From the NCBI RefSeq assembly GCF_030406045.1, contig NZ_CP128988.1:1399438-1463437 (forward strand): DNA of 64,000 nt, read 5' to 3'. This DNA is from Thiohalobacter sp. IOR34 (GTDB lineage Bacteria; Pseudomonadota; Gammaproteobacteria; Thiohalobacterales; Thiohalobacteraceae). This document shows positions 1 to 64,000 of this stretch, piece by piece. The position numbers and the translations under genes were made by a program. How positions within the stretch are numbered: the first letter of the stretch is position 1; each line of letters begins with the position of its first letter. Under the pieces are notes generated by a model, which worked only from the letters and a program-made list of their open reading frames with translations, was not told the origin of the DNA and made no database searches.

Positions 1-64
1 GCTTCTGCAAGACCTCGCGCGAGGCCAGCGAGAGCTGAGGCGCCTGTCGCGGGGTCGTTTCGGC

Positions 65-317
65 CTAGCGCAGATATTGCACCAAGGATTCGATTCTCAG
101 GGCGGAGCTGGCAAAGCAGCTTGGCCGATCGTCCGCGAAAGCATAGCCGTAGCTATGGTTCAAGGGCGATCGGCCAGGATGCGCAGCCAGATGCGTCCTG
201 AGATCGAATAGGCGCAAAGTGTATCCCGCCGTGAGGAGCCATTTGCGAGCCTCCCGGCCTTGTATGTCAGCCTGCACTCCGATCATGCGGGCCGTCTTGG
301 TGCAATATCCGGGCTAG
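65..317 (-). repeat. 253-bp CTAG-bounded palindromic element, copy 1
   Basis: The element begins and ends with CTAG and has inverted ends of about 23 bp built on GATATTGCACCAAGG / CCTTGGTGCAATATC. Inside it, GGCCGATCG (123-131) pairs with CGATCGGCC (167-175) and CATAGC pairs with GCTATG, giving a long central hairpin. Copies of 252 or 253 bp lie at 11354, 19580 and 37470, and a disrupted one at 58688. This copy is inverted relative to the one at 11354. A 73-codon open frame runs through it, but nothing shows that it is translated. It is probably a non-autonomous mobile or structured-RNA repeat. Confidence 0.85.
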
Positions 318-330
318 GGCAAAAGAAAGG

Positions 331-366
331 AAAAAGGCCGGCAGGCTTCGACGCCTGCCGGCCTTT
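331..366 (-). terminator. Intrinsic terminator of tRNA-Asn
   Basis: An 11-bp perfect GC stem (336-346 with 353-363) closes a TTCGAC loop. On the minus strand it is followed by a run of five T from 335 to 331. It lies just 3' of the tRNA-Asn gene. Confidence 0.85.
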
Positions 367-370
367 CGTT

Positions 371-446
371 TGGCTCCCCGGGACGGGCTCGAACCGCCGA
401 CCTAGTGATTAACAGTCACCCGCTCTACCGACTGAGCTACCGGGGA
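371..446 (-). tRNA. tRNA-Asn (anticodon GTT)
   Basis: A full cloverleaf on the minus strand: acceptor stem TCCCCGG/CCGGGGA, D-arm AGCTCAGTCGGTAGAGC, anticodon loop with GTT, T-arm GGTTCGAGCC, and an encoded CCA at 373-371. The gene is 76 nt and has its own promoter and terminator, so it appears to be a single-gene unit. Confidence 0.95.
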
Positions 447-463
447 ATGAACTGAGGGCGCAC

Positions 464-492
464 ATCATACTCAAGCCCCCAGGGAGGGTCAA
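464..492 (-). promoter_or_regulatory. Promoter of tRNA-Asn
   Basis: On the minus strand TTGACC (492-487), a 17-bp spacer and TATGAT (469-464) form a near-consensus sigma70 promoter. The -10 box ends 17 bp before the tRNA 5' end. Confidence 0.8.
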
Positions 493-544
493 TCGCGGAT
501 TTGTGGCATGTGGCGGACAGTGCCCGCCATCCAGATCCATCTCG

Positions 545-985
545 ATCGCGGCCTGGAGGCCGCTCCTACACCAACCCTTGCCGCCATGCCCGTGGGCGCG
601 GTTTCCAGGCCGCGATGACCGCGCCGCCATGCCCCGTAGGAGCGGTCTCCAAGCCGCGACGACCCGTGCCGCCATGCCCCGTAGGAGCGGTCTCCAGGCC
701 GCGATGACCGCGCCGCCATGCCCCGTAGGAGCGGTCTCCAGGCCGCGACGACCCGTGCCGCCATGCCTCGTAGGAGCGGTCTCCAGGCCGCGACGATCCG
801 TGCCGCCATGCCCCGTGGGCGCGGTCTCCAGGCCGCGATGACCCGTGCCGCCATGCCCCGTGGGCGCGGTCTCCAGGCCGCGATGACCCGTGCCGCCATG
901 CCCCGTGGGCGCGGTCTCCAGGCCGCGATGACCCGTGCCGCCATGCCTCGTAGGAGCGGTCTCCAGGCCGCGATGAGCGTCATCG
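545..985 (+). repeat. Tandem REP array, about 45-bp unit, 8 copies plus an inverted REP
   Basis: Units start with GCCGCCATGCC near 623, 668, 712, 757, 802, 847, 892 and 937, a period of 44-45 bp. Each carries GTAGGAGCGG(T/C)CTCCAGGCC, a REP-type palindrome. The first REP, near 548, is in the opposite orientation, as in a BIME. The array lies immediately 3' of the aminotransferase gene. The arginine-rich open frames across it on both strands are products of the repeat, not genes. Confidence 0.9.
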
Positions 986-988
986 CCT

Positions 989-2182
989 CTACGCGTCCGC
1001 CAGGAAGCCCCGAAGGCGTCCAACCGCCTCCTGCAGCACCTCCAGGGAGGTGGCGAAGGACAGCCGCATGTGCCCCGGGGCACCGAAGGCGGAGCCGGGT
1101 ACCAGGGCGACGTTGGCCTCCTCGATCAGCTTCTCGGCCAGGTCCAGATCGGTCTCCACGCCGGGCAGGCGTTCGATCACCGCCCCCATGTCCGGGAAGC
1201 AGTAGAAGGTGCCGTCACCCGGCAGGCAGCTCACCCCGGGCAGGGCATCGAGCGCGGCCACCAGGTAGTCATGGCGTTCGCGGAAAGCCCGCCCCATCTC
1301 GGCGATGCACGACTGATCACCGCTCAGCGCTGCGGTGGCAGCGGCCTGGGAGATGGAGGCCGGGTTGGAAGTGCTCTGCGACTGGATCTTCTTCATCGCC
1401 TGGATCAGTTCGAGCGGCCCGCCGGCATAGCCGATCCGCCAGCCGGTCATGGCGTAGGCCTTGGATACACCGTTCAGCACGATGGTGCGCTCCGCCAGGT
1501 CCGGGCAGGCGTTGAGGATGTTGCAGAAGGGCTCGTTCGACCAGCGGATGTGCTCGTACATGTCGTCGCTGGCGATCAGGACCTGCGGGTGGTCGCGCAG
1601 CACAGCCCCCAGCGCTTCCAGCTCGGCACGGCTGTAGGCCATGCCGGTGGGGTTGGAGGGGCTGTTGATGACGAACAGCCGGGTCCTTTCGGTGATCGCG
1701 GCGGCCAGCTGCTCCGGGGTGATCTTGAAGCGCTGCGCCATGTCGGCGGAGACGATCACCGGTACGCCGTCCGCCAGCAGCACCATATCCGGGTAGGACA
1801 CCCAGTAGGGTGCCGGGATGATCACCTCGTCGCCCGGATCGAGCAGCGCCTGGGCCAGGTTGAAGAAGCTCTGCTTGCCGCCGCAGGAGACGAGGATCTG
1901 CCCCGGCTCGAAGTCGAAGCCGTTCTCCCGCTGGAACTTGTCGATGATGGCCTGTTTCAGCGCCGCGGTGCCATCCACCGGCGTATACTTGGTCTCGCCG
2001 CGCTGTATGGCCTCGATGGCCGCCTGCTTGATGTGCTCAGGGGTGTCGAAGTCCGGTTCCCCGGCCCCGAGGCCGATGATGTCGCGGCCGGCGGCGCGCA
2101 GCTCGGCGGCGCGCGCGGTCACCGCCAGGGTGGGGGAGGGCTTGACGCGGCCGACGCGCGCGGAAAGCGTGATCTTGTCCAA
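989..2182 (-). CDS. aspC: Pyridoxal-phosphate aminotransferase, aspartate aminotransferase type
   Basis: A 397-residue fold-type I aminotransferase, probably transferring the amino group of aspartate to 2-oxoglutarate in the cytoplasm. Family marks are the N-terminal LSxRVxRVKPSPTLAVTARA, GLGAGEPDFDTP (38-49), the NSPSNPTG loop (173-180), and the PLP-binding Lys241 in SKAYAMTGWR. A C-terminal MRLSFA holds the likely carboxylate-binding arginine. The start chosen is TTG at 2182, because the family N-terminus begins exactly there; no ATG in this frame fits better. It stands alone, with an inverted-repeat element upstream and a REP array downstream. Aspartate as the preferred substrate is inferred from family only; prephenate or other substrates are possible. 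Confidence 0.85.
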   Translation of the reverse strand: MDKITLSARVGRVKPSPTLAVTARAAELRAAGRDIIGLGAGEPDFDTPEHIKQAAIEAIQRGETKYTPVDGTAALKQAIIDKFQRENGFDFEPGQILVSCGGKQSFFNLAQALLDPGDEVIIPAPYWVSYPDMVLLADGVPVIVSADMAQRFKITPEQLAAAITERTRLFVINSPSNPTGMAYSRAELEALGAVLRDHPQVLIASDDMYEHIRWSNEPFCNILNACPDLAERTIVLNGVSKAYAMTGWRIGYAGGPLELIQAMKKIQSQSTSNPASISQAAATAALSGDQSCIAEMGRAFRERHDYLVAALDALPGVSCLPGDGTFYCFPDMGAVIERLPGVETDLDLAEKLIEEANVALVPGSAFGAPGHMRLSFATSLEVLQEAVGRLRGFLADA

Positions 2183-2229
2183 GGGTATAATCCTGATGTT
2201 TAGTAGGGCTGATCGGGCAGACAGTGTGC

Positions 2230-2513
2230 ATTATTAACCCGGCCGCCCAATTTGTCGTGTTCAGCCGCCGTGTGCCCGCCTGCGGCAAGGCATCGAAACG
2301 CCGCCGTAGTTTCTCTACGGCAAGTTTCGATAACACAGTCCGTAGGTGCGCTCACGGCGGCCGAACCGGTTGACAAGATATAATGACCGGGGCTGCAGGC
2401 AGGTCCGGCGTTGTGGCCCTTGTCAAGGGATCGCCCTTGCCGGCGGGCCACGTCTTGTCCCTGAACATGCCCGAAGCCCTGAACACGACAAATTGGGCGG
2501 CCGGGTTAATAAT
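2230..2513. repeat. 284-bp element with perfect 35-bp terminal inverted repeats
   Basis: The 35 bases at 2230-2264 and 2479-2513 are perfect reverse complements, with ends ATTATTAACCCGGCCGCC and GGCGGCCGGGTTAATAAT. No transposase frame lies between them, so this looks like a MITE. It fills the whole gap between the divergent aminotransferase and uvrB genes, so their promoters must lie in it or at its edges. A TATAAT at 2379-2384 lies inside, without a correctly placed -35. A degenerate relative of the right end is at 45036-45125. Confidence 0.8.
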
Positions 2514-2543
2514 ACTGTAACTGCATCCTGACGGGCATCCCCA

Positions 2544-4574
2544 GTGACACGAAAATTCGCAATTTCCGCAGACATGGCCCCCGCTGGCGACCAGCCGGGG
2601 GCGATCGAGGCCCTGGTCGAGGGGCTGGAGAGCGGTCTCGCTGCCCAGACCCTGCTCGGCGTCACCGGCTCCGGCAAGACCTTCACCATCGCCAACGTCA
2701 TCCAGCGGCTGCAGCGTCCGACCCTGGTGCTGGCCCACAACAAGACCCTTGCAGCCCAGCTCTACGGCGAGTTCAAGGCCTTCTTCCCCGACAACGCCGT
2801 CGAATACTTCGTCTCCTACTACGACTATTACCAGCCCGAGGCCTATGTGCCGTCCTCCGATACCTACATCGAGAAGGACGCCTCGATCAACGAGCACATC
2901 GAGCAGATGCGCCTCTCGGCCACCAAGGCCCTGCTGGAGCGGGAGGACAGCATCATCGTCGCCACGGTCTCGGCGATCTATGGTCTGGGCGACCCGCGCG
3001 CCTACCTGAGCATGGTCATGCACCTGGACCGGGGGGATCAGGTCGACCAGCGGCAGATCCTGCGCCGCCTGGCCGAGCTGCAGTACACCCGCAACGACGT
3101 CGAGCTGCACCGCGCCACCTACCGGGTGCGCGGCGAGGTGATCGACATCTTCCCGGCCGAGTCGGAGCGCGAGGCGGTGCGGCTGGAGCTGTTCGACGAC
3201 GAGCTGGAATCCATTGCCTGGTTCGACCCGCTGACCGGCGAGATCCTGCGCCGGGTGCCGCGGGTGACCATCTACCCCAAGAGCCACTACGTCACCCCGC
3301 GCCAGACCCTGCTCGACGCCGTGGAGGCGATCAAGGCTGAACTCCAGGAACGCCTGCAACAGCTGCGCGAGGCCGACAAGCTGGTCGAGGCCCAGCGGCT
3401 GGAGCAGCGCACCCGTTACGACATCGAGATGATGGTGGAGCTCGGCTACTGCAACGGTATCGAGAACTACTCGCGCTACCTCTCCGGCCGCGGCCCGGGG
3501 GAGCCGCCGCCGACCCTGATGGACTACCTGCCGGACGATGCCCTGCTGGTGATCGACGAATCCCACGTCACCGTTCCCCAGATCGGCGCCATGTACAAGG
3601 GTGACCGCTCGCGCAAGGAGACTCTGGTCGAATACGGCTTCCGCCTGCCCTCGGCGCTCGACAACCGGCCGTTGCGCTTCGACGAATTCGAGCGTCTGGC
3701 GCCACAGACCCTCTTCGTCTCGGCCACCCCGGGTCCCTATGAGGCCGCGCACGCCGGTCAGGTGGTGGAACAGGTGGTGCGGCCCACCGGCCTGGTCGAT
3801 CCGGAGATCGAGGTGCGGCCGGTGGCCAGCCAGGTGGACGACGTGCTGTCGGAGATCAACCAGCGCGCGGCGGCTGGCGAGCGGGTGCTGGTGACCACCC
3901 TGACCAAGCGCATGGCCGAGGATCTGACCGAGTACCTGGCCGAGCACGGCGTGCGCGTGCGCTATCTGCACTCCGACATCGACACCGTGGAGCGGGTGGA
4001 GATCATCCGCGATCTGCGCCTCGGCGAGTTCGACGTGCTGGTGGGGATCAACCTGCTGCGCGAGGGGCTGGACATGCCCGAGGTGTCGCTGGTGGCCATC
4101 CTAGATGCCGACAAGGAAGGTTTCCTGCGTTCCGACCGGGCGCTGATCCAGACCATCGGCCGGGCCGCCCGCAATGTCCACGGCAAGGCCATCCTCTATG
4201 CCGACGAGATCACCGGCTCCATGCGCCGCGCCATCGACGAGACCGAGCGTCGCCGGGCGAAGCAGTTGGCCTTCAACGCGGCCCACGGCATCACCCCCCA
4301 GAGCATTCGCAAGGACGTGGCCGACATCATGGAGGGGGCCACCCCGGGCGCCCCCGGCCGCGCCCAGCGGCGGAGCCGGGTGGCGGAAGCGGCGGCCGAC
4401 TACGCCACACTGGATGATCCCCAGCAGCTGGCCCGGGAGATCGCCCGGCTGGAGCAGGCGATGTACGAGCACGCCCGCAACCTGGAGTTCGAGGCGGCCG
4501 CCCGGCTGCGCGACCGCATCACGGAACTCCGCGAGCAGGGCCTCGGTCTGCCGCCGCAGCGCGCCGCGGGCTGA
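2544..4574 (+). CDS. uvrB: Excinuclease ABC subunit B
   Basis: UvrB, the damage-verifying helicase-like subunit of nucleotide excision repair; it receives DNA from UvrA and recruits UvrC. At 676 residues it has the usual length. Visible marks are Walker A GVTGSGKT (39-46), the aromatic beta-hairpin [12 protein letters not shown] from residue 92 that inserts between strands, DESH (338-341), SATP (393-396), the motif VI segment QTIGRAARN, and a C-terminal UVR domain ([16 protein letters not shown]) that contacts UvrC. The start is GTG at 2544, giving the family N-terminus. No LexA-type site was recognised upstream; the upstream DNA is a mobile-element-like repeat. Confidence 0.98.
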
Positions 4575-4728
4575 GCTGGCGCCGGTCAGCGGCCTTCTCC
4601 GCCCGCTGCTTTTGGCCCCGCTCTTGGCTATCATGCACGGAAGCCGTCCCCTCCGGGGTAAGCAATGCCGCGATGCTGACCACAGGGCGTGGGCCGGTTC
4701 CAATAACAACGAGTGGCAGACCCTGTAA

Positions 4729-5610
4729 ATGAAAGGCATCATCCTCGCCGGTGGTTCCGGCACCCGGTTGTACCCCCTGACCCGGGCGGTCAGCAAGCAG
4801 CTGATGCCGGTGTACGACAAGCCGATGATCTACTATCCCCTGTCGACGCTGATGCTGGCGGGGATACGGGATATCCTCATCATCTCCACGCCGGAGGATC
4901 TGCCCCTGTTCCAGCGCCTGCTGGGCGATGGCTCGCAGTTCGGCCTGAACCTGGCCTATGCCGAGCAGCCGAGGCCGGAGGGGCTGGCGCAGGCCTTTCT
5001 CATCGGCGAGGCGTTCATCGGCGATTCGAACTGCTGCCTGATCCTGGGCGACAACATCTTCCACGGCCACGGACTCGGCACCAACCTGGCCAGCGCGGCG
5101 GCCCGCCGGCAGGGCGCGAGCGTGTTCGCCTACCGGGTCCAGGATCCGGAACGTTACGGGGTGGTCGAGTTTGGCGAAGAGGGGCGCGCCGTGTCGATCG
5201 AGGAAAAGCCGGCGCACCCCCGTTCCCACTATGCGGTGACGGGGCTCTATTTCTACGACAACCAGGTGGTGGAGATGGCCAGGGCGCTCAAGCCCTCCCC
5301 CCGCGGCGAGCTGGAGATCACGGACATCAACAACCGCTATCTCGAACAGGGCCAGTTGCACGTGGAGCGGCTCGGCCGGGGTACCGCCTGGCTGGATACC
5401 GGCACCCACGAATCCCTGCTGCAGGCGGCGACCTTCATCGAGACCGTCGAGCAGCGCCAGGGCCTGAAGATCGCCTGCGTGGAGGAAATCGCCTACCGCA
5501 TGGGTTACATTGGCGCCGCCGAGCTGGAGGCCCTGGCCCGCCCCCTGAACAAGAGCAATTACGGGCGCTACCTGATGGACGTGCTGGCGGAAGACGGATA
5601 CCAGCCATGA
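4729..5610 (+). CDS. rfbA: Glucose-1-phosphate thymidylyltransferase
   Basis: RmlA makes dTDP-glucose from dTTP and glucose-1-phosphate, the first step of dTDP-L-rhamnose synthesis for surface polysaccharide. The 293-residue protein starts [18 protein letters not shown], the nucleotide-binding loop of the family, and has [25 protein letters not shown] and [14 protein letters not shown]. It is the first gene of a four-gene operon in which each following start codon overlaps the preceding stop as ATGA. The order rfbA-C-D-B differs from the common B-D-A-C. About 150 bp separate it from uvrB; no clear promoter was identified there. Confidence 0.97.
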
Positions 5611-6167
5611 AGATCACGCCCACCGCCATTCCCGAGGTGCTGGTGATCGAGCCGGACGTGCACGGCGACGCGCGCGGCTTTTTTCTGGAAACCTGGCACG
5701 CCAGAAAATACGCGGCCCAGGGCTTGGACGCGGCCTTCGTGCAGGACAACCACTCCCGTTCCCGGCGCGGCGTGCTGCGCGGTCTGCATTATCAGCTCAA
5801 TCAGCCGCAGGGCAAGCTGGTGCGGGTGGTGTCCGGCAGCGTGTTCGACGTGGCGGTGGATATCCGCAAGGGCTCGCCGACCTTCGGCCAATGGGTGGGC
5901 ATCGAACTCTCCGGCGACAACCACAGGCAGTTCTACGTGCCGCCCGGCTTCGCCCACGGCTTCTGCGTGCTCAGCGAGTCGGCCGACTTTCTCTACAAAT
6001 GCACCGACTATTACGCCCCGGAGGACGAGCACGGCATCCTCTGGAACGACCCGGCCATCGGCATCGACTGGCCGGCCCGCGATTTCCTGATCTCGGAGAA
6101 AGACGCGAAAAACGGCCTGCTGGGCGAAATGGACGATGTCCTTCCCGTGTATGAGGCCGGGGCATGA
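5607..6167 (+). CDS. rfbC: dTDP-4-dehydrorhamnose 3,5-epimerase
   Basis: RmlC epimerises dTDP-4-keto-6-deoxyglucose at C3 and C5, the third step of dTDP-L-rhamnose synthesis. The 186-residue cupin has [29 protein letters not shown] (catalytic His in the RGLHYQ segment), GKLVRVVSG and [16 protein letters not shown]. The ATG at 5607 overlaps the rfbA stop by four bases. A longer frame reaches back to 4713 but only in the shadow of rfbA. Length matches the family. Confidence 0.97.
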
Positions 6168-7024
6168 AGATTCTGGTCACCGGCGCGGCCGGGCAACTGG
6201 GCAGGGAGCTGCTGCTGATGCTGCAGGCAGCGGGCGAAGAGGCCGTCGGCATCGACCGGGCCGAACTCGACCTCTCCCGTCCGGAAAGGGTCGCCGAGGG
6301 TATCGCCGCCCAGGGCGCGGACTGGGTGATCCACTGCGCCGCCTATACCCAGGTCGACAAGGCCGAGGAAGAGCGCGAGCTGGCCTTCCGGATCAACCGG
6401 GACGCGGCCCGGGCGGTCGCCCAGGGCGTCAGGGCCAGTGGCGGACGGCTGCTGCACGTCTCGACCGATTTCATCTTCGATGGCGCACAGTCCCGCCCTT
6501 ACCGGGAGGACGACGCCGCCAACCCGCTGGGCGTCTACGGCCAGTCCAAGTGGGAGGGCGAGCAGGCGGTGCGCGAGGTGCTGCCGGAGGCCGTCATCCT
6601 GCGCACCGCCTGGGTCTATGGCGCGCACGGGCACAACTTCGTCAAGACCATGCTGCGCCTGGCGGCCGAGCGGGAGGAACTGCGGGTGGTGGACGACCAG
6701 GTCGGCACCCCTGCCTGGACCGCCGACATCGCCACGGCCATCCGGGCGCTGATCGGGGCCGGTGCCAGCGGCACCTGGCACTTCACCAACGAGGGCGTCG
6801 CCTCCTGGTATGATTTCGCCGAGAGCATCCTGGGCCTCGGCCGCGAGCTGGGCTTCCCGGTCAAGGCCAGGGGCGTGCGGCCGATCCCCACCAGCGACTT
6901 CCCCACGCCCGCGAAGCGGCCGCCCTGGTCGGTGCTGAGCAAGCGGAAAATCCGCGGGCTGCTGGACCACGACATCCCCCACTGGCGGCAAAGCCTGGAA
7001 CGCATGCTGAAAGAGATATTATGA
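6164..7024 (+). CDS. rfbD: dTDP-4-dehydrorhamnose reductase
   Basis: RmlD performs the last, NAD(P)H-dependent step to dTDP-L-rhamnose. The 286-residue protein has the Rossmann loop [10 protein letters not shown] near the N-terminus, STDFIFDG, the extended-SDR catalytic YGQSKWEGE, and [17 protein letters not shown]. It overlaps both neighbours by four bases, so translational coupling through the whole operon is likely. Confidence 0.97.
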
Positions 7025-8082
7025 AGACGCTATTGATCACCGGCGGGGCCGGGTTTATCGGTTCCAACTTCGTTCGTTACTGGCTTGAAAACCATCCGGA
7101 GGACCGGGTGGTGAATCTCGATGCCCTGACCTACGCCGGCAACCTGGAAAACCTGCGTGGCGTCGACGATTCTCCCAACTACCGTTTCGTCCACGGCGAC
7201 ATCTGCGACGCCAGATTGGTCGAGGGGCTGTTCGAGGAAGAGGGGATCGACACCGTGGTGCATTTCGCCGCCGAATCCCACGTCGACCGTTCGATCAGCG
7301 GCCCGGAAGCCTTCATCGAGACCAACGTCCACGGCACCTACACGTTGCTGGAGGCGGCCCGCAAGGCCTGGGCGGGCGACACCGGCTGCCGTTTCCTGCA
7401 TGTCTCCACCGACGAGGTCTACGGCTCGCTGGGTCCCGATGATCCGGCCTTCACCGAAACCACGCCCTTCGCGCCCAACAGTCCCTATTCCGCCTCCAAG
7501 GCGGCCTCGGATCACCTGGTGCGGGCCTGGTTCCACACCTATGGCCTGCCGGTGCTGACCACCAACTGTTCCAACAACTACGGCCCCTACCAGTTCCCGG
7601 AAAAGCTCATCCCGCTGGTCATCATCAACGCCTTGGAAGACAGGCCGCTGCCGGTCTATGGCGATGGGCTCAACATCCGCGACTGGCTGCATGTCGCCGA
7701 CCACTGTCGGGGCATCGACGCCGTCATCCGGAAGGGCCGCCCGGGCGAGACCTACAACATCGGCGGCTGCAACGAGTGGGCGAACATCGACATCGTGAAA
7801 CGGGTCTGCGAGCGGCTGGACGAACTGCGCCCCGGCGGCAAGCCCAAGGCCGAACTCATCACCTACGTCAAGGACCGCCCCGGCCACGACCGGCGCTATG
7901 CCATCGATGCCGGCAAGATCATCGATGAACTCGGCTGGCGGCCCCAGTACAGCTTCGAGACCGGCATCGAGCAGACCATAAACTGGTACCTGGACAACCA
8001 GGCGTGGTGGGAACGGGTGCGGGATGGCGAATACCGGAACTACTGTGCACGCCAGTACGACGGGCTGGTGGCGGCGGACTGA
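7021..8082 (+). CDS. rfbB: dTDP-glucose 4,6-dehydratase
   Basis: RmlB converts dTDP-glucose to the 4-keto-6-deoxy sugar, the second step of the rhamnose pathway. The 353-residue extended SDR has [13 protein letters not shown] (NAD loop), [22 protein letters not shown] and the catalytic [12 protein letters not shown], then [18 protein letters not shown]. It is last in the operon although it acts second. Its stop codon forms part of a hairpin shared with the convergent gene. Confidence 0.98.
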
Positions 8083-8104
8083 GCCACCCTCGGACGTGGC
8101 TCAG
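8079..8104. terminator. Bidirectional hairpin containing two convergent stop codons
   Basis: CTGAGCCAC (8079-8087) and GTGGCTCAG (8096-8104) form a perfect 9-bp stem with an 8-base loop. The rfbB TGA lies in one arm and the stop of the minus-strand GspC-like gene in the other. There is no clear T-run, so the terminator function is inferred. Confidence 0.5.
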
Positions 8105-8733
8105 CCGCCCGTCCGTTCTCCGGTCAGGTAGACGAGTTGCACGGTCCGCCCCTGGCGCAGCACCTCCAGTTCCAGTCTGCCACTGTGAAGCATGCCAAGA
8201 AAGCGGGCCTCGTTGAAGCTCCCGTCCAGGGCCACGCCATTGATCCGCTTCAGCAGGTCGCCCGGCCGGAGCCCGATCTCGCTGCGTAGTTCATCCGGCA
8301 CCTCGTTGGTGTAGTAGCCGACCACCTTGCCGTCCTGCTGGTGGGGGATGATGTCCACGCGGGTCGCGATCTCCGGCAGCCGCGCCAGATCGATGCGATA
8401 GGCACCGGCGACGGGCGGTTCGCGGCGCTCCAGCCGGGTGCCGAACTCGATGCGCCGCCGCTCGCCCTGGTCGATGACGATGGCATGATCCGGATAGACG
8501 GCGGCGAGCCGCAGCCCGGGCAGGATCTCGCCGCCGGTCCGCTGCCAGTGCTGGGTGCCGCTGCCTGGCGGTTCGAGAATGGCATAGCCGGACTCTCCGT
8601 CCATGACCAGGGTGCCACGCAGTACCCAGGTCGATTCCCCGGCCCAGACCGACAGGCCGACACCCAGCCAGAGGAGAAGACCCAGACAAAACCGCCCCCA
8701 GAAGGGGGCGGTGGTCGTGTACAGGACACTCAT
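8101..8733 (-). CDS. GspC-like protein with PDZ domain
   Basis: A 210-residue protein resembling type II secretion subunit C. Residues about 12-31 form one membrane segment. A periplasmic homology region (LRGTLVMDGESGYAILEP, then RLAAVYPDHAIVIDQGERRRIEFG) follows, and then a C-terminal PDZ-like domain (IGLRPGDLLKRINGVALDG, near 155-175). GspC links the secretin to the inner-membrane platform and helps choose substrates. Here no other gsp gene is nearby; it is the third gene behind a small lipoprotein and a secreted protein, 8 bp after the latter. It may recruit those proteins to a T2SS encoded elsewhere; this is inference. Confidence 0.7.
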   Translation of the reverse strand: MSVLYTTTAPFWGRFCLGLLLWLGVGLSVWAGESTWVLRGTLVMDGESGYAILEPPGSGTQHWQRTGGEILPGLRLAAVYPDHAIVIDQGERRRIEFGTRLERREPPVAGAYRIDLARLPEIATRVDIIPHQQDGKVVGYYTNEVPDELRSEIGLRPGDLLKRINGVALDGSFNEARFLGMLHSGRLELEVLRQGRTVQLVYLTGERTGG

Positions 8734-8741
8734 GCCTTGGC

Positions 8742-10406
8742 TCAGTGCAGGCTGGGCTGCATCATCAGTTTGATCAGTGCCTGCTTCTCGCTCGAACTGA
8801 TGGCCGTCGAGCCGTCCGTGGTGCCACTGATCAGCGAGGCCAGGGTCGAGAGGCGGCTGAGGAAGTCCAGCCGTGCCTGCTGGCGCTGCGTCGCCGTGGG
8901 GGTGGCGCCACTGTCCCAGATGGCATAGCGGCTCATCTCCACGATCTGCACGTCTTCCATCAGCCCCATGAGGGCGGCGAACTCGGCCGGCATGCTGGCC
9001 GTGAAGTCGTGCCGTGTCATATCGCTGCCGTTGGTGGGATCGTCGTCACTGTCCAGCCAGCTCATGTTGCTCGGCACCGTGGTGGTGTCACGGGTATAGC
9101 TGAAGTCGCCGCCGGCGATCAGCGCATCCGCCACCCAGCTGACGGCCACCGTCTGCGGGATCGGCCAGTTGACGGCGTTGCCGCTGAAGTCGTACTCCTG
9201 GCCCAGATCCGAGGGCAGGCTGCTTACCGACACGCCCATCGCCTGGGCGACCTTGCTCTTCATGTCGGTGATCTCGGCGTTGGAGGAGCGGATCGCGGTC
9301 TGGAAGTCAGACCAGGCAGAGTCGAAGGCAGCGCTGATGGCGAGCTGGACCTGGGACTCGGTGAGTGTCGGATTGGCGGCCAGGTAGCCTGCAGGGTCCA
9401 TGAAATACTGGCCGTACTGGGTGTCGATGGCCTGCTGGGCGGTGATGAAGTTCTGTACCCCGGTGTTGAAGCGGGTGATCAGGTCCGTGCTGCCACCCAG
9501 GGTGCTGAGCGCCTCGGTGTATTCCTTCTTGATCACTACCGAGCCCACCCGGGTCATGAAGCCGGAGACCGCGGACTGCACGGAACCCTGGAAGCTGCTG
9601 GACAGCGAGGCCATCGCCGTATCCAGACCGGTGGCATCGCCGGCCGCCTCGAAGGCCGCCATCAGTAGCTGGGGCTCGATGCCCGCGGCGGCACCGGCGT
9701 CGATGAGGATGTCACCCATCAGTCCGCCGGCCTTGGCCAGGTCGTCGTTGTCGCCGTTGTCCACGGCCTGCTTGAAATAGGCAACATAGTCCGACAGGTC
9801 CTTGCTGCCCGAGGTGCTGTTGTAGACGATCCGGTCCTGGAAGGTGCTCAGCTCGCTGGCGCTGACGCCGTTGGCGAGCAGGAAGGCCTCCATGCCGTCG
9901 CTGCCGCGGATGGCCGTGGCCATCATCTGGCTGAGACCGGGAATGTCGCTGTCGGACAGGCTGTCGGAACGGACGAACACCAGGCCGAAGGCTGCCGCCA
10001 GCGGATCGTCGGTATTGTTGTCGGTCATGGAGGTGCGCAGGGCATCGGCCTGAACATCGGAGAGCGAGTTGACACCCACCTGGTTGGTCTCGTCTGCGCC
10101 GGGGGCGGGAGCGATGCCCTGACGCACCACGCTGCCGCTGCTGTCCTTGACCTGCAGCAGCACGAAATGGGTCTCATCGGCGGTCGGCAGGTTGCTCAGG
10201 CTGAAGGAGATCTTGCCGCTGCTGTCGGCCGTCGCGCTGGTCGAGCTGAGGGTGGTCAGTGAGCCGTCGCTCTCGATCTGCGAGATGACCACGGTATAGG
10301 TCTCATCGGCGGTCAGCGCCAGGGCGGCCGGAAGCTGGCCCAGGGTCAGGGCGACGGCCAGGCCGAAGCCGGCGAGACGGTGTTTCATTCCTGTAAACAT
10401 TTTCAT
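8742..10406 (-). CDS. Secreted protein of unknown function, 554 aa
   Basis: I do not recognise this protein. Residues 1-31 look like a signal peptide (basic start, GFGLAVALTLGQLPAALA, likely cut after ALA). Residues about 35-100 look like a small beta-rich domain. The rest is rich in A, S, T, D and long helices, with few lysines and no cysteine seen, as in exported proteins. A strong ribosome site (AAGGAG) precedes the ATG at 10406. It is the middle gene of a three-gene unit with a small lipoprotein and a GspC-like protein, which suggests export, perhaps through type II secretion. No catalytic motif is visible. Confidence 0.75.
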   Translation of the reverse strand: MKMFTGMKHRLAGFGLAVALTLGQLPAALALTADETYTVVISQIESDGSLTTLSSTSATADSSGKISFSLSNLPTADETHFVLLQVKDSSGSVVRQGIAPAPGADETNQVGVNSLSDVQADALRTSMTDNNTDDPLAAAFGLVFVRSDSLSDSDIPGLSQMMATAIRGSDGMEAFLLANGVSASELSTFQDRIVYNSTSGSKDLSDYVAYFKQAVDNGDNDDLAKAGGLMGDILIDAGAAAGIEPQLLMAAFEAAGDATGLDTAMASLSSSFQGSVQSAVSGFMTRVGSVVIKKEYTEALSTLGGSTDLITRFNTGVQNFITAQQAIDTQYGQYFMDPAGYLAANPTLTESQVQLAISAAFDSAWSDFQTAIRSSNAEITDMKSKVAQAMGVSVSSLPSDLGQEYDFSGNAVNWPIPQTVAVSWVADALIAGGDFSYTRDTTTVPSNMSWLDSDDDPTNGSDMTRHDFTASMPAEFAALMGLMEDVQIVEMSRYAIWDSGATPTATQRQQARLDFLSRLSTLASLISGTTDGSTAISSSEKQALIKLMMQPSLH

Positions 10407-10420
10407 GGCGCTGTACTCCT

Positions 10421-10561
10421 TTAACTGGCGCTACCGGAAATGCCCCCGGAGGAGCCGGACGAACTGCTGGAACCGCCGCCACCACAGGCGCTGAGACCGG
10501 TGGTCAGGGCGAGAGCCACGAGGATTGCGGCCAGGCCGCGTACGAATCTGTTCCCTTTCAT
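10421..10561 (-). CDS. Small lipoprotein, 46 aa
   Basis: A short gene with a strong ribosome site (AAGGAGGT, 8 bp before the ATG at 10561). The 46-residue product has a basic N-terminus, a hydrophobic helix (LAAILVALALTTG) and the lipobox LSAC, so Cys26 would be lipidated. The mature part is only about 21 residues of Gly and Ser. It ends 15 bp before the 554-aa secreted protein, so the two should be co-transcribed. Its function is unknown; a tether or a processing by-product are both possible. Confidence 0.7.
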   Translation of the reverse strand: MKGNRFVRGLAAILVALALTTGLSACGGGGSSSSSGSSGGISGSAS

Positions 10562-10708
10562 GTTGACCTCCTTGGGTCCATCTGTGCGGGGCAGGTAACC
10601 AGGCTGGCGGTGCCGCGAAGCTTCCCGCGGCGTCCGCGCCTGCCGACAGGGGATGTAACGGCGTCGGCAAGCGGAACTTGAACGGCCATCTTTTTCCATC
10701 GACAGCCC

Positions 10709-11280
10709 GTGGCTGCCGCAAACCGGCGGGCCAACGGACCCGCTGCGGACAGAGGCTTCCGCGCCGCCGCTGGGCCGGGCACCAGTGGCCCGGGAACCGG
10801 AACCCTGCACAGCTATGCCCAGCGTCAGGCGCTGCAGTTCGATTCGGTCAGTGGCAAATGGCTCCAGCCGACAGGTGACGCAGATATCCTCTACGCTCCC
10901 ACCGATTCCTGCAGTTATGCCGGCGGTGGCACCTTCTGGTACGACCGGAACCTCAACGGCGCCATCGATGAAGCCAGTTCGGATCTGGAGGTGACCAGCC
11001 CCGATCTGATGGGTACCGGGAGCTATGCCTCGATCGAGGCGCGCATCGCAGCCAGCGGCTTCACCAAGCCCGCCTTCTTCGGATCTGGAGGTGACCAGCC
11101 CCGATCTGATGGGCACCGGGAGCTATGCCTCGATCGAGGCGCGCATCGCAGCCAGCGGCTTCACCAAGCCCGCCTTCTTCGGATCTGGAGGTGACCAGCC
11201 CCGATCTGATGGGCACCGGGAGCTATGCCTCGATCGAGGCGCGCATCGCAGCCAGCGGCTTCACCAAGCCCGCCTTCTGA
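10709..11280 (+). pseudogene. Gene fragment broken by a 100-bp triplication
   Basis: From about 10790 the plus strand reads as coding, with TLHSYAQRQALQFDSVSGKW, SCSYAGGGTFWYDRNLNG (an EF-hand-like DRNLNGAID) and a tail ending FTKPAF. No good start or signal peptide is visible. The last 100 bp are present three times; 100 is not a multiple of three, so the frame shifts at each junction and the original FTKPAF-stop is only reached in frame by the third copy. A single-copy ancestor would have ended at the stop now at 11278-11280. The protein family was not recognised; it resembles a calcium-binding surface or pilin-like fragment. Confidence 0.55.
10981..11280 (+). repeat. Three direct 100-bp repeats
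   Basis: GGATCTGGAGGTGACCAGCC begins at 10981, 11081 and 11181. The copies are nearly identical; the first has GGGTACC where the others have GGGCACC. The array lies within the end of a coding-like frame and changes its phase. Confidence 0.95.
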
Positions 11281-11353
11281 GGTCACCGCTGCAGTGCCCC
11301 TGCGCCCGGTCCGGCTCCCCCGTAGAAGGGGGCGGACCGGGCCGTTTCCGGCC

Positions 11354-11606
11354 CTAGCCCGGATATTGCACCAAGGCGGCGCGCATGATCGGAGTGCAGG
11401 CTGACATACAAGGCCGGGAGGTTCACAAATGGCTCCTCACGGCGGCGTACGGTTTGCGCCTATTCGATCTCAGAACGCATCTGGCTTCGCATCCTGGCCG
11501 ATCGCCCTTGAACCATAGCTACGGCTATGCTTCCGCGGGCGATCGGCCAAGCTGCTTTGCCAGCTCCGCCCTGAGAATCGAATCCTTGGTGCAATATCCG
11601 GGCTAG
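11354..11606 (+). repeat. 253-bp CTAG-bounded palindromic element, copy 2
   Basis: The same family as 65-317, in the opposite orientation, with intact ends CTAGCCCGGATATTGCACC and GGTGCAATATCCGGGCTAG. The central GGCCGATCGCCC/GGGCGATCGGCC hairpin is fully paired here. It lies between the gene fragment and the tRNA-Val promoter. Confidence 0.9.
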
Positions 11607-11623
11607 GAACGCCTGCCCCATGA

Positions 11624-11651
11624 TTGACACCGCCGGCACAGCACCTATAAT
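11624..11651 (+). promoter_or_regulatory. Promoter of tRNA-Val
   Basis: Consensus TTGACA (11624-11629), a 16-bp spacer and consensus TATAAT (11646-11651), 17 bp before the tRNA. Confidence 0.9.
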
Positions 11652-11668
11652 GCGTCGCTTACGACTTC

Positions 11669-11745
11669 AGGCGCGTAGCTCAGCTGGTTAGAGCACCACC
11701 TTGACATGGTGGGGGTCGTTGGTTCGAGTCCAATCGCGCCTACCA
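11669..11745 (+). tRNA. tRNA-Val (anticodon GAC)
   Basis: A 77-nt cloverleaf with acceptor AGGCGCG/CGCGCCT, D-arm, anticodon loop TTGACAT with GAC, T-arm GGTTCGAGTCC, discriminator A and encoded CCA. It has its own consensus promoter and a terminator downstream. Confidence 0.95.
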
Positions 11746-11753
11746 ATCATTAT

Positions 11754-11790
11754 TGGGGCCGGAGCGCGCAACTCCGGCCCCATTTTCATT
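11754..11790 (+). terminator. Intrinsic terminator after tRNA-Val
   Basis: An 11-bp GC-rich stem TGGGGCCGGAG (11754-11764) with CTCCGGCCCCA (11772-11782), followed by TTTTCATT. Confidence 0.8.
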
Positions 11791-11842
11791 GACTTGCGGA
11801 AACATGTGGCCCCTCGTATCGGTCACCACTGGAGACAACGAC

Positions 11843-13774
<1,932 letters not shown>

Positions 13775-13777
13775 AGC

Positions 13778-14299
13778 ATCGCTGCACCAAGAAAAGACAA
13801 GTACAGGGTGAACGACCGCATCCTGGCCCCCGAGGTCAGGGTCATCAACCAAGAGGGCGAGCAGGTCGGTGTCATGCCCCTCGACAAGGCCCTGGAACTG
13901 GCATCGGAGGCCGGGCTGGATCTGGTGGAGATCTCACCCAATGCGGAACCACCGGTGTGCCGCATCATGGACTACGGCAAGTTCCGCTTCGAGCAGAACA
14001 AGAGCAAGCAGTCCGCCAAGAAGAAGCAGAAACAGGTCCAGGTCAAGGAGATCAAGTTCCGGCCTGGCACAGACGTAGGGGATTATCAGGTCAAACTCCG
14101 CAACCTGATACGTTTCCTGCAGGACGGGGACAGGGTCAAGGTGACCCTGCGATTCCGTGGCCGCGAGATGGCCCATCAGGAACTCGGCCGCGACCTGCTC
14201 GAAAGGGTCAAGAACGACCTGGAAGAGTACGGCACGGTGGAACAGTTTCCGAAGATGGAGGGCCGGCAGATGGTCATGGTGATGTCCCCGAAGAAGTAG
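13778..14299 (+). CDS. infC: Translation initiation factor IF-3 with a non-canonical ATC start
   Basis: IF-3 keeps 30S subunits free and proofreads start codon choice. The 173-residue product has an N-domain (KYRVNDRI, then [13 protein letters not shown]) and a C-domain with [15 protein letters not shown]. No ATG or GTG gives the full N-terminus; GTG at 13808 would remove ten conserved residues. ATC at 13778 is in frame, lies 7 bp after a strong GGAGGA (13765-13770) and yields [10 protein letters not shown] rare start codon on infC is the known basis of IF-3 autocontrol in enterobacteria (AUU in E. coli). The gene begins 3 bp after the thrS stop. Confidence 0.93.
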
Positions 14300-14380
14300 A
14301 CGGCCGCTGGCTGGCCGCCATGACTGAAATCCGGATGCCACTGCCAGTTCAGGCATCCGCAAATACGGAGTTCTACCGAA

Positions 14381-14578
14381 ATGCCGAAGATGAAGTCCAA
14401 CCGGGGCGCCGCGAAGCGCTTCAAGCGGACGGCGAAGGGCGGGTTCAAGCGTAACCAGTCGCATCGTCGTCATATCCTGACCAAGAAGAGCAGCAAGCGG
14501 AAACGCCAGCTCGGCAGCCCTGCCCGTATCCACGAGGCAGACGCGGCCATGGTGCGGCGCATGCTGCCCTATGCGTAA
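14381..14578 (+). CDS. rpmI: Ribosomal protein bL35
   Basis: A basic 65-residue large-subunit protein with the family pattern [20 protein letters not shown] and a C-terminal MVRRMLPYA. It lies 81 bp after infC and 16 bp before rplT. In E. coli the infC-rpmI gap carries an L20-binding site; I could not confirm such a fold here. Confidence 0.98.
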
Positions 14579-14594
14579 GCGGGAGGTATAAACG

Positions 14595-14951
14595 ATGGCA
14601 CGAGTAAAACGTGGTGTTGTCGCCCGCGCGCGGCACAACAAGGTCCTCAACAAGGCCAAGGGTTACTACGGCGCCCGACGCAAGGTCTACCGGGTCGCCA
14701 AGCAGGCGGTGATCAAGGCCGGCCAGTACGCCTACCGCGATCGCCGGCAGCGCAAGCGTCAGTTCCGCGCCCTGTGGATTGCCCGCATCAATGCGGGTGC
14801 CCGCGAGAACGGCCTGTCCTACAGCCGGCTGATCAACGGCCTGAAGAAGGCCGGGATCGAGATCGACCGCAAGGTGCTGGCCGACATCGCCGTCCACGAC
14901 AAGCCGGCCTTCGCGGCCATTGCCGAGCAGGCCAAGGCCAGCCTGGGCTGA
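14595..14951 (+). CDS. rplT: Ribosomal protein bL20
   Basis: A 118-residue early-assembly 50S protein. It begins [20 protein letters not shown] and has the conserved [20 protein letters not shown] segment. GGGAGGT lies 8 bp before the ATG. In related bacteria L20 represses rpmI-rplT translation. A strong terminator follows before pheS. Confidence 0.98.
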
Positions 14952-14994
14952 GCGCCGGCACCCGCCCGGCGCGGGTGGCGCGCGGCAAGTCGAG

Positions 14995-15029
14995 AAGGGA
15001 AGGCCGTGTGCCTTCCCTTTTTTATTTTT
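14995..15029 (+). terminator. Terminator or attenuator between rplT and pheS
   Basis: A 10-bp stem AAGGGAAGGC (14995-15004) with GCCTTCCCTT (15010-15019), followed by a T-rich run to 15029. It lies 27 bp before the pheS start. In E. coli pheST is attenuated by a leader peptide; no Phe-rich leader peptide was found here, so simple termination is as likely. Confidence 0.85.
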
Positions 15030-15052
15030 CCGCTTGGCTGAACATGGGATGA

Positions 15053-16075
<1,023 letters not shown>

Positions 16076-16093
16076 AATTCGAGATTCGATGAA

Positions 16094-16209
16094 AGATGGC
16101 CACGGAACCCACGGAAAATACGGAAATGTTTATTGCGGCGCACGCGCAGCGCGCGGTGCCGTGAATCCTGGTGCCTTTCCCGGGTTTTCCGTGGGTTCCG
16201 TGGCTATCT
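16094..16209. repeat. 116-bp inverted-repeat element between pheS and pheT
   Basis: Arms at 16094-16118 and 16185-16209 are reverse complements at 24 of 25 positions (core CCACGGAACCCACGGAAAA). There is no gene inside. The arm resembles the right end of the 164-bp unit at 28954-29773 and sequences at 20617 and 21176, so it belongs to a wider repeat type. Confidence 0.75.
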
Positions 16210-16265
16210 CCTTGAAGCAGGGCGGGCACCGCCCGCCGCGCTACTGAGCTGACGAGACAGATATC

Positions 16266-18644
16266 ATGAAATTCAGTGAACACTGGCTGCGGGAATGGGT
16301 CAATCCTCCCGTGTCGACCGAGCAACTGGCCGAACAGCTGACCATGGCTGGCCTTGAGGTGGACAGCATCGAGCCGGCGGCGCCGGCCTTCGAAAAGGTC
16401 GTGGTTGGCGAGGTGCTGGAGGTGCAGCCGCATCCCGATGCCGACAAGCTGCGGGTCTGCCGGGTCGAGGTTGGCCAGGAGGCGCCGCTGCAGATCGTCT
16501 GTGGCGCGCCCAATGTCCATGCCGGCATGAAGGCGCCGACGGCCCTGGTGGGCGGTGTCCTGCCGGGTGGCCTGAAGATCAAGAAGGCGAAACTGCGCGG
16601 TGTGGAGTCCTTCGGTATGCTCTGTTCGGCCCGCGAGCTGGGATTGTCCGAGGATCATGCCGGCCTGATGGCGCTGCCGGCCGATGCCCCGGTGGGCGAG
16701 GATCTCCGAAGCTGGCTGGATCTCGACGATGCCCTGATCGAGGTCGATCTCACCCCCAACCGCGGGGACTGCCTGAGTATCGCCGGCATTGCCCGCGAGG
16801 TAGGGCTGCTGAACCGCTGCGCGGTGGAGACGCCCGAGATCCATCCCGTGGCAGCGGCCACGGAGGCCAGTTTCCCGGTGCGGGTCAACGCGGCCGAGGC
16901 CTGCCCACGTTACCTGGGGCGGGTGATCCAGGGCATCGATCCGGCGGCTGCAACCCCCCTGTGGATGCAGGAGCGGCTGCGACGCAGCGGTCTGCGCAGC
17001 CTCGGCCCCGTGGTCGATGTCACCAACTATGTGCTCATCGAACTCGGCCAGCCGATGCACGGTTTTGACCTCGGCCGGCTGAGCGGTGGCATCGAGGTGC
17101 GCCATGCGCGTCAGGGCGAGTCCCTGAACCTGCTCGACGGCAAACGGGTCGAGCTCAGCGACGACACCCTGGTCATCGCCGACGAGAGCCAGGTGCTGGC
17201 CATCGCCGGGGTGATGGGTGGCGAGGCCTCGGCGGTGACCTCTGAGACCCGTGACGTCTTCCTGGAGTGTGCCTTTTTTGCGCCCACCGCCATCGCTGGG
17301 CTGGCCCGCCAGTATGGGCTGCAGACCGATTCCTCACACCGCTTCGAGCGCGGTGTCGACCCGAGCCTGCAGCGCCGGGCGCTGGAGCGGGCCACCGGCC
17401 TGTTGCTGGCCATCACCGGCGGCACGCCGGGGCCGGTGACCGAGGTCAGTCACGCCGACCATCTGCCGGAGACGGAGGCGGTGCATCTGCGCCAGACGCG
17501 GATCACCCGCCTGCTCGGCCTGGAACTGCCGCGCGAGGAGGTCAGCGACATCCTGGTTCGCCTCGGCTGCGGGATCGAGCCGCTGAACGACGGCTGGCGG
17601 GTGCACCCCCCGACCTATCGTTTCGATCTGGCCATCGAGGCCGACCTGATCGAGGAGGTCGGCCGCGTCTACGGCTATGAACGGTTGCCGAGCACCCTGC
17701 CCAGCGGGCGCCTGGAGATGGCACCGCTGTCGGAGGAGAGAGTGGAGACGGCGCGGATCCACACCCTGTTGGTGGATCGCGGCTACCAGGAGGCGATCAC
17801 CTACAGCTTTGTCGACCCGGACCTGCAGGCCCGGCTCAATCCGGGGGTGCCGGGCGTGGCACTGGCCAACCCCATCTCTTCCGAGATGTCGGAGATGCGC
17901 ACCAGCCTCTGGCCGGGCCTGATCAAGGTGCTGGAACACAATCTGAATCGCCAGCAGGGCCGCGTGCTGCTGTTCGAGCAAGGTCTTAGGTTTGAAAGAC
18001 AAGCTGATGAAATAAAACAGGACAAGATGCTGGCCTGTGTTGCCTACGGGAGCCGCTGGCCAGAGCAGTGGGGGGCGGAGAAGGCGGGTCTCGATTTCTA
18101 CGACCTGAAGGGTGACGTCGAGGCGCTGCTGGCCCTCGGTGGCAGGGCGGGGTGCTTCGAGTTCGTCGCCGAGGCCCATCCGGCCTTGCACCCCGGGCGC
18201 AGCGCGGCCATCCGCCACGGGGGGCGCAGGGCTGGCTGGCTGGGTGAACTCCACCCACGGCTGGCGGGGGATCTGGGCCTTCCGGCCGGCATACTGCTGT
18301 TCGAGATCGAGCTGGCAGCGTTGCAGCTCGCCCGCAAGCCGGTCTTCCAGCCCATCTCTCGCTACCCTTCGGTCCGCCGCGATCTCGCCTTCCTGGTGGA
18401 TGCCGGGGTGTCGGCCCAGGCGATCCGCGCTCGTGTCGAAGCCAGCGCCGGCGAGTGGCTGAAGGAGCTGCTGCTGTTCGATGTCTATCAGGGTGAGGGA
18501 GTAGAATCCGGACGAAAAAGCATCGCTTTGGGCTTGATTCTACAGGATTCCTCGCGCACACTAGCAGATCAGGACGTGGAGGCGGTCGTGGAACGGGTGA
18601 CGGCCGTACTGCAGGATGAACTCGGGGCAAGCTTGAGAGACTGA
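16266..18644 (+). CDS. pheT: Phenylalanyl-tRNA synthetase beta subunit
   Basis: The 792-residue beta subunit. It has a tRNA-binding (EMAP-like) domain near 40-150, B3/B4 with the editing site, B5, the catalytic-like core (TEVSHADH, then [17 protein letters not shown]) and a C-terminal ferredoxin-fold anticodon-binding domain ([20 protein letters not shown]). Length is normal. It ends 4 bp before ihfA, so pheT-ihfA-merR form one unit. Confidence 0.98.
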
Positions 18645-18648
18645 ATCT

Positions 18649-18951
18649 ATGGCGCTCACCAAGGCCGATCTGGCAGAAAAATTATTCGAGGAATTGGGAC
18701 TGAACAAGCGCGAGGCCAAGGAACTGGTCGAAATGTTCTTTGAAGAAATCCGCTGCGCGCTGGAAACCGGAAACCAGGTCAAGTTGTCGGGTTTCGGCAA
18801 CTTCGATCTGCGCGACAAGAACGAGCGGCCCGGCCGCAACCCCAAGACCGGGGAAGAGATTCCGATCACGGCCCGACGGGTGGTGACCTTTCGCCCGGGC
18901 CAGAAGCTCAAGTCACGGGTAGAGGCCTATGCTGGAAGCCAGCAACAATAA
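18649..18951 (+). CDS. ihfA: Integration host factor alpha subunit
   Basis: A 100-residue DNA-bending protein that works as a heterodimer with IhfB. It begins [24 protein letters not shown] and has the DNA-inserting arm [20 protein letters not shown] with the tip proline. The pheT-ihfA linkage is the standard gammaproteobacterial arrangement. It overlaps the next gene by 23 bp. Confidence 0.98.
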
Positions 18952-19285
18952 CGATCTCCCGGCGATACCGGGCAAGCGCTATTTCACCATCGGTGAGGTC
19001 AGCGAGCTGTGCGGCGTCAAGCCGCACGTGCTGCGTTACTGGGAACAGGAATTCCCACAGCTGAAGCCGGTCAAGCGACGTGGCAACCGGCGTTACTACC
19101 AGCGTCACGACGTGCTGATGATCCGTCAGATCCGCAGCCTGCTCTATGAACAGGGCTTCACCATCGGCGGTGCCCGCCAGCGCCTCTCCGGCGAGGAGGC
19201 CAAGGAAGACATCACCCAGAGCCAGCAGATCGTGCGCCAGATCCGCACGGAGCTGGAAGAGCTGCTGCAGATCCTGCGGCGCTGA
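18929..19285 (+). CDS. MerR-family transcriptional regulator
   Basis: A 118-residue protein with an N-terminal winged helix ([26 protein letters not shown], about 18-43, then [20 protein letters not shown]) and a short C-terminal helix for dimerisation. It has no metal-binding cysteines or effector domain. A MerR gene in this place behind ihfA is conserved in many gammaproteobacteria, but its targets are not known to me. It starts inside ihfA. Confidence 0.93.
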
Positions 19286-19351
19286 TTTCCCCTTCGCCGG
19301 CAAGTTCGGGTATCATGCCCAACCTTGGACGCCTGTCCAGGCTCAAATCAT

Positions 19352-19428
<77 letters not shown>

Positions 19429-19579
19429 AATCACAGGTCTCACCCTCACTGGCGCAGCCTTGCGCCGGCCGTCTGTCACTCCTGCTTTTGCCTTTGCCAT
19501 GCCATACTTGGCATGGCAGGGGCTGGTTCAAGTTTCTCCGGTGACGGCCGTTGCCGCTTACATCGACAACAAGTGGCGC

Positions 19580-19832
19580 CTAGCCCGGATATTGCACCAA
19601 GGCGGCCCGCATGATCGGAGTGCAGGCTGGCATACAAGGCCAGGAGGCTCGCAAATAGGCCCTCGTGGCGGGGTACGGTTTGTGCCTATTCGATTTCAGG
19701 ACGTATCTGGCTGCGCATCCTGGCCGATCCCCCTTGAACCATAGCTATGGCTATGCTTCTACGGGCGATCGACCAAGCTGCTTTGCCAGCTCCGCCCTGA
19801 GAATCGAATCCTTGATGCAATATCCGGGCTAG
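19580..19832 (+). repeat. 253-bp CTAG-bounded palindromic element, copy 3
   Basis: The same length and orientation as the copy at 11354, with intact CTAG ends. It ends 43 bp before the mlaA start codon, so any mlaA promoter must lie in it or upstream of it. Confidence 0.9.
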
Positions 19833-19875
19833 CGTGCCGAGAACAAACGACCTGCAGGAACAAGGAGCAGTAGCC

Positions 19876-20616
19876 ATGACGGACGAATCGATGGCCTCCC
19901 GCCGGCGGCAGATGCGACCGCTGTTCTGTGCCCTGCTGCTGGCCCTGGCCAGCGGCTGCGCCCTGACCCCTCCCGAGGAGGAGGTCAGCGATCCTCTGGA
20001 ACCCATCAACCGGGTCATCGACAGCTTCAACGACAAGGTCGACCGTGCCCTGATCAAACCCGCCGCCAGGGGTTACCGCAAGGTCGTGCCCGGCCCGCTG
20101 CGCAACCGCGTCGGCAATTTCTTCAGCAACCTCGAGGAACCGTTGACGGTCACCAACGACATCCTCCAGGGCAAGTTCCGCCAGGGCGCAGAGGATGGCA
20201 TGCGCTTCGTGTTCAACAGCAGCTTCGGCCTGCTTGGCCTGTTCGATGTCGCCACCTCCTTCGGTCTGCCCAAGCACCAGGAGGACTTCGGCCAGACCTT
20301 CGCCCGCTGGGGCTTTGGCGAGGGCTGGTATCTGGTGCTGCCGTTCCTGGGGCCCAGCAACGTGCGTGACGGCATCGGCCTGTTCGGGGACTACGCCCTG
20401 GATCCGGTAGCCCGCCATGACGAGATGCGGGAACGCAACGGCCTGGCCGCGCTGCGCCTGGTCGACGACCGCTCGCGCCTGCTGGCCGCCAGCAAGATCC
20501 GCGACACCGGTGCCCTCGACCGCTACCTGTTCACTCGCGAGGCCTACCGCCAGTTGCGCTGGAACCGCATCCACGACGGCAACCCGCCGCCGCCCGAGTT
20601 CGACGACGAAGAATAG
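19876..20616 (+). CDS. mlaA: MlaA (VacJ) outer-membrane lipoprotein
   Basis: MlaA removes misplaced phospholipid from the outer leaflet of the outer membrane and passes it to the Mla pathway. The 246-residue protein has a signal sequence with lipobox LASGC and family segments DPLEPINRVIDSFNDKVDRALIKP, VGNFFSNLEEP, GPSNVRDGIG and DPVARH. The ATG at 19876 has AGGAG 8 bp upstream; the longer frame from GTG 19834 lacks a ribosome site and would bury the signal peptide. No other mla gene is nearby. Confidence 0.95.
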   Translation: MTDESMASRRRQMRPLFCALLLALASGCALTPPEEEVSDPLEPINRVIDSFNDKVDRALIKPAARGYRKVVPGPLRNRVGNFFSNLEEPLTVTNDILQGKFRQGAEDGMRFVFNSSFGLLGLFDVATSFGLPKHQEDFGQTFARWGFGEGWYLVLPFLGPSNVRDGIGLFGDYALDPVARHDEMRERNGLAALRLVDDRSRLLAASKIRDTGALDRYLFTREAYRQLRWNRIHDGNPPPPEFDDEE

Positions 20617-20776
20617 CCGCGAAATCCATGGAAAGGATTCTGGTCTTGCAGGCTGGACAGCGCGCACCGTGGCAATGCCAAATTACGCAGCATCACCGGG
20701 CGCTGCCACGATAGGCATTGCCGCCCCCGATCGCGGCCTGGCGACCGCTCCTACGCAAGGGTTCCGCCATGCCTTG

Positions 20777-21047
20777 CTAGGGCCTGTTAACACTATCCCA
20801 ATGGGTTCTGCTGGGACTCTTTTTCCGTCCAGCAAGGCAGAATGAGCGAAATGTAGTCAGTCTACATGAGCGAATGATAACGCCGCTGGGCGGGAAAAGA
20901 GCCCCAGCCCTCCGGGTTGCGCCTGAAAAAGCGCCACTCCGCGTTGCTCGTCGTTCATTTGGAGTCACCAAACCTCTCTCCTCGCGCCTTGATTGGCGCT
21001 TTTTCAGGTGCAACAGAGCCCATTGGGATAGTGTTAACAGGCCCTAG
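20777..21047. repeat. 271-bp MITE-like element with CTAG target duplication
   Basis: CTAG flanks both ends. The inverted ends GGGCCTGTTAACACTATCCC and GGGATAGTGTTAACAGGCCC are perfect for about 26 bp and continue with one mismatch. No transposase is inside. CTAG fits the YTAR target duplications of the IS5 family, so it may be moved by such an element in trans (inference). It sits between mlaA and the aldehyde dehydrogenase gene, with REP sequences on both flanks. Confidence 0.8.
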
Positions 21048-21089
21048 GAGCGGCCTCCCGGCCGCGATCGGGGTTGCCGCCGGAAGCCT

Positions 21090-21214
21090 GGCCTGGCGAT
21101 TGCTTCTACGGCAGGCAGTGCCAGCCCTCGGAAGCATCGGGCGCACGCGCTTCGCGCGGCGCCGTGAATCACAAAAACCTTTTCGTGGGGTTCGCGGGTT
21201 TCGTGGCTATCCCA
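21090..21214. repeat. Diverged relative of the 164-bp repeat
   Basis: This stretch aligns by eye to the unit tandemly repeated at 28954-29773: GGAAGCATCGGGCG, a GC-rich inverted stretch, CCGTGAATCA, CCTTTTCGTGG and TTTCGTGGCTATCCC occur in the same order. A sequence like its inverted arm is just after mlaA at 20617-20645, so the MITE at 20777 may have landed inside a larger repeat. Confidence 0.55.
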
Positions 21215-22654
21215 TCACAAGGCGGACGAGCGCATCACCAGCAGCTTGTCGATCTGCATATCGTTGAAACTGTACGGGATGCCGCCCACCCCCAGGCCGG
21301 ACTGGCGCAACCCGGCGAAGGGCATCCAGTCGACGCGGAAGGCCGTGTGGTCGTTGACCATCACCGCCGAGGCGTCGAGCCGTCGGTAGGCGTCGAGCGC
21401 GGCATCCAGTGAACGGGTGAAGACCGCCGCCTGGAAGGCATAGGGCAGGGCGTTGGCCCGTTCGATGGCCTCGGCGGTATCGGCGCAGCCGTAGACACAG
21501 ATCACCGGTCCGAATACCTCCTGTTGCGAGACCCGGGCCTCGGCCGGTGGATCGAGCAGCACCGTCGGCGGATAGCAGCTGGCGGAAAGCGGCTTGCCAC
21601 CACACAGCAGGCGGGCACCGTCAGCCACGGCTTCCTGCACCCATTCATGCACCCGTTGTACCTCGCGTTCGCGGATCAGCGGGCCGACCTCGGTGGTCGC
21701 GTCGGTCGGGTCGCCGACCCGCATTTTCCCGGCCAGCACGGCCAGCCCCTCGGCGATCGCCGCGGCCCGGGCACGGGGGGCAAAAACCCGCTGCACCGAG
21801 ACACAGACCTGGCCCGCATGGTAGAAGCCGCCCTTGGCGATCAGCGGCAGGGCGTCCTCGAGGTCGGCATCCGCCTCGATCAACACCGGCGCGACGCCGC
21901 CGTGTTCCAGGGCGCAGCGGGTGCCGGGCGCCAGCTTCGAGCGCAGCATCCAGCCGACCCGGGCGCTGCCGATGAAGCTGAAGAAGGCGACCCGCTGGTC
22001 GCAGACCAGCCGCTCCGACACCTCGGGGCTGCTGGTCACCAGGGCCTGGCACCAGGCGTCGGGCAGGCCGGCCTCGCGCAGCAGCGCGACGAAGCGGTAG
22101 CAGGACAGCGGCGTGTCCTCGGCCGGCTTGACGATCACCGGGCAGCCGGCGGCCACGGCCGGGCCGACCTGATGCACGATCAGGTTGAGCGGGTGATTGA
22201 AGGCGCTGACCGCCACCACCGGCCCGCGCGGCTCCTTGTGGGTCATGGCCAGACGGCCGGCCGAGGCCGGGGTGATGCCCATGGGGATCTCGCGACCGGC
22301 CTCGCTGCGCAATACCTCGATGCAGTTGCGCACCCCGTCGATGGCGCGTGCCACCTCGATGCGGGAGTCGAGCAGTGGCTTGCCGCCCTCGCGCGCTGCT
22401 TCCAGCGCCAGGGACTCCGCCTGTTCACCCATCAGCCGGGCGGTCCGTTCCAGGATCGCGGCCCGCTCGGCGACCGGCAGCCAACCATCACGGTCCTGGT
22501 ACAGGCCATGGGCCCGGGCCAGGGCACGCTCCACGACAGCCGCATCGGCGGTGTCCAGGGTGGCGATCAGCTGCCCGTCAAAGGGGGCCCGGACCTCGAG
22601 GCGGCCGCTGGCCGGTCCGGCGTCCGGAACCATGAGAGGGTGGTGGTCGGTCAT
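21215..22654 (-). CDS. Aldehyde dehydrogenase family protein
   Basis: A 479-residue NAD(P)+-dependent aldehyde dehydrogenase. It has the cofactor-binding segment VVAVSAFNHPLNLIVHQVGPAVAAGCPVIVKPAEDTPLS, the general-base Glu in LEHGGVAPVLIEADADLEDA and the catalytic Cys in YHAGQVCVSVQRV, then EVFGPVICV. The usual ELGG is EHGG here. The ATG at 22654 (AAGGAA 7 bp upstream) is chosen; the frame extends 33 codons further without support. It stands alone, divergent from the DAHP synthase gene. The substrate cannot be read from the sequence. Confidence 0.88.
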   Translation of the reverse strand: MTDHHPLMVPDAGPASGRLEVRAPFDGQLIATLDTADAAVVERALARAHGLYQDRDGWLPVAERAAILERTARLMGEQAESLALEAAREGGKPLLDSRIEVARAIDGVRNCIEVLRSEAGREIPMGITPASAGRLAMTHKEPRGPVVAVSAFNHPLNLIVHQVGPAVAAGCPVIVKPAEDTPLSCYRFVALLREAGLPDAWCQALVTSSPEVSERLVCDQRVAFFSFIGSARVGWMLRSKLAPGTRCALEHGGVAPVLIEADADLEDALPLIAKGGFYHAGQVCVSVQRVFAPRARAAAIAEGLAVLAGKMRVGDPTDATTEVGPLIREREVQRVHEWVQEAVADGARLLCGGKPLSASCYPPTVLLDPPAEARVSQQEVFGPVICVYGCADTAEAIERANALPYAFQAAVFTRSLDAALDAYRRLDASAVMVNDHTAFRVDWMPFAGLRQSGLGVGGIPYSFNDMQIDKLLVMRSSAL

Positions 22655-22689
22655 CGCGGGTTCCTTTCTTGTAGTGTTCGTGGATGGCC

Positions 22690-22718
22690 CTGACAGGGGC
22701 GGCGGAATCTGGGATAAT
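22690..22718 (+). promoter_or_regulatory. Sigma70 promoter upstream of aroG
   Basis: CTGACA (22690-22695), a 17-bp spacer and GATAAT (22713-22718), each box one mismatch from consensus. A leader of about 90 nt with a GC-rich hairpin (near 22770-22800) follows; no regulator site was recognised. Confidence 0.65.
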
Positions 22719-22816
22719 GCTCTGCTTTTAGCGGGTTCAGGCCCAGGTATCAACCCTTTGATGAGAGTTGTCCTGCCGCTTGCGGGCGGCGGGCCGGCGA
22801 TCTACCGACAGCGCGC

Positions 22817-23899
22817 ATGAGCAACCAGTTCCCTACCGACGACCTGCGTATCCTCGAGATCAAGGAGGTCACGCCTCCGGCCCAGGTGCACGAAGAATAC
22901 CCGATCAGCGATAGGGCCGGTCGTACCGTGTCCGAGACGCGCCGTGACATCCATCGCATCCTGCAGGGTGAGGACGACCGGCTGCTGGTGATCATTGGCC
23001 CCTGTTCCATCCACGATCCGGAGGCGGCCCTGGAGTATGCACGGCGGCTGGCCGAGCTGCGCCAGCGGCTGGCGGACGATCTGCTGGTCGTGATGCGGGT
23101 CTATTTCGAGAAACCGCGCACCACCGTCGGCTGGAAGGGACTGATCAACGATCCCAACCTGGACGGCAGTTTCGAGATCAACAAGGGACTGCGCCGGGCC
23201 CGCAAACTGCTGCTCGACCTCAACGAGATGGGCGTGCCGGCGGCCACCGAGTTCCTCGACCTGATCAGCCCCCAGTATGTCGCCGACCTGGTCAGCTGGG
23301 GGGCCATCGGCGCCCGTACCACCGAGAGCCAGGTGCACCGCGAACTGGCCTCCGGCCTGTCCTGCCCGGTGGGCTTCAAGAATGCCACCGACGGCACCCT
23401 GCGGGTGGCGGTGGACGCCATTGGCGCCGCCTCGCGGCCGCATCACTTCCTGTCGCTGACCAAGGAGGGGCATTCGGCCATCTTCTCCACCGCCGGTAAC
23501 GAGGACTGCCACATCATCCTCCGCGGCGGCCGCCAGCCGAACTATGACGCTGCCTCCGTGGCCCAGGCTGCAGAGGAGCTGCAGGCTGCCGGCCTGGCAC
23601 CGCGGATCATGATCGATTTCAGCCATGCCAACAGCCTCAAGCAGCCGCAGCGACAGCTGGAAGTGGGCAAGGACGTGGCGGCGCAGATCGCCGCCGGCGA
23701 CCGCCGCATCATCGGTGCCATGATCGAGAGTCACCTGCTGCCTGGCCGCCAGGATGCCAAGCCTGGCGAGCCGTTGACCTTCGGCCAGAGCATCACCGAT
23801 GCCTGCATCGGCTGGGAGGACAGCGTGCCCCTGCTGGAACAACTGGCCGAGGCCGTGCGCCAGCGCCGGCAGAGCACGAGCAGCGCCGCCGCTTCCTGA
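22817..23899 (+). CDS. aroG: DAHP synthase, AroG/AroF/AroH type
   Basis: 3-deoxy-7-phosphoheptulonate synthase condenses phosphoenolpyruvate with erythrose-4-phosphate, the first step of the shikimate pathway. The 360-residue class I-alpha enzyme has IIGPCSIHDPEAALEYA with the metal-binding Cys, VMRVYFEKPRTTVGWKGLINDP, IGARTTESQVHRELASGLS, VGFKNATDG and a C-terminal MIESHLLPGRQD. Which amino acid inhibits it cannot be decided by eye. A second, different DAHP synthase is at 59370-60482. Confidence 0.96.
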   Translation: MSNQFPTDDLRILEIKEVTPPAQVHEEYPISDRAGRTVSETRRDIHRILQGEDDRLLVIIGPCSIHDPEAALEYARRLAELRQRLADDLLVVMRVYFEKPRTTVGWKGLINDPNLDGSFEINKGLRRARKLLLDLNEMGVPAATEFLDLISPQYVADLVSWGAIGARTTESQVHRELASGLSCPVGFKNATDGTLRVAVDAIGAASRPHHFLSLTKEGHSAIFSTAGNEDCHIILRGGRQPNYDAASVAQAAEELQAAGLAPRIMIDFSHANSLKQPQRQLEVGKDVAAQIAAGDRRIIGAMIESHLLPGRQDAKPGEPLTFGQSITDACIGWEDSVPLLEQLAEAVRQRRQSTSSAAAS

Positions 23900-23927
23900 A
23901 CCAATCACCCTTTCGCGAGTGAGTCAC

Positions 23928-25026
23928 ATGCTGGAAATCAACCCCGTACTGAACAGGATCAAGGACCTCCAGGGCCGCGCCGAGGCCCTTAGGGGGTATC
24001 TTTGACTACGAGGACAAGAAGGACCGCCTGGCCGAGGTCAGCCGCGAGCTAGAGGACCCGGAGATCTGGAACGAGCCCGAGAAGGCCCAGGCGCTGGGCC
24101 AGGAACGGGCCCGGCTGGAGGAGATCGTCGAGGGGCTGGACAGTATCGCGGCCGCCCTCGGGGAGGCGCGCGAGCTGCTGGAGATCGCCGCCGAGGAGGA
24201 CGACACCGAGACCCTGGAGGCGGTGCGCGCCGATGTGGACGCCGTGGAGAAGACGGTCTCCGACCTGGAGTTTCGGCGCATGTTCTCCGGCGAGATGGAC
24301 GCCAACAACGCCTTCCTGGAGATCCAGGCCGGTTCCGGTGGCACCGAGGCGCAGGACTGGGCAGAGATGCTGCTGCGCATGTACCTGCGCTGGGCCGAGC
24401 GTCATGGCTTCAAGACCGAGCTGATCGAGGTCTCGCCGGGCGAGGTGGCAGGCATCAAGAGCGCAACCCTGAAGATCGAAGGGCCCTATGCCTACGGCTG
24501 GCTGCGTACCGAAACCGGTGTGCACCGCCTGGTGCGCAAGTCGCCCTTCGATTCCGGCAACCGCCGCCACACCTCCTTTTCCTCGGTGTTCGTCTCCCCC
24601 GAGGTGGATGACGACATCGACATCGAGATCAACCCGGCCGATCTGCGCATCGACGTCTACCGGGCCAGCGGCGCCGGTGGCCAGCACGTCAACCGTACCG
24701 AATCCGCGGTGCGCATCACCCATGAACCGACCGGTATCGTGGTGCAGTGCCAGAACGACCGCTCCCAGCACAAGAACAAGGCCACGGCCATGAAGCAGCT
24801 CAAGGCCAAGCTCTACGAGCGTGAGATGCAGGAGCGCCGTGCCGAGCAGCAGGCCCTGGAAGAGAGCAAGTCGGACATCGGCTGGGGCAGTCAGATCCGC
24901 TCCTATGTGCTGGACCAGTCGCGCATCAAGGATCTGCGCACCGGCGTCGAGGTCGGCAATACCCAGGCGGTTCTGGACGGCGATCTCGACCCCTTCATCG
25001 AGGCCAGCCTGAAATCCGGGCTTTGA
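23928..25026 (+). CDS. prfB: Peptide chain release factor 2, programmed +1 frameshift
   Basis: RF2 releases peptides at UGA and UAA. The frame from ATG 23928 meets TGA at 24003 after 25 codons, in the context CTTAGGGGGTATCTTTGAC, the classical RF2 frameshift site with an internal Shine-Dalgarno-like AGGGGG. Reading resumes at 24004, giving 365 residues, the E. coli length. Later marks are [10 protein letters not shown], the [15 protein letters not shown] (GGQ) loop and SRIKDLRTG. The stop makes the gene autoregulated: low RF2 favours the shift. It lies 58 bp before lysS, the usual prfB-lysS pairing. Confidence 0.98.
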
Positions 25027-25090
25027 AGCCAACCCCTTATCATGCACGGCGGGACGCAGCGTTCCGTTTCCGCAAAACGAGTGATCGACG

Positions 25091-26599
25091 ATGAGTGACA
25101 AGACGCCACAGACCGAACAGGACGAGAACCGGCTGATCGCCGAGCGGCGGGCCAAGCTGCAGGCGCTGCGCGAGCAGGGCCTCGCCTTTCCCAACGACTT
25201 CCGCCGCGACGTGATGGCCGGGGAACTGCACGCCGAATACGACGACAAGGACGACGCCTGGTTCGAGGCCAACCCGCGGCGGGTCAGGGTGGCGGGGCGG
25301 ATGATGTCCAAGCGCATCATGGGCAAGGCCAGCTTCACCAACATCCAGGACATGTCGGGGCGCATCCAGTTGTTCGTACAGCGTGACAGCCTGCCGGAGG
25401 GTGTCTATCAGGCCTTCAAGGGCTGGGACATCGGCGACATCATCGGTGCCGAGGGCACCCTGTTCAAGACCCGCACCGGCGAGCTGAGCGTGAAGGTCGA
25501 CGAGCTGCGCCTGCTGACCAAGTCGCTGCGTCCGCTGCCTGAGAAGTTCAAGGGGCTGACCGACCAGGAGACGCGCTACCGCCAGCGCTACCTGGATCTG
25601 ATCATGAACGAGGTGTCGCGCGAGGTGTTCCGCATGCGTACCCGCATCATCCAGTACCTGCGCGACTTCCTCAACGCCCGTGGTTTCCTGGAGGTGGAGA
25701 CGCCGATGATGCAGGCCATCCCCGGCGGCGCTACCGCTCGGCCCTTCATTACCCATCACAATGCGCTGGACATGCAGCTCTACCTGCGCGTCGCGCCGGA
25801 GCTGTACCTGAAGCGGCTGGTGGTGGGCGGCTTCGAGAAGGTCTATGAGATCAACCGCAACTTCCGCAACGAGGGCCTGTCCACCCGCCACAATCCCGAG
25901 TTCACCATGCTCGAGTTCTACGAGGCCTATGCCGACTATCACGACCTGATGGACATGACCGAGGAGATGCTGCGTGGCCTGGCCGAATCGCTGCTGGTCA
26001 GCAGCATCGTCCACTACCAGGGCGAGGAATACGATTTCGGCAAGCCCTTTGCGCGGATGACGGTCAAGGAGTCCATTCTCCACTACAACCCGGAAATCAG
26101 CGCGGCTCAGCTCGAGGATCTGGACCAGGCGCGGGCCCTGGCCGGGCGGCTGGGCATTCCGCTGAAGGACAGCTATGGCCTTGGCAAGGTGCAGATCGAG
26201 ATCTTCGAGAAGACCGTCGAGCACCGCCTGCTGCAGCCGACCTTCATCACCGCCTATCCGACCGAGGTCTCGCCCCTGGCGCGGCGCAACGATCAGGACC
26301 CCTTCGTCACCGATCGCTTCGAGTTCTTCGTCGGCGGGCGCGAGATCGCCAACGGCTTCTCCGAACTGAACGACGCCGAGGACCAGGCCGAGCGTTTCCG
26401 CCGCCAGGTGGAGGAGAAGGATGCGGGTGACGAGGAGGCCATGCACTTCGATGCCGACTACATCCGCGCCCTGGAGCACGGCATGCCACCGACGGCGGGC
26501 GAGGGCATCGGCATCGACCGGCTGGTGATGCTGTTCACCGATTCGCCATCGATCCGTGACGTGTTGCTGTTTCCTCATATGCGGCCCGGCGGATTATGA
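25091..26599 (+). CDS. lysS: Lysyl-tRNA synthetase, class II
   Basis: A 502-residue class II enzyme. It has an N-terminal OB-fold anticodon-binding domain ([23 protein letters not shown], about 56-150), motif 1 ([25 protein letters not shown]), motif 2 ([26 protein letters not shown]) and motif 3 ([26 protein letters not shown]). Length and order are standard; it follows prfB as in most gammaproteobacteria. Confidence 0.98.
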
Positions 26600-26796
26600 T
26601 GAACAACATCATGATAGATCTCTAACCAATTGAGCAGGAAATGCATTTCATGACAACATGCCGACTGGACAAGGCGGGGAGGGGTGACATCCCCCTCGCC
26701 GTCGGATACCGGCAACAGCAGACCCCGCAACTTTTGCTAGAGTTGATCTAAAGGGAAAACCGGCAACGCCGAAAAGCTTGTTGGTTGCCGGATCAA
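26600..26796 (+). other. lysS downstream region
   Basis: No gene was seen. An imperfect GC-rich hairpin at about 26673-26700 (GAGGGG with CCCCTC) could end lysS transcription, although no T-run follows. The FliA-like promoter is in the second half, then a MITE-like element. Confidence 0.4.
26749..26775 (+). promoter_or_regulatory. FliA (sigma28)-like promoter
   Basis: TAAA (26749-26752), exactly 15 bp, then GCCGAAAA (26768-26775); the E. coli sigma28 consensus is TAAA-N15-GCCGATAA, one mismatch. It points at the GGDEF-EAL gene, but the 148-bp inverted-repeat element now lies between them. Confidence 0.45.
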
Positions 26797-26944
26797 TTAA
26801 CAGGCTGTTGAAAAAGCCTCTGGCGAGTGCGAGACAAGGCAAAAAATGGCGAAAAAGCGCAGTTTACATGGCCGTAAATGAGCATTTTGAGCCATTTTTT
26901 AACGCCGTATCGTGCCGTCAGAGGGTTTTTCAACAGCCTGTTAA
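26797..26944. repeat. 148-bp MITE-like element bounded by TTAA
   Basis: Inverted ends TTAACAGGCTGTTGAAAAA and TTTTTCAACAGCCTGTTAA, about 25 bp each, enclose AT-rich DNA without a gene. TTAA at both ends could be a target duplication or part of the repeat. It lies in the 5' leader of the GGDEF-EAL gene, whose open frame reads through it. Confidence 0.8.
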
Positions 26945-26981
26945 GGAACGGCCAATCAATTACCGCAGGTCGCCATCGCGC

Positions 26982-28955
26982 ATGTCCGATACCATAGCCA
27001 AGCTCGAGCACCAGCTGCAGATCCTGCAGGCAGAGCTGCGGCAACGCGAGTACGAGATCGATCTGCTGCGGGAAACGGCCACTGCTGTGGGCAGCGAGCT
27101 GAACCTGGACAAGGTTCTGCAACTGATCGCCGAACGGGCCCGCGAGCTGATCGACGCCGAGACCCTGCTGATCCCCATCCTCAACCGCGAGTGTGACGAA
27201 TACACTTACCGGGCCGGTGCCGGCCGCGGAGTGGAAGAGATCGTCGGTGAATCCCTGCCCCTCGACTTCGGTGTCTGTGGCTGGGTCTGGGAACACAAGC
27301 GCCCCTGGTGGCGGGGCATGCTCGATGAATTGTCGGAAGCGGAGAAGAACCGCTGGGAGAAGGAGGCCGGCACCCTGATCATGGTGCCGCTGATCGGCCG
27401 TGAGCATTTTCTCGGCGGCATCGCCGGCATCAACAAGCGTGGAGGTGAGGAATTCAGCCGCCAGGACCTCAATCTGCTCAGCCTGTTCGCCAGTCAGGTG
27501 GCGATCGCCATCGAAAACGCCATGGCGGTACATCGCCTGGACCAGGCCCGCGAGGAGGCCGAAACCTACCAGAACGAGCTGCAGCAGCTGAATTCACGGC
27601 TGCAGGCCACCAATCAGGAACTGGAATTCCTCTCCCTCTACGACCCCCTTACGGCACTGCCCAATCGCTCGCTGCTGCGTGACCGAATCCAGCAGGGGCT
27701 GGCCGCCGCGCAGCGTGACGGCGGTGGGCTGGCGGTGCTGGTCATCGATCTCGACCGCTTCAAGGAGATCAACGACGCCCTGGGTCACGAGGTGGGCGAC
27801 CAACTGCTGAAACAGGTCAGCAACCGTTTCGCCGCCGAACTGCGGCACAGCGACACCATCGGCCGCCTCGGTGGCGACGAGTTCGCGGTGGTGCTGGCGC
27901 CGGCCGAAACCCAGGCCGTGACCCGGGTGGCCAATGCCCTGCTGGAGGCGCTGGCAACACCCTTCATCATCGGCAGCCACCGGCTGGCGGTGACCGCCAG
28001 CATCGGCATCGCGCTCTACCCCGAGCATGGTGAGGATGCCGGTACGCTGTTCCAGCATGCCGATGCCGCCATGTATGCCGCCAAGCGCGACCGTTGTTCT
28101 GTCGGTTTCTACAACAGCGAAGTGGAAGAGAACTCACTCGGTCGTCTGACCCTGGTCAGCGATCTGCGCCATGCCCTGAACGAATCCGAGTTTGAACTCT
28201 ATTACCAGCCCAAGCTGGATCTCGCCAGCAACAACATCATCGGCGTGGAGGCGCTGGCCCGCTGGCCGCACCGCAAGCGTGGTCTGGTGATGCCGGACAG
28301 TTTCATCCCGGCGCTGGAACAGACCGGCCTGATTCAACAATTCAATTTCTGGGTGCTGGACGCGGCCCTCGAACAGTGTGCCGCCTGGCAGGCGCGGGGC
28401 TGGTCGCTGGGCGTGGCAGTCAACCTGCCGGTGACCAGCCTGCTCGATCCGAACTTCGTCGGGGAACTGGCGCAGCGACTCGAACGCTGGGAACTCTGGG
28501 ACAAACTGACTCTGGAGATCACCGAGAACCTCTTTCTCAGCGACTACGACCGCCTGACCGAGGTCTTCGGTCAACTGCGGGATCTGGGGGTCAATTTCTC
28601 CATCGACGATTTCGGCACCGGTCACTCATCGCTCAGCCGCCTGCGCCAGCTTCCGGTGAGCGAGCTGAAGATCGACCGCAGCTTCGTCATGGGCATGGCG
28701 CAGAATGCAGACGATGCAACCATCGTGCGTTCGACCATCGATCTGGCGCACAACCTGGGGCATGCGGTAGTGGCCGAAGGGGTGGAGAACGACAGCATCC
28801 TGCAGCAGCTGAAACAACTCGACTGCGACATCATCCAGGGTTACCACATCAGCCGTCCGCTGCCGGTGGCCGAGTTCGAGGCCTTCGTCGAGGATGCGGC
28901 CTGGCCCATCGCCAGGCCACAGGAACAGCACCTGGGTTTCCTCAAGCCGGGCTGA
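26982..28955 (+). CDS. GAF-GGDEF-EAL cyclic-di-GMP turnover protein
   Basis: A 657-residue signalling protein for making and breaking cyclic di-GMP. Order: N-terminal coiled coil (1-30), GAF sensor domain (about 35-185), second coiled coil (185-215), GGDEF domain with intact GGDEF (297-301) and an RxxD inhibitory site five residues before it (Arg288, Asp291), and an EAL domain with EAL (423-425), DDFGTGHSSLSRLR and KIDRSFV. Both active sites look complete, so it could be bifunctional. There is no membrane segment, so it is cytoplasmic. ATG 26982 is the likely start; the open frame to 26778 passes through a mobile repeat. The ribosome site is weak. Confidence 0.93.
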   Translation: MSDTIAKLEHQLQILQAELRQREYEIDLLRETATAVGSELNLDKVLQLIAERARELIDAETLLIPILNRECDEYTYRAGAGRGVEEIVGESLPLDFGVCGWVWEHKRPWWRGMLDELSEAEKNRWEKEAGTLIMVPLIGREHFLGGIAGINKRGGEEFSRQDLNLLSLFASQVAIAIENAMAVHRLDQAREEAETYQNELQQLNSRLQATNQELEFLSLYDPLTALPNRSLLRDRIQQGLAAAQRDGGGLAVLVIDLDRFKEINDALGHEVGDQLLKQVSNRFAAELRHSDTIGRLGGDEFAVVLAPAETQAVTRVANALLEALATPFIIGSHRLAVTASIGIALYPEHGEDAGTLFQHADAAMYAAKRDRCSVGFYNSEVEENSLGRLTLVSDLRHALNESEFELYYQPKLDLASNNIIGVEALARWPHRKRGLVMPDSFIPALEQTGLIQQFNFWVLDAALEQCAAWQARGWSLGVAVNLPVTSLLDPNFVGELAQRLERWELWDKLTLEITENLFLSDYDRLTEVFGQLRDLGVNFSIDDFGTGHSSLSRLRQLPVSELKIDRSFVMGMAQNADDATIVRSTIDLAHNLGHAVVAEGVENDSILQQLKQLDCDIIQGYHISRPLPVAEFEAFVEDAAWPIARPQEQHLGFLKPG

Positions 28956-29801
28956 TCGCGGCTTGGCGACCGCTCCTAGGTGAGGGTTCCGTGCTGCCTT
29001 GGCAGGGGCGGTGACCACCCCTGGAAGCATCGGGCGGACGCGCTCCGCCGTGAATCAGAAAAATCCTTTTCGTGGATTTCGCGGATTTCGTGGCTATCCC
29101 GTCTCAAGCTGGCCGGCGATCGCGGCCTGGCGACCGCTCCTACGTGAGGGTTCCGCGCTGCCTTGGCAGGGGCGGTGACCACCCCTGGAAGCATCGGGCG
29201 GACGCGCTCCGCCGTGAATCAGAAAAATCCTTTTCGTGGATTTCGCGGATTTCGTGGCCATCCTGTCTCAAGCTGGCCGGCGATCGCGGCCTGGCGACCG
29301 CTCCTAGGTGAGGGTTCCGCGCTGCCTTGGCAGGGGCGGTGACCACCCCTGGAAGCATCGGGCGGACACGCTCCGCCGTGAATCAGAAAAATCCTTTTCG
29401 TGGATTTCGCGGATTTCGTGGCCATCCTGTCTCAAGCTGGCCGGCGATCGCGGCCTGGCGACCGCTCCTAGGTGAGGGTTCCGCGCTGCCTTGGCAGGGG
29501 CGGTGACCACCCCTGGAAGCATCGGGCGGACACGCTCCGCCGTGAATCAGAAAAATCCTTTTCGTGGATTTCGCGGATTTCGTGGCCATCCTGTCTCAAG
29601 CTGGCCGGCGATCGCGGCCTGGCGACCGCTCCTAGGTGAGGGTTCCGTGCTGCCTTGGCAGGGGCACTGACCACCCTTGGAAGCATCGGGCGGACGCGCT
29701 CCGCCGTGAATCAGAAAAATCCTTTTCGTGGATTTCGCGGATTTCGTGGCCATCCTGTCTCAAGCTGGCCGGCGATCGCGGCCTGGCGGCCGCTCCTACA
29801 G
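28954..29801. repeat. Tandem array of five 164-bp units
   Basis: GATCGCGGC starts at 28954, 29118, 29282, 29446, 29610 and 29774, an exact 164-bp period with very few substitutions; the sixth copy is cut to 28 bp. Each unit holds a REP-like palindrome (GATCGCGGCCTGGCGACCGC), a GC-rich middle and a CGTGGATTTCGCGGATTTCG end. The 68-72-codon open frames in each unit are by-products of the repeat. The array lies between two convergent genes. Confidence 0.95.
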
Positions 29802-29806
29802 GCGTT

Positions 29807-30856
29807 TCAGCAGGGCTCGGAGAAGGGGTAGGGCAGATCGCGGAATTCCAGGCGCGGACCCTCAGGGCTGTCGAGATGGATCTGGCCGGCGTCGGCGCCG
29901 CTGATCTGGATCACGGCCAGCAGCAGGTAGCCACCATCGGGATGCGGCCGCGCCTCGACGATCTTGCCGGCGCTCTGTTCCCCGTTGTCCGGGGTGTATA
30001 GCTCGTCGCCGGGTTGCGGGGCCTGTTCGGCGTCCACCCAGGCCAGGTACATGCGCCGCTTGAGCTTGCCGAGATACTGCATGCGGGCCACCACTTCCTG
30101 ACCGGGATAGCAGCCCTTCTTGAAACTGACCCCGCCGACCAGATGCAGATTGACCATCTGCGGCACAAAGGCCTCGCTGGTCTGCGGGTAGATGACGGGC
30201 AGGCCGGCGGCGACGTTGAGCAGTCCCCAGGCCGGCTCGCCGACCGGGGCAAAACGCACATTGAGGCCGTCCCAGAGCCTCTTCAGTTCGTCCAGCGGAC
30301 CGTAGATCTCGTAGCGGGGGTGGATGCCGGGGATGCGCAGCACCGTGCACAGTTGCTGGCTGACCACCTCATCGACCGCCTGGGGTAAGCGATCGAGCAG
30401 GTTCTCCAGTTCCCGGGGCGCATCGTCGCCGGAGACACCGATGTGCACGAAGGTGTCGGTGACCTCCTCCAGGGTGACGGCAGCGCGCAGCACGAACATC
30501 TGCAGCCGCTTGAGGATGGGCTCGGCCAGTTCCATGGGCAGCGCCAGGTAATAGATCCCGTCGCGCTGGAATACCCGGAAGGTGGCCAGGATGCGTCCCT
30601 TGGGGTTGCAGTAGCTGCTCAGCTGGCTGTGTTCCGGGGTCACCTCGCGGATGTCATTGCTCAGCTGGCCCTGGAGAAACTCGGCGGCGTCCTCGCCGTG
30701 CACGGCGATCAGCGCCAGATGCGACAGGTCGGCAAAGACATTGCCGGTCAGGGCCACGCTCAGTTCCCGCTTCAGGCTGCCGTAGCTGCCCACCTTGCCG
30801 GTGTCGTCGAACTCGGCGCCCGCGGCCTCGAGAAAGGTTTTCCACTCGGCTTTCAT
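29807..30856 (-). CDS. ygfZ: YgfZ, folate-binding Fe-S cluster maintenance protein
   Basis: YgfZ (IBA57-like) uses tetrahydrofolate to support assembly or repair of certain 4Fe-4S proteins. The 349-residue GcvT-fold protein has LSNDIREVTPEHSQLSSYCNPKGRI in the folate domain and the signature KKGCYPGQEVVARMQYLGKLKRR with its essential Cys. ATG 30856 gives MKAEWKTFL. It is divergent from sdhCDAB, whose SdhB carries three Fe-S clusters, a context that fits. Confidence 0.95.
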   Translation of the reverse strand: MKAEWKTFLEAAGAEFDDTGKVGSYGSLKRELSVALTGNVFADLSHLALIAVHGEDAAEFLQGQLSNDIREVTPEHSQLSSYCNPKGRILATFRVFQRDGIYYLALPMELAEPILKRLQMFVLRAAVTLEEVTDTFVHIGVSGDDAPRELENLLDRLPQAVDEVVSQQLCTVLRIPGIHPRYEIYGPLDELKRLWDGLNVRFAPVGEPAWGLLNVAAGLPVIYPQTSEAFVPQMVNLHLVGGVSFKKGCYPGQEVVARMQYLGKLKRRMYLAWVDAEQAPQPGDELYTPDNGEQSAGKIVEARPHPDGGYLLLAVIQISGADAGQIHLDSPEGPRLEFRDLPYPFSEPC

Positions 30857-31012
30857 TGTCTGACCTCGCTGTTGAAGGTTGCTGAGTGTAGACCATTCAC
30901 GCCGCGGCTGTCAGCCGTTCCCAGGGCCTGGCAGCCGCCGGCGTCGTCACCCCTGGCAACGGTGGTATTGCCGTCGCGGGGATGGTATAAACGGCGCAAA
31001 ACAATATCATGG

Positions 31013-31399
31013 ATGGACATGCCGCCAAGCCCGCCACGCCCCAAGTTTCTCGACCTGCTGGTCATCCGCATGCCGATCGGCGCGGTAACCTCCATCCTGC
31101 ACCGCCTGTCCGGCGTGCTGTTGTTCCTGTCCCTGCCGCTGGCCGCCTTTCTGCTCGATCTCTCGCTGCGCGACGCCGACGGCTTTGCCCGGGCGATCGC
31201 CCTGCTGCACGCCTGGCCTGCACGGCTTGCCAGCCTGCTGCTGGGCTGGGCCCTGCTGCATCATCTGCTCGCCGGCCTGCGTTTCCTGCTGCTCGACCTG
31301 GGTATCGGACTGGAACGGCCGGTGGCCCGGCGCCTCGCCTGGAGCGCGACCCTCGGTGCCCTGCTGCTGTTGCCGCTGCTGCTCTGGGGGCTGGCGTGA
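31013..31399 (+). CDS. sdhC: Succinate dehydrogenase cytochrome b subunit
   Basis: A membrane anchor of respiratory complex II, which binds haem b and quinone with SdhD. The 128-residue protein has three hydrophobic segments (about 30-50, 62-83, 105-125) and the quinone-site motif LHRLSG near residue 26, with His residues in LLHHLLAG as candidate haem ligands. ATG 31013 or 31019 can start it; neither has a strong ribosome site. The much longer upstream open frame is the shadow of ygfZ. Confidence 0.92.
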   Translation: MDMPPSPPRPKFLDLLVIRMPIGAVTSILHRLSGVLLFLSLPLAAFLLDLSLRDADGFARAIALLHAWPARLASLLLGWALLHHLLAGLRFLLLDLGIGLERPVARRLAWSATLGALLLLPLLLWGLA

Positions 31400-31734
31400 G
31401 CCGCCAGGCCCAGGGGCTGCGCGCCTGGCTGCTGCAGCGGCTCACCGCGGTCTATGTCGCGCTGTTCAGCCTCTATCTGATCCAGCACTTCTGGCGCCAG
31501 CCGGTCGAGGACCATGCCGCCTGGCAGGCCTGGCTGGCCAGGCCGCTGGTCAACCTGGGGGTCGGACTGTTTTTCCTTGCCCTGCTGCTGCATGCCTGGG
31601 TGGGCGTGCGGGACGTGATCATGGACTATGTGCGCCATACCGGCCTGCGCGTCGCCCTGCTGGGGTTGCTGGCCCTGACCCTGGCCGGTTGTGGCCTGTG
31701 GCTGGGCCGGCTGCTGCTGACAGTGGCCAGCTGA
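31396..31734 (+). CDS. sdhD: Succinate dehydrogenase hydrophobic anchor subunit
   Basis: A 112-residue second membrane anchor of complex II, with three transmembrane segments. QRLTAVYVALFSLYL is the family N-terminal pattern and LHAWVGVRDVIMDYV supplies the probable haem His. The start is GTG 31396, overlapping the sdhC stop as GTGA. It lies 12 bp before sdhA. Confidence 0.92.
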   Translation: MSRQAQGLRAWLLQRLTAVYVALFSLYLIQHFWRQPVEDHAAWQAWLARPLVNLGVGLFFLALLLHAWVGVRDVIMDYVRHTGLRVALLGLLALTLAGCGLWLGRLLLTVAS

Positions 31735-31746
31735 GGAGGTCCGAGC

Positions 31747-33510
31747 ATGACCCTGCATCGACGCAAGTTCGACACCCTGATCATCGGTGCGGGCGGCGGT
31801 GGCCTGCGCGCGGCCCTGCAGTTGTCGCAGGCCGAGGCCCACGTGGCCGTGGTCTCCAAGGTCTTCCCGACCCGCTCGCATACCGTGGCCGCCCAGGGTG
31901 GGGTCAATGCGGCCCTGGCCAACGTGCTGCCGGACAACTGGCATTGGCACATGTTCGACACCGTCAAGGGCAGCGACTATCTCGGCGACCAGGATGCCAT
32001 CGAATACATGTGCCGCGCCGCGCCACGGGTCGTCTACGAGCTGGACCACATGGGCGTGCCCTTCTCGCGGCTCGACAACGGACGCATCTACCAGCGGGCC
32101 TTCGGCGGCCAGAGCCGTGACTTCGGCGGTGACCAGGCGGCACGCACCTGTGCCGCGGCCGACCGCACCGGACACGCCATCCTGCATTCCCTCTACCAGC
32201 AGAACATCCGCGCCCGCACCCATTTCTTCGACGAGTACTTCGCCATCGACCTGATCCGTGATGCCGAGGGCGTGGTGCTGGGTGCCCTGGCCCTGGAGAT
32301 CGCCACCGGCGAGCCCATGCTCATCGAGGCCAAGACCACGCTGCTCGCCACCGGCGGCGCCGGCCAGCTGTTCCGCACCAACACCAACGCCCTGATCAAT
32401 ACCGGTGACGGCATGGCCATGGCGCTGCGCGCCGGCATCCCGCTGCAGGACATGGAGTTCTTCCAGTTCCATCCCACCGGTATCGCCGGCAAGGGCATGC
32501 TGATCACCGAGGGGGTGCGCGGGGAGGGCGGCTATCTGATCAATGCCGAGGGCGAGCGCTTCATGGAGCGCTACGCGCCACGCGCCAAGGACCTGGCCAG
32601 CCGCGACGTGGTCAGCCGGGCCATCGCCATCGAGGTCCGCGAGGGCCGAGGCTGCGGGCCGAGCAGGGATCACGTGCTGCTCAAGCTCGACCATCTCGGG
32701 GTGGAGGTGATCTCCAAGCGCCTGCCCGGCATCCGCGACACGGTGCGCACCTTCCTGCACATCGACCCGGCGGAGACACCGATCCCGGTCTATCCCACGG
32801 CGCACTACACCATGGGTGGCATCCCCACCAACCGTTTCGGTCAGGTGGTGGTGCCGGAACACAACGGTCCGGAGGAGCCGGTGCAGGGGCTCTATGCGGC
32901 CGGCGAGTGCGCCTGTGTCTCGGTGCACGGGGCCAACCGCCTGGGCGGCAACTCGCTGCTCGACATCCTGGTGTTCGGCCGCGCCGCCGCCAACCACATC
33001 GTCGGTTTCCTCCGCGAGAATCGTTATCACCGGCCCCTGTACGAGGCCAGCGTCGACCAGGCCCTGCAGCGCCTGGCGCGCTGGGAACGACCGGGGCGTG
33101 GCGAAACGGTGGACGGTCTGCGTCGCGAGCTGCAGCGCACCATGGAGGACTACTGCGGGGTGTTCCGCACCGAGGAGATCCTGCAGCAGGGGGTGGCACG
33201 GGTCACCGAGCTGGAGCGGCGGCTGGCGGATGCCGGCATCGGCGACCAGAGCCGGGTGTTCAACACCGCGCGCATCGAGGCCCTGGAGCTGGAGAACCTG
33301 ATGGACATCGCCCTGGCCACCGTCCACTCGGCCCTGGCGCGCACCGAGAGCCGCGGTGCCCACTCGCGGGTCGACTACCCGGAACGCGACGATCTGCACT
33401 GGATGCGCCATTCGCTGTTCTACTGGGAGGGCCGGCGGCTGGACTACAAGCCGGTGCGGCTCAAGCCGGTCACGGTCGATTCCTTTCCGCCGAAGGAGCG
33501 CGTCTACTGA
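31747..33510 (+). CDS. sdhA: Succinate dehydrogenase flavoprotein subunit
   Basis: The catalytic subunit that oxidises succinate to fumarate on covalent FAD. The 587-residue protein has [13 protein letters not shown] (14-26), [11 protein letters not shown] with the likely FAD-linked His45, ALGGQSRD-like [32 protein letters not shown] and [17 protein letters not shown]. All active-site segments seem intact. SdhE, encoded three genes on, attaches the FAD. Confidence 0.98.
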
Positions 33511-34211
33511 TGAGATTCTCCATCTACCGCTACGATCCGGATCGCGACAACGCCCCCTACATGCAGGACTTCGAGCTGGACGACGCGCTGATCGAGCCCG
33601 GCATGATGCTGCTCGATGCGCTGCTGGCACTCAAGGCGCAGGATGAGACACTCGCCTTCCGCCGTTCCTGCCAGGAGGGCGTGTGCGGCTCGGACGGCAT
33701 GAACATCAACGGCCGCAACGGCCTGGCCTGCATCACCCCGCTGAAGGAGCTCAAGACCCCGATCGAGCTGCGGCCGCTGCCGGGCATGCCGGTGATCCGC
33801 GACCTGATCGTCGACATGGAACCCTTCTACGGGCAGTACCGTGCAGTGCGCCCCTATCTCATCAACGACGAACCCGAGCCCGAGGTCGAGCGCCTGCAGA
33901 GCCCCGCCGAGCGCGACCGTCTGGACGGCCTCTACGAATGCATCCTCTGCGCCTGCTGTTCGACCAGCTGTCCCTCCTTCTGGTGGAACCCGGACCGCTT
34001 CCTCGGCCCGGCGGCGCTGCTGCAGTCCTGGCGCTTTCTGGCCGACAGCCGTGACCGGGCCACCGACAGCCGGCTCGATGCCCTGGATGGCCCCTACCGG
34101 CTGTTCCGTTGCCACAGCATCATGAACTGTGTCGAGGTCTGTCCCAAGGGACTCAACCCGACCCGTGCCATCGGCCATATCAAGGAGCTGATGCTGAAGC
34201 GCTCCCTGTAG
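33510..34211 (+). CDS. sdhB: Succinate dehydrogenase iron-sulfur subunit
   Basis: It carries electrons from FAD to quinone. The 233-residue protein has the 2Fe-2S set Cys54, Cys59, Cys74 (CQEGVCGSD), the 4Fe-4S set around CILCACCSTSC (144-154) and the 3Fe-4S set CHSIMNCVEVCPKGLNP (201-217). ATG 33510 overlaps the sdhA stop by one base. The longer frame from 32907 is the shadow of sdhA. Confidence 0.98.
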   Translation: MRFSIYRYDPDRDNAPYMQDFELDDALIEPGMMLLDALLALKAQDETLAFRRSCQEGVCGSDGMNINGRNGLACITPLKELKTPIELRPLPGMPVIRDLIVDMEPFYGQYRAVRPYLINDEPEPEVERLQSPAERDRLDGLYECILCACCSTSCPSFWWNPDRFLGPAALLQSWRFLADSRDRATDSRLDALDGPYRLFRCHSIMNCVEVCPKGLNPTRAIGHIKELMLKRSL

Positions 34212-34225
34212 GGAGCAATGCTGCC

Positions 34226-34477
34226 ATGGCCGAAACCCCGGAACAGGCCCGACTCCACTGGCAGTGCCGACGCGGCATGCGCGAACTGGATCTGCTGCTG
34301 CTGGGTTTCCTCGAACAGGGTTATGCGGCACTGGATGACCGCGGCCGGGCCGCCTTCGACACCCTGCTGAGCTATCCGGATCCGCTGCTGCTGGAGATCC
34401 TGATGGGCCGCCAGACCCCCGCCGACACGGATGTCGCCCATGTCGCTCACTGTATCCGCCACTCGCATCGACCTTGA
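34226..34477 (+). CDS. sdhE: FAD assembly factor SdhE
   Basis: An 83-residue protein that promotes covalent attachment of FAD to SdhA. It has the family core RRGMRELDLLLLGFLEQGY with the RGxxE motif and the hydrophobic C-terminal half. ATG 34226 is 14 bp after sdhB. The start of the next gene overlaps its end. Confidence 0.94.
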   Translation: MAETPEQARLHWQCRRGMRELDLLLLGFLEQGYAALDDRGRAAFDTLLSYPDPLLLEILMGRQTPADTDVAHVAHCIRHSHRP

Positions 34478-34880
34478 GCTGCGCCCATCGCGCCAGCTGC
34501 TCGGGCTACTCGCCGTGCTCCACGGCCTGGCGCTGTACGCCCTGTGGCTGACCCCGTTGCCTGCCATGCTGCGTGCCGCGCTGCTGCTCCTGCTGCTGGG
34601 CGGGATCGGCCGCTCCTTGTGGCGGCTGCACGGCCCCGCCGCGGTGCGCCGCCTCTGGGGGCGGCTGGACGGTCCTCTGCTGCTGCAGCAGGCAGATGGC
34701 CGCCGGCTGAGGGTGCGCCTGCGTCCCGGCGCCTTCGAGTCCGGCATGCTGCTGCTCGTCCATCTCGACAGCGGCGACCGCTGGCCGCGGCCCCTGCCCA
34801 TCCTGCCCGACATGCTGGCCGCCGACGACTACCGGCGGCTGCGTCGCGAACTGCGCCGCCTGTGGCCAGCCGCGGGTTGA
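34440..34880 (+). CDS. YgfX-family membrane protein
   Basis: A protein of about 146 residues with two hydrophobic segments (about 20-55, residues LLGLLAVLHGLALYALWL and LLLLLLGGI) followed by a basic cytoplasmic region. Position directly after sdhE and the double-helix pattern match YgfX (CptA), encoded with SdhE (YgfY) in E. coli and variously described as a membrane toxin partner. ATG 34440 (GGA upstream) is preferred; ATG 34431 is also possible. It overlaps sdhE by 38 bp. Confidence 0.75.
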   Translation: MSLTVSATRIDLELRPSRQLLGLLAVLHGLALYALWLTPLPAMLRAALLLLLLGGIGRSLWRLHGPAAVRRLWGRLDGPLLLQQADGRRLRVRLRPGAFESGMLLLVHLDSGDRWPRPLPILPDMLAADDYRRLRRELRRLWPAAG

Positions 34881-34926
34881 GTGCCGTTCTGCTAACATGG
34901 GCCCTGTCATCCCTTTGATTACGTCC

Positions 34927-35409
34927 ATGGCCACCGAGATCGAACGCAAATTCCTGGTCCGCTCCGATGCCTGGCGCGCCGAGGTGATACGCAGTCGGCG
35001 CATTCGCCAGGGCTATCTGAGCCAGGTCACGGGACCCGCTGCAGCACCTGCCTCGGTGCGGGTGCGAATCGCCGGCGGGCAGGCCACGCTCAACATCAAG
35101 AGCGCCACCCTCGGTATCCGCCGCAGCGAATTCGAGTACCCCCTGCCACTGGCCGATGCCGAGGCGATGCTCGACACCCTGGTTCAGGGTGCCCTGGTGG
35201 AGAAGACGCGTCACGAGGTGCCGCGTGGTGAGCATATCTGGGAGATCGACGTCTTCGAGGGCGCCAATGCCGGGCTGGTGGTGGCGGAGATCGAACTGGC
35301 CGACGAGGACGAGGACTTCGAGCGGCCGGACTGGCTGGGCGAGGAGGTATCGGGCGATCCGCGCTACTACAACGTCTGCCTGGTCGATCATCCCTTCCGG
35401 GACTGGTGA
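34927..35409 (+). CDS. CYTH-domain triphosphate tunnel metalloenzyme
   Basis: A 160-residue CYTH protein that hydrolyses an inorganic or organic triphosphate in a beta-barrel tunnel. The N-terminal EIERKFLV is the ExExK signature; further basic and acidic tunnel residues are in RVRIAGGQATLNIKS, EFEYPLP, EVPRGEHIWEIDVF and VVAEIEL. The single-domain form resembles bacterial tripolyphosphatases. ATG 34927 begins at the signature. It overlaps the next gene. Confidence 0.93.
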   Translation: MATEIERKFLVRSDAWRAEVIRSRRIRQGYLSQVTGPAAAPASVRVRIAGGQATLNIKSATLGIRRSEFEYPLPLADAEAMLDTLVQGALVEKTRHEVPRGEHIWEIDVFEGANAGLVVAEIELADEDEDFERPDWLGEEVSGDPRYYNVCLVDHPFRDW

Positions 35410-36914
35410 GGGCGATGCGGGCAGGCTGGGGCTGGTTTCTCCTCTGCGGACTGCTGCTGTTCACCGCTGGCTGCCAGCGCGCGCCGGACGACGTCATCCG
35501 TTTTGGCCTGGCCGCCGCAGCCGACAATCTCGATCCGCGATTCGCCACCGACGCCACCTCGGCACGGGTCAACCGCCTGCTGTACGCTGCCCTGGTCGGT
35601 TTCGACGAACACATGAACCCGGTGCCGGCGCTGGCCGAGTGGCAGCGCCTGACACCGACCCGCTACCGCTTCAGCCTGCGCCCCGGGCGGCGCCCCTTCC
35701 ACGACGGCCAGCGGCTGACCGCGGCCGACGTCAAGGCCAGCTACGACTTCGTCCTCGATCCTGCCAATGCCTCGCCGCACCGTACCGCCCTGGCGCTGAT
35801 CGATCACATCGAGGTAATCGACGACGACCATCTGGAGTTCCATCTCAAGCGCCCTGATCCGCTGTTCCCCGGCTACCTGGTGATCGGCATCCTGCCGGCA
35901 CGACTGATCGCCGAAGGCCACGACTTCCAGACCGCGCCGCTCGGCAGCGGCCCCTTCCGCTTTCTCGACCGGCCCGAGCCGGGACGGCTGCGGCTGCAGC
36001 GGCTGGACGATGGCCAGCGCTTCGAGCTGCTGGCGGTGAAGAACGCCACGGTGCGGGTGCTGAAGCTCCGCCGTGGCGAACTCGACCTGCTGCAGAACGA
36101 TCTGGAGGCAGAGCTGATCGCCTACCTCGAGGCCCAACCGGACATCGAGGTGGTCCGCGGCCAGGGCAGCAAATTCGCCTACCTCGGCTTCAACCTGGAG
36201 GATCCGGCGCTGGGACAACTGGCGGTGCGCCGGGCCATCGGCCACGCCATAGACCGCCAGGCCATCATCCACTACGTGCTGGCGGATGCGGCGCGACCCG
36301 CCGGCGCCCTGCTGCCGCCCAGCCACTGGGCCGGCAATCCGGCACTGCACGGCCTGGACTACGACCCGGAGCGCGCCCGGGCCCTGCTGCACGAGGCCGG
36401 ATACGGAGCGGGACATCCGCTGCGCCTCGTCTACAAGACCTCCACCGACCCGCTGCGCATCCGTATCGCCACCATCCTCCAGGACCAACTGGCCCGGGTC
36501 GGCATCGAGGTGGCCCTCAAGACCTATGACTGGGGCACCTTCTACGGCGACATCAAGGCCGGACGCTTCCAGATGTACAGCCTGGCCTGGGTCGGTATCA
36601 AGACGCCGGATATCTTCCGCTACGTCTTCCACAGCGACTCGCTGCCACCGGCCGGGGCCAATCGGGGCCGTTTCCGCGATCCCGTCACCGACCGGCTGAT
36701 CGAGCAGGCCGAGGCCAGTACCGACCGCGCCGAGCAGGCGCGCCTGTACCGGGCCCTGCAGGCACGCCTCGCCGAGCTGCTGCCCTATGTGCCGCTCTGG
36801 TACGAGGACAACGTCTATGCGGCACGGCGCGGCATCCGCGGTTACCGCCTGGCGCCGGACGGTAACTACGACGGTCTGCGCCTGGTGCAGCGGGTGAGGG
36901 GGGACAGGGAATGA
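35406..36914 (+). CDS. Oligopeptide-type ABC transporter substrate-binding lipoprotein
   Basis: A 502-residue family 5 (DppA/OppA-like) solute-binding protein. A signal sequence ends in the lipobox TAGC (near 22-25), then VIRFGLAAAADNLDPRFATD, TPTRYRFSLRPGRRPFHDGQRLTAADVKASYDFV and PLGSGPFRF follow the family order. GTG 35406 overlaps the CYTH stop; ATG 35415 is an alternative start. Two matching permeases lie at 37729-39467, but no ATPase gene is in the cluster. Murein peptides are a plausible ligand from the neighbours. Confidence 0.9.
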   Translation: MRAMRAGWGWFLLCGLLLFTAGCQRAPDDVIRFGLAAAADNLDPRFATDATSARVNRLLYAALVGFDEHMNPVPALAEWQRLTPTRYRFSLRPGRRPFHDGQRLTAADVKASYDFVLDPANASPHRTALALIDHIEVIDDDHLEFHLKRPDPLFPGYLVIGILPARLIAEGHDFQTAPLGSGPFRFLDRPEPGRLRLQRLDDGQRFELLAVKNATVRVLKLRRGELDLLQNDLEAELIAYLEAQPDIEVVRGQGSKFAYLGFNLEDPALGQLAVRRAIGHAIDRQAIIHYVLADAARPAGALLPPSHWAGNPALHGLDYDPERARALLHEAGYGAGHPLRLVYKTSTDPLRIRIATILQDQLARVGIEVALKTYDWGTFYGDIKAGRFQMYSLAWVGIKTPDIFRYVFHSDSLPPAGANRGRFRDPVTDRLIEQAEASTDRAEQARLYRALQARLAELLPYVPLWYEDNVYAARRGIRGYRLAPDGNYDGLRLVQRVRGDRE

Positions 36915-37465
36915 TCGAACGGCCCGCCGCGGACGAGATCTGGCTGCATGTCAGCCTCGCGGAGCAGCGCCTGCGGCGCCTGTGTGGCGAGCGGGTGCTG
37001 GAGGACTATGCCGTGTCGACGGCGCTGCGCGGGGCCGGGGAAGCCTTCGGCAGCGAACGGACACCGCGCGGCTGGCACCGGGTGCGGCTGCGCATCGGTG
37101 CCGGCTGCCCGCCGGACACGGTGTTCGTGGCCCGCCGTCCCAGCGGCGAGCGCTACCGCCCGGCGCTGGCCGCCCGCCATCCCCAACGTGACTGGATCCT
37201 CTGCCGTATCCTCTGGCTGACCGGACTCGAAGTGGGGCGCAACCGCGGTGGTGGGGTCGACAGCCTGCGGCGCTTCATCTACATCCACGGCTGCCCGGAC
37301 AGCGAACCCATGGGTGTGCCGCGCTCGCATGGCTGCATCCGCATGCGCAACGCCGAGCTGCTCGAACTCTTCGAGCGCGTGCCGCTTGGTTGCCGGGTGC
37401 TGATCGAGGAGGGGGCTTTCGACATACCCTCAGGATCATTCGCCAAGCCACTGAAAGAGAAATAG
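36911..37465 (+). CDS. L,D-transpeptidase (YkuD) family protein
   Basis: A 184-residue YkuD-domain protein with the catalytic pattern HGCPDSEPMGVPRSHGCIRM (nucleophile Cys in SHGCIRM, about 142-147). Family members cross-link peptidoglycan or attach proteins to it. No signal peptide is visible at the N-terminus (MIERPAADEIWLHVSLAEQ), so how it reaches the periplasm is unclear; a cytoplasmic role in recycling is possible. ATG 36911 overlaps the preceding stop as ATGA. Confidence 0.88.
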   Translation: MIERPAADEIWLHVSLAEQRLRRLCGERVLEDYAVSTALRGAGEAFGSERTPRGWHRVRLRIGAGCPPDTVFVARRPSGERYRPALAARHPQRDWILCRILWLTGLEVGRNRGGGVDSLRRFIYIHGCPDSEPMGVPRSHGCIRMRNAELLELFERVPLGCRVLIEEGAFDIPSGSFAKPLKEK

Positions 37466-37469
37466 ACTT

Positions 37470-37721
37470 ATCCCGTCCATTGCACAATGGCGGCGCGTAA
37501 AAAACTGAGGCTCAGGCGGGAATGAAAGGAGGGGAGGACCATGCAACAGCCGGGGTGGCGAGTTACACTTCGCGCCTATTCGATTTCAGGCCGAATCGGG
37601 CTGCGCATCTTGGGCGATCCCCCTCGAGCCATAGCAATGACTATGGCTTTTCGGTCGATCGTCCAACCTGCCTTGCCGGATTCGCCCTGAGAACCGAATC
37701 CCTGGTGCAATAGACGGGATA
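37470..37721 (+). repeat. 252-bp palindromic element, diverged copy 4
   Basis: The ends are TATCCCGTC.ATTGCAC and GTGCAATAGACGGGATA, altered together compared with TAGCCCGGATATTGCAC of the other copies, so end pairing is preserved. Interior landmarks (GCGCCTATTCGATTTCAGG, CCATAGC, CCCTGAGAACCGAATCC) align with copies 1-3. It separates the L,D-transpeptidase from the permease gene by only 4-8 bp on each side. Confidence 0.8.
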
Positions 37722-37728
37722 CCCGATC

Positions 37729-38658
37729 ATGCTCTCGGCACTGCTGCAACGGCTGTTCACCTCCGGTCTCGTCATCCTCGGCGTGGTGTTGCTGGTGTTC
37801 CTGCTCATCCACCTCATCCCCGGCGACCCGGTGGACGTGATGCTGGGCGAGACGGCACCGGCCGCCGACCGTGAGGCCCTGCGTCACAGCCTCGGTCTGG
37901 ACCGGCCGATCGGCGTCCAGCTGGCCGAATACCTCGCCGGTCTGGCGCGTCTCGATCTCGGCCAGTCGCTGCATGCCCGCCGCCCGATCAGCGCGCTGCT
38001 GGCGGAGCGCATCCCCGCCACCGCCGAACTGGCCCTGATCAGCCTTGGCGTAACCCTGCTGCTGGCCCTGCCGCTGGGGCTACTGGCGGCGGCCCGCCGC
38101 GACACGGCCTGGGATCAGGCGGCGACGGCCTTTTCCCTGGCCGGGGTGTCCATCCCCAACTTCTGGCTCGGTCCGCTGCTGATCCTGGTGTTCTCCCTCG
38201 GCCTCGGCTGGTTCCCGATCAGCGGCCGCGAGGCGCCTGGCTCGGTGGTGTTGCCGGCACTGACACTGGGGCTGTCGCTGGCGGCGATCCTGGCACGGAT
38301 GATCCGCAGCAGCCTGCTGGAGGTACTGGGCGAGGATTACATCCGCACCGCCCGCGCCAAGGGGCTGGACAGGCGCCAGGTCCTGCTGCGCCATGCCCTG
38401 CCCAATGCCCTGTTGCCGGTGATCACGGTGCTCGGTCTGCAGCTCGGCACCCTGCTCGGCGGAGCGGTGATCACCGAGACCATCTTCGCCTGGCCGGGCA
38501 TCGGCCTGCTCACCATCGAGGCCATCCAGAGCCGCGACTATCCGGTGGTGCAGGCATGCGTGCTGCTGATCAGTGTCACCTATGTGGTGGTCAACGCCCT
38601 GACCGACGTGCTCTACGCATGGATCGATCCGCGGATCCGTTTGGGGGGACGAGGCTGA
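37729..38658 (+). CDS. Peptide ABC transporter permease, DppB/OppB type
   Basis: A 309-residue inner-membrane permease with six predicted membrane segments. The family N-terminus (LLQRLFTSGLVILGVVLLVFLLIHLIPGDPVDVMLG) and the ATPase-contact EAA loop EDYIRTARAKGLDRRQVLLRHALPNALLPV are clear. It forms a pair with the next gene, overlapping it by one base, and probably works with the binding protein at 35406. Confidence 0.95.
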   Translation: MLSALLQRLFTSGLVILGVVLLVFLLIHLIPGDPVDVMLGETAPAADREALRHSLGLDRPIGVQLAEYLAGLARLDLGQSLHARRPISALLAERIPATAELALISLGVTLLLALPLGLLAAARRDTAWDQAATAFSLAGVSIPNFWLGPLLILVFSLGLGWFPISGREAPGSVVLPALTLGLSLAAILARMIRSSLLEVLGEDYIRTARAKGLDRRQVLLRHALPNALLPVITVLGLQLGTLLGGAVITETIFAWPGIGLLTIEAIQSRDYPVVQACVLLISVTYVVVNALTDVLYAWIDPRIRLGGRG

Positions 38659-39467
38659 TGCGCATCTGGTTGCCGGCGGTGGTGCTCGCAGCCTGGCTGC
38701 TGGCCGGGGTGCTCGGTCCGCTGCTGCCGCTCGATCCCAACGGCATCCATCTGCCGCTGATCCTCAAATCGCCGCTGGAGGCGGGGGGGCTCGGCTACGA
38801 CGACCTCGGCCGGCCGCTGCTCGACCGCCTGCTGGCCGGGGCCCAGACCTCCTTCCTGGTCTCGGTCTGGGTGGTGGTCCTGTCGGCGTTGCTCGGTACC
38901 CTGATCGGCAGCCTGAGCGGCTATGTGGGCGGTCGCTGGGACCGACTGGTCGTGCACCTGATCGACCTGTTCCTGGCCTTTCCCGGCATCCTCCTGGCCA
39001 TCGCCCTGGCCGGCCTGCTGGGGCCGGGGATCGAGAACGTGGTGTTCGCGCTGACCGTGGTCGGCTGGGTCGGCTATGCCCGCCTTGCGCGGGCGCAGAT
39101 CCTCTCGCTCAAGCACCGCGAGCACGTGCAGGCGGCCATCGCCCTGGGCAGCGGACGGCTGCGCATCATCGGCCGCCACCTGGTGCCGCTGGCCCTGGCA
39201 CCGCTGATCGTCGAGGCCACCTTCGGCGTCGCCTCGGTGGTGATCGCGGAAGCCGGACTGTCCTTCCTTGGCCTTGGGGTGCAGCCGCCGGCAGCCTCCT
39301 GGGGCAGCATGATCCGCGACGGCACGCGTTACCTGCTGGTGGCGCCGCACATGGTGCTGGTCCCGGGCCTGGCCATGTTCCTGGTGGTGATGTCGGTCAA
39401 CCTGCTGGGCGATCGCCTGCGCGACCGGCTGGACGTGCGCGGCGGCGGACTGCGCCGGCCTGGCTGA
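38658..39467 (+). CDS. Peptide ABC transporter permease, DppC/OppC type
   Basis: A 269-residue partner permease. It has [22 protein letters not shown] (the DDLGRD-like family segment), membrane segments and the EAA loop [32 protein letters not shown], then [26 protein letters not shown] 38658 overlaps the preceding stop. No ATPase genes follow, so the transporter must borrow them or use ones elsewhere. Confidence 0.95.
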
Positions 39468-39492
39468 CGACAAGACGGAACGGAGAAGACGC

Positions 39493-40539
39493 ATGGTGCT
39501 CGGCCCACTGATGATCGACCTGCAAGGCACGGAATTGACCGCGGCCGAGCGCGAACGCCTGCTGCGGCCCGAGGTCGGCGGGGTCATCCTCTTCAGCCGC
39601 AACTACGAGTCGCCGCGCCAGCTCCAGGCGCTGGTCGAGAGCATCCACCGGCTGCGCGACCCGCACCTGCTGGTGGCGGTGGACCAGGAAGGCGGCCGGG
39701 TGCAGCGTTTCCGGGACGGCTTCACCCGCCTGCCGCCGGTGGCCGAGCTGGGGCTGGCCTACGACCAGGACCGGCGTGCGGCACTGCGCCTGGCGGAAAC
39801 CTCGGGCTGGCTGATGGCGGCCGAGCTGCGCGCGGTAGGGGTCGACTTCTCCTTCGCCCCGGTCCTCGACCTGGCCTATGGCCGCTCGGCGGTGATCGGC
39901 GACCGGGCCTTCCATCGCCGGCCCGAGGCGGTGGCCGAACTGGCGGCCGCCTACCAGCGCGGCATGCAGCGCGCCGGCATGCAGGCGGTGGGCAAGCATT
40001 TCCCCGGGCATGGCGCGGTGAGCGAGGATTCTCACCTGGCGCTGCCGGTCGATACTCGCAGCTACGCCGACATCCGCCTGGCCGATCTGTTGCCCTTCGA
40101 GCGCCTGATCCATCAGGGCCTGGCCGGGGTGATGGCCGCTCATGTGGTGTACGAGGCGGTCGATCCGCGGGCGGCCGGTTTCTCGGCCTTCTGGCTGCGC
40201 GAGGTGTTGCGTGATGAGCTGGGATTCCAGGGGGTGATCTTCAGCGACGACCTGAGCATGGTGGCCGCGGAGGTCGCCGGCGATCCCGTCCGGCGGGCGA
40301 AGGCGGCGCTGGCGGCAGGCTGTGATATGGTGTTGGTCTGCAACCAGCCGCAGGCCGCCGAGGCGGTTCTCGACGCCCTGCAGGGGCACGACGACCCGGC
40401 CGCCCACCTGCGCCTGGTGCGCATGCATGGCCGAGGCCAGACCGACTGGGAGACGCTGCGCGCTTCGCGTGCCTGGCGTGAGGCGGTTGAGGCGGTACGC
40501 GGCTACGATGTCGACCCACTGCTCGACATGGACATGTAA
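39493..40539 (+). CDS. nagZ: Beta-N-acetylhexosaminidase NagZ
   Basis: A 348-residue family 3 glycosidase that removes GlcNAc from anhydro-muropeptides in the cytoplasm during murein recycling. It has [44 protein letters not shown], the substrate and acid-base segment [18 protein letters not shown], and SDDLSM with the nucleophile Asp. GGAGAAG precedes the ATG. Its neighbours suggest a peptidoglycan turnover cluster. Confidence 0.96.
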
Positions 40540-40564
40540 CGACAAGAAACGGAACAGGAACCCC

Positions 40565-41710
40565 ATGGACCCGCAGTCCCTCCTCGAACCGCTCAAGGCC
40601 TGGAGCGGCGACAATGCCTGGATCGTCCAGGTGTTCATCGTGGTGTTCGGCGCCCTGCTGCTGAATGTCGTGCAGAAGAGCCTGTTGCGGCGCATCCATC
40701 GGCGGCTGCGCGAGGTCACCGAGAATCCCTGGGACGATGCCCTGGTCAAGGCCCTGCAGCGGCCGCTCGGTCTGCTGATCTGGATCCTCGGTCTGGCCTT
40801 TGCGGCCGACATCGTCCGCCAGGAGACGGAGGCGCCCATCTTCAGCGCCGTGGGTCCGCTGCGCGACATCGGCGTGATCGCCACCTTCGCCTGGTTCCTG
40901 GTCCGGTTGATCCGCAACGTGCAGGACAACCTGATCCGCATCCACGAGGCGCAGCAGGCGCACTACGACCGCACCACCATCGATGCCATCAGCAAGGTGC
41001 TGCGCGCCTCGGTGATCATCACCGCGGCGCTGGTCGCCCTGCAGACCCTGGGTTTCAGCATCTCCGGCGTGCTGGCCTTCGGCGGTATCGGCGGCATCGC
41101 GGTGGGCTTCGCCGCCAAGGATCTGCTGGCCAACTTCTTCGGTGGACTGATGGTCTATCTCGACCGACCGTTCGAGGTCGGCGACTGGATCCGCTCCCCG
41201 GACCGGGACATCGAGGGCACGGTGGAGGAGATCGGCTGGCGTCTGACCCGCATCCGCACCTTCGACAAGCGACCGATCTATGTGCCCAACTCGGTGTTCA
41301 CCAGCATCGCGGTGGAGAACCCGCAGCGCATGACCCACCGCCGCATCTACGAGACCATCGGCATCCGCTACGCCGACATCGATGTCATGGATGCCATCAC
41401 CCGCGACGTGCGCCAGATGCTGCTCGATCACCCGGCGATCGACAGCAGCCAGACGCTGATGGTCAACTTCAATGCCTTCGGCCCCTCGTCGGTGGATTTC
41501 TTCGTCTACACCTTCACCAAGACCACGGTGTGGACCGAATACCACGAGATCAAGCACGATGTGTTGCTGAAGATCGCCGCCATCATCGACCGCCACGGTG
41601 CCGAGATCGCCTTTCCGACCCGCACCCTGCATCTGCCGGATCCCATTCACGTCGATGAGCAGCCCACCTTCGCCGGCAAGCCGCTGCCGCCGATGCCGTT
41701 CGAGGAGTGA
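40565..41710 (+). CDS. Mechanosensitive ion channel, MscS family
   Basis: A 381-residue inner-membrane protein. It has hydrophobic segments at about 20-40, 65-85, 100-120 and 145-165, then the MscS pore helix and beta domain (VLAFGGIGGIAVGFAAKDLLANFFGGLMVYLDRPFEVGDWI) and a C-terminal alpha-beta vestibule. It probably releases solutes under osmotic downshock. ATG 40565 is 25 bp after nagZ; the frame upstream is the shadow of nagZ. Confidence 0.93.
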   Translation: MDPQSLLEPLKAWSGDNAWIVQVFIVVFGALLLNVVQKSLLRRIHRRLREVTENPWDDALVKALQRPLGLLIWILGLAFAADIVRQETEAPIFSAVGPLRDIGVIATFAWFLVRLIRNVQDNLIRIHEAQQAHYDRTTIDAISKVLRASVIITAALVALQTLGFSISGVLAFGGIGGIAVGFAAKDLLANFFGGLMVYLDRPFEVGDWIRSPDRDIEGTVEEIGWRLTRIRTFDKRPIYVPNSVFTSIAVENPQRMTHRRIYETIGIRYADIDVMDAITRDVRQMLLDHPAIDSSQTLMVNFNAFGPSSVDFFVYTFTKTTVWTEYHEIKHDVLLKIAAIIDRHGAEIAFPTRTLHLPDPIHVDEQPTFAGKPLPPMPFEE

Positions 41711-41724
41711 GGCAGGTCAGCAGG

Positions 41725-42663
41725 ATGCCACGCAAGCCCCGCATCGGCATCGCCCTCGGTGGCGGCTCGGCACGTGGCTGGGCCCACATCGGCGTATTGC
41801 AGTATCTCAGGTCGATGGGCATCGTCCCCGAGGTGGTGTGCGGCACGTCCATCGGTTCCATCGTCGGTGCCGCCGAGGTCACCGAACAGCTCGATGCCCT
41901 GGAAGACTGGGTGCTGCGCCTCAAGTGGCAGGACATCCTTTCCTACCTCGACCTCAGCTTCACCGGCGGCTTGATCGAGGGCGGCAAGCTGATCGACTTC
42001 TTCCGCGACCATTTCAGTGACCGGGCGATCGAGGATCTGCCGCGTCCCTTCGGCGCCATCGCCACCGAGCTGGCCAGCGGCCAGGAACAGTGGCTGACCG
42101 AGGGCTCGATGCTGACCGCGATCCGCGCCTCCATCGCCCTGCCCGGACTGTTCACGCCGAGCGAGGTGGATGGCCGCTGGCTGGTGGACGGTGGCCTGGT
42201 CAATCCGGTACCGGTCTCGCTGTGCCGCGCCCTGGGCGCCGACCGCATCATCGCCGTCGACCTCAATGCCGACATCCTGCGTCGCCGTGGCCTGGAGCGT
42301 TTCGAGGGCGTGGCCCCGGCCGAGTCCCGCAATGCTGAGCTGCAGCTCGCCGAGCTGCTCAAGCAGCGTGACTGGCGTGGCCTGTTCAGTGCCGCGCTGG
42401 CCGACTCGGCGGTTCCCTGGAGCCAGCTTGTCGGCGGCAATGGCGCGCCGTCGCTGGTCGACGTCATTACCCAAAGCGTTTACATTATGCAGGTCCGCAT
42501 CACCCGCGCGCGGATGGCCGGCGATCCGCCGGACGTGCTGCTCACGCCACGGCTGGGGGACATCCGGTTGATGGAGTTCCATCGCGGTGCCGAGGCCATG
42601 GCCGCAGGACGCCGTGCGGCGGAACAGGCACGGGAGCAGATCGAGGCACTGGCAGAGAGCTGA
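41725..42663 (+). CDS. Patatin-like phospholipase, RssA type
   Basis: A 312-residue serine acyl hydrolase. It has the oxyanion loop IALGGGSARGWAHIGVLQ, the nucleophile elbow GTSIG and the catalytic aspartate in VDGGLVNPVPV, a complete Ser-Asp dyad. There is no signal peptide. ATG 41725 follows AGGCAGG; the frame could also start at GTG 41707, overlapping the channel stop. The substrate lipid is unknown. Confidence 0.9.
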   Translation: MPRKPRIGIALGGGSARGWAHIGVLQYLRSMGIVPEVVCGTSIGSIVGAAEVTEQLDALEDWVLRLKWQDILSYLDLSFTGGLIEGGKLIDFFRDHFSDRAIEDLPRPFGAIATELASGQEQWLTEGSMLTAIRASIALPGLFTPSEVDGRWLVDGGLVNPVPVSLCRALGADRIIAVDLNADILRRRGLERFEGVAPAESRNAELQLAELLKQRDWRGLFSAALADSAVPWSQLVGGNGAPSLVDVITQSVYIMQVRITRARMAGDPPDVLLTPRLGDIRLMEFHRGAEAMAAGRRAAEQAREQIEALAES

Positions 42664-43032
42664 ATGGCAGACAAGCTGATCATCGTGATGGCCAATACCG
42701 ATCCGGCCGATGCCGTGGGCGTCGCCACCGTGCTGTTCCAGGCGGGGATCGCCGCGGCCATGGAATACGAGGTCGAGCTGATTCTCACCGGCCGCGCCGC
42801 GCGTCTCGCCTGTCGGGGCGTGGCAGCCGCTCTGGAGGTGCCGGGTAGCGATGGCAGCAACGCCTATGACTACCTGTGCGATGCGCTGCAGGCCGGGGCC
42901 GTGCTCAAGGTCTGTACCACGGCGCTGGAGCAGTGCGGTGACTCGCTGCTGGAAGAGGTCAGCGAGACCGTCGGCGCCGCCTATCTGATCAGCGAAGCCA
43001 TGAACGAAGATACCGTCACTTTCACCTACTGA
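42664..43032 (+). CDS. DsrE-family protein
   Basis: A 122-residue small alpha-beta protein of the DsrE/DsrF type (LIIVMANTDPADAVGVATVLFQAG at the start). Cys84 and Cys91 in KVCTTALEQCG lie where sulfur-carrying cysteines occur in the family; Cys50 and Cys72 are additional. DsrE-like proteins pass persulfide sulfur in the cytoplasm. It begins right at the patatin stop and precedes hpt; the reason for this placement is not evident. Confidence 0.8.
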   Translation: MADKLIIVMANTDPADAVGVATVLFQAGIAAAMEYEVELILTGRAARLACRGVAAALEVPGSDGSNAYDYLCDALQAGAVLKVCTTALEQCGDSLLEEVSETVGAAYLISEAMNEDTVTFTY

Positions 43033-43049
43033 TTGAGCGATTCCTGTCC

Positions 43050-43604
43050 ATGTCCATCACGGCTGCCGAGGCGCAGAAGGTCTATCTCGAATCCGATCAG
43101 CTCTACAGCCCGGCGGAGATCGAGGCCACCCTCGACCGGCTGGCTGGCGAGATCAGCGCCCGCCTGGCGGGCAGCAACCCCATCGTGCTCAGCGTCATGA
43201 CCGGTGGCCTGGTATTCGCCGGCCGCCTGCTGCCCCGCCTGCAGTTCCCCCTGCAGCTCGATTATCTGCATGCCACCCGCTACCGGGGCGGCACGCGCGG
43301 CGGCGAGCTGCACTGGTTCTGCCGGCCGACCCTGCCGCTCAGTGGCCGCACCCTGCTGATCCTGGACGACATCCTCGACGAGGGGCTGACCCTGGAGGCG
43401 ATTCTCGACGATTGCCGCCGGGCCGGCGCGGCCGCCGTCTACAGCGCCGTGCTGGTACGCAAGTGTCATGATCGCTGCGCCGACCACGTCTGCGCAGATT
43501 TCGTCGGTCTGGAAGTGGAAGACCGCTACGTCTTCGGCTGCGGCATGGATTACCACGATTATCACCGCAACCTGCCGGGCATCCATGCCGTCAAGGCGGG
43601 TTAA
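43050..43604 (+). CDS. hpt: Hypoxanthine-guanine phosphoribosyltransferase
   Basis: A 184-residue purine salvage enzyme that joins hypoxanthine or guanine to PRPP. The PRPP loop LLILDDILDEGLTLEAI is complete and the N-terminal region has LSVMTGGLVFAGRLL. The C-terminal YVFGCGMDYHDYHRNLPGIHAV is also typical. It lies 18 bp before the methylthioinosine phosphorylase gene, giving a salvage pair. Confidence 0.93.
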   Translation: MSITAAEAQKVYLESDQLYSPAEIEATLDRLAGEISARLAGSNPIVLSVMTGGLVFAGRLLPRLQFPLQLDYLHATRYRGGTRGGELHWFCRPTLPLSGRTLLILDDILDEGLTLEAILDDCRRAGAAAVYSAVLVRKCHDRCADHVCADFVGLEVEDRYVFGCGMDYHDYHRNLPGIHAVKAG

Positions 43605-43622
43605 ACAGAAAAAGGGATCCAT

Positions 43623-44384
43623 ATGGCCGATCTGGCAATCATCGGTGGTACCGGGCTGACCCGGCTCAAGAACCTGAAGATCGAGCACCGCGAGGTGTTG
43701 CACACCCCCTACGGGGAGCCATCCGGTCCCCTGGCCCACGGCACCCTCTGCGGGACCGAGGTGGTGTTCCTGGCCCGCCACGGCACCGGTCACACCATCC
43801 CGCCACACCGGGTGAACTACCGCGCCAACCTCTGGGCCCTGCACCACATCGGTGTACGCCGGGTGGTTGCCGTGGCTGCGGTAGGCGGCATCGATCCCGA
43901 TCTGAAACCGGGGGATCTCGCCTTTCCCGACCAGATCATCGACTATACCTATGGCCGAGAACAGACCTTCTATGGTGATGACGCCAGCGAGGTCCGGCAC
44001 ATCGATTTCACCTCCCCCTACTGCGCCGGGCTGCGCGAGGCACTGATCGACGGTGCCCGCCAGGCCGGCATACAGGCGATGCCGCAAGGCACCTATGGTG
44101 CCACCCAGGGGCCACGGCTGGAGACGGCGGCCGAGATCGACCGCATGCATCGCGACGGCTGCGACATGGTCGGCATGACCGGCATGCCGGAGGCGGCACT
44201 GGCCCGCGAGCTGGGGCTCTGCTATGCGACCTGTGCCGTGATCGCCAACCATGCCGCGGGACGCGGCGACAGCGTTGGCGAGATCAGCATGCAGGAGATC
44301 GAACAGAACCTGAATACCGGCATGGAACGCGTCCGCCGACTGTTCGAGACGGTCATTCCCAGCTTGCCCGGCCTGCATTGCTGA
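43623..44384 (+). CDS. S-methyl-5'-thioinosine phosphorylase
   Basis: A 253-residue nucleoside phosphorylase of the MTAP/PNP family. It has IIGGTGLTRL, LARHGTGHTIPPHRVNYRANLWAL, TYGATQGPRLETAAEI, GCDMVGMTGMPEAALARELGLCY and NHAAG. The pattern matches the Pseudomonas enzyme that splits methylthioinosine to hypoxanthine and methylthioribose phosphate; Hpt, just upstream, would then recover the hypoxanthine. Methylthioadenosine as substrate cannot be excluded by eye. Confidence 0.88.
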   Translation: MADLAIIGGTGLTRLKNLKIEHREVLHTPYGEPSGPLAHGTLCGTEVVFLARHGTGHTIPPHRVNYRANLWALHHIGVRRVVAVAAVGGIDPDLKPGDLAFPDQIIDYTYGREQTFYGDDASEVRHIDFTSPYCAGLREALIDGARQAGIQAMPQGTYGATQGPRLETAAEIDRMHRDGCDMVGMTGMPEAALARELGLCYATCAVIANHAAGRGDSVGEISMQEIEQNLNTGMERVRRLFETVIPSLPGLHC

Positions 44385-44454
44385 GAATAGTCATAGAAAC
44401 CCTTCATAACTCACTGAAATAATAAAACTATCCAGGAAAATTATGTCAGCCCAA

Positions 44455-44478
44455 GAACTTGACTAGTTTAGTCAGGTA
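44455..44478 (+). promoter_or_regulatory. IscR type 1-like operator
   Basis: TGACTA (44460-44465), GTT, TAGTCA (44469-44474) is a perfect inverted repeat. With its flanks it follows the E. coli IscR type 1 consensus (ATASYYGACTRWWWYAGTCRRSTA) at 21 of 24 positions; the deviations are two in the leading ATA and a G in the central W triplet. It overlaps the -35 box, so binding of 2Fe-2S IscR would repress. Confidence 0.6.
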
Positions 44479-44487
44479 ATGTATATT
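44459..44487 (+). promoter_or_regulatory. Sigma70 promoter of the SOR-like gene
   Basis: TTGACT (44459-44464), a 17-bp spacer and TATATT (44482-44487) in an AT-rich stretch. The start codon is 45 bp downstream. An inverted repeat covers the -35 box and spacer. Confidence 0.8.
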
Positions 44488-44531
44488 AGCGTTTGTTGAT
44501 AAACGATTCCTCGACCAAGGAGGACAAGAAG

Positions 44532-44984
44532 ATGACTGGACTGATACCTGGATTTCCCCACGACGGCGTAGTGACGGTGAACCGCGTGATTCTCAAGCAT
44601 GGCTACACGGTCGACGATCTGCAGGAGCGGGTCGCGGAGCTGTGTGAGAACGTCAAGACCTACCATTCCGATACCGGCTTCATCGGGGGCTTCGTGTGCC
44701 TCAACAAGGGCATGGTCTCCAACGAAGGCTCCACCGTGGGCCAGGCCGTGGAGAGTCCGCTGAAGGACCGGGAGGCACTCATCGTCACCTTCTGGGACAC
44801 CTTCGAGAACCACGAGCGCTCGCATCGCAGCGACACCTTCCAGCCGCTGTTCAGGCGGGTGCTGGAGCTCTGTGAGAACGGCAACGAGGAGATCGCCTAC
44901 GAGATGCTCTGGTCGGGCATGGCCTACACGCCCGAACAGGCCGAGGCAGCACGTGAGGCCAAGGAGAAGTACCAGGCCGCCTGA
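44532..44984 (+). CDS. Small dimeric alpha-beta-barrel protein, sulfur oxygenase reductase-like
   Basis: A 150-residue soluble protein with a strong ribosome site (AAGGAGG) at ATG 44532. Residues about 10-130 look like one ferredoxin-like domain: strand VTVNRVIL, helix, DTGFIGGFV, strand EALIVTFW (81-88), helix, YEMLW (123-127). The segment TFWDTFENHERSHRSD and the later EEIAYEM resemble, from memory, the iron site of archaeal sulfur oxygenase reductase (TFWKDWKDHEEMHRQNW and EPIYEII); His94, His98 and Glu120 would be the ligands, and Cys38 lies near the position of its essential Cys31. It is half the length of that enzyme. General ABM-type monooxygenase folds also show W-x-x-x-x-x-x-x-H patterns, so a plain member of that fold is the alternative. 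It has its own promoter and terminator. Confidence 0.55.
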   Translation: MTGLIPGFPHDGVVTVNRVILKHGYTVDDLQERVAELCENVKTYHSDTGFIGGFVCLNKGMVSNEGSTVGQAVESPLKDREALIVTFWDTFENHERSHRSDTFQPLFRRVLELCENGNEEIAYEMLWSGMAYTPEQAEAAREAKEKYQAA

Positions 44985-45010
44985 GCCGGCTCACCCCTGC
45001 GACCAACCAG

Positions 45011-45037
45011 ACCGGGCCCGAGGCCCGGTTTTTTATT
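45011..45037 (+). terminator. Intrinsic terminator of the SOR-like gene
   Basis: An 8-bp stem ACCGGGCC/GGCCCGGT with loop CGA, followed by TTTTTATT. It lies 26 bp after the stop codon. Confidence 0.9.
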
Positions 45038-45125
45038 AACCCGGCAACTAAACCGGCAACTAAATATGCCGTGTTCAGGGCTTCAGGCCTGTTGCGGGAC
45101 AAGGCGCGGCCCGCGGGGGCGCCCG
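45036..45125. repeat. Degenerate relative of the 2230-2513 element
   Basis: ATTAACCCGGC, then CCGTGTTCAGGGCTTC, GGGACAAG and GGCCCGC occur in the same order as in the reverse complement of the right end at 2420-2513. Only one end is present and AACTAAACCGGC is duplicated near the start, so it is a truncated copy. Confidence 0.6.
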
Positions 45126-45201
45126 ATCGCGGCCTGGAGGCCGCTCCTACCAGGGTGCCGCCATGCCCGTAGGAGCGGCCTCCAGGCCGCGATCGACGTG
45201 G
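45124..45201. repeat. BIME: two inverted REP units
   Basis: CGATCGCGGCCTGGAGGCCG with CTCCTAC, a 20-bp spacer, and its near-perfect reverse complement ending CAGGCCGCGATCG. It can form one long hairpin or two small ones. It may end csiV transcription, which comes from the other side. Confidence 0.8.
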
Positions 45202-45220
45202 TGTTAACAGATTCAGGCGC

Positions 45221-46120
45221 TCAGGTGGATCCTGGCCTTTTGTCGCCTGGGGCTGCCTCCGGCGTGGCAGACGGGCCAGCGGTGCTGCTCTCGCCGGTCG
45301 TCCCGTCATCCGCCGGGACTTCCGGCGGTTCGTAGGGCGTAACCCGCACCAGCACGCCGAAGCGGGGGTGATCGAGGTAGTGCAGCTCGCCGCTGCGCAT
45401 GCGGCGGCTCTGTTGCATGCGCACCTCGCGCAACTCGGGCTGCAAGGGCAGGATCTCCGGCAGCCCCTGGGTGAGTGTCTCGTCGGCGCTGATCGCCGCC
45501 TCGGCCAGCGGTTCCCAGATCTGTTCGCGGTAGACCAGGTCCGCGTCCACGTGCAGGTAGCGTTCGCGACTGATGCGCAGCCTGCCGCTCAGACGGTCGG
45601 CCGGCGGCGCTGCCGCCTCGGCGGCCTGGCTCTCGAGCGGTTGCGGCTCGGCGGCTGGCCCAAGGCTGTCATCTGTTGCCGCATCATCCGGCTGGGTATC
45701 CGCCACCGGATCGATCGAAGCTGGCATGGGTTGAGGCATGGGCAGGGGGGCATCCATCGGCACCTCGAGGCGGATCCAGCGGGCCTCCTCACGTCTCCAG
45801 CCGGGCTGCCGCCAGCCCCAGTGCAACAGGGGCTGGTAGAGCCGGGAACGCTGCAGGGCGGCGATGACGGCACCGAGCCGCAGTCGCTCTGCGGGCAGCG
45901 GCCTCAGTTGCGGATCATCACCCAGTGGTACGGCCGCCTCCAGCGCCGGCAACTCGGTCAACGGTGGCCAGACCTCCTCGCCATCGTCGGCCTGCTGGAC
46001 GGCAAACACCACCAGCTCGACGTCATACCAGTCCTCTGCCGCGCTGGCCGGGGCCGCCGCGAGGAGGCAGAACGAAACGGCCAGCAACAGGCGGGCGGCA
46101 AGACGGCATCTGTTGTTCAT
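45221..46120 (-). CDS. csiV: CsiV-family protein
   Basis: A 299-residue exported protein. It has a signal peptide (LLLAVSFCLLAAAPASA), then DWYDVELVVFAVQQADDGEE, the family start WYxVEVIVF. A low-complexity Pro/Ala/Glu stretch (about 125-190) separates it from GRLRISRERYLHVDADLVYRE and SRRMRSGELHYLDHPRFGVLVRVTPYE. CsiV is a periplasmic peptidoglycan-binding protein in Vibrio. ATG 46120 is chosen over TTG 46126. It lies 61 bp after mfd, a pairing also seen in relatives, so it may be co-transcribed with it. Confidence 0.85.
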   Translation of the reverse strand: MNNRCRLAARLLLAVSFCLLAAAPASAAEDWYDVELVVFAVQQADDGEEVWPPLTELPALEAAVPLGDDPQLRPLPAERLRLGAVIAALQRSRLYQPLLHWGWRQPGWRREEARWIRLEVPMDAPLPMPQPMPASIDPVADTQPDDAATDDSLGPAAEPQPLESQAAEAAAPPADRLSGRLRISRERYLHVDADLVYREQIWEPLAEAAISADETLTQGLPEILPLQPELREVRMQQSRRMRSGELHYLDHPRFGVLVRVTPYEPPEVPADDGTTGESSTAGPSATPEAAPGDKRPGST

Positions 46121-46181
46121 CGGCAAGCCCCCCGGGGGCAGCTATGGGTGGTTGAGACGGGTAACAACATACCAGCCCGGC

Positions 46182-49100
46182 TCATTCCTGCAAGGCGTCC
46201 AGCACCCGGCCGACGGCAGCCAGCCGGGTCTCGGCATCCAGCATCTCGGCAAAGAAACGCAGGCTGTCGGCGCCCGAGAGGCTGAACGCCTGTGGCTGGG
46301 TCTGGATCAGTTGAACGATGCGCGCCGGATCGATGGCCGGCGTCTCACTGAAGCGGATGCGCCCTGCGCGTTCCCCGGCGTCGATCTTGCGAATGCCTAG
46401 CGGCAGGGCGCGCAATTTGAGGGCGGTGACGGCAAACAGGTTCTTGACCGCCTCCGGCAGCAGGCCGAAGCGATCGATCATTTCCACCTGCAGTTCACGC
46501 AGTGCCTCCGCCGTGGCCGCACTGGCGATGCGCTTGTAGAGGATCAGCCGGGCGTGCACGTCCGGCAGGTAGTCGTCCGGGATCAGGGCGGGTATACCCA
46601 GTTCGATCTCGGCGCCGTGGTCCAGCGGCCGGTCGAGCTGCGGCTCGCCGCCGGCCTTGAGCGACTTGACGGCCCGCTCCAGCAGTTCGCTGTAGAGACT
46701 GAAGCCGATCTCCTGGATCTGTCCGCTCTGCTCGTCGCCGAGCAGCTCCCCGGCGCCACGGATCTCCAGGTCGTGGGTGGCCAGCGAGAAACCGGCGCCG
46801 AGTTCCTCCAGTGACTCGACGGCCTCCAGGCGCTTGATGGCGTCGGCGGTCATGGCGCGGCGCGGCGGCACGATCAGGTAGGCATAGGCGCGATGATGCG
46901 AACGGCCGACCCGGCCGCGCAACTGATGCAGCTGGGCCAGGCCAAGCTTGTCGGCACGGTTGATGAGGATGGTGTTGGCAGTCGGCACATCGATGCCGCT
47001 CTCGATGATGGTGGTGCAGACCAGCAGGTTGAAGCGGCGGTGGTAGAAGTCGAGCATCACCTGCTCCAGCTCGCGCTCTCGCATCTGGCCATGACCGATG
47101 GCAATGCTCGCCTCCGGCAGCAGTTCGCCCAGTTCGCGGGCGATGCGCTCGATGGACTCCACCTGGTTGTGCAGGAAATACACCTGGCCGCCGCGCTTGA
47201 TCTCACGCAGGCAGGCCTCACGGATGGTGGCCTTGTCCCACTCACAGACGAAGGTCTTGATGGCCAGCCGCTGGGCCGGTGGGGTGGCGATGATCGACAG
47301 GTCACGCAACCCGGCCAGCGACATGTTGAGGGTGCGCGGGATGGGTGTGGCGGTCAGGGTCAGCAGGTCGACCTCGGCGCGCAATGCCTTGAAGCGCTCC
47401 TTCTGCCGCACCCCGAAGCGGTGTTCCTCATCGATGATCACCAGGCCGAGATTCTTGAAACGGATACCTTCCTGGAGCAGCTTGTGGGTGCCGATGACGA
47501 TGTCCACGCTGCCCTCGGCCAGCCCCTCGATCACCGCCTGCTGCTGCCTGCCACCAGCGAAGCGCGACAGCACCTCGATGCGCAGCGGCCAGTCCGCCAT
47601 GCGGTCGCGGAAATTCTGAAAGTGCTGCTGGGCGAGCAGGGTGGTGGGCACCAGCACCGCCACCTGGCGGCCGCCGCTGGCGGCGACGAAGGCGGCGCGC
47701 ATGGCGACCTCGGTCTTGCCGAAGCCGACGTCACCGCAGACCACCCGATCCATGGGCTGGGGGGCGGCCAGGTCGGCCAGCACCGCCTCGATGGCCTGGG
47801 CCTGGTCCGGCGTCTCCTCGAAGGGGAAGGCGGCCGCAAACTGGCGGTATTCCTCGGTGTGGATCTCGAAGGCATGGCCGCTGCGCGCTGCGCGCCGGGC
47901 CTGGATCTCCAGCAGTTCGGCGGCCACGTCGCGAACCCGTTCCGCCGCCTTGCGCCGTGCCCGTGCCCACTGCTCGCTGCCCAGCTTGTGGAGCGGTGCC
48001 TCCTCCGGCGAGGTGCCGGTATAGCGGCTGATCAGGTGCAGCGAGGCGACCGGCACATAGAGCTTGTCGCCGCCGGCATACTCCAGGGCCAGGAACTCGG
48101 TGAGGCTGTTGCCCACCTCCAGCTTCTGCAAGCCGAGGTAGCGACCCACGCCGTGGTCCTCGTGCACCACCGGGGCGCCGATCGCCAGATCGGTGAGGTC
48201 GCGGATGATGCTCTCTGCATCACGTGCCGTCTTGCGCCGCCGTGCCTGCTGCACCCGCCGGCCGAACAGCTGGGTCTCGGTGACCAGGGCGATACCGTGG
48301 CCAGGCAGCTGCAGGCCGCGTTCCAGGGGCGCGATACCGAGCGCCAGGCCGTCCTCACTGGCGAGGAAGTCCTGCCAGCCATCGACGTCACGCGGCTTCA
48401 GTCCATAGTCGCGCAGCACGTCGCGCAGGCTCTCGCGCCGCCCGGCAGACTCGGCCGTTATCAGGGTCCGCCCTGCAAAGCGCTCGAGGAATTCCCGGAG
48501 GCGGGCCGCGGGTCGGGGGCTGCGGGCCTGGAAGGCGAGGTCGGGCAGGGCGCTGCTGGCATAGTTGTGACGTTCCGCGTCGGGGCTGCTGTGCTCGAAG
48601 CGGGTGACGTCGATCCGGGCCAGGGCAGCGAGCTGCCGGGCCAGTTCGCCGGGCTCCAGGAACAGCTCCTGCGGCGGCAGGAGGGGGCGTTCACGGTCGT
48701 GACGGCGTTGTTCGTAACGCTCGCCGAGGTCCTTCCAGAAGGCCTCGGCGGCCTCGTCTGCGCCGGGCAGGCGGACCAGCAGCGTCTCCTCCGGCAGGTA
48801 ATCGGCAAAGGTCTCGGTCTGTTCGAAGAACAGCGGCAGATAGTACTCGATGCCGCCGGGGGTGATGCCACCACTGACGTCGCGATACACCAGGCTGTGC
48901 TGCGGATCGCCCTCGAAACGGGAGCGCCAGGCCTGACGGAAGCGGCCGATGGCCTCCTCGTCAAAGGGATACTCGCGTGCCGGCAGCATGTGGATGGCAG
49001 CCACCTTCTCGATCGAGCGCTGGGTCTCCGGGTCGAAGGTGCGGATGCTTTCCACCTCGTCATCGAACAGGTCGATGCGGAAGGGCAGGGCCGCGCCCAT

Positions 49101-49670
49101 GGGATAGATGTCGAACAGCGAGCCGCGCACCGCGAACTCGCCATGTTCCATGACCTGGGAGACGCACCCGTAGCCGGCCTGTTCGAAGCGCCGGCGCATG
49201 GCCTCGATATCCAGCCGTTCGCCGACCTCGACCATCAGGCTGCTGCCGCTGAGATAGCTGCGCGGTGGCAGACGTTGCAGCAGGGTCGCCGCCGGCAGCA
49301 CCAGCAGACCGCGCTTCAGCTCGGGCAGGCGGTAGAGGGTCTCGATGCGCTGCGAGAGGATGTCCTGATGGGGCGAGAAGGCGTCGTAGGGCAGCGTCTC
49401 CCAGTCCGGGAAGGCCAGCAGCGGCAGCGCCTTGCCGGAGAAATAGGCCAGCTGCTGCACCATCTGGTCCACCTCCCGGGCATCGGCCGTGACCACCACC
49501 ACCGGTCCGGGATGGCTCTCGGCCGCGGCGGCAATGGCCAGGGCGGCGGCATCGCCGTAGAGCTGCCCCCACTGGCGTCGTTGCCGCGGGCCGGGCAGCT
49601 CGGGGCGAAGCGGGTCCTGCAGCGTGGCCTGCCGGGCCGCGGGCTGTGAAGAGGAGCGGGCTGTACTCAT
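46182..49670 (-). CDS. mfd: Transcription-repair coupling factor
   Basis: Mfd removes stalled RNA polymerase from damaged DNA and recruits UvrA. The 1162-residue protein has UvrB-like domains 1-2 (FPDWETLPYDAFSPHQDILSQRI), the RNA polymerase-interacting domain (VVHEDHGVGRYLGLQKLEVG, about 490-560), a superfamily 2 helicase with VCGDVGFGKTEVAMRAAF, DEEHRFGVRQKE, TATPIPRTLNM and QLRGRVGRS, and the C-terminal D7 domain. ATG 49670 gives a normal length; 20 further codons upstream lack support. With uvrB at 2544 the window holds two parts of excision repair. Confidence 0.97.
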   Translation of the reverse strand: MSTARSSSQPAARQATLQDPLRPELPGPRQRRQWGQLYGDAAALAIAAAAESHPGPVVVVTADAREVDQMVQQLAYFSGKALPLLAFPDWETLPYDAFSPHQDILSQRIETLYRLPELKRGLLVLPAATLLQRLPPRSYLSGSSLMVEVGERLDIEAMRRRFEQAGYGCVSQVMEHGEFAVRGSLFDIYPMGAALPFRIDLFDDEVESIRTFDPETQRSIEKVAAIHMLPAREYPFDEEAIGRFRQAWRSRFEGDPQHSLVYRDVSGGITPGGIEYYLPLFFEQTETFADYLPEETLLVRLPGADEAAEAFWKDLGERYEQRRHDRERPLLPPQELFLEPGELARQLAALARIDVTRFEHSSPDAERHNYASSALPDLAFQARSPRPAARLREFLERFAGRTLITAESAGRRESLRDVLRDYGLKPRDVDGWQDFLASEDGLALGIAPLERGLQLPGHGIALVTETQLFGRRVQQARRRKTARDAESIIRDLTDLAIGAPVVHEDHGVGRYLGLQKLEVGNSLTEFLALEYAGGDKLYVPVASLHLISRYTGTSPEEAPLHKLGSEQWARARRKAAERVRDVAAELLEIQARRAARSGHAFEIHTEEYRQFAAAFPFEETPDQAQAIEAVLADLAAPQPMDRVVCGDVGFGKTEVAMRAAFVAASGGRQVAVLVPTTLLAQQHFQNFRDRMADWPLRIEVLSRFAGGRQQQAVIEGLAEGSVDIVIGTHKLLQEGIRFKNLGLVIIDEEHRFGVRQKERFKALRAEVDLLTLTATPIPRTLNMSLAGLRDLSIIATPPAQRLAIKTFVCEWDKATIREACLREIKRGGQVYFLHNQVESIERIARELGELLPEASIAIGHGQMRERELEQVMLDFYHRRFNLLVCTTIIESGIDVPTANTILINRADKLGLAQLHQLRGRVGRSHHRAYAYLIVPPRRAMTADAIKRLEAVESLEELGAGFSLATHDLEIRGAGELLGDEQSGQIQEIGFSLYSELLERAVKSLKAGGEPQLDRPLDHGAEIELGIPALIPDDYLPDVHARLILYKRIASAATAEALRELQVEMIDRFGLLPEAVKNLFAVTALKLRALPLGIRKIDAGERAGRIRFSETPAIDPARIVQLIQTQPQAFSLSGADSLRFFAEMLDAETRLAAVGRVLDALQE

Positions 49671-49751
49671 GAAGTTTCGGTGGCCGGTGTCAACTGGGAG
49701 CTGGGCAGGCGGGCTGCATGGGAGGTGCATTTTCCCACAGCCCGGCCCGGA

Positions 49752-49783
49752 AACAAAAAAAGCCCGTGCCGGGCACGGGCTTT
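49752..49783 (-). terminator. Intrinsic terminator of the dsrE2 operon
   Basis: Minus strand: AAAGCCCGTG, GC loop, CACGGGCTTT followed by TTTTTGTTT. It lies 20 bp beyond the dsrE2 stop. Confidence 0.85.
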
Positions 49784-49802
49784 CGATCGGGGGCGCTCGG
49801 CC

Positions 49803-50396
49803 TCAGATGAACAGGCAGACGTCCGAGTCCTTGGCGACCGGCAGGAAGTAGGTGGCGCCGACGTAGTCCACACCGTCGATGAACTCGTCGGTGCTGAAGC
49901 CGAACACGTCCACCGTCATCTGGCAGGCCACCATCTTCACCTCGGCCTCGATGCACAGCTCGCGCAGCTCCTCCACCGTCGCCACGCCCTTGTTCTTGAA
50001 GGTCTTCTTCATCAGCGTCGTGGCCACCGACTCGAAACCCGGAATACCCGCCATGATCAGGTTCGGCATCGGCCAGTTGATGTCCTGGAACCACTTCGGT
50101 CCAAAGGGCATCTTCATCGGCATCGCCGGATTGCCCAGCGGGCTCACCTTGGCCTCGATCTTCTTCTTCAGCAGCAGCAGACCGTAGAAGGTGAAGAACA
50201 CACTGGTCTCCCAGCCCAGCGCCGCCGCCGTCGAGGCCAGAATGAAGGGCGGATAGGCCCAGTCCAGCGTGCCCTTGGTGGCAATGATCGCCATGCTCGG
50301 CGTCCGGCTCTCCTCGATCGCCTCGAGCTTCTGCGGCAACAGTTCGTCCAGCTTCTCGTTCAGCCACTGATCCAGTTGTTCAGGGGAGTCAGTCAT
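49803..50396 (-). CDS. DsrE2-type sulfur carrier family protein
   Basis: A 197-residue DsrE/F/H-superfamily protein of the DsrE2 type. MAIIATKGTLDWAYPPFILASTAAALGWETSVFFTFYGLLLLKKK forms the first strand and hydrophobic helices, and CIEAEVKMVACQMTVDVFGF holds Cys148 and the probable persulfide Cys158. DsrE2 proteins work with rhodanese and TusA in cytoplasmic sulfur transfer of sulfur oxidisers; neither partner is in this window. ATG 50396 has AAGGAGA six bases upstream; the open frame to 50489 lies in the previous gene. Second gene of a two-gene operon. Confidence 0.85.
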   Translation of the reverse strand: MTDSPEQLDQWLNEKLDELLPQKLEAIEESRTPSMAIIATKGTLDWAYPPFILASTAAALGWETSVFFTFYGLLLLKKKIEAKVSPLGNPAMPMKMPFGPKWFQDINWPMPNLIMAGIPGFESVATTLMKKTFKNKGVATVEELRELCIEAEVKMVACQMTVDVFGFSTDEFIDGVDYVGATYFLPVAKDSDVCLFI

Positions 50397-50454
50397 GGGG
50401 CGTCTCCTTGGGTTCTCTGTGGGGGAGGGGCGATCCAGGGGCTGTCGGGACCGC

Positions 50455-50883
50455 TCAGTAGCCGAATTCACCCAGCCAGGTGCCGGCACGGTAATCGATG
50501 TGCAGCCAGTGCGGGATCAGCGCTTCAGGGCGCGCCGCCGGCATGGTCTTCACGGGCGGGGCGCCGTCGACCTCATTGACCCGGCATTCCTCGGTGACCA
50601 CCGGCCGGAAATAGAGATCGATGTTCGGGGCGATTGCTACCGGTGGCAGCTCGGCTTGCGAGGTCTGGTCCGCGGTGCGGAAACGGACCGCCTTGCGTAC
50701 CAGGCAACTGAAATAGAGTTCCATCTCGATCTGCAGCGGGGTGGTCAGCTGCTGGGCCGCCATCCTGGCCCGGCTGGTGAATTCCACACGGATGCTTCGG
50801 CCAAGGAAATCGATCTCGAAGGGCGTGCTGCCGATGGCTGTCCGGTCAGAAGGCGCAGCCTGGGTGAGGGTTGTGGTGGTCAT
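50455..50883 (-). CDS. Hypothetical protein, first gene of the dsrE2 operon
   Basis: I do not recognise this 142-residue protein. It is soluble, without signal peptide or membrane segment. Two cysteines are visible (YFSCLVRKAVRF and TEECRV), and it ends in WLHIDYRAGTWLGEFGY. ATG 50883 follows GGAGA at 9 bp; 32 more codons upstream overlap the promoter and operator and are excluded. It lies 58 bp before dsrE2, so a role in handling protein-bound sulfur is a reasonable guess from context only. Confidence 0.75.
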   Translation of the reverse strand: MTTTTLTQAAPSDRTAIGSTPFEIDFLGRSIRVEFTSRARMAAQQLTTPLQIEMELYFSCLVRKAVRFRTADQTSQAELPPVAIAPNIDLYFRPVVTEECRVNEVDGAPPVKTMPAARPEALIPHWLHIDYRAGTWLGEFGY

Positions 50884-50922
50884 CCGGCAATCTCCGTATG
50901 ATTTGTCCTGCCAGGGATGAAA

Positions 50923-50940
50923 ACAAACCAGTTGGTATGT
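50923..50940. promoter_or_regulatory. Probable TetR operator
   Basis: ACAAACCA-GT-TGGTATGT, 8-bp arms with 7 of 8 pairs complementary. It starts immediately downstream of the -10 box of the hypothetical-dsrE2 operon, a position that blocks transcription, and is 152 bp from the divergent tetR gene. Confidence 0.65.
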
Positions 50941-50970
50941 AAAATAGCCGTTGTCGGCCGGGAAAGTCAA
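50941..50970 (-). promoter_or_regulatory. Promoter of the hypothetical-dsrE2 operon
   Basis: On the minus strand TTGACT (50970-50965), an 18-bp spacer and TATTTT (50946-50941). The gene start is 58 bp further on. Confidence 0.7.
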
Positions 50971-51091
50971 GCTTATCATGGAATAAGAGCATAATTTCCT
51001 GTATTATAAACATTTTTAACTCCGCCGCAGGGAGGGCGACGGCGGGGATCGAGACCCACCCCGGAGGGCGGTCAGTCGCCGCGGCAGAACA

Positions 51092-51727
51092 ATGATATTA
51101 GAAGCCAGATCCAGCAAGGCCGGGCGCGACCCGGATCGAACCCGCAAGGCCATCCTCGAGGCCGCCTTTGGCGAGATCTACCGTCACGGTTTTCAAGGCA
51201 CCCGGCTGGACGACATCGTGGCCGCCACCGGCCTGACCAAGGGGGCGCTCTACCACCATTTCCCCAACAAGCGGGCGCTCGGCTATGCCGTGGTCGAGGA
51301 GGTGATCGCCGAGCAGATCCACAGGATCTGGCTGGAACCGCTGCTGACGGCAGAGAACCCGTTGCAACGACTGATCTATAACGTCGAGCATCTGGAAGAA
51401 CTCGGTGGCGAACAGCTGGTGACCTACGGCTGTCCGCTCAACAATCTTGCCCAGGAGATGTCGCCCCTGGACGAGGGATTCCGCACCCGTCTCGACGAGG
51501 TCTACAGCGCCTGGGAAAGCGGCATCGAGGCCGCACTCGCCCTGGCCCGGGAACGGGGCCAGCTGCGCAGCGAGGTCGACACCGGCCAGCTCGCGACCTT
51601 CATCATCGCCGCCCTTTCCGGTTGCATCGGCCTGTCCAAGAGTGCGCAGAGCCTGGAACTGCTGCGCGACTGCAGCGGGGGCCTGCTGCAATACCTGCGT
51701 TTCCTCAGCGCGGAGGCCGGGCAATGA
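51092..51727 (+). CDS. TetR-family transcriptional regulator
   Basis: A 211-residue repressor with an N-terminal helix-turn-helix (RKAILEAAFGEIYRHGFQGTRLDDIVAATGLTKGALYHHFPNKRALGYAVV, about 16-70) and an all-helical ligand-binding domain. CPLNNLAQEMSPLDEGFR is typical of a subgroup that senses small organic ligands. Three cysteines lie in the ligand domain; redox sensing is possible but not shown. It is divergent from the dsrE2 operon and overlaps the transporter gene by four bases. Confidence 0.93.
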   Translation: MILEARSSKAGRDPDRTRKAILEAAFGEIYRHGFQGTRLDDIVAATGLTKGALYHHFPNKRALGYAVVEEVIAEQIHRIWLEPLLTAENPLQRLIYNVEHLEELGGEQLVTYGCPLNNLAQEMSPLDEGFRTRLDEVYSAWESGIEAALALARERGQLRSEVDTGQLATFIIAALSGCIGLSKSAQSLELLRDCSGGLLQYLRFLSAEAGQ

Positions 51728-54033
51728 GCCGGGATCTCGCCGCCTGGTTGCTGCGCTGGCGCTGGCCGCTGCTGCTGAGCGTGCTGGCAGCCGCGCTGCT
51801 GGCCGGCTGGGGCGCGGGACGACTGCACTTCACCAACGACTACCGGGTCTTCTTCAGTCAGGAGAACCCCCAGCTGCGGGCCTTCGAGAACCTGCAGGAC
51901 ACCTACACCAAGAACGACAACGTGCTCTTCGTGCTGGCGCCCCGTTCAGGCGATGTGTTCACTCGCGAGACCCTGGCCGCCGTCGAATGGCTGACCGAGT
52001 CGGCCTGGCAGATGCCCTATTCGATCCGCGTCGATTCGATCAGCAACTTCCAATACAGTCATGCCGGTGGCGAGGACGAGCTGGTGGTCGAGGATCTGGT
52101 CCAGGGCGCCGCCTCCCTGGACGACACCCGGATCGCCGCGATCCGCGAGGTGGCCCTGAACGAGCCCCAGTTGCTGCGGCGCCTGGTCTCCGCCAGTGGC
52201 GACGTCACCGGGGTCAACGTGACCATCCAGCTGCCGGAGATCGACACCATCCACGAGGTGCCCGAAACGGTCGCCTATGCCCGCCGCCTGGCCGCCGAAC
52301 TCGAGCAACGCTACCCGGAGATCGACGTCTACCTGACCGGCATGATCCTCATGAACAACGCCTTCTCGGAGGAGACGCGGCGCGACATGAGCGGACTGGT
52401 GCCGATCATGTTCGGGGTGATCTTCGTTGCCCTGCTGCTGCTGCTGCGCTCGCTGAGCGCGACCCTGGTCACCTTCCTGGTCATCGTGCTGGCGATCGTC
52501 ACCGCCATGGGCCTGACCGGCTGGCTGGGCATCGCCCTGACCCCGCCCTCGGCCACCGCCCCGACCATCATCGCCACCCTGGCGGTGGCCGACTGCGTCC
52601 ACCTGCTGGTCAGCTTCCTGCACAACCTGCGCTACGGCATGGACCGGCAGGCAGCGATGCTGGAGAGCCTGCGCATCAACTTCCAGCCGATCTTTCTCAC
52701 CAGCCTGACCACGGCGATCGGCTTCATGAGCATGAACTTCTCCGATGCCCCGCCGTTCCGCGATCTGGGCAACATCGTCGCCATGGGTGTGGCTGCGGCC
52801 TTCGTCTATTCGGTGACACTGCTGCCCGCGCTGATGGTGGTGCTCCCGGTGCGGGTGCGGTCGCTGCCGTCCACCGAGGGCAGCGAGGCCATCGACCGGC
52901 TGGCCGAGTTCGTCATTGCCCGGCGCCGCCCCCTGCTGTGGGGCATGGGCCTGCTGGTATTGGGGCTGGTGCTCATGGTGCCGCGCAACGAACTGAACGA
53001 TGAATTCGTCAACTACTTCGACCGCAGTGTCGACTTCCGCCGTTCCACCGACTTCGCCACCCAGCACCTGACCGGCATCTACACCATCAGCTATTCCATC
53101 CCCGCCGCCGGCCCGGGGGGCATCAGCGAACCGGACTATCTGCAGAAACTGGAGGCCCTCTCCAACTGGTTGCGTGCCCAGCCCGAGGTGATCCACGTCA
53201 ACACCCTGAGTGACACCATGAAGCGGCTCAACATGAACCTGCATGGGGACGACCCGGCCTGGTACCGGGTGCCGGGACAGCGCGAGCTGGCGGCCCAGTA
53301 TCTGCTGCTGTACGAGATGTCGCTGCCCTATGGGCTGGATCTCAACAACCAGATCAACGTCGACAAGTCGGCCACCCAGCTCACCGTCACCCTGCAGAGC
53401 CTGTCGACCCACCAGTTGCTGGCGCTGGAGGAGCGGGTGCAGGACTGGTTCCGCGAACACGCCCCGGCGCTGCGCACCGACGGTGCCAGCCCGTCGATCA
53501 TGTTCGCCCATATCGGCCAGCGCAACATCCGCGCCATGCTGATCGGCACCAGCGTCGCCCTGGTGCTGATCTCCATGATCCTGATCTTCGCGCTGCGTTC
53601 GCTGCGCATCGGCCTGATCAGCCTGATCCCCAACCTGGTGCCTGCGGCCATGGCCTTCGGACTGTGGGGCCTGCTGGTGGGGCGGGTCGGGCTGGCGCTG
53701 TCGATCGTGACCAGCATGACCCTGGGCATCGTGGTCGATGACACCGTGCATTTCCTGAGCAAGTATCTGCGTGCCCGCCGGGAGCGTGGCCTGTCCAGCC
53801 CGGATGCCGTGCGCTATGCCTTCCACACCGTGGGCCGGGCCCTGTGGGTGACCACATTCGTGCTGGCAGCGGGCTTCCTGGTGCTGTCCCGTTCCGCCTT
53901 CGAGCTGAATGCCGGCATGGGGCTGCTCACCGCCATCACCATCCTGCTCGCCCTGCTGGCCGACTTCCTCCTGCTGCCGCCGTTGCTGATGCGGCTGGAC
54001 CGCAACCCTCAGCGGATCTCCTCCAGGCGGTAG
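51724..54033 (+). CDS. MMPL/RND-superfamily membrane transporter
   Basis: A 769-residue protein with two halves, each a single membrane helix, a large periplasmic domain and a block of five helices: helix at 12-30, helices at about 220-390 (with PTIIATLAVADCVHLLVSFLHNLRYG), helix near 405-425, and helices at about 610-760 (TLGIVVDDTVHFLSKYLRARR). Relatives export lipids, fatty acids or hydrophobic compounds by proton motive force. ATG 51724 overlaps the tetR stop, so the regulator probably controls it too. Its end overlaps the convergent DsrE gene by 25 bp. Confidence 0.92.
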   Translation: MSRDLAAWLLRWRWPLLLSVLAAALLAGWGAGRLHFTNDYRVFFSQENPQLRAFENLQDTYTKNDNVLFVLAPRSGDVFTRETLAAVEWLTESAWQMPYSIRVDSISNFQYSHAGGEDELVVEDLVQGAASLDDTRIAAIREVALNEPQLLRRLVSASGDVTGVNVTIQLPEIDTIHEVPETVAYARRLAAELEQRYPEIDVYLTGMILMNNAFSEETRRDMSGLVPIMFGVIFVALLLLLRSLSATLVTFLVIVLAIVTAMGLTGWLGIALTPPSATAPTIIATLAVADCVHLLVSFLHNLRYGMDRQAAMLESLRINFQPIFLTSLTTAIGFMSMNFSDAPPFRDLGNIVAMGVAAAFVYSVTLLPALMVVLPVRVRSLPSTEGSEAIDRLAEFVIARRRPLLWGMGLLVLGLVLMVPRNELNDEFVNYFDRSVDFRRSTDFATQHLTGIYTISYSIPAAGPGGISEPDYLQKLEALSNWLRAQPEVIHVNTLSDTMKRLNMNLHGDDPAWYRVPGQRELAAQYLLLYEMSLPYGLDLNNQINVDKSATQLTVTLQSLSTHQLLALEERVQDWFREHAPALRTDGASPSIMFAHIGQRNIRAMLIGTSVALVLISMILIFALRSLRIGLISLIPNLVPAAMAFGLWGLLVGRVGLALSIVTSMTLGIVVDDTVHFLSKYLRARRERGLSSPDAVRYAFHTVGRALWVTTFVLAAGFLVLSRSAFELNAGMGLLTAITILLALLADFLLLPPLLMRLDRNPQRISSRR

Positions 54034-54536
54034 CGCTTCTCCAGGATGCGCGGCGTGATCAGGGCATAGCCCTGCTGCTGCCAGTGGGCCAGATCGGTCA
54101 TCGCCGAGGGCACCAGCAGCACGAAATCCTGAAAATCTTCCCGCTGGTAGCCGAAATCCGCGGCGGCCAAGGCACAGACCCGGAACTCCACCCCCAGCTG
54201 GCTGTAGTAGCGCATGCGCTGCACCGCCGTCCGGTAGCGTGCCTCGTTCTTCTTCGCCAGGGCCACGATCTCCGTTCCGTGGACGACGACCTTGATGTCG
54301 AGCATCTCCGGGGCGATGTCGTAGGGGCTCTCCATGAGTGGATTGATCAGCGAGCGGATCCAGTAGAGGGCGGCGTTGATCTCGTCTGGCGTGTCGAAAT
54401 AGAACTCGAACAGCACCTGCTGCGGGACGTAGGGGGTCTGCACGAAACGGGCGCCCTCGGCTTCTGCCGCCGGGGCCTGGGGCAGGGCAGCCAGCAGCAG
54501 GCAGAGCAGGGGCACGGCAGCGCGGCGCAGGGGCAT
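54009..54536 (-). CDS. Exported DsrE-family protein
   Basis: A 175-residue DsrE-fold protein with a signal peptide (MPLRRAAVPLLCLLLAALPQAPAAEA). The domain runs from VLFEFYFDTPDEINAALYWIRSLINPL to FVLLVPSAMTDLAHWQQQGYALITPRIL; a Cys in EFRVCALAAADFGY sits where the family often has one. ATG 54536 with GGAGGT five bases upstream is chosen over ATG 54548. It is divergent from sqr, suggesting a periplasmic role in sulfide or polysulfide handling (inference). Confidence 0.82.
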   Translation of the reverse strand: MPLRRAAVPLLCLLLAALPQAPAAEAEGARFVQTPYVPQQVLFEFYFDTPDEINAALYWIRSLINPLMESPYDIAPEMLDIKVVVHGTEIVALAKKNEARYRTAVQRMRYYSQLGVEFRVCALAAADFGYQREDFQDFVLLVPSAMTDLAHWQQQGYALITPRILEKRYRLEEIR

Positions 54537-54592
54537 GACGACCTCCATGTCTATACTATAGACCGCAGTCCGCGTCGCGTGAGCCGAAGGGT

Positions 54593-54608
54593 TGGCACGG
54601 AACCTGCT
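54593..54608 (+). promoter_or_regulatory. Sigma54 promoter of sqr
   Basis: TGGCACGGAACCTGCT matches the -24/-12 consensus TGGCACG-N4-TTGCW with one difference and correct spacing. The sqr start codon is 48 bp downstream and a sigma54 activator gene follows sqr. Confidence 0.85.
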
Positions 54609-54655
54609 CAATAGAGTCAGAAACATCCTGTACAACATCGAGAGGAGACGACGAC

Positions 54656-55927
54656 ATGGCCCACATCATCATCATCGGCGCCAGCACCGGCGGCATGCCG
54701 GCAGCCTACGACATCCGTGCAGAAGTCGGCCCGGAGCACAGGATCACCGTGCTCAACCAGTCGGAACTGTTCAGTTTCGTGCCTTCCAATCCCTGGGTGG
54801 CCGTCGGCTGGCGCGACCGGAGTGACGTGACCTTTCCCATCGAACCCTATCTGAAGAAGAAGAACATCGACTTCATTCCCATGCCGGTCACCGAGATCAA
54901 GCCGGACGACAATCAGGTGGTCCTGAACGACGGCACGGTGCTGGACTACGACTACCTGGTGATCGCCACCGGCCCGAAGCTGGCCTTCGAGGAGGTCGAG
55001 GGTCTGGGGCCACAAGGCCACACCCAGTCCATCTGCACCCTGCCACATGCCGAGTCGGCCTATGAGGTGTGGAAGGAATTCGTTGAAAATCCAGGGCCTA
55101 TCGTGGTCGGTGCGGTGCAGGGCGCGTCCTGTTTCGGTCCCGCCTACGAGTTCGCCTTCATCATGGATGCCGACCTGCGCAAGCGCAAGATCCGCGACAA
55201 GGTACCCATGACCTTCGTCACCTCGGAACCGTACATCGGTCATCTGGGCCTCGGCGGGGTGGGCGACTCCAAGGGCATGATGGAATCCGAGCTTCGCAAC
55301 AAGCACATCAAGTGGATCACCAACGCCAAGGTCAGCCGGGTCGAGGCAGGCAAGATGTTCGTCACCGAACACAATGCCGAGGGTGAGCCCATCAAGGAGC
55401 ACGAGCTGCCCTTTGCCTACTCCATGATGCTGCCGGCCTTCAAGGGAGTGGATGCGGTCAACAATGTCGGCGAAGATCTCGTCAATCCGCGGGGGTTCGT
55501 CAAGGTCGACGAATACCAGCGCAATCCCAAGTGGCACAACATCTATGCCGTGGGCGTTTGCATCGCCATCCCGCCGGTGGAGGCCACGCCCGTGCCGACC
55601 GGGACGCCGAAGACCGGCTACATGATCGAATCCATGGTGGCCGCGGTTGCCCACAATATCAAGAACGACCTGGAATCCAAGCCCGTCGACGAAAAGGCCA
55701 CCTGGAACGCCATCTGTCTGGCCGACATGGGTGACACGGGCGTCGCTTTCGTTGCCATGCCGCAGATTCCGCCGCGCAACACCTCCTGGATGAAGAAGGG
55801 CAAGTGGGTCCACTATGCCAAGGTGGCCTTCGAGAAGTACTTCCTTTCCAAGATGAAGCGCGGTTCGACCGAACCCATCTACGAGAAGTATGTGCTCAAG
55901 GCCCTAGGCATCACCAAGCTCCTCTGA
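54656..55927 (+). CDS. sqr: Sulfide:quinone oxidoreductase
   Basis: A 423-residue FAD enzyme that oxidises sulfide to polysulfide sulfur at the membrane and reduces quinone. It has the N-terminal FAD loop IIGASTGGMPAAYDI, FVPSNPWVAVGWRDR, YDYLVIATGPKLAFE and the three redox cysteines expected of the Acidithiobacillus-type enzyme: Cys127 (QSICTLPHAE), Cys159 (GASCFGP) and Cys354 (NAICLADMGD). The C-terminus WVHYAKVAFEKYFLSKMKRG can bind the membrane. GAGGAGA precedes the ATG. It has a sigma54 promoter and is followed by a FisR-like activator. Confidence 0.96.
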   Translation: MAHIIIIGASTGGMPAAYDIRAEVGPEHRITVLNQSELFSFVPSNPWVAVGWRDRSDVTFPIEPYLKKKNIDFIPMPVTEIKPDDNQVVLNDGTVLDYDYLVIATGPKLAFEEVEGLGPQGHTQSICTLPHAESAYEVWKEFVENPGPIVVGAVQGASCFGPAYEFAFIMDADLRKRKIRDKVPMTFVTSEPYIGHLGLGGVGDSKGMMESELRNKHIKWITNAKVSRVEAGKMFVTEHNAEGEPIKEHELPFAYSMMLPAFKGVDAVNNVGEDLVNPRGFVKVDEYQRNPKWHNIYAVGVCIAIPPVEATPVPTGTPKTGYMIESMVAAVAHNIKNDLESKPVDEKATWNAICLADMGDTGVAFVAMPQIPPRNTSWMKKGKWVHYAKVAFEKYFLSKMKRGSTEPIYEKYVLKALGITKLL

Positions 55928-55942
55928 AGGGACTGCCAGGCG

Positions 55943-56003
55943 TCAGTGACATTGACACTCTGACAGAAAGGTGACAGTATGGCAGTGACGTCATGTCACT
56001 GCC
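55943..56003. promoter_or_regulatory. Cluster of TGACA motifs with a perfect inverted repeat
   Basis: TGACA or its complement occurs about seven times between 55945 and 56010. GGCAGTGAC (55981-55989), GTCAT, GTCACTGCC (55995-56003) is a perfect 9-bp inverted repeat. Such TGTCA/TGACA arrays are common binding sites of sigma54 activators. It lies in front of the activator gene and after sqr; the hairpin could also slow transcription leaving sqr. Confidence 0.45.
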
Positions 56004-56031
56004 TGTCACCCATGCCCACGGAGGCCGCGCC

Positions 56032-57375
56032 ATGAGCAAGATCGCCGATCCCCTCAAGCCAACCTGCGAACAGATCATCGACATCATTCCCGATCCCTTC
56101 GTCGTCATCGATCGTGACTACCAGATCGTCGCCGCCAACCGGGCCTATCGGGCCCGTTACGGCGTGGAGATCGGCGAACTGGTCGGCCGGCGTTGCCACG
56201 AGGTTTCGCACCATTCCAGCGTGCCCTGCAGCGAGAACGGTGAGCACTGTCCGCTGGAGGATGTGCTGGAACGCAAACACTCGACCCAGGTGATGCACGT
56301 CCACTACGACAACAACGGCAAGGAGGAGTACGTGCAGTTGCATGCCAGCCCGCTGCTGGACGAGTCGGGCGAGGTCCGCTACATCGGCGAGAGCATCTTC
56401 AAGGTGGTAACCCACGACGTCGACAACGATGCCCTGCTGGTCGGGCGATCCCAGCCCCTGTTCCGCATGGCCAGCCTGTTGCAGCGGGTGGCGCCGACCC
56501 AGACCACGGTGCTGCTGACCGGGGAGAGCGGCTCCGGCAAGGAACAGGTGGCCAAGTATGTCCACCACTATTCGACGCGGGCCAACCGCGACTTCGTGGT
56601 GGTCGACTGCGGCGCGCTGGGCGAGAGCCTGATCGAGAGCGAGCTGTTCGGCTACGAGCGCGGCGCCTTCACCGGCGCCACCCAGCGCAAGAAGGGCCTG
56701 TTCGAGGCCGCCGACGGCGGCACCCTGTTCATCGACGAGGTCGGTGAGTTGCCGCTGTCCCTGCAGACCAAACTGCTGCGCGCGCTGGAGACCAGCCAGA
56801 TCCGGCGCGTCGGCGGCACCGAGTACATCCCGGTCGACGTGCGCATCATCGCCGCCACCAACCGCAACCTGCAGGCCATGGTGGCCGAGGGACAGTTCCG
56901 CCAGGATCTCTATTACCGCCTGTCGGCCTTCCCGGTACAGGTGCCTCCACTACGGGAACGCAAGGATGACATCCCCCGCCTGGCGGAATACTTTCTCAGC
57001 CAGATGGAGGACGCCGACCGACATATCCCGCTGTCCGCCGAGGTCATCGAGACCCTGCTCGACTACGATTATCCGGGCAACGTGCGCGAACTGCGCAACA
57101 TCATAGAACGTGCCGCCATCCTCGCCTGTGACGACATCATCCGCCCGGAGCACATCGTGCTGGAACGCCCGGAGGAGAGAAAACCCGACCTGTCTGTCTT
57201 CGAGACCCCGATCCGGCTGCTGTCCCGGCGCAGCGGCCGCCTGAGCGGGGAGGCGGTGCTGCATGCGCTCAATCAGGCACAGGGCCACCGGGCGCGGGCC
57301 GCCGAGCTGCTCGGCGTCAGCGAGCGCACCCTGTACCGCTACATCCGGCGCATGAAGCAGGCCGAGGCCGGCTGA
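56032..57375 (+). CDS. fisR: FisR-like sigma54-dependent sulfane-sulfur regulator
   Basis: A 447-residue one-component enhancer-binding protein. The N-terminal PAS-like sensor (15-125) has Cys55, Cys66 and Cys73; spacing of 11 and 7 equals, as I recall it, that of the three sensing cysteines of Cupriavidus FisR, which detects sulfane sulfur and turns on sulfide oxidation genes. The AAA+ domain has Walker A GESGSGKE (164-171), the sigma54-contact GAFTGA (211-216) and [14 protein letters not shown]; a Fis-type helix-turn-helix ends the protein ([20 protein letters not shown]). ATG 56032 follows GGAGG; ATG 55993 is inside an operator-like region. Activation of the sqr sigma54 promoter is the natural role. 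Confidence 0.9.
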
Positions 57376-57418
57376 TCAGCCGCCGGCCTCGCCCGGCTCA
57401 GGGCCTGGACAGACCGCG

Positions 57419-58180
57419 TCAGGCCTCGCGGCGGCGACGCGTGATCCCCAGGCCCAGCAGTGCACCGGACAGGAGCGCCAGGATCCCCGGTTCGGGCACC
57501 TTTCCGGTCGGCGGCGGAGCGACGCGTTCCTGGATGGCCGAATAGGTGACGTCGCCCTGGGAATAGTTGTAGAACCCGAAGCGGCCGTTGCCAAAGCTGC
57601 CATTGATGTTCAGTTCGGTCTTGCCATTGACCGCAACCTGGATGTTGCTGGCGGTAAAGATCAGATCGAAGGCGTATTCGGTCAGATCCGACCAGCCCGT
57701 CGACCCCAGGGTCTTGCCGCGTTGCAGCTCCTGCACCGTGCCGCTATGGCACCAGCTGTCGGCATTGTCGGGCAGGCCCGCCGTCACCCGGGATATGGCG
57801 AGGCCGGCCAAGGCGGTGCAATTATAGTAGCCCTGATCCCCCTGCTTCCAGTCGATGAGAATGAAATCCGTGCTCGCGGCACTGAGATCGCCGGGCTGGA
57901 AACCCAATACAAAGCCGATGTAGTCATCGTCGCCGGACGTATTGACACGGATCTTTCCCGACAGGGCTTTGCCCTGCCCAAGGAAATCGCTGTAAAAGAC
58001 GGTGGGCGAACCATTGATGGTCTGGGTAACGGAATTCTTGTCCGCGGCGACGACCCAGTTCGAGTTGCTTCCCTCCACTGTCCAGTTGCTGAGATCCACG
58101 TTGATGGGTACAGCGATGGCAAGAGGGGGGACGCTCAGCGCAAACAGGCCAGCGGCGAGGATGGTCCTGGAATAGGGCAT
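57419..58180 (-). CDS. PEP-CTERM sorted exported protein
   Basis: A 253-residue protein with a signal peptide (ILAAGLFALSVPPLAIA) and a C-terminal PEP-CTERM signal VPEPGILALLSGALLGLGIT with a basic RRRR tail, the exosortase recognition element of exopolysaccharide-producing bacteria. The middle (about 30-210) resembles the thrombospondin C-terminal or laminin-G-like jelly roll: NSVTQTINGSPTVFYS, DDDYIGFVLGFQPGD, DFILIDWKQGDQ. AAGGAG lies before ATG 58180. Exosortase is not in this window. Confidence 0.9.
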   Translation of the reverse strand: MPYSRTILAAGLFALSVPPLAIAVPINVDLSNWTVEGSNSNWVVAADKNSVTQTINGSPTVFYSDFLGQGKALSGKIRVNTSGDDDYIGFVLGFQPGDLSAASTDFILIDWKQGDQGYYNCTALAGLAISRVTAGLPDNADSWCHSGTVQELQRGKTLGSTGWSDLTEYAFDLIFTASNIQVAVNGKTELNINGSFGNGRFGFYNYSQGDVTYSAIQERVAPPPTGKVPEPGILALLSGALLGLGITRRRREA

Positions 58181-58237
58181 TGTTCTTCTCCTTGAAAACT
58201 TAATCCTGACTAAAAACCTTCCCGATTTCTCATCGAG

Positions 58238-58252
58238 GCAACTTTGGTACCA
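58238..58252 (-). promoter_or_regulatory. Sigma54 promoter of the PEP-CTERM gene
   Basis: On the minus strand TGGTAC-CAAAG-TTGC, with GG and GC at the correct -24/-12 spacing, 57 bp before the start codon. Sigma54 control through PrsK/PrsR is known for PEP-CTERM genes in other bacteria. Confidence 0.65.
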
Positions 58253-58361
58253 GGATTTCCAACCCGCTGTATGTGTTGAGTATTATTTTTCTCTCTCGCC
58301 AAGCTTTGCCGGGAATGTAAAAAATGCTGACGGCCTATCCAGTCCGGCTGACGGCCCAGGC

Positions 58362-58390
58362 AAAAAAACGGCGGCCGAAGCAGCCGCCGT
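58362..58390 (-). terminator. Intrinsic terminator after the PEP-CTERM remnant
   Basis: Minus strand: 8-bp stem ACGGCGGC/GCCGCCGT with a seven-base loop and seven T. It lies 22 bp beyond the remnant stop codon. Confidence 0.85.
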
Positions 58391-58412
58391 GAAGCGAAAC
58401 AGCCAGGCCGGG

Positions 58413-58580
58413 TTACGGGGCCTTGCGACGTCTGGCCACACCGACCAGGCCCGGCAGACCCGGGCCAAAGATCCACAGAGCGGCTGGAACGGGAACGGGA
58501 GAGACCGAAGGGAAATCGCCAGTCTGGGAGTCTGTCGGATTCAGGACTGATCTACAGCGCGGGTGGGAGGGCGGTGCGAA
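58413..58580 (-). pseudogene. C-terminal remnant of a second PEP-CTERM protein
   Basis: The minus strand reads SPVPVPAALWIFGPGLPGLV, then GVARRRKAP and a stop at 58413. This is the VPLPA-type variant of the PEP-CTERM signal: a proline-rich start, a hydrophobic helix and a basic tail. The open frame extends only about 55 codons to an in-frame stop at 58581, with no start codon, signal peptide or body domain. A proper terminator follows, so a complete gene once stood here; repeat DNA lies immediately upstream. Confidence 0.75.
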
Positions 58581-58687
58581 TCACCCCGATTTCTCGTTGC
58601 GCAGTCCCGCTGTGCGCCTCGAAATCGTGAAGATTCGTGCTCGCTCTCCCACCATGCTCACTATGATTGCCCAAATCCGGCAGACTC

Positions 58688-59055
58688 CTAGCCCGGATAT
58701 TGCGTCAAGGCAGGCTCCGTGGGCCAAGGTGGCAGGATGGCGCGGTACCCCTTGCGCCCCGATCGCGGCCTGGAGACCGCTCCTACGCCAACACATTGTG
58801 CCGCCATGCCCCGTAGGAGCGGCCTCCAGGCCGTGATGGGGATTGCCACCAAAATCGCGGCGTGGACGCCGCTCCTACAGGGTAGGGCGGAACCTCTTGT
58901 TTTGTAGGAGCGGCCTCCAGGCCGCGATCGGGGGGTCCACGGCGGGCAATGCCCGGAATCAATCGAACAGACACAAAGCCGGGTTACGAGTTCCCGATCC
59001 ATTTGCCAGCCTGCACGCCGGTCATGCGCGCCGCCTTGGTGCAATATCCGGGCTT
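58688..59055 (+). repeat. Disrupted copy 5 of the palindromic element with REP insert
   Basis: The left end CTAGCCCGGATATTGC (58688) and right end CTTGGTGCAATATCCGGGCT (to 59055) match the 253-bp family. The middle is replaced by REP palindromes and only fragments of the original interior remain (CAGCCTGCACGCCGGTCATG). It is 368 bp long. Confidence 0.7.
58758..58929. repeat. Cluster of four REP palindromes
   Basis: REP units at about 58758, 58812, 58855 and 58903 alternate in orientation: GATCGCGGCCTGGAGACCGC, then GTAGGAGCGGCCTCCAGGCC, an AATCGCGGCGTGGACGCCGC variant, and GTAGGAGCGGCCTCCAGGCC again. They lie within the disrupted 253-bp element. Confidence 0.85.
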
Positions 59056-59271
59056 GGCATGACATATTCCACAACAAAATTCCATCTAAATATCATATGG
59101 TTGTGTTTGTTTCTTGAATTCGATGGCATGATAGATTGTAAGCAGTCACAGGCGAACTTCTTGGAATCCTTGGGCTGTCGGCATCGAGTCGCCCAGCCTG
59201 TGATGCCATCGCGCGGTGCACTGCCCGGCTGAAAATGCCCTGCCATGTCCTGACCGGTCATGACATGACAG
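59056..59271. other. Intergenic region without a recognisable gene
   Basis: AT-rich from 59070 to 59140, then ordinary GC. TCACAGGC (59146-59153) and GCCTGTGA (59196-59203) form a loose inverted repeat, and GTCATGACATG-type short palindromes lie near 59245. No coding frame of good quality was seen. Confidence 0.5.
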
Positions 59272-59299
59272 GCAAAAAAGAAGGCGGCCGGAGCCGCCT
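59272..59299 (-). terminator. Intrinsic terminator after the second DAHP synthase
   Basis: Minus strand: AGGCGGC (59299-59293), loop TCCG, GCCGCCT, then TCTTTTTT. It lies about 70 bp beyond the stop of the minus-strand gene. Confidence 0.8.
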
Positions 59300-59369
59300 G
59301 TAGAGGCCAGGGTTGGAGGAGGTGAAACCGTTGACAGGTGGTTTCGCCGTGGTGGCGTCAGACCGCCGT

Positions 59370-60482
59370 TCAGCACTTCCCCTGCTGCAGGGCCACGCGC
59401 CTGAGATAGGCTTCTCGCGCCACGCTTACGTCCTGCAGAAAGGGTGCCAACTCGTCCAAGTGCAGCGCCTGGGGGCCGTCGACCAAGGCCTTCTCCGGTG
59501 CCGGGTGAAAATCCACCAGGACCATGTTGGCCCCGGCGATCACGCCCTGGGCGGTGACGTGCATGACGTCCAGCAGGCCGTCCGGGGCGCGGTCGCGGCT
59601 GCCGACCGAGTGCGAGGGATCGATGCACACCGGCATCCGGGTCAGGCGCCGCACCACAGGCACCTGGGCGAAATCGACGAAGTTGCGGTGCGGGTCGCCC
59701 ATGTTGCTCTTCATGCCGCGCAGGCCGAAGACCACCCGGCTGTTGCCCTCGCTGGCCAGGTATTCCGCCGCATTGAGCGATTCCTCCAGGGTGATGCCGA
59801 AACCGCGCTTGAGCAGCACCGGCATCTCGGGCTCGCGGCCGACCGCCTTCAACAGCTCGAAGTTCTGGGTATTGCGGGTGCCGATCTGCAGCATCACGCC
59901 GGTCGGATTGCCGGTGGCCTGCAGGGCTTCGCGGATCTCCCTGATATGGCTCTCGTGGGTGACCTCCATGGCGATCACCCGGATGCCGTACTTGCCGGCC
60001 AGTTCGAAGACCCAGGGCAGACAGGCCTTGCCGTGGCCCTGGAAGGAATAGGGGCTGGTGCGCGGCTTGTAGGCCCCCATCCGGGTGCAGACCTGTCCCT
60101 GTTCCTGCAACGCGCGCATCATCAGCTCGACGTGCTGCGGCGTGTCCACCGCACACAGCCCGGCGAACACGTGCAGCTCGTCCTGGCTGAAGCGCACCCC
60201 GTTGTAGACGAATTCGAGCGAGGCCTGCCGGGGATCGTGGCGGCCGAGGATGCGGTATTCCTCGGAGATGCGCACCACCTGCTCCACGGTGGGCAGGGCC
60301 TGCATGTCGGCGATCGACAGGGCGGAGGTGTCACCCACCAGATAGACCTCGGTCAGGGTCTGTTCGGCACCGTGCACCTGGTGGATGCGGGCCTCGATGT
60401 TCGGCAAGCGCGCCAGGTAGTCCATCAGCTGGCGGTGGCCCTCGCTGTCGAGGTCGGTGTTGGGTTCGAGTATCAGCAGCAT
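59370..60482 (-). CDS. DAHP synthase-like protein, class I-beta, with variant active-site motif
   Basis: A 370-residue protein. The N-terminal ferredoxin-like regulatory domain (about 1-95, with [13 protein letters not shown]) precedes a DAHP/KDO8P synthase barrel: [73 protein letters not shown] and [18 protein letters not shown]. The family AGPCSVE is AGLCAVD here; the metal-binding Cys is kept but Pro is Leu and the acidic residue Asp. It may be a DAHP synthase of different regulation or a changed enzyme. It is divergent from bioA and separate from aroG at 22817. Confidence 0.82.
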
Positions 60483-60572
60483 GGCATCTGTCCTGTCGGT
60501 GGGGGATGGCGAGGGTTATACTATGCCCGCATCAGCGAGACTATTCTCCCCAGCCGCAGACGGTCAGCAACC

Positions 60573-61898
60573 ATGCCGAAGCGTTATCCGGGGGCCGCCG
60601 GCGCCGCGCTGCGCGCCGACTGGCAGGCCTTCGACCGTGAGCACATCTGGCATCCCTACAGTTCCATGACCACACCGGTCACCGCCTTCCCGGTGGCCTC
60701 GGCCCAGGGTGCGCACATCCACCTCGAAGACGGCCGCGAGCTGATCGACGGCATGGCCAGCTGGTGGTCGGTCATCCACGGCTACAACCACCCGCTGCTC
60801 AACCAGGCCCTGCGCGAACAGCTCGACGACATGGCCCACGTCATGTTCGGGGGGCTGACCCACCGGCCCGCCGCCGAACTGGCGGCGCGGTTGATCGACC
60901 TCACCCCGCCCCCCCTGCAGCATGTCTTTTTTGCCGATTCCGGTTCGGTGTCCGTCGAGGTCGCCATCAAGATGGCCATCCAGTACTGGTATGCCCAGGG
61001 CCAGACCCAGCGGCAGAAACTGCTCACCATCCGCTCCGGCTATCACGGCGACACTTTTGCCGCCATGTCGGTCTGCGATCCCGTGGGCGGCATGCATCAG
61101 ATCTTCACCGGCATCCTGCCCAGGCAGTGCTTCGTGCCGGCGCCGAACTGCCGCCGGGACGAAGATTGGTCCGGGCAGGAGATCCAGGAGCTGCAGCGGC
61201 AGCTGGAACACAATGCCCACGAGGTGGCGGCGGTGATCCTGGAGCCCATCGTGCAGGGCGCCGGCGGCATGCGCTTCTATTGTCCGGAATACCTGCGTCA
61301 GGTCCGCCTGCTCTGCGACCAGGCCGACGTCCTGCTGATCTTCGACGAGATCGCCACCGGCTTTGGCCGCACCGGCCGGCTGTTCGCCGCCGAGCACGCC
61401 GGTGTGGCGCCGGACATCATGTGCGTCGGCAAGGCGCTCACGGGTGGCTATATGACCCTGGCCGCGACCCTGGCGACGCGCCGGGTCGCCCATGGCATCA
61501 GCGATGCCGACCCTGGCCTGTTCATGCACGGACCCACTTTCATGGCCAATCCGCTCGCCTGTGCCGTGGCGAGCGCGAGCATCGACCTGTTGCTGGCGCA
61601 AGACTGGCAACAGCGGGTCAAGGCCATCGAAGCGGCCCTGGAGGCCGGGCTCGCCCCCTGCAGGGAGCTGCCAGGGGTGCATGAGGTGCGCGTGCTGGGG
61701 GCGATCGGGGTGGTGGAACTGAATCGGCCCGTGGACATGCAACGCATGCCGGCGCAGTTCGTCGAGCGTGGCGTCTGGGTGCGGCCGTTTCGCAATCTGG
61801 TCTATGTCATGCCGCCTTATGTGATCAGCAAGGAGGAACTCGCCCGCCTCACGGCGGCGATCTGCGAGGTGGTGGGGGAGGCAGGAGTTAGAAGCTAG
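60573..61898 (+). CDS. bioA: Adenosylmethionine-8-amino-7-oxononanoate aminotransferase
   Basis: A 441-residue PLP enzyme of biotin synthesis that uses S-adenosylmethionine as amino donor. It has [76 protein letters not shown] and the PLP Lys in [15 protein letters not shown], then [16 protein letters not shown] 60573 begins the family N-terminus; the frame further upstream is the shadow of the DAHP synthase gene. No other bio gene or BirA site was seen nearby. A TATACT box lies at about 60517. Confidence 0.96.
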
Positions 61899-61950
61899 GA
61901 GTTAGAAGCCAGAATTCAGAAGCCAGAATTCAGAATTCAGGAGTCAGGAG
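61885..61950. repeat. Short degenerate tandem repeats after bioA
   Basis: Units of 10-15 bp built from AGAATTCAG, GAGTTAGAAGC and GAAGCCAG recur about six times. They start in the last codons of bioA, whose end (GVRS) lies in the repeat. Confidence 0.75.
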
Positions 61951-62001
61951 ATACGGGGTAGGAGCGATCGCCAGGTCGCGATGCGGAGCGTTGCGCCGCG
62001 C

Positions 62002-62892
62002 TCAATCCCGGAAACGCTTCAGCAGATCCCCATAGGCATCGATGCGCCGGTCGCGCAGATAGGGCCAGATGCGGCGTACCGTCTCGCTGCGCGCCAGGTC
62101 CAGATCGGCGAGCAGCAGCTGTTCCTGCTCCACGGTCGCCTCGGCCAGCAGCTCGCCCTGGGGTCCGGCGACGAAACTCGAACCCCAGAAGTGGATGCCA
62201 TCGCCGCGACCTGAAGGATCGGGCTCGAAGCCGGTGCGGTTGCAGGCCGCGACTGGCAGGCCGTTGGCGATGGCGTGGCCGCGTTGCACGGTCAGCCAGG
62301 CATCGCGCTGGCGCGCCTGCTCGGCAGCGTCGTCGGCCGGATCCCAGCCGATGGCCGTGGGATAGAGCAGCAGCTCGGCGCCGGCCAGGGCCATCAGCCG
62401 TGCTGCTTCCGGGTACCACTGATCCCAGCAGACCAGCACGCCGAGCCGGCCGACGGCCGTATCGATCGGCGTAAACCCAAGATCGCCCGGCGTGAAATAG
62501 TACTTCTCGTAATAGCCGGGGTCGTCCGGGATGTGCATCTTGCGGTAGCGTCCGGCGAGCCTCCCATCGGCGTCCAGCACCACGGCGGTGTTGTGGTAGA
62601 GGCCGGCGGCACGACGCTCGAACAGCGAAGCGACGATCACCACCCCCAGCTCGCGGGCGAGGGCGGCCAGTGCCTCACTGCTCGGACCGGGGATCGGCTC
62701 GGCAATGTCGAAGCAGGCCGGATCCTCGGTCTGGCAGAAATAACGGCTGTTGTGCAGCTCCGGCAGCAGCACCAGGCGGGCACCGGCCTCGGCAGCCTGA
62801 CGTATCCCAGCCAGACAGCGCGCCAGATTGGCCTCGCGATCGTCGCTGTCGCGGGCCTGCTGCAGGGCGGCGAGACGCAGCGGCCGGCTCAA
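62002..62892 (-). CDS. aguB: N-carbamoylputrescine amidase
   Basis: A 296-residue nitrilase-superfamily enzyme that hydrolyses N-carbamoylputrescine to putrescine. The catalytic triad is visible: Glu in LVLLPELHNSRYFC, Lys in GRYRKMHIPDDPGYYEKYYFTPGD and Cys in LGVLVCWDQWYPEAARLMAL. Close AguB homologues share these segments. ATG 62892 overlaps the aguA stop as ATGA, giving an aguA-aguB operon. Confidence 0.95.
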   Translation of the reverse strand: MSRPLRLAALQQARDSDDREANLARCLAGIRQAAEAGARLVLLPELHNSRYFCQTEDPACFDIAEPIPGPSSEALAALARELGVVIVASLFERRAAGLYHNTAVVLDADGRLAGRYRKMHIPDDPGYYEKYYFTPGDLGFTPIDTAVGRLGVLVCWDQWYPEAARLMALAGAELLLYPTAIGWDPADDAAEQARQRDAWLTVQRGHAIANGLPVAACNRTGFEPDPSGRGDGIHFWGSSFVAGPQGELLAEATVEQEQLLLADLDLARSETVRRIWPYLRDRRIDAYGDLLKRFRD

Positions 62893-63935
62893 GCTGCCTC
62901 CTCCCCGAGCACACCCTGCGGCAGCTGCATGCTGGCGCAGTGCAGGCCACCGGCCTGGACGATCAGCGGCCGGCTGTCGATGGCATGGATCTCGCGACCG
63001 GGAAAGACCTCGGCCAGACGTTCGACTGCCACGGCATCGTTGGCATCGCCATAGGCCGGCACCAACACGGCGTCGTTGATGATCAGGAAATTGGCATAAC
63101 TGGCCGGCAGCCGGCGACCGTCGCTGTCATGAACGGGGGCCGGCAGGGGCAGGGGCACCAGGCGATAGCCCGAGCCGTCGCTGCGGCGCAGCGCTGCCAG
63201 TTCCCCGGCCATCGCCTGCAGGGGCTCGTAGTGCGGGTCGTCCGGGTCCTCGCAGATCGCATGGGCGATGCAGTCCAGGGCACAGAAGCGGGCCAGCATG
63301 TCGACATGGCCGTCGGTATCGTCACCCTCCAGCCAGCCGTGCCGCAGCCAGAGGATGCGCTCGACGCCGAGCCGGCTGCGCAGTTCCCGCTCCAGCCCGG
63401 CACGGTCGAGATCCGGATTACGATGTGGATCGAGCAGGCAGCGCTCGGTGGTCAGCAGGCTGCCTTCGCCATCGGTGTCGATGGCGCCACCCTCCAGGAC
63501 CAGGGGCTGGGCTTCGCGCGGCGTCTCGCCAAAGGCACCGGCGGCGTGCAGACCGGCGGTCACCAGGGTGTCGAGTTCCGAGGGATACTTGCCGCCCCAG
63601 CCGTTGAAGATGAAATCCAGCAGCCGGGGACGGCCGTCCTCCAGCACGCAAAGCGGCCCGTAGTCGCGCACCCAGGTATCGTCGCTGGCCACGCAGTGCA
63701 GCCGCACCCGGCGCAGGTCGACATCGGCCTCGAGCAGATGATCGGCGACATGGGCCCGGTGTGCTTCGTCATAGCAGCACACCACCAAGGTCTCATGGGC
63801 AGCGATGGCCCGCGCCAGGGCCAGGTAGATTGCCTCGACCTCGGCCAGTCGCGGCGCCCAGTCCGAATGCGGATGTGGCCAGGTCAGCAGGACCCCGTCC
63901 TGGGGTGACCACTCGGCGGGGAGTCGGCGCGTCAT
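62889..63935 (-). CDS. aguA: Agmatine deiminase
   Basis: A 348-residue guanidine-modifying enzyme converting agmatine to N-carbamoylputrescine and ammonia. The N-terminus RLPAEWSPQDGVLLTWPHPHSDW, WVRDYGPL, EGGAIDTDGEGSLLTTERCLL, HGWLEGDDTDGHVDMLARF with the catalytic His, and GGLHCASMQLP with the nucleophile Cys are all present. With AguB it makes putrescine from arginine-derived agmatine. Confidence 0.96.
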   Translation of the reverse strand: MTRRLPAEWSPQDGVLLTWPHPHSDWAPRLAEVEAIYLALARAIAAHETLVVCCYDEAHRAHVADHLLEADVDLRRVRLHCVASDDTWVRDYGPLCVLEDGRPRLLDFIFNGWGGKYPSELDTLVTAGLHAAGAFGETPREAQPLVLEGGAIDTDGEGSLLTTERCLLDPHRNPDLDRAGLERELRSRLGVERILWLRHGWLEGDDTDGHVDMLARFCALDCIAHAICEDPDDPHYEPLQAMAGELAALRRSDGSGYRLVPLPLPAPVHDSDGRRLPASYANFLIINDAVLVPAYGDANDAVAVERLAEVFPGREIHAIDSRPLIVQAGGLHCASMQLPQGVLGEEAA

Positions 63936-64000
63936 CGCGGCGGGCGGAGAGGGCAGGGGTCAGGGGGCATGGGGGCGGTGGAGCACGCTGTGGATGACCC

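Follow-up and report, generated by a model that had tools for sequence, protein, structure and literature searches.

Bacterial MITEs are usually regarded as leftovers of one IS. The repeat family described here is, judged from its sequence, a MITE, i.e. a non-autonomous transposon, and several described systems come close to it. REP elements and REPINs are likewise palindromic and present in many copies; to our knowledge, however, they belong with another transposase class and show no target duplication of the kind found for the MITE. The prokaryotic MITEs Correia, ERIC, QMITE and Chunjie resemble it more closely: in a review (PMC10969869), such elements are described as short, devoid of a transposase, bounded by inverted ends and duplications, often present in many copies, often intergenic, and able to form a stem-loop. 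The present family differs from them by its proposed IS1380 partner and by the covariation of its hairpin across many families; IS1380 is not mentioned in the text of that review (PMC10969869).

Other comparisons concern single families. The Tn3-derived TIMEs of Pseudomonas are similar in size (~260 bp) and have conserved short blocks and similar predicted core folds, but they have Tn3-type ends and 5-6-bp duplications and are usually single copy (PMC4133298). MITEPye1 of Paracoccus yeei is also non-autonomous, with a proposed IS partner and a stem-loop; it differs by its IS1182 ends and its 1-3 chromosomal copies (PMC11578231). The MITEs of the gammaproteobacterium Thiomargarita have 10-bp duplications or TATAG repeats, unlike the present family (PMC4853749). 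As to IS1380 itself, the published elements IS1247 and ISPsp9 are listed with 5-bp duplications (PMC3281130, PMC4133298), and piggyBac, for which IS1380 has been used as an outgroup, has TTAA targets and ends mostly starting with CCC (PMC10813416). Within the open-licence literature searched, we found neither a description of a MITE with IS1380 ends nor the letters of four variants of the terminal repeat. The novelty of an IS1380-dependent MITE family is therefore provisional.

Organization of the element

The window, i.e. the whole 64,000-nucleotide stretch of Thiohalobacter sp. IOR34 DNA that was analysed, contains four copies, at 65, 11354, 19580 and 37470, of 253, 253, 253 and 252 bp; an earlier note had reported these copies, which are real and have the coordinates it gave. 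The copy at 11354 serves as reference, and its parts are as follows (window coordinates):

11354..11606, plus strand: reference copy, 245-bp MITE with its CTAG target duplications
11354..11357, unstranded: left target site duplication CTAG, from duplication statistics over 124 elements
11358..11376, plus strand: left terminal inverted repeat CCCGGATATTGCACCAAGG, same end type on IS1380 elements
11377..11461, plus strand: left domain, variable, with a weak closing stem (alignment, complementarity)
11462..11583, plus strand: central hairpin (imperfect, 122 nt) with covariation between species
11584..11602, minus strand: right terminal inverted repeat, whose minus-strand reading is CCCGGATATTGCACCAAGG
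11603..11606, unstranded: right target site duplication CTAG, from duplication statistics over 124 elements

The left domain starts with CGGC in the reference copy and with CGGA in others, and ends in a conserved block that reads GTACGGTTTGCGCC in the reference copy and GTTACAGTTTGTCC in others. Among the ORFs that start within the reference copy, the longest has 73 aa. Three near-identical 100-bp tandem repeats lie immediately before this copy, at window 10978-11278.

The other members of the family in the window are:

65..317, minus strand: copy 1, ~55 bp from tRNA-Asn; hairpin 88-209
19580..19832, plus strand: copy 3, ~150 bp after tRNA-Pro; hairpin 19688-19809
37470..37721, plus strand: copy 4, diverged, with a matched end change; hairpin 37578-37699
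58692..59052, unstranded: hairpin-less relative of 361 bp, with both terminal repeats and a left-domain remnant

The copy at 37470 carries, as the earlier note had pointed out, the same change at both ends (CCCGTC replacing CCCGGA). It is flanked by two ORFs of the same direction, one with its end at 37465 and the other with its start at 37729, and no target duplication was seen when its flanks were inspected. The copy described earlier as broken, at 58688, lacks the hairpin, and its extent from repeat to repeat is 58692-59052; its interior consists of REP-like palindromes and its flanks are CTAG and CTTG. REP-like GATCGCGGCCTGGAGGCCGCTCCTAC repeats, which also fill this element, occur at window 45103-45150, 58739-58786, 522-569 and 20707-20754. 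Two tandem arrays were also seen in the window: five in-register copies of a unit that includes REP-like sequence, with a period of 164 bp (28954-29909), and an array with a 45-bp period for which 8 in-register copies are listed (574-1021).

Target duplications, copy number and length

The four bases that flank the copies vary from copy to copy and are YTAR-like (CTAG, CTAA, CTAT/ATAG, TTAG, TTAA, CTTG and CAAG were seen). They are identical at both ends in 59/124 repeat-bounded elements (39/59 for the elements of the Thiohalobacter genome in this count) and differ by one base in 42/124, while the next four bases outward, used as a control, are identical in 1/124 (Fisher p about 1e-20). Since the outermost four bases differ between copies and often agree within one, the element proper is 245 bp long, and the length of 253 bp counts two duplications; the CTAG ends counted into it in the first three window copies are target duplications.

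The family that the earlier note had proposed from five copies in the window is far larger in the genome (2.96 Mb, one contig): hairpin copies occupy at least 112 distinct places (53 plus, 59 minus), a lower bound obtained from 150 scored candidates, and the terminal core gives 192+199 = 391 matches at ≤2 mismatches, compared with 0 for the reversed pattern. In the stretches retrieved with the 253-bp query, 40 copies are near-complete. The left and right repeats agree at ≥14/19 positions in 96/112 hairpin places. With ends called at the best offset, copies are 245 bp long in 59/112 cases and 244-246 bp long in 88/112. 'Strictly fixed', as the length had been called, is thus too strong genome-wide. 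Two copies have 317 bp; in both, a GC-rich palindrome of ~72 bp (L028 ~1612-1684; L064, G000 ~2595826-2595898) is inserted at one and the same position and looks like a second mobile palindrome nested in the MITE; by eye, a similar block is present in a Chromatiales element (L126 6639-7005). Shorter elements and hairpin-less elements also exist.

Compared with their consensus, the 40 near-complete copies have 939 substitutions but 11 indel events, a count that admitted only copies of 240-260 bp and so favours few indels. For 93 copies of 242-248 bp the figures are 4166 substitutions and 42 indel events, shared changes being counted once per copy. Three copies form a tandem trio (G000 662377-662992) with an exact hairpin spacing of 247 bp and ~99% likeness. 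Plasmids and phages searched with the 253-bp element gave no match, and the 2 end-pattern matches found in viral contigs were taken as chance, neither having a YTAR flank.

Genomic context and age of the copies

According to a crude GC3-based ORF caller, 31/35 copies are intergenic; the remaining 4/35 overlap a called ORF, and some of these ORFs may be false calls. The nearest called gene lies at a median distance of 13 bp, with flanking genes in every relative orientation, and the closeness to genes that had been noticed in the window holds beyond it, as 24 of the 31 intergenic copies are ≤60 bp from a called gene. A tRNA is present within 300 bp of 5/112 copies, compared with 1.2 expected under uniform placement (p = 0.0075). 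We do not claim a tRNA association, because three of the five belong to the window and a uniform model takes no account of the bias towards intergenic sites.

The earlier note had also envisaged a recent spread of one element. Spread itself is supported by the target duplications, the shared ends and the presence of a partner IS elsewhere; recency is not. No two of the 93 copies with both ends are identical, and the divergence from the nearest neighbour ranges from 0.8 to 23% (median 4.1%); 7 copies are <2% from their neighbour, three of them being the tandem trio. In the tree of these copies, the median terminal branch is 0.026 and 2 branches are near zero.

Covariation of the hairpin across species

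Elements from different genomes share one plan: between two terminal repeats lie first a variable left arm, which in many cases closes with a block like GTTACAGTTTGTCC, and then an extended imperfect hairpin whose apex is CATAGC..GCTATG. The fold z-score of the element is -8.5 as DNA and -10.3 as RNA. The stems fall into two structural classes, A and B, each represented by one alignment: A3 for class A (15 rows from 10 genomes, 3 rows being from the Thiohalobacter genome) and A4 for class B (11 rows from 4 genomes). The rows of both were hand-picked from 77 candidates in 23 clusters, and some are second members of a cluster.

The earlier note had suggested a covariance analysis. Double changes that keep pairing were found in 21/59 pairs of A3 and in 20/58 pairs of A4, with 94.1% and 93.9% of cells paired, respectively, the structures having been predicted from the same alignments in which the pairs were counted. 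A3 contains 64 double-change cells, compared with a mean of 20.3 after shuffling and 1-7 when the partners are slid; the corresponding values for A4 are 44, 12.8 and 2-7. One of the five measures, the number of further pair types, is not above shuffles in A3 (319/500 as high); in A4, 20/500 shuffles are as high. The closing stem of the left arm is weak, the mean longest complementary run being 5.0 compared with 3.7 after shuffling (26 rows).

A covariance model built from the hairpin alone, without the terminal repeats, gave the 112 places of the Thiohalobacter genome and matched in 21/369 genomes of the gammaproteobacterial class, which carry 18 family labels, and, in a sample of the phylum, in 2/398 genomes (the Thiohalobacter genome and one more); surveys of >40 genomes had stricter filters, so that these counts are lower bounds. 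The hairpin therefore looks rare outside some gammaproteobacterial lineages. The class A model detects several class B elements weakly (24-33 bits). Among 29 loci outside the Thiohalobacter genome, the predicted ends hold inverted repeats (≥14/19) in 21, where the left repeat starts 97-105 nt upstream; one of the 21, L239, was cut to 15 bases and was counted at 14 of the 15 bases present. Five of the 8 other loci fail (L225, L233, L243, L245, L246) and 3 stop at contig ends. A sequence used to train the model is present in one of the 29 loci alone, L230, which is among the 21. The terminal repeats differ between genomes (CCCGGATATTTCATGGAGA, CCCGCATGTCGCACGAAGG, CCTGGATAATTCATGCAGG) and match closely within an element; the two ends thus change jointly around an unchanged plan. 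The interior, a ~85-nt left arm plus the 122-nt hairpin, is not arbitrary filler.

IS1380-family elements with terminal repeats of the same type

An end-pattern scan of genome contigs yielded at least 117 loci, largely in gammaproteobacterial MAGs; the matches listed also include Thioalkalivibrio, Rhodobacteraceae, Magnetococcales and a few others. Among the matches listed, end pairs with identical duplications mostly delimit elements 80-370 bp in length; a transposase is present in two longer ones. One, in a Magnetococcales MAG (L218), is a 1568-bp element flanked by CTAT/CTAT that encodes a 436-aa transposase scoring 542 bits with PF13701 and 394 bits with NF033539, the NCBI IS1380 model (cut-off 180). 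The other, in an uncultured gammaproteobacterium (L147), is 1631 bp long, is flanked by CTAG/CTAG and encodes a 448-aa transposase (546 and 418 bits with the same two models, cut-off 180). G278, G294 and G365 have further IS1380 elements that show CTAG and ends of the CCCG type; several other IS1380 elements have unrelated ends. The unusual end CCCGGATTTCTC, which replaces CCCGGATATTGC, is common to an IS1380 element and two MITE copies of one genome, G350. Three MITE ends were seen there, two matching the variant exactly and one being off by a base; this matched variant is known from G350 alone.

The complete IS1380 elements found here thus resemble the MITE in their CCCG-type repeats and YTAR-like 4-bp duplications. 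The MITE differs from them by the absence of a transposase gene and by its added structured interior, the two complete elements and the MITE having only the ~19 bp of the ends in common. The hairpin was found in 0/32 loci around IS1380-type genes, and genomes with the MITE have an IS1380-type match (E≤1e-20) in 4/21 cases, compared with 28/348 of the others, a weak association (p = 0.10). No IS1380 transposase over the cut-off was found in the Thiohalobacter genome, where PF13701 matches only four IS4-type genes, below the cut-off, and none lies inside the MITE. A full transposon with the same ends, which the earlier note had proposed to look for, is therefore represented by two IS1380-family elements in other bacteria and by none in the genome of origin. 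The MITE would depend on the IS1380 family without being one of its insertion sequences.

The YTAR target would also suggest IS701 or IS5 as partner. PF13546 matches in 0/11 family genomes. PF05598 and PF01609 detect IS5- and IS4-type transposases in 4/11 genomes each, but in the loci concerned (L076-L105) no matching ends flank these genes, the only end pairs being MITE copies beside a transposase (L101, L104). The 1303-bp end pairing of L146 spans two adjacent MITEs, from the outer end of one to that of the other.

Where selection acted and which explanation fits best

On the tree of the 93 copies of the Thiohalobacter genome, the changes/site on internal and terminal branches, respectively, are 0.45 and 1.84 for the terminal repeats, 0.85 and 1.56 for the hairpin stems, 1.82 and 2.83 for the unpaired hairpin sites, and 2.42 and 3.08 for the left arm. 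The contrast is steepest for the terminal repeats, as expected if they are needed for jumping only: they look constrained mainly before insertion, while the stems look constrained throughout, more mildly. On terminal branches, however, the stems show 100 breaks of Watson-Crick pairs (45 A-C, 35 G-T, 20 other) compared with 2 pair-keeping double changes, and since nearly all these changes are uncompensated, selection on resident copies is not clear. Our conclusion is that the transposing lineage maintained pairing, which resident copies do not clearly maintain. Selection on structure, which the earlier note had suggested, is accordingly supported across species by the double changes in A3 and A4 and is not supported within the genome. 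The end change of the 37470 copy adds little by itself: for the two main end variants a match is common, as the two ends of an element agree at position 5 in 78/96 copies and at position 15 in 87/96, but at the remaining positions most changes affect one end only (63, compared with 17 two-sided changes, of which 15 have the same letter).

In our judgement, the family is probably an IS1380-mobilised MITE whose transposase has been lost and whose hairpin is a selected cis-acting DNA structure. An IS1380 transposase acting in trans would have recognised both ends and inserted the element at YTAR sites, for the most part in narrow gaps between genes; this transposase would later have been lost from the Thiohalobacter genome, the copies decaying since. 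The hairpin may act in cis, as a cruciform or a single-strand fold, to aid transposition or tolerance of the element; selection on it would have operated in the transposing lineage and is no longer clear in resident copies. A more speculative extension, to which we give about one chance in three, is that a long-lived gene-less lineage keeps a working hairpin and swaps its ends to follow the available IS1380 transposase.

The alternative that survives best, although we think it unlikely, is an ordinary MITE whose interior is conserved by descent alone and whose hairpin has no role. MITEs typically form stem-loops, as stated in a review (PMC10969869), and the IS1380 link requires the ends alone; yet the position and pairing of the hairpin persist, across 18 family labels, despite changed sequence and changed ends. 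The paired changes might also be mutational. Template switching in quasi-palindromes, in which one arm is copied onto the other, makes double changes without selection, and the stems do change less on terminal branches (1.56/site) than the left arm (3.08) or the unpaired hairpin sites (2.83). Such arm correction should nonetheless erase internal loops, which are unpaired at the same places across the aligned genomes, and terminal branches carry 2 pair-keeping double changes against 100 single breaks, which makes this explanation quite unlikely.

We regard as improbable that the interior is a structured RNA (a small RNA or a mobile RNA element) whose pairing is selected as RNA. Neither strand consistently favours G-U over A-C: A3 has 11 GT against 31 AC cells and alone leans to A-C (p = 0.003, the cells not being independent), A4 31 against 19, and terminal changes in the Thiohalobacter genome 35 against 45. 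Rfam 15 gave no match to the element at gathering or at E≤1, and the genes flanking the copies occur in all relative orientations. These observations outweigh the strong predicted RNA fold (z -10.3), the conservation of the asymmetric block before the hairpin, and the double changes that keep pairs in A3 and A4.

The terminal repeat, read outwards, encodes VQYPG followed by a TAG/TAA stop that lies in the target duplication (e.g. window 11584-11606). A short protein-coding frame ending in this way (..VQYPG-stop) is nevertheless very improbable. In 10/15 rows of A3 this frame stays open across the hairpin, with similar residues, and third positions are somewhat more variable (0.32 compared with 0.21-0.24, 13 rows), but a stop or shift breaks it in the 5 other rows, only 17/96 copies are stop-free over their whole length, the hairpins of the Thiohalobacter copies show no codon-position signal (12.8, 11.9, 10.5), and the mirror frame of the opposite strand scores equally. 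Given the last two observations, we treat the VQYPG frame as very probably a by-product of the palindrome. A palindrome of the REP/REPIN kind, mobilised by a RAYT (Y1 transposase), would account for high-copy palindromes in intergenic gaps, but has almost no chance of being correct, as the 4-bp duplications and 19-bp terminal repeats are shared with DDE-type IS1380 elements and would not fit RAYT chemistry.

Significance

For the IS1380 family, the IS1380-mobilised MITE proposed here would mean the gain of a large set of dependents. Because the interior plan recurs with compensating changes while the ends differ, the family offers natural compensatory mutants with which a contribution of an internal hairpin to DDE-mediated transposition could be tested. 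If ends have indeed been swapped around a hairpin that was kept, the element would be a MITE with an inherited functional core, and not a dead deletion product.
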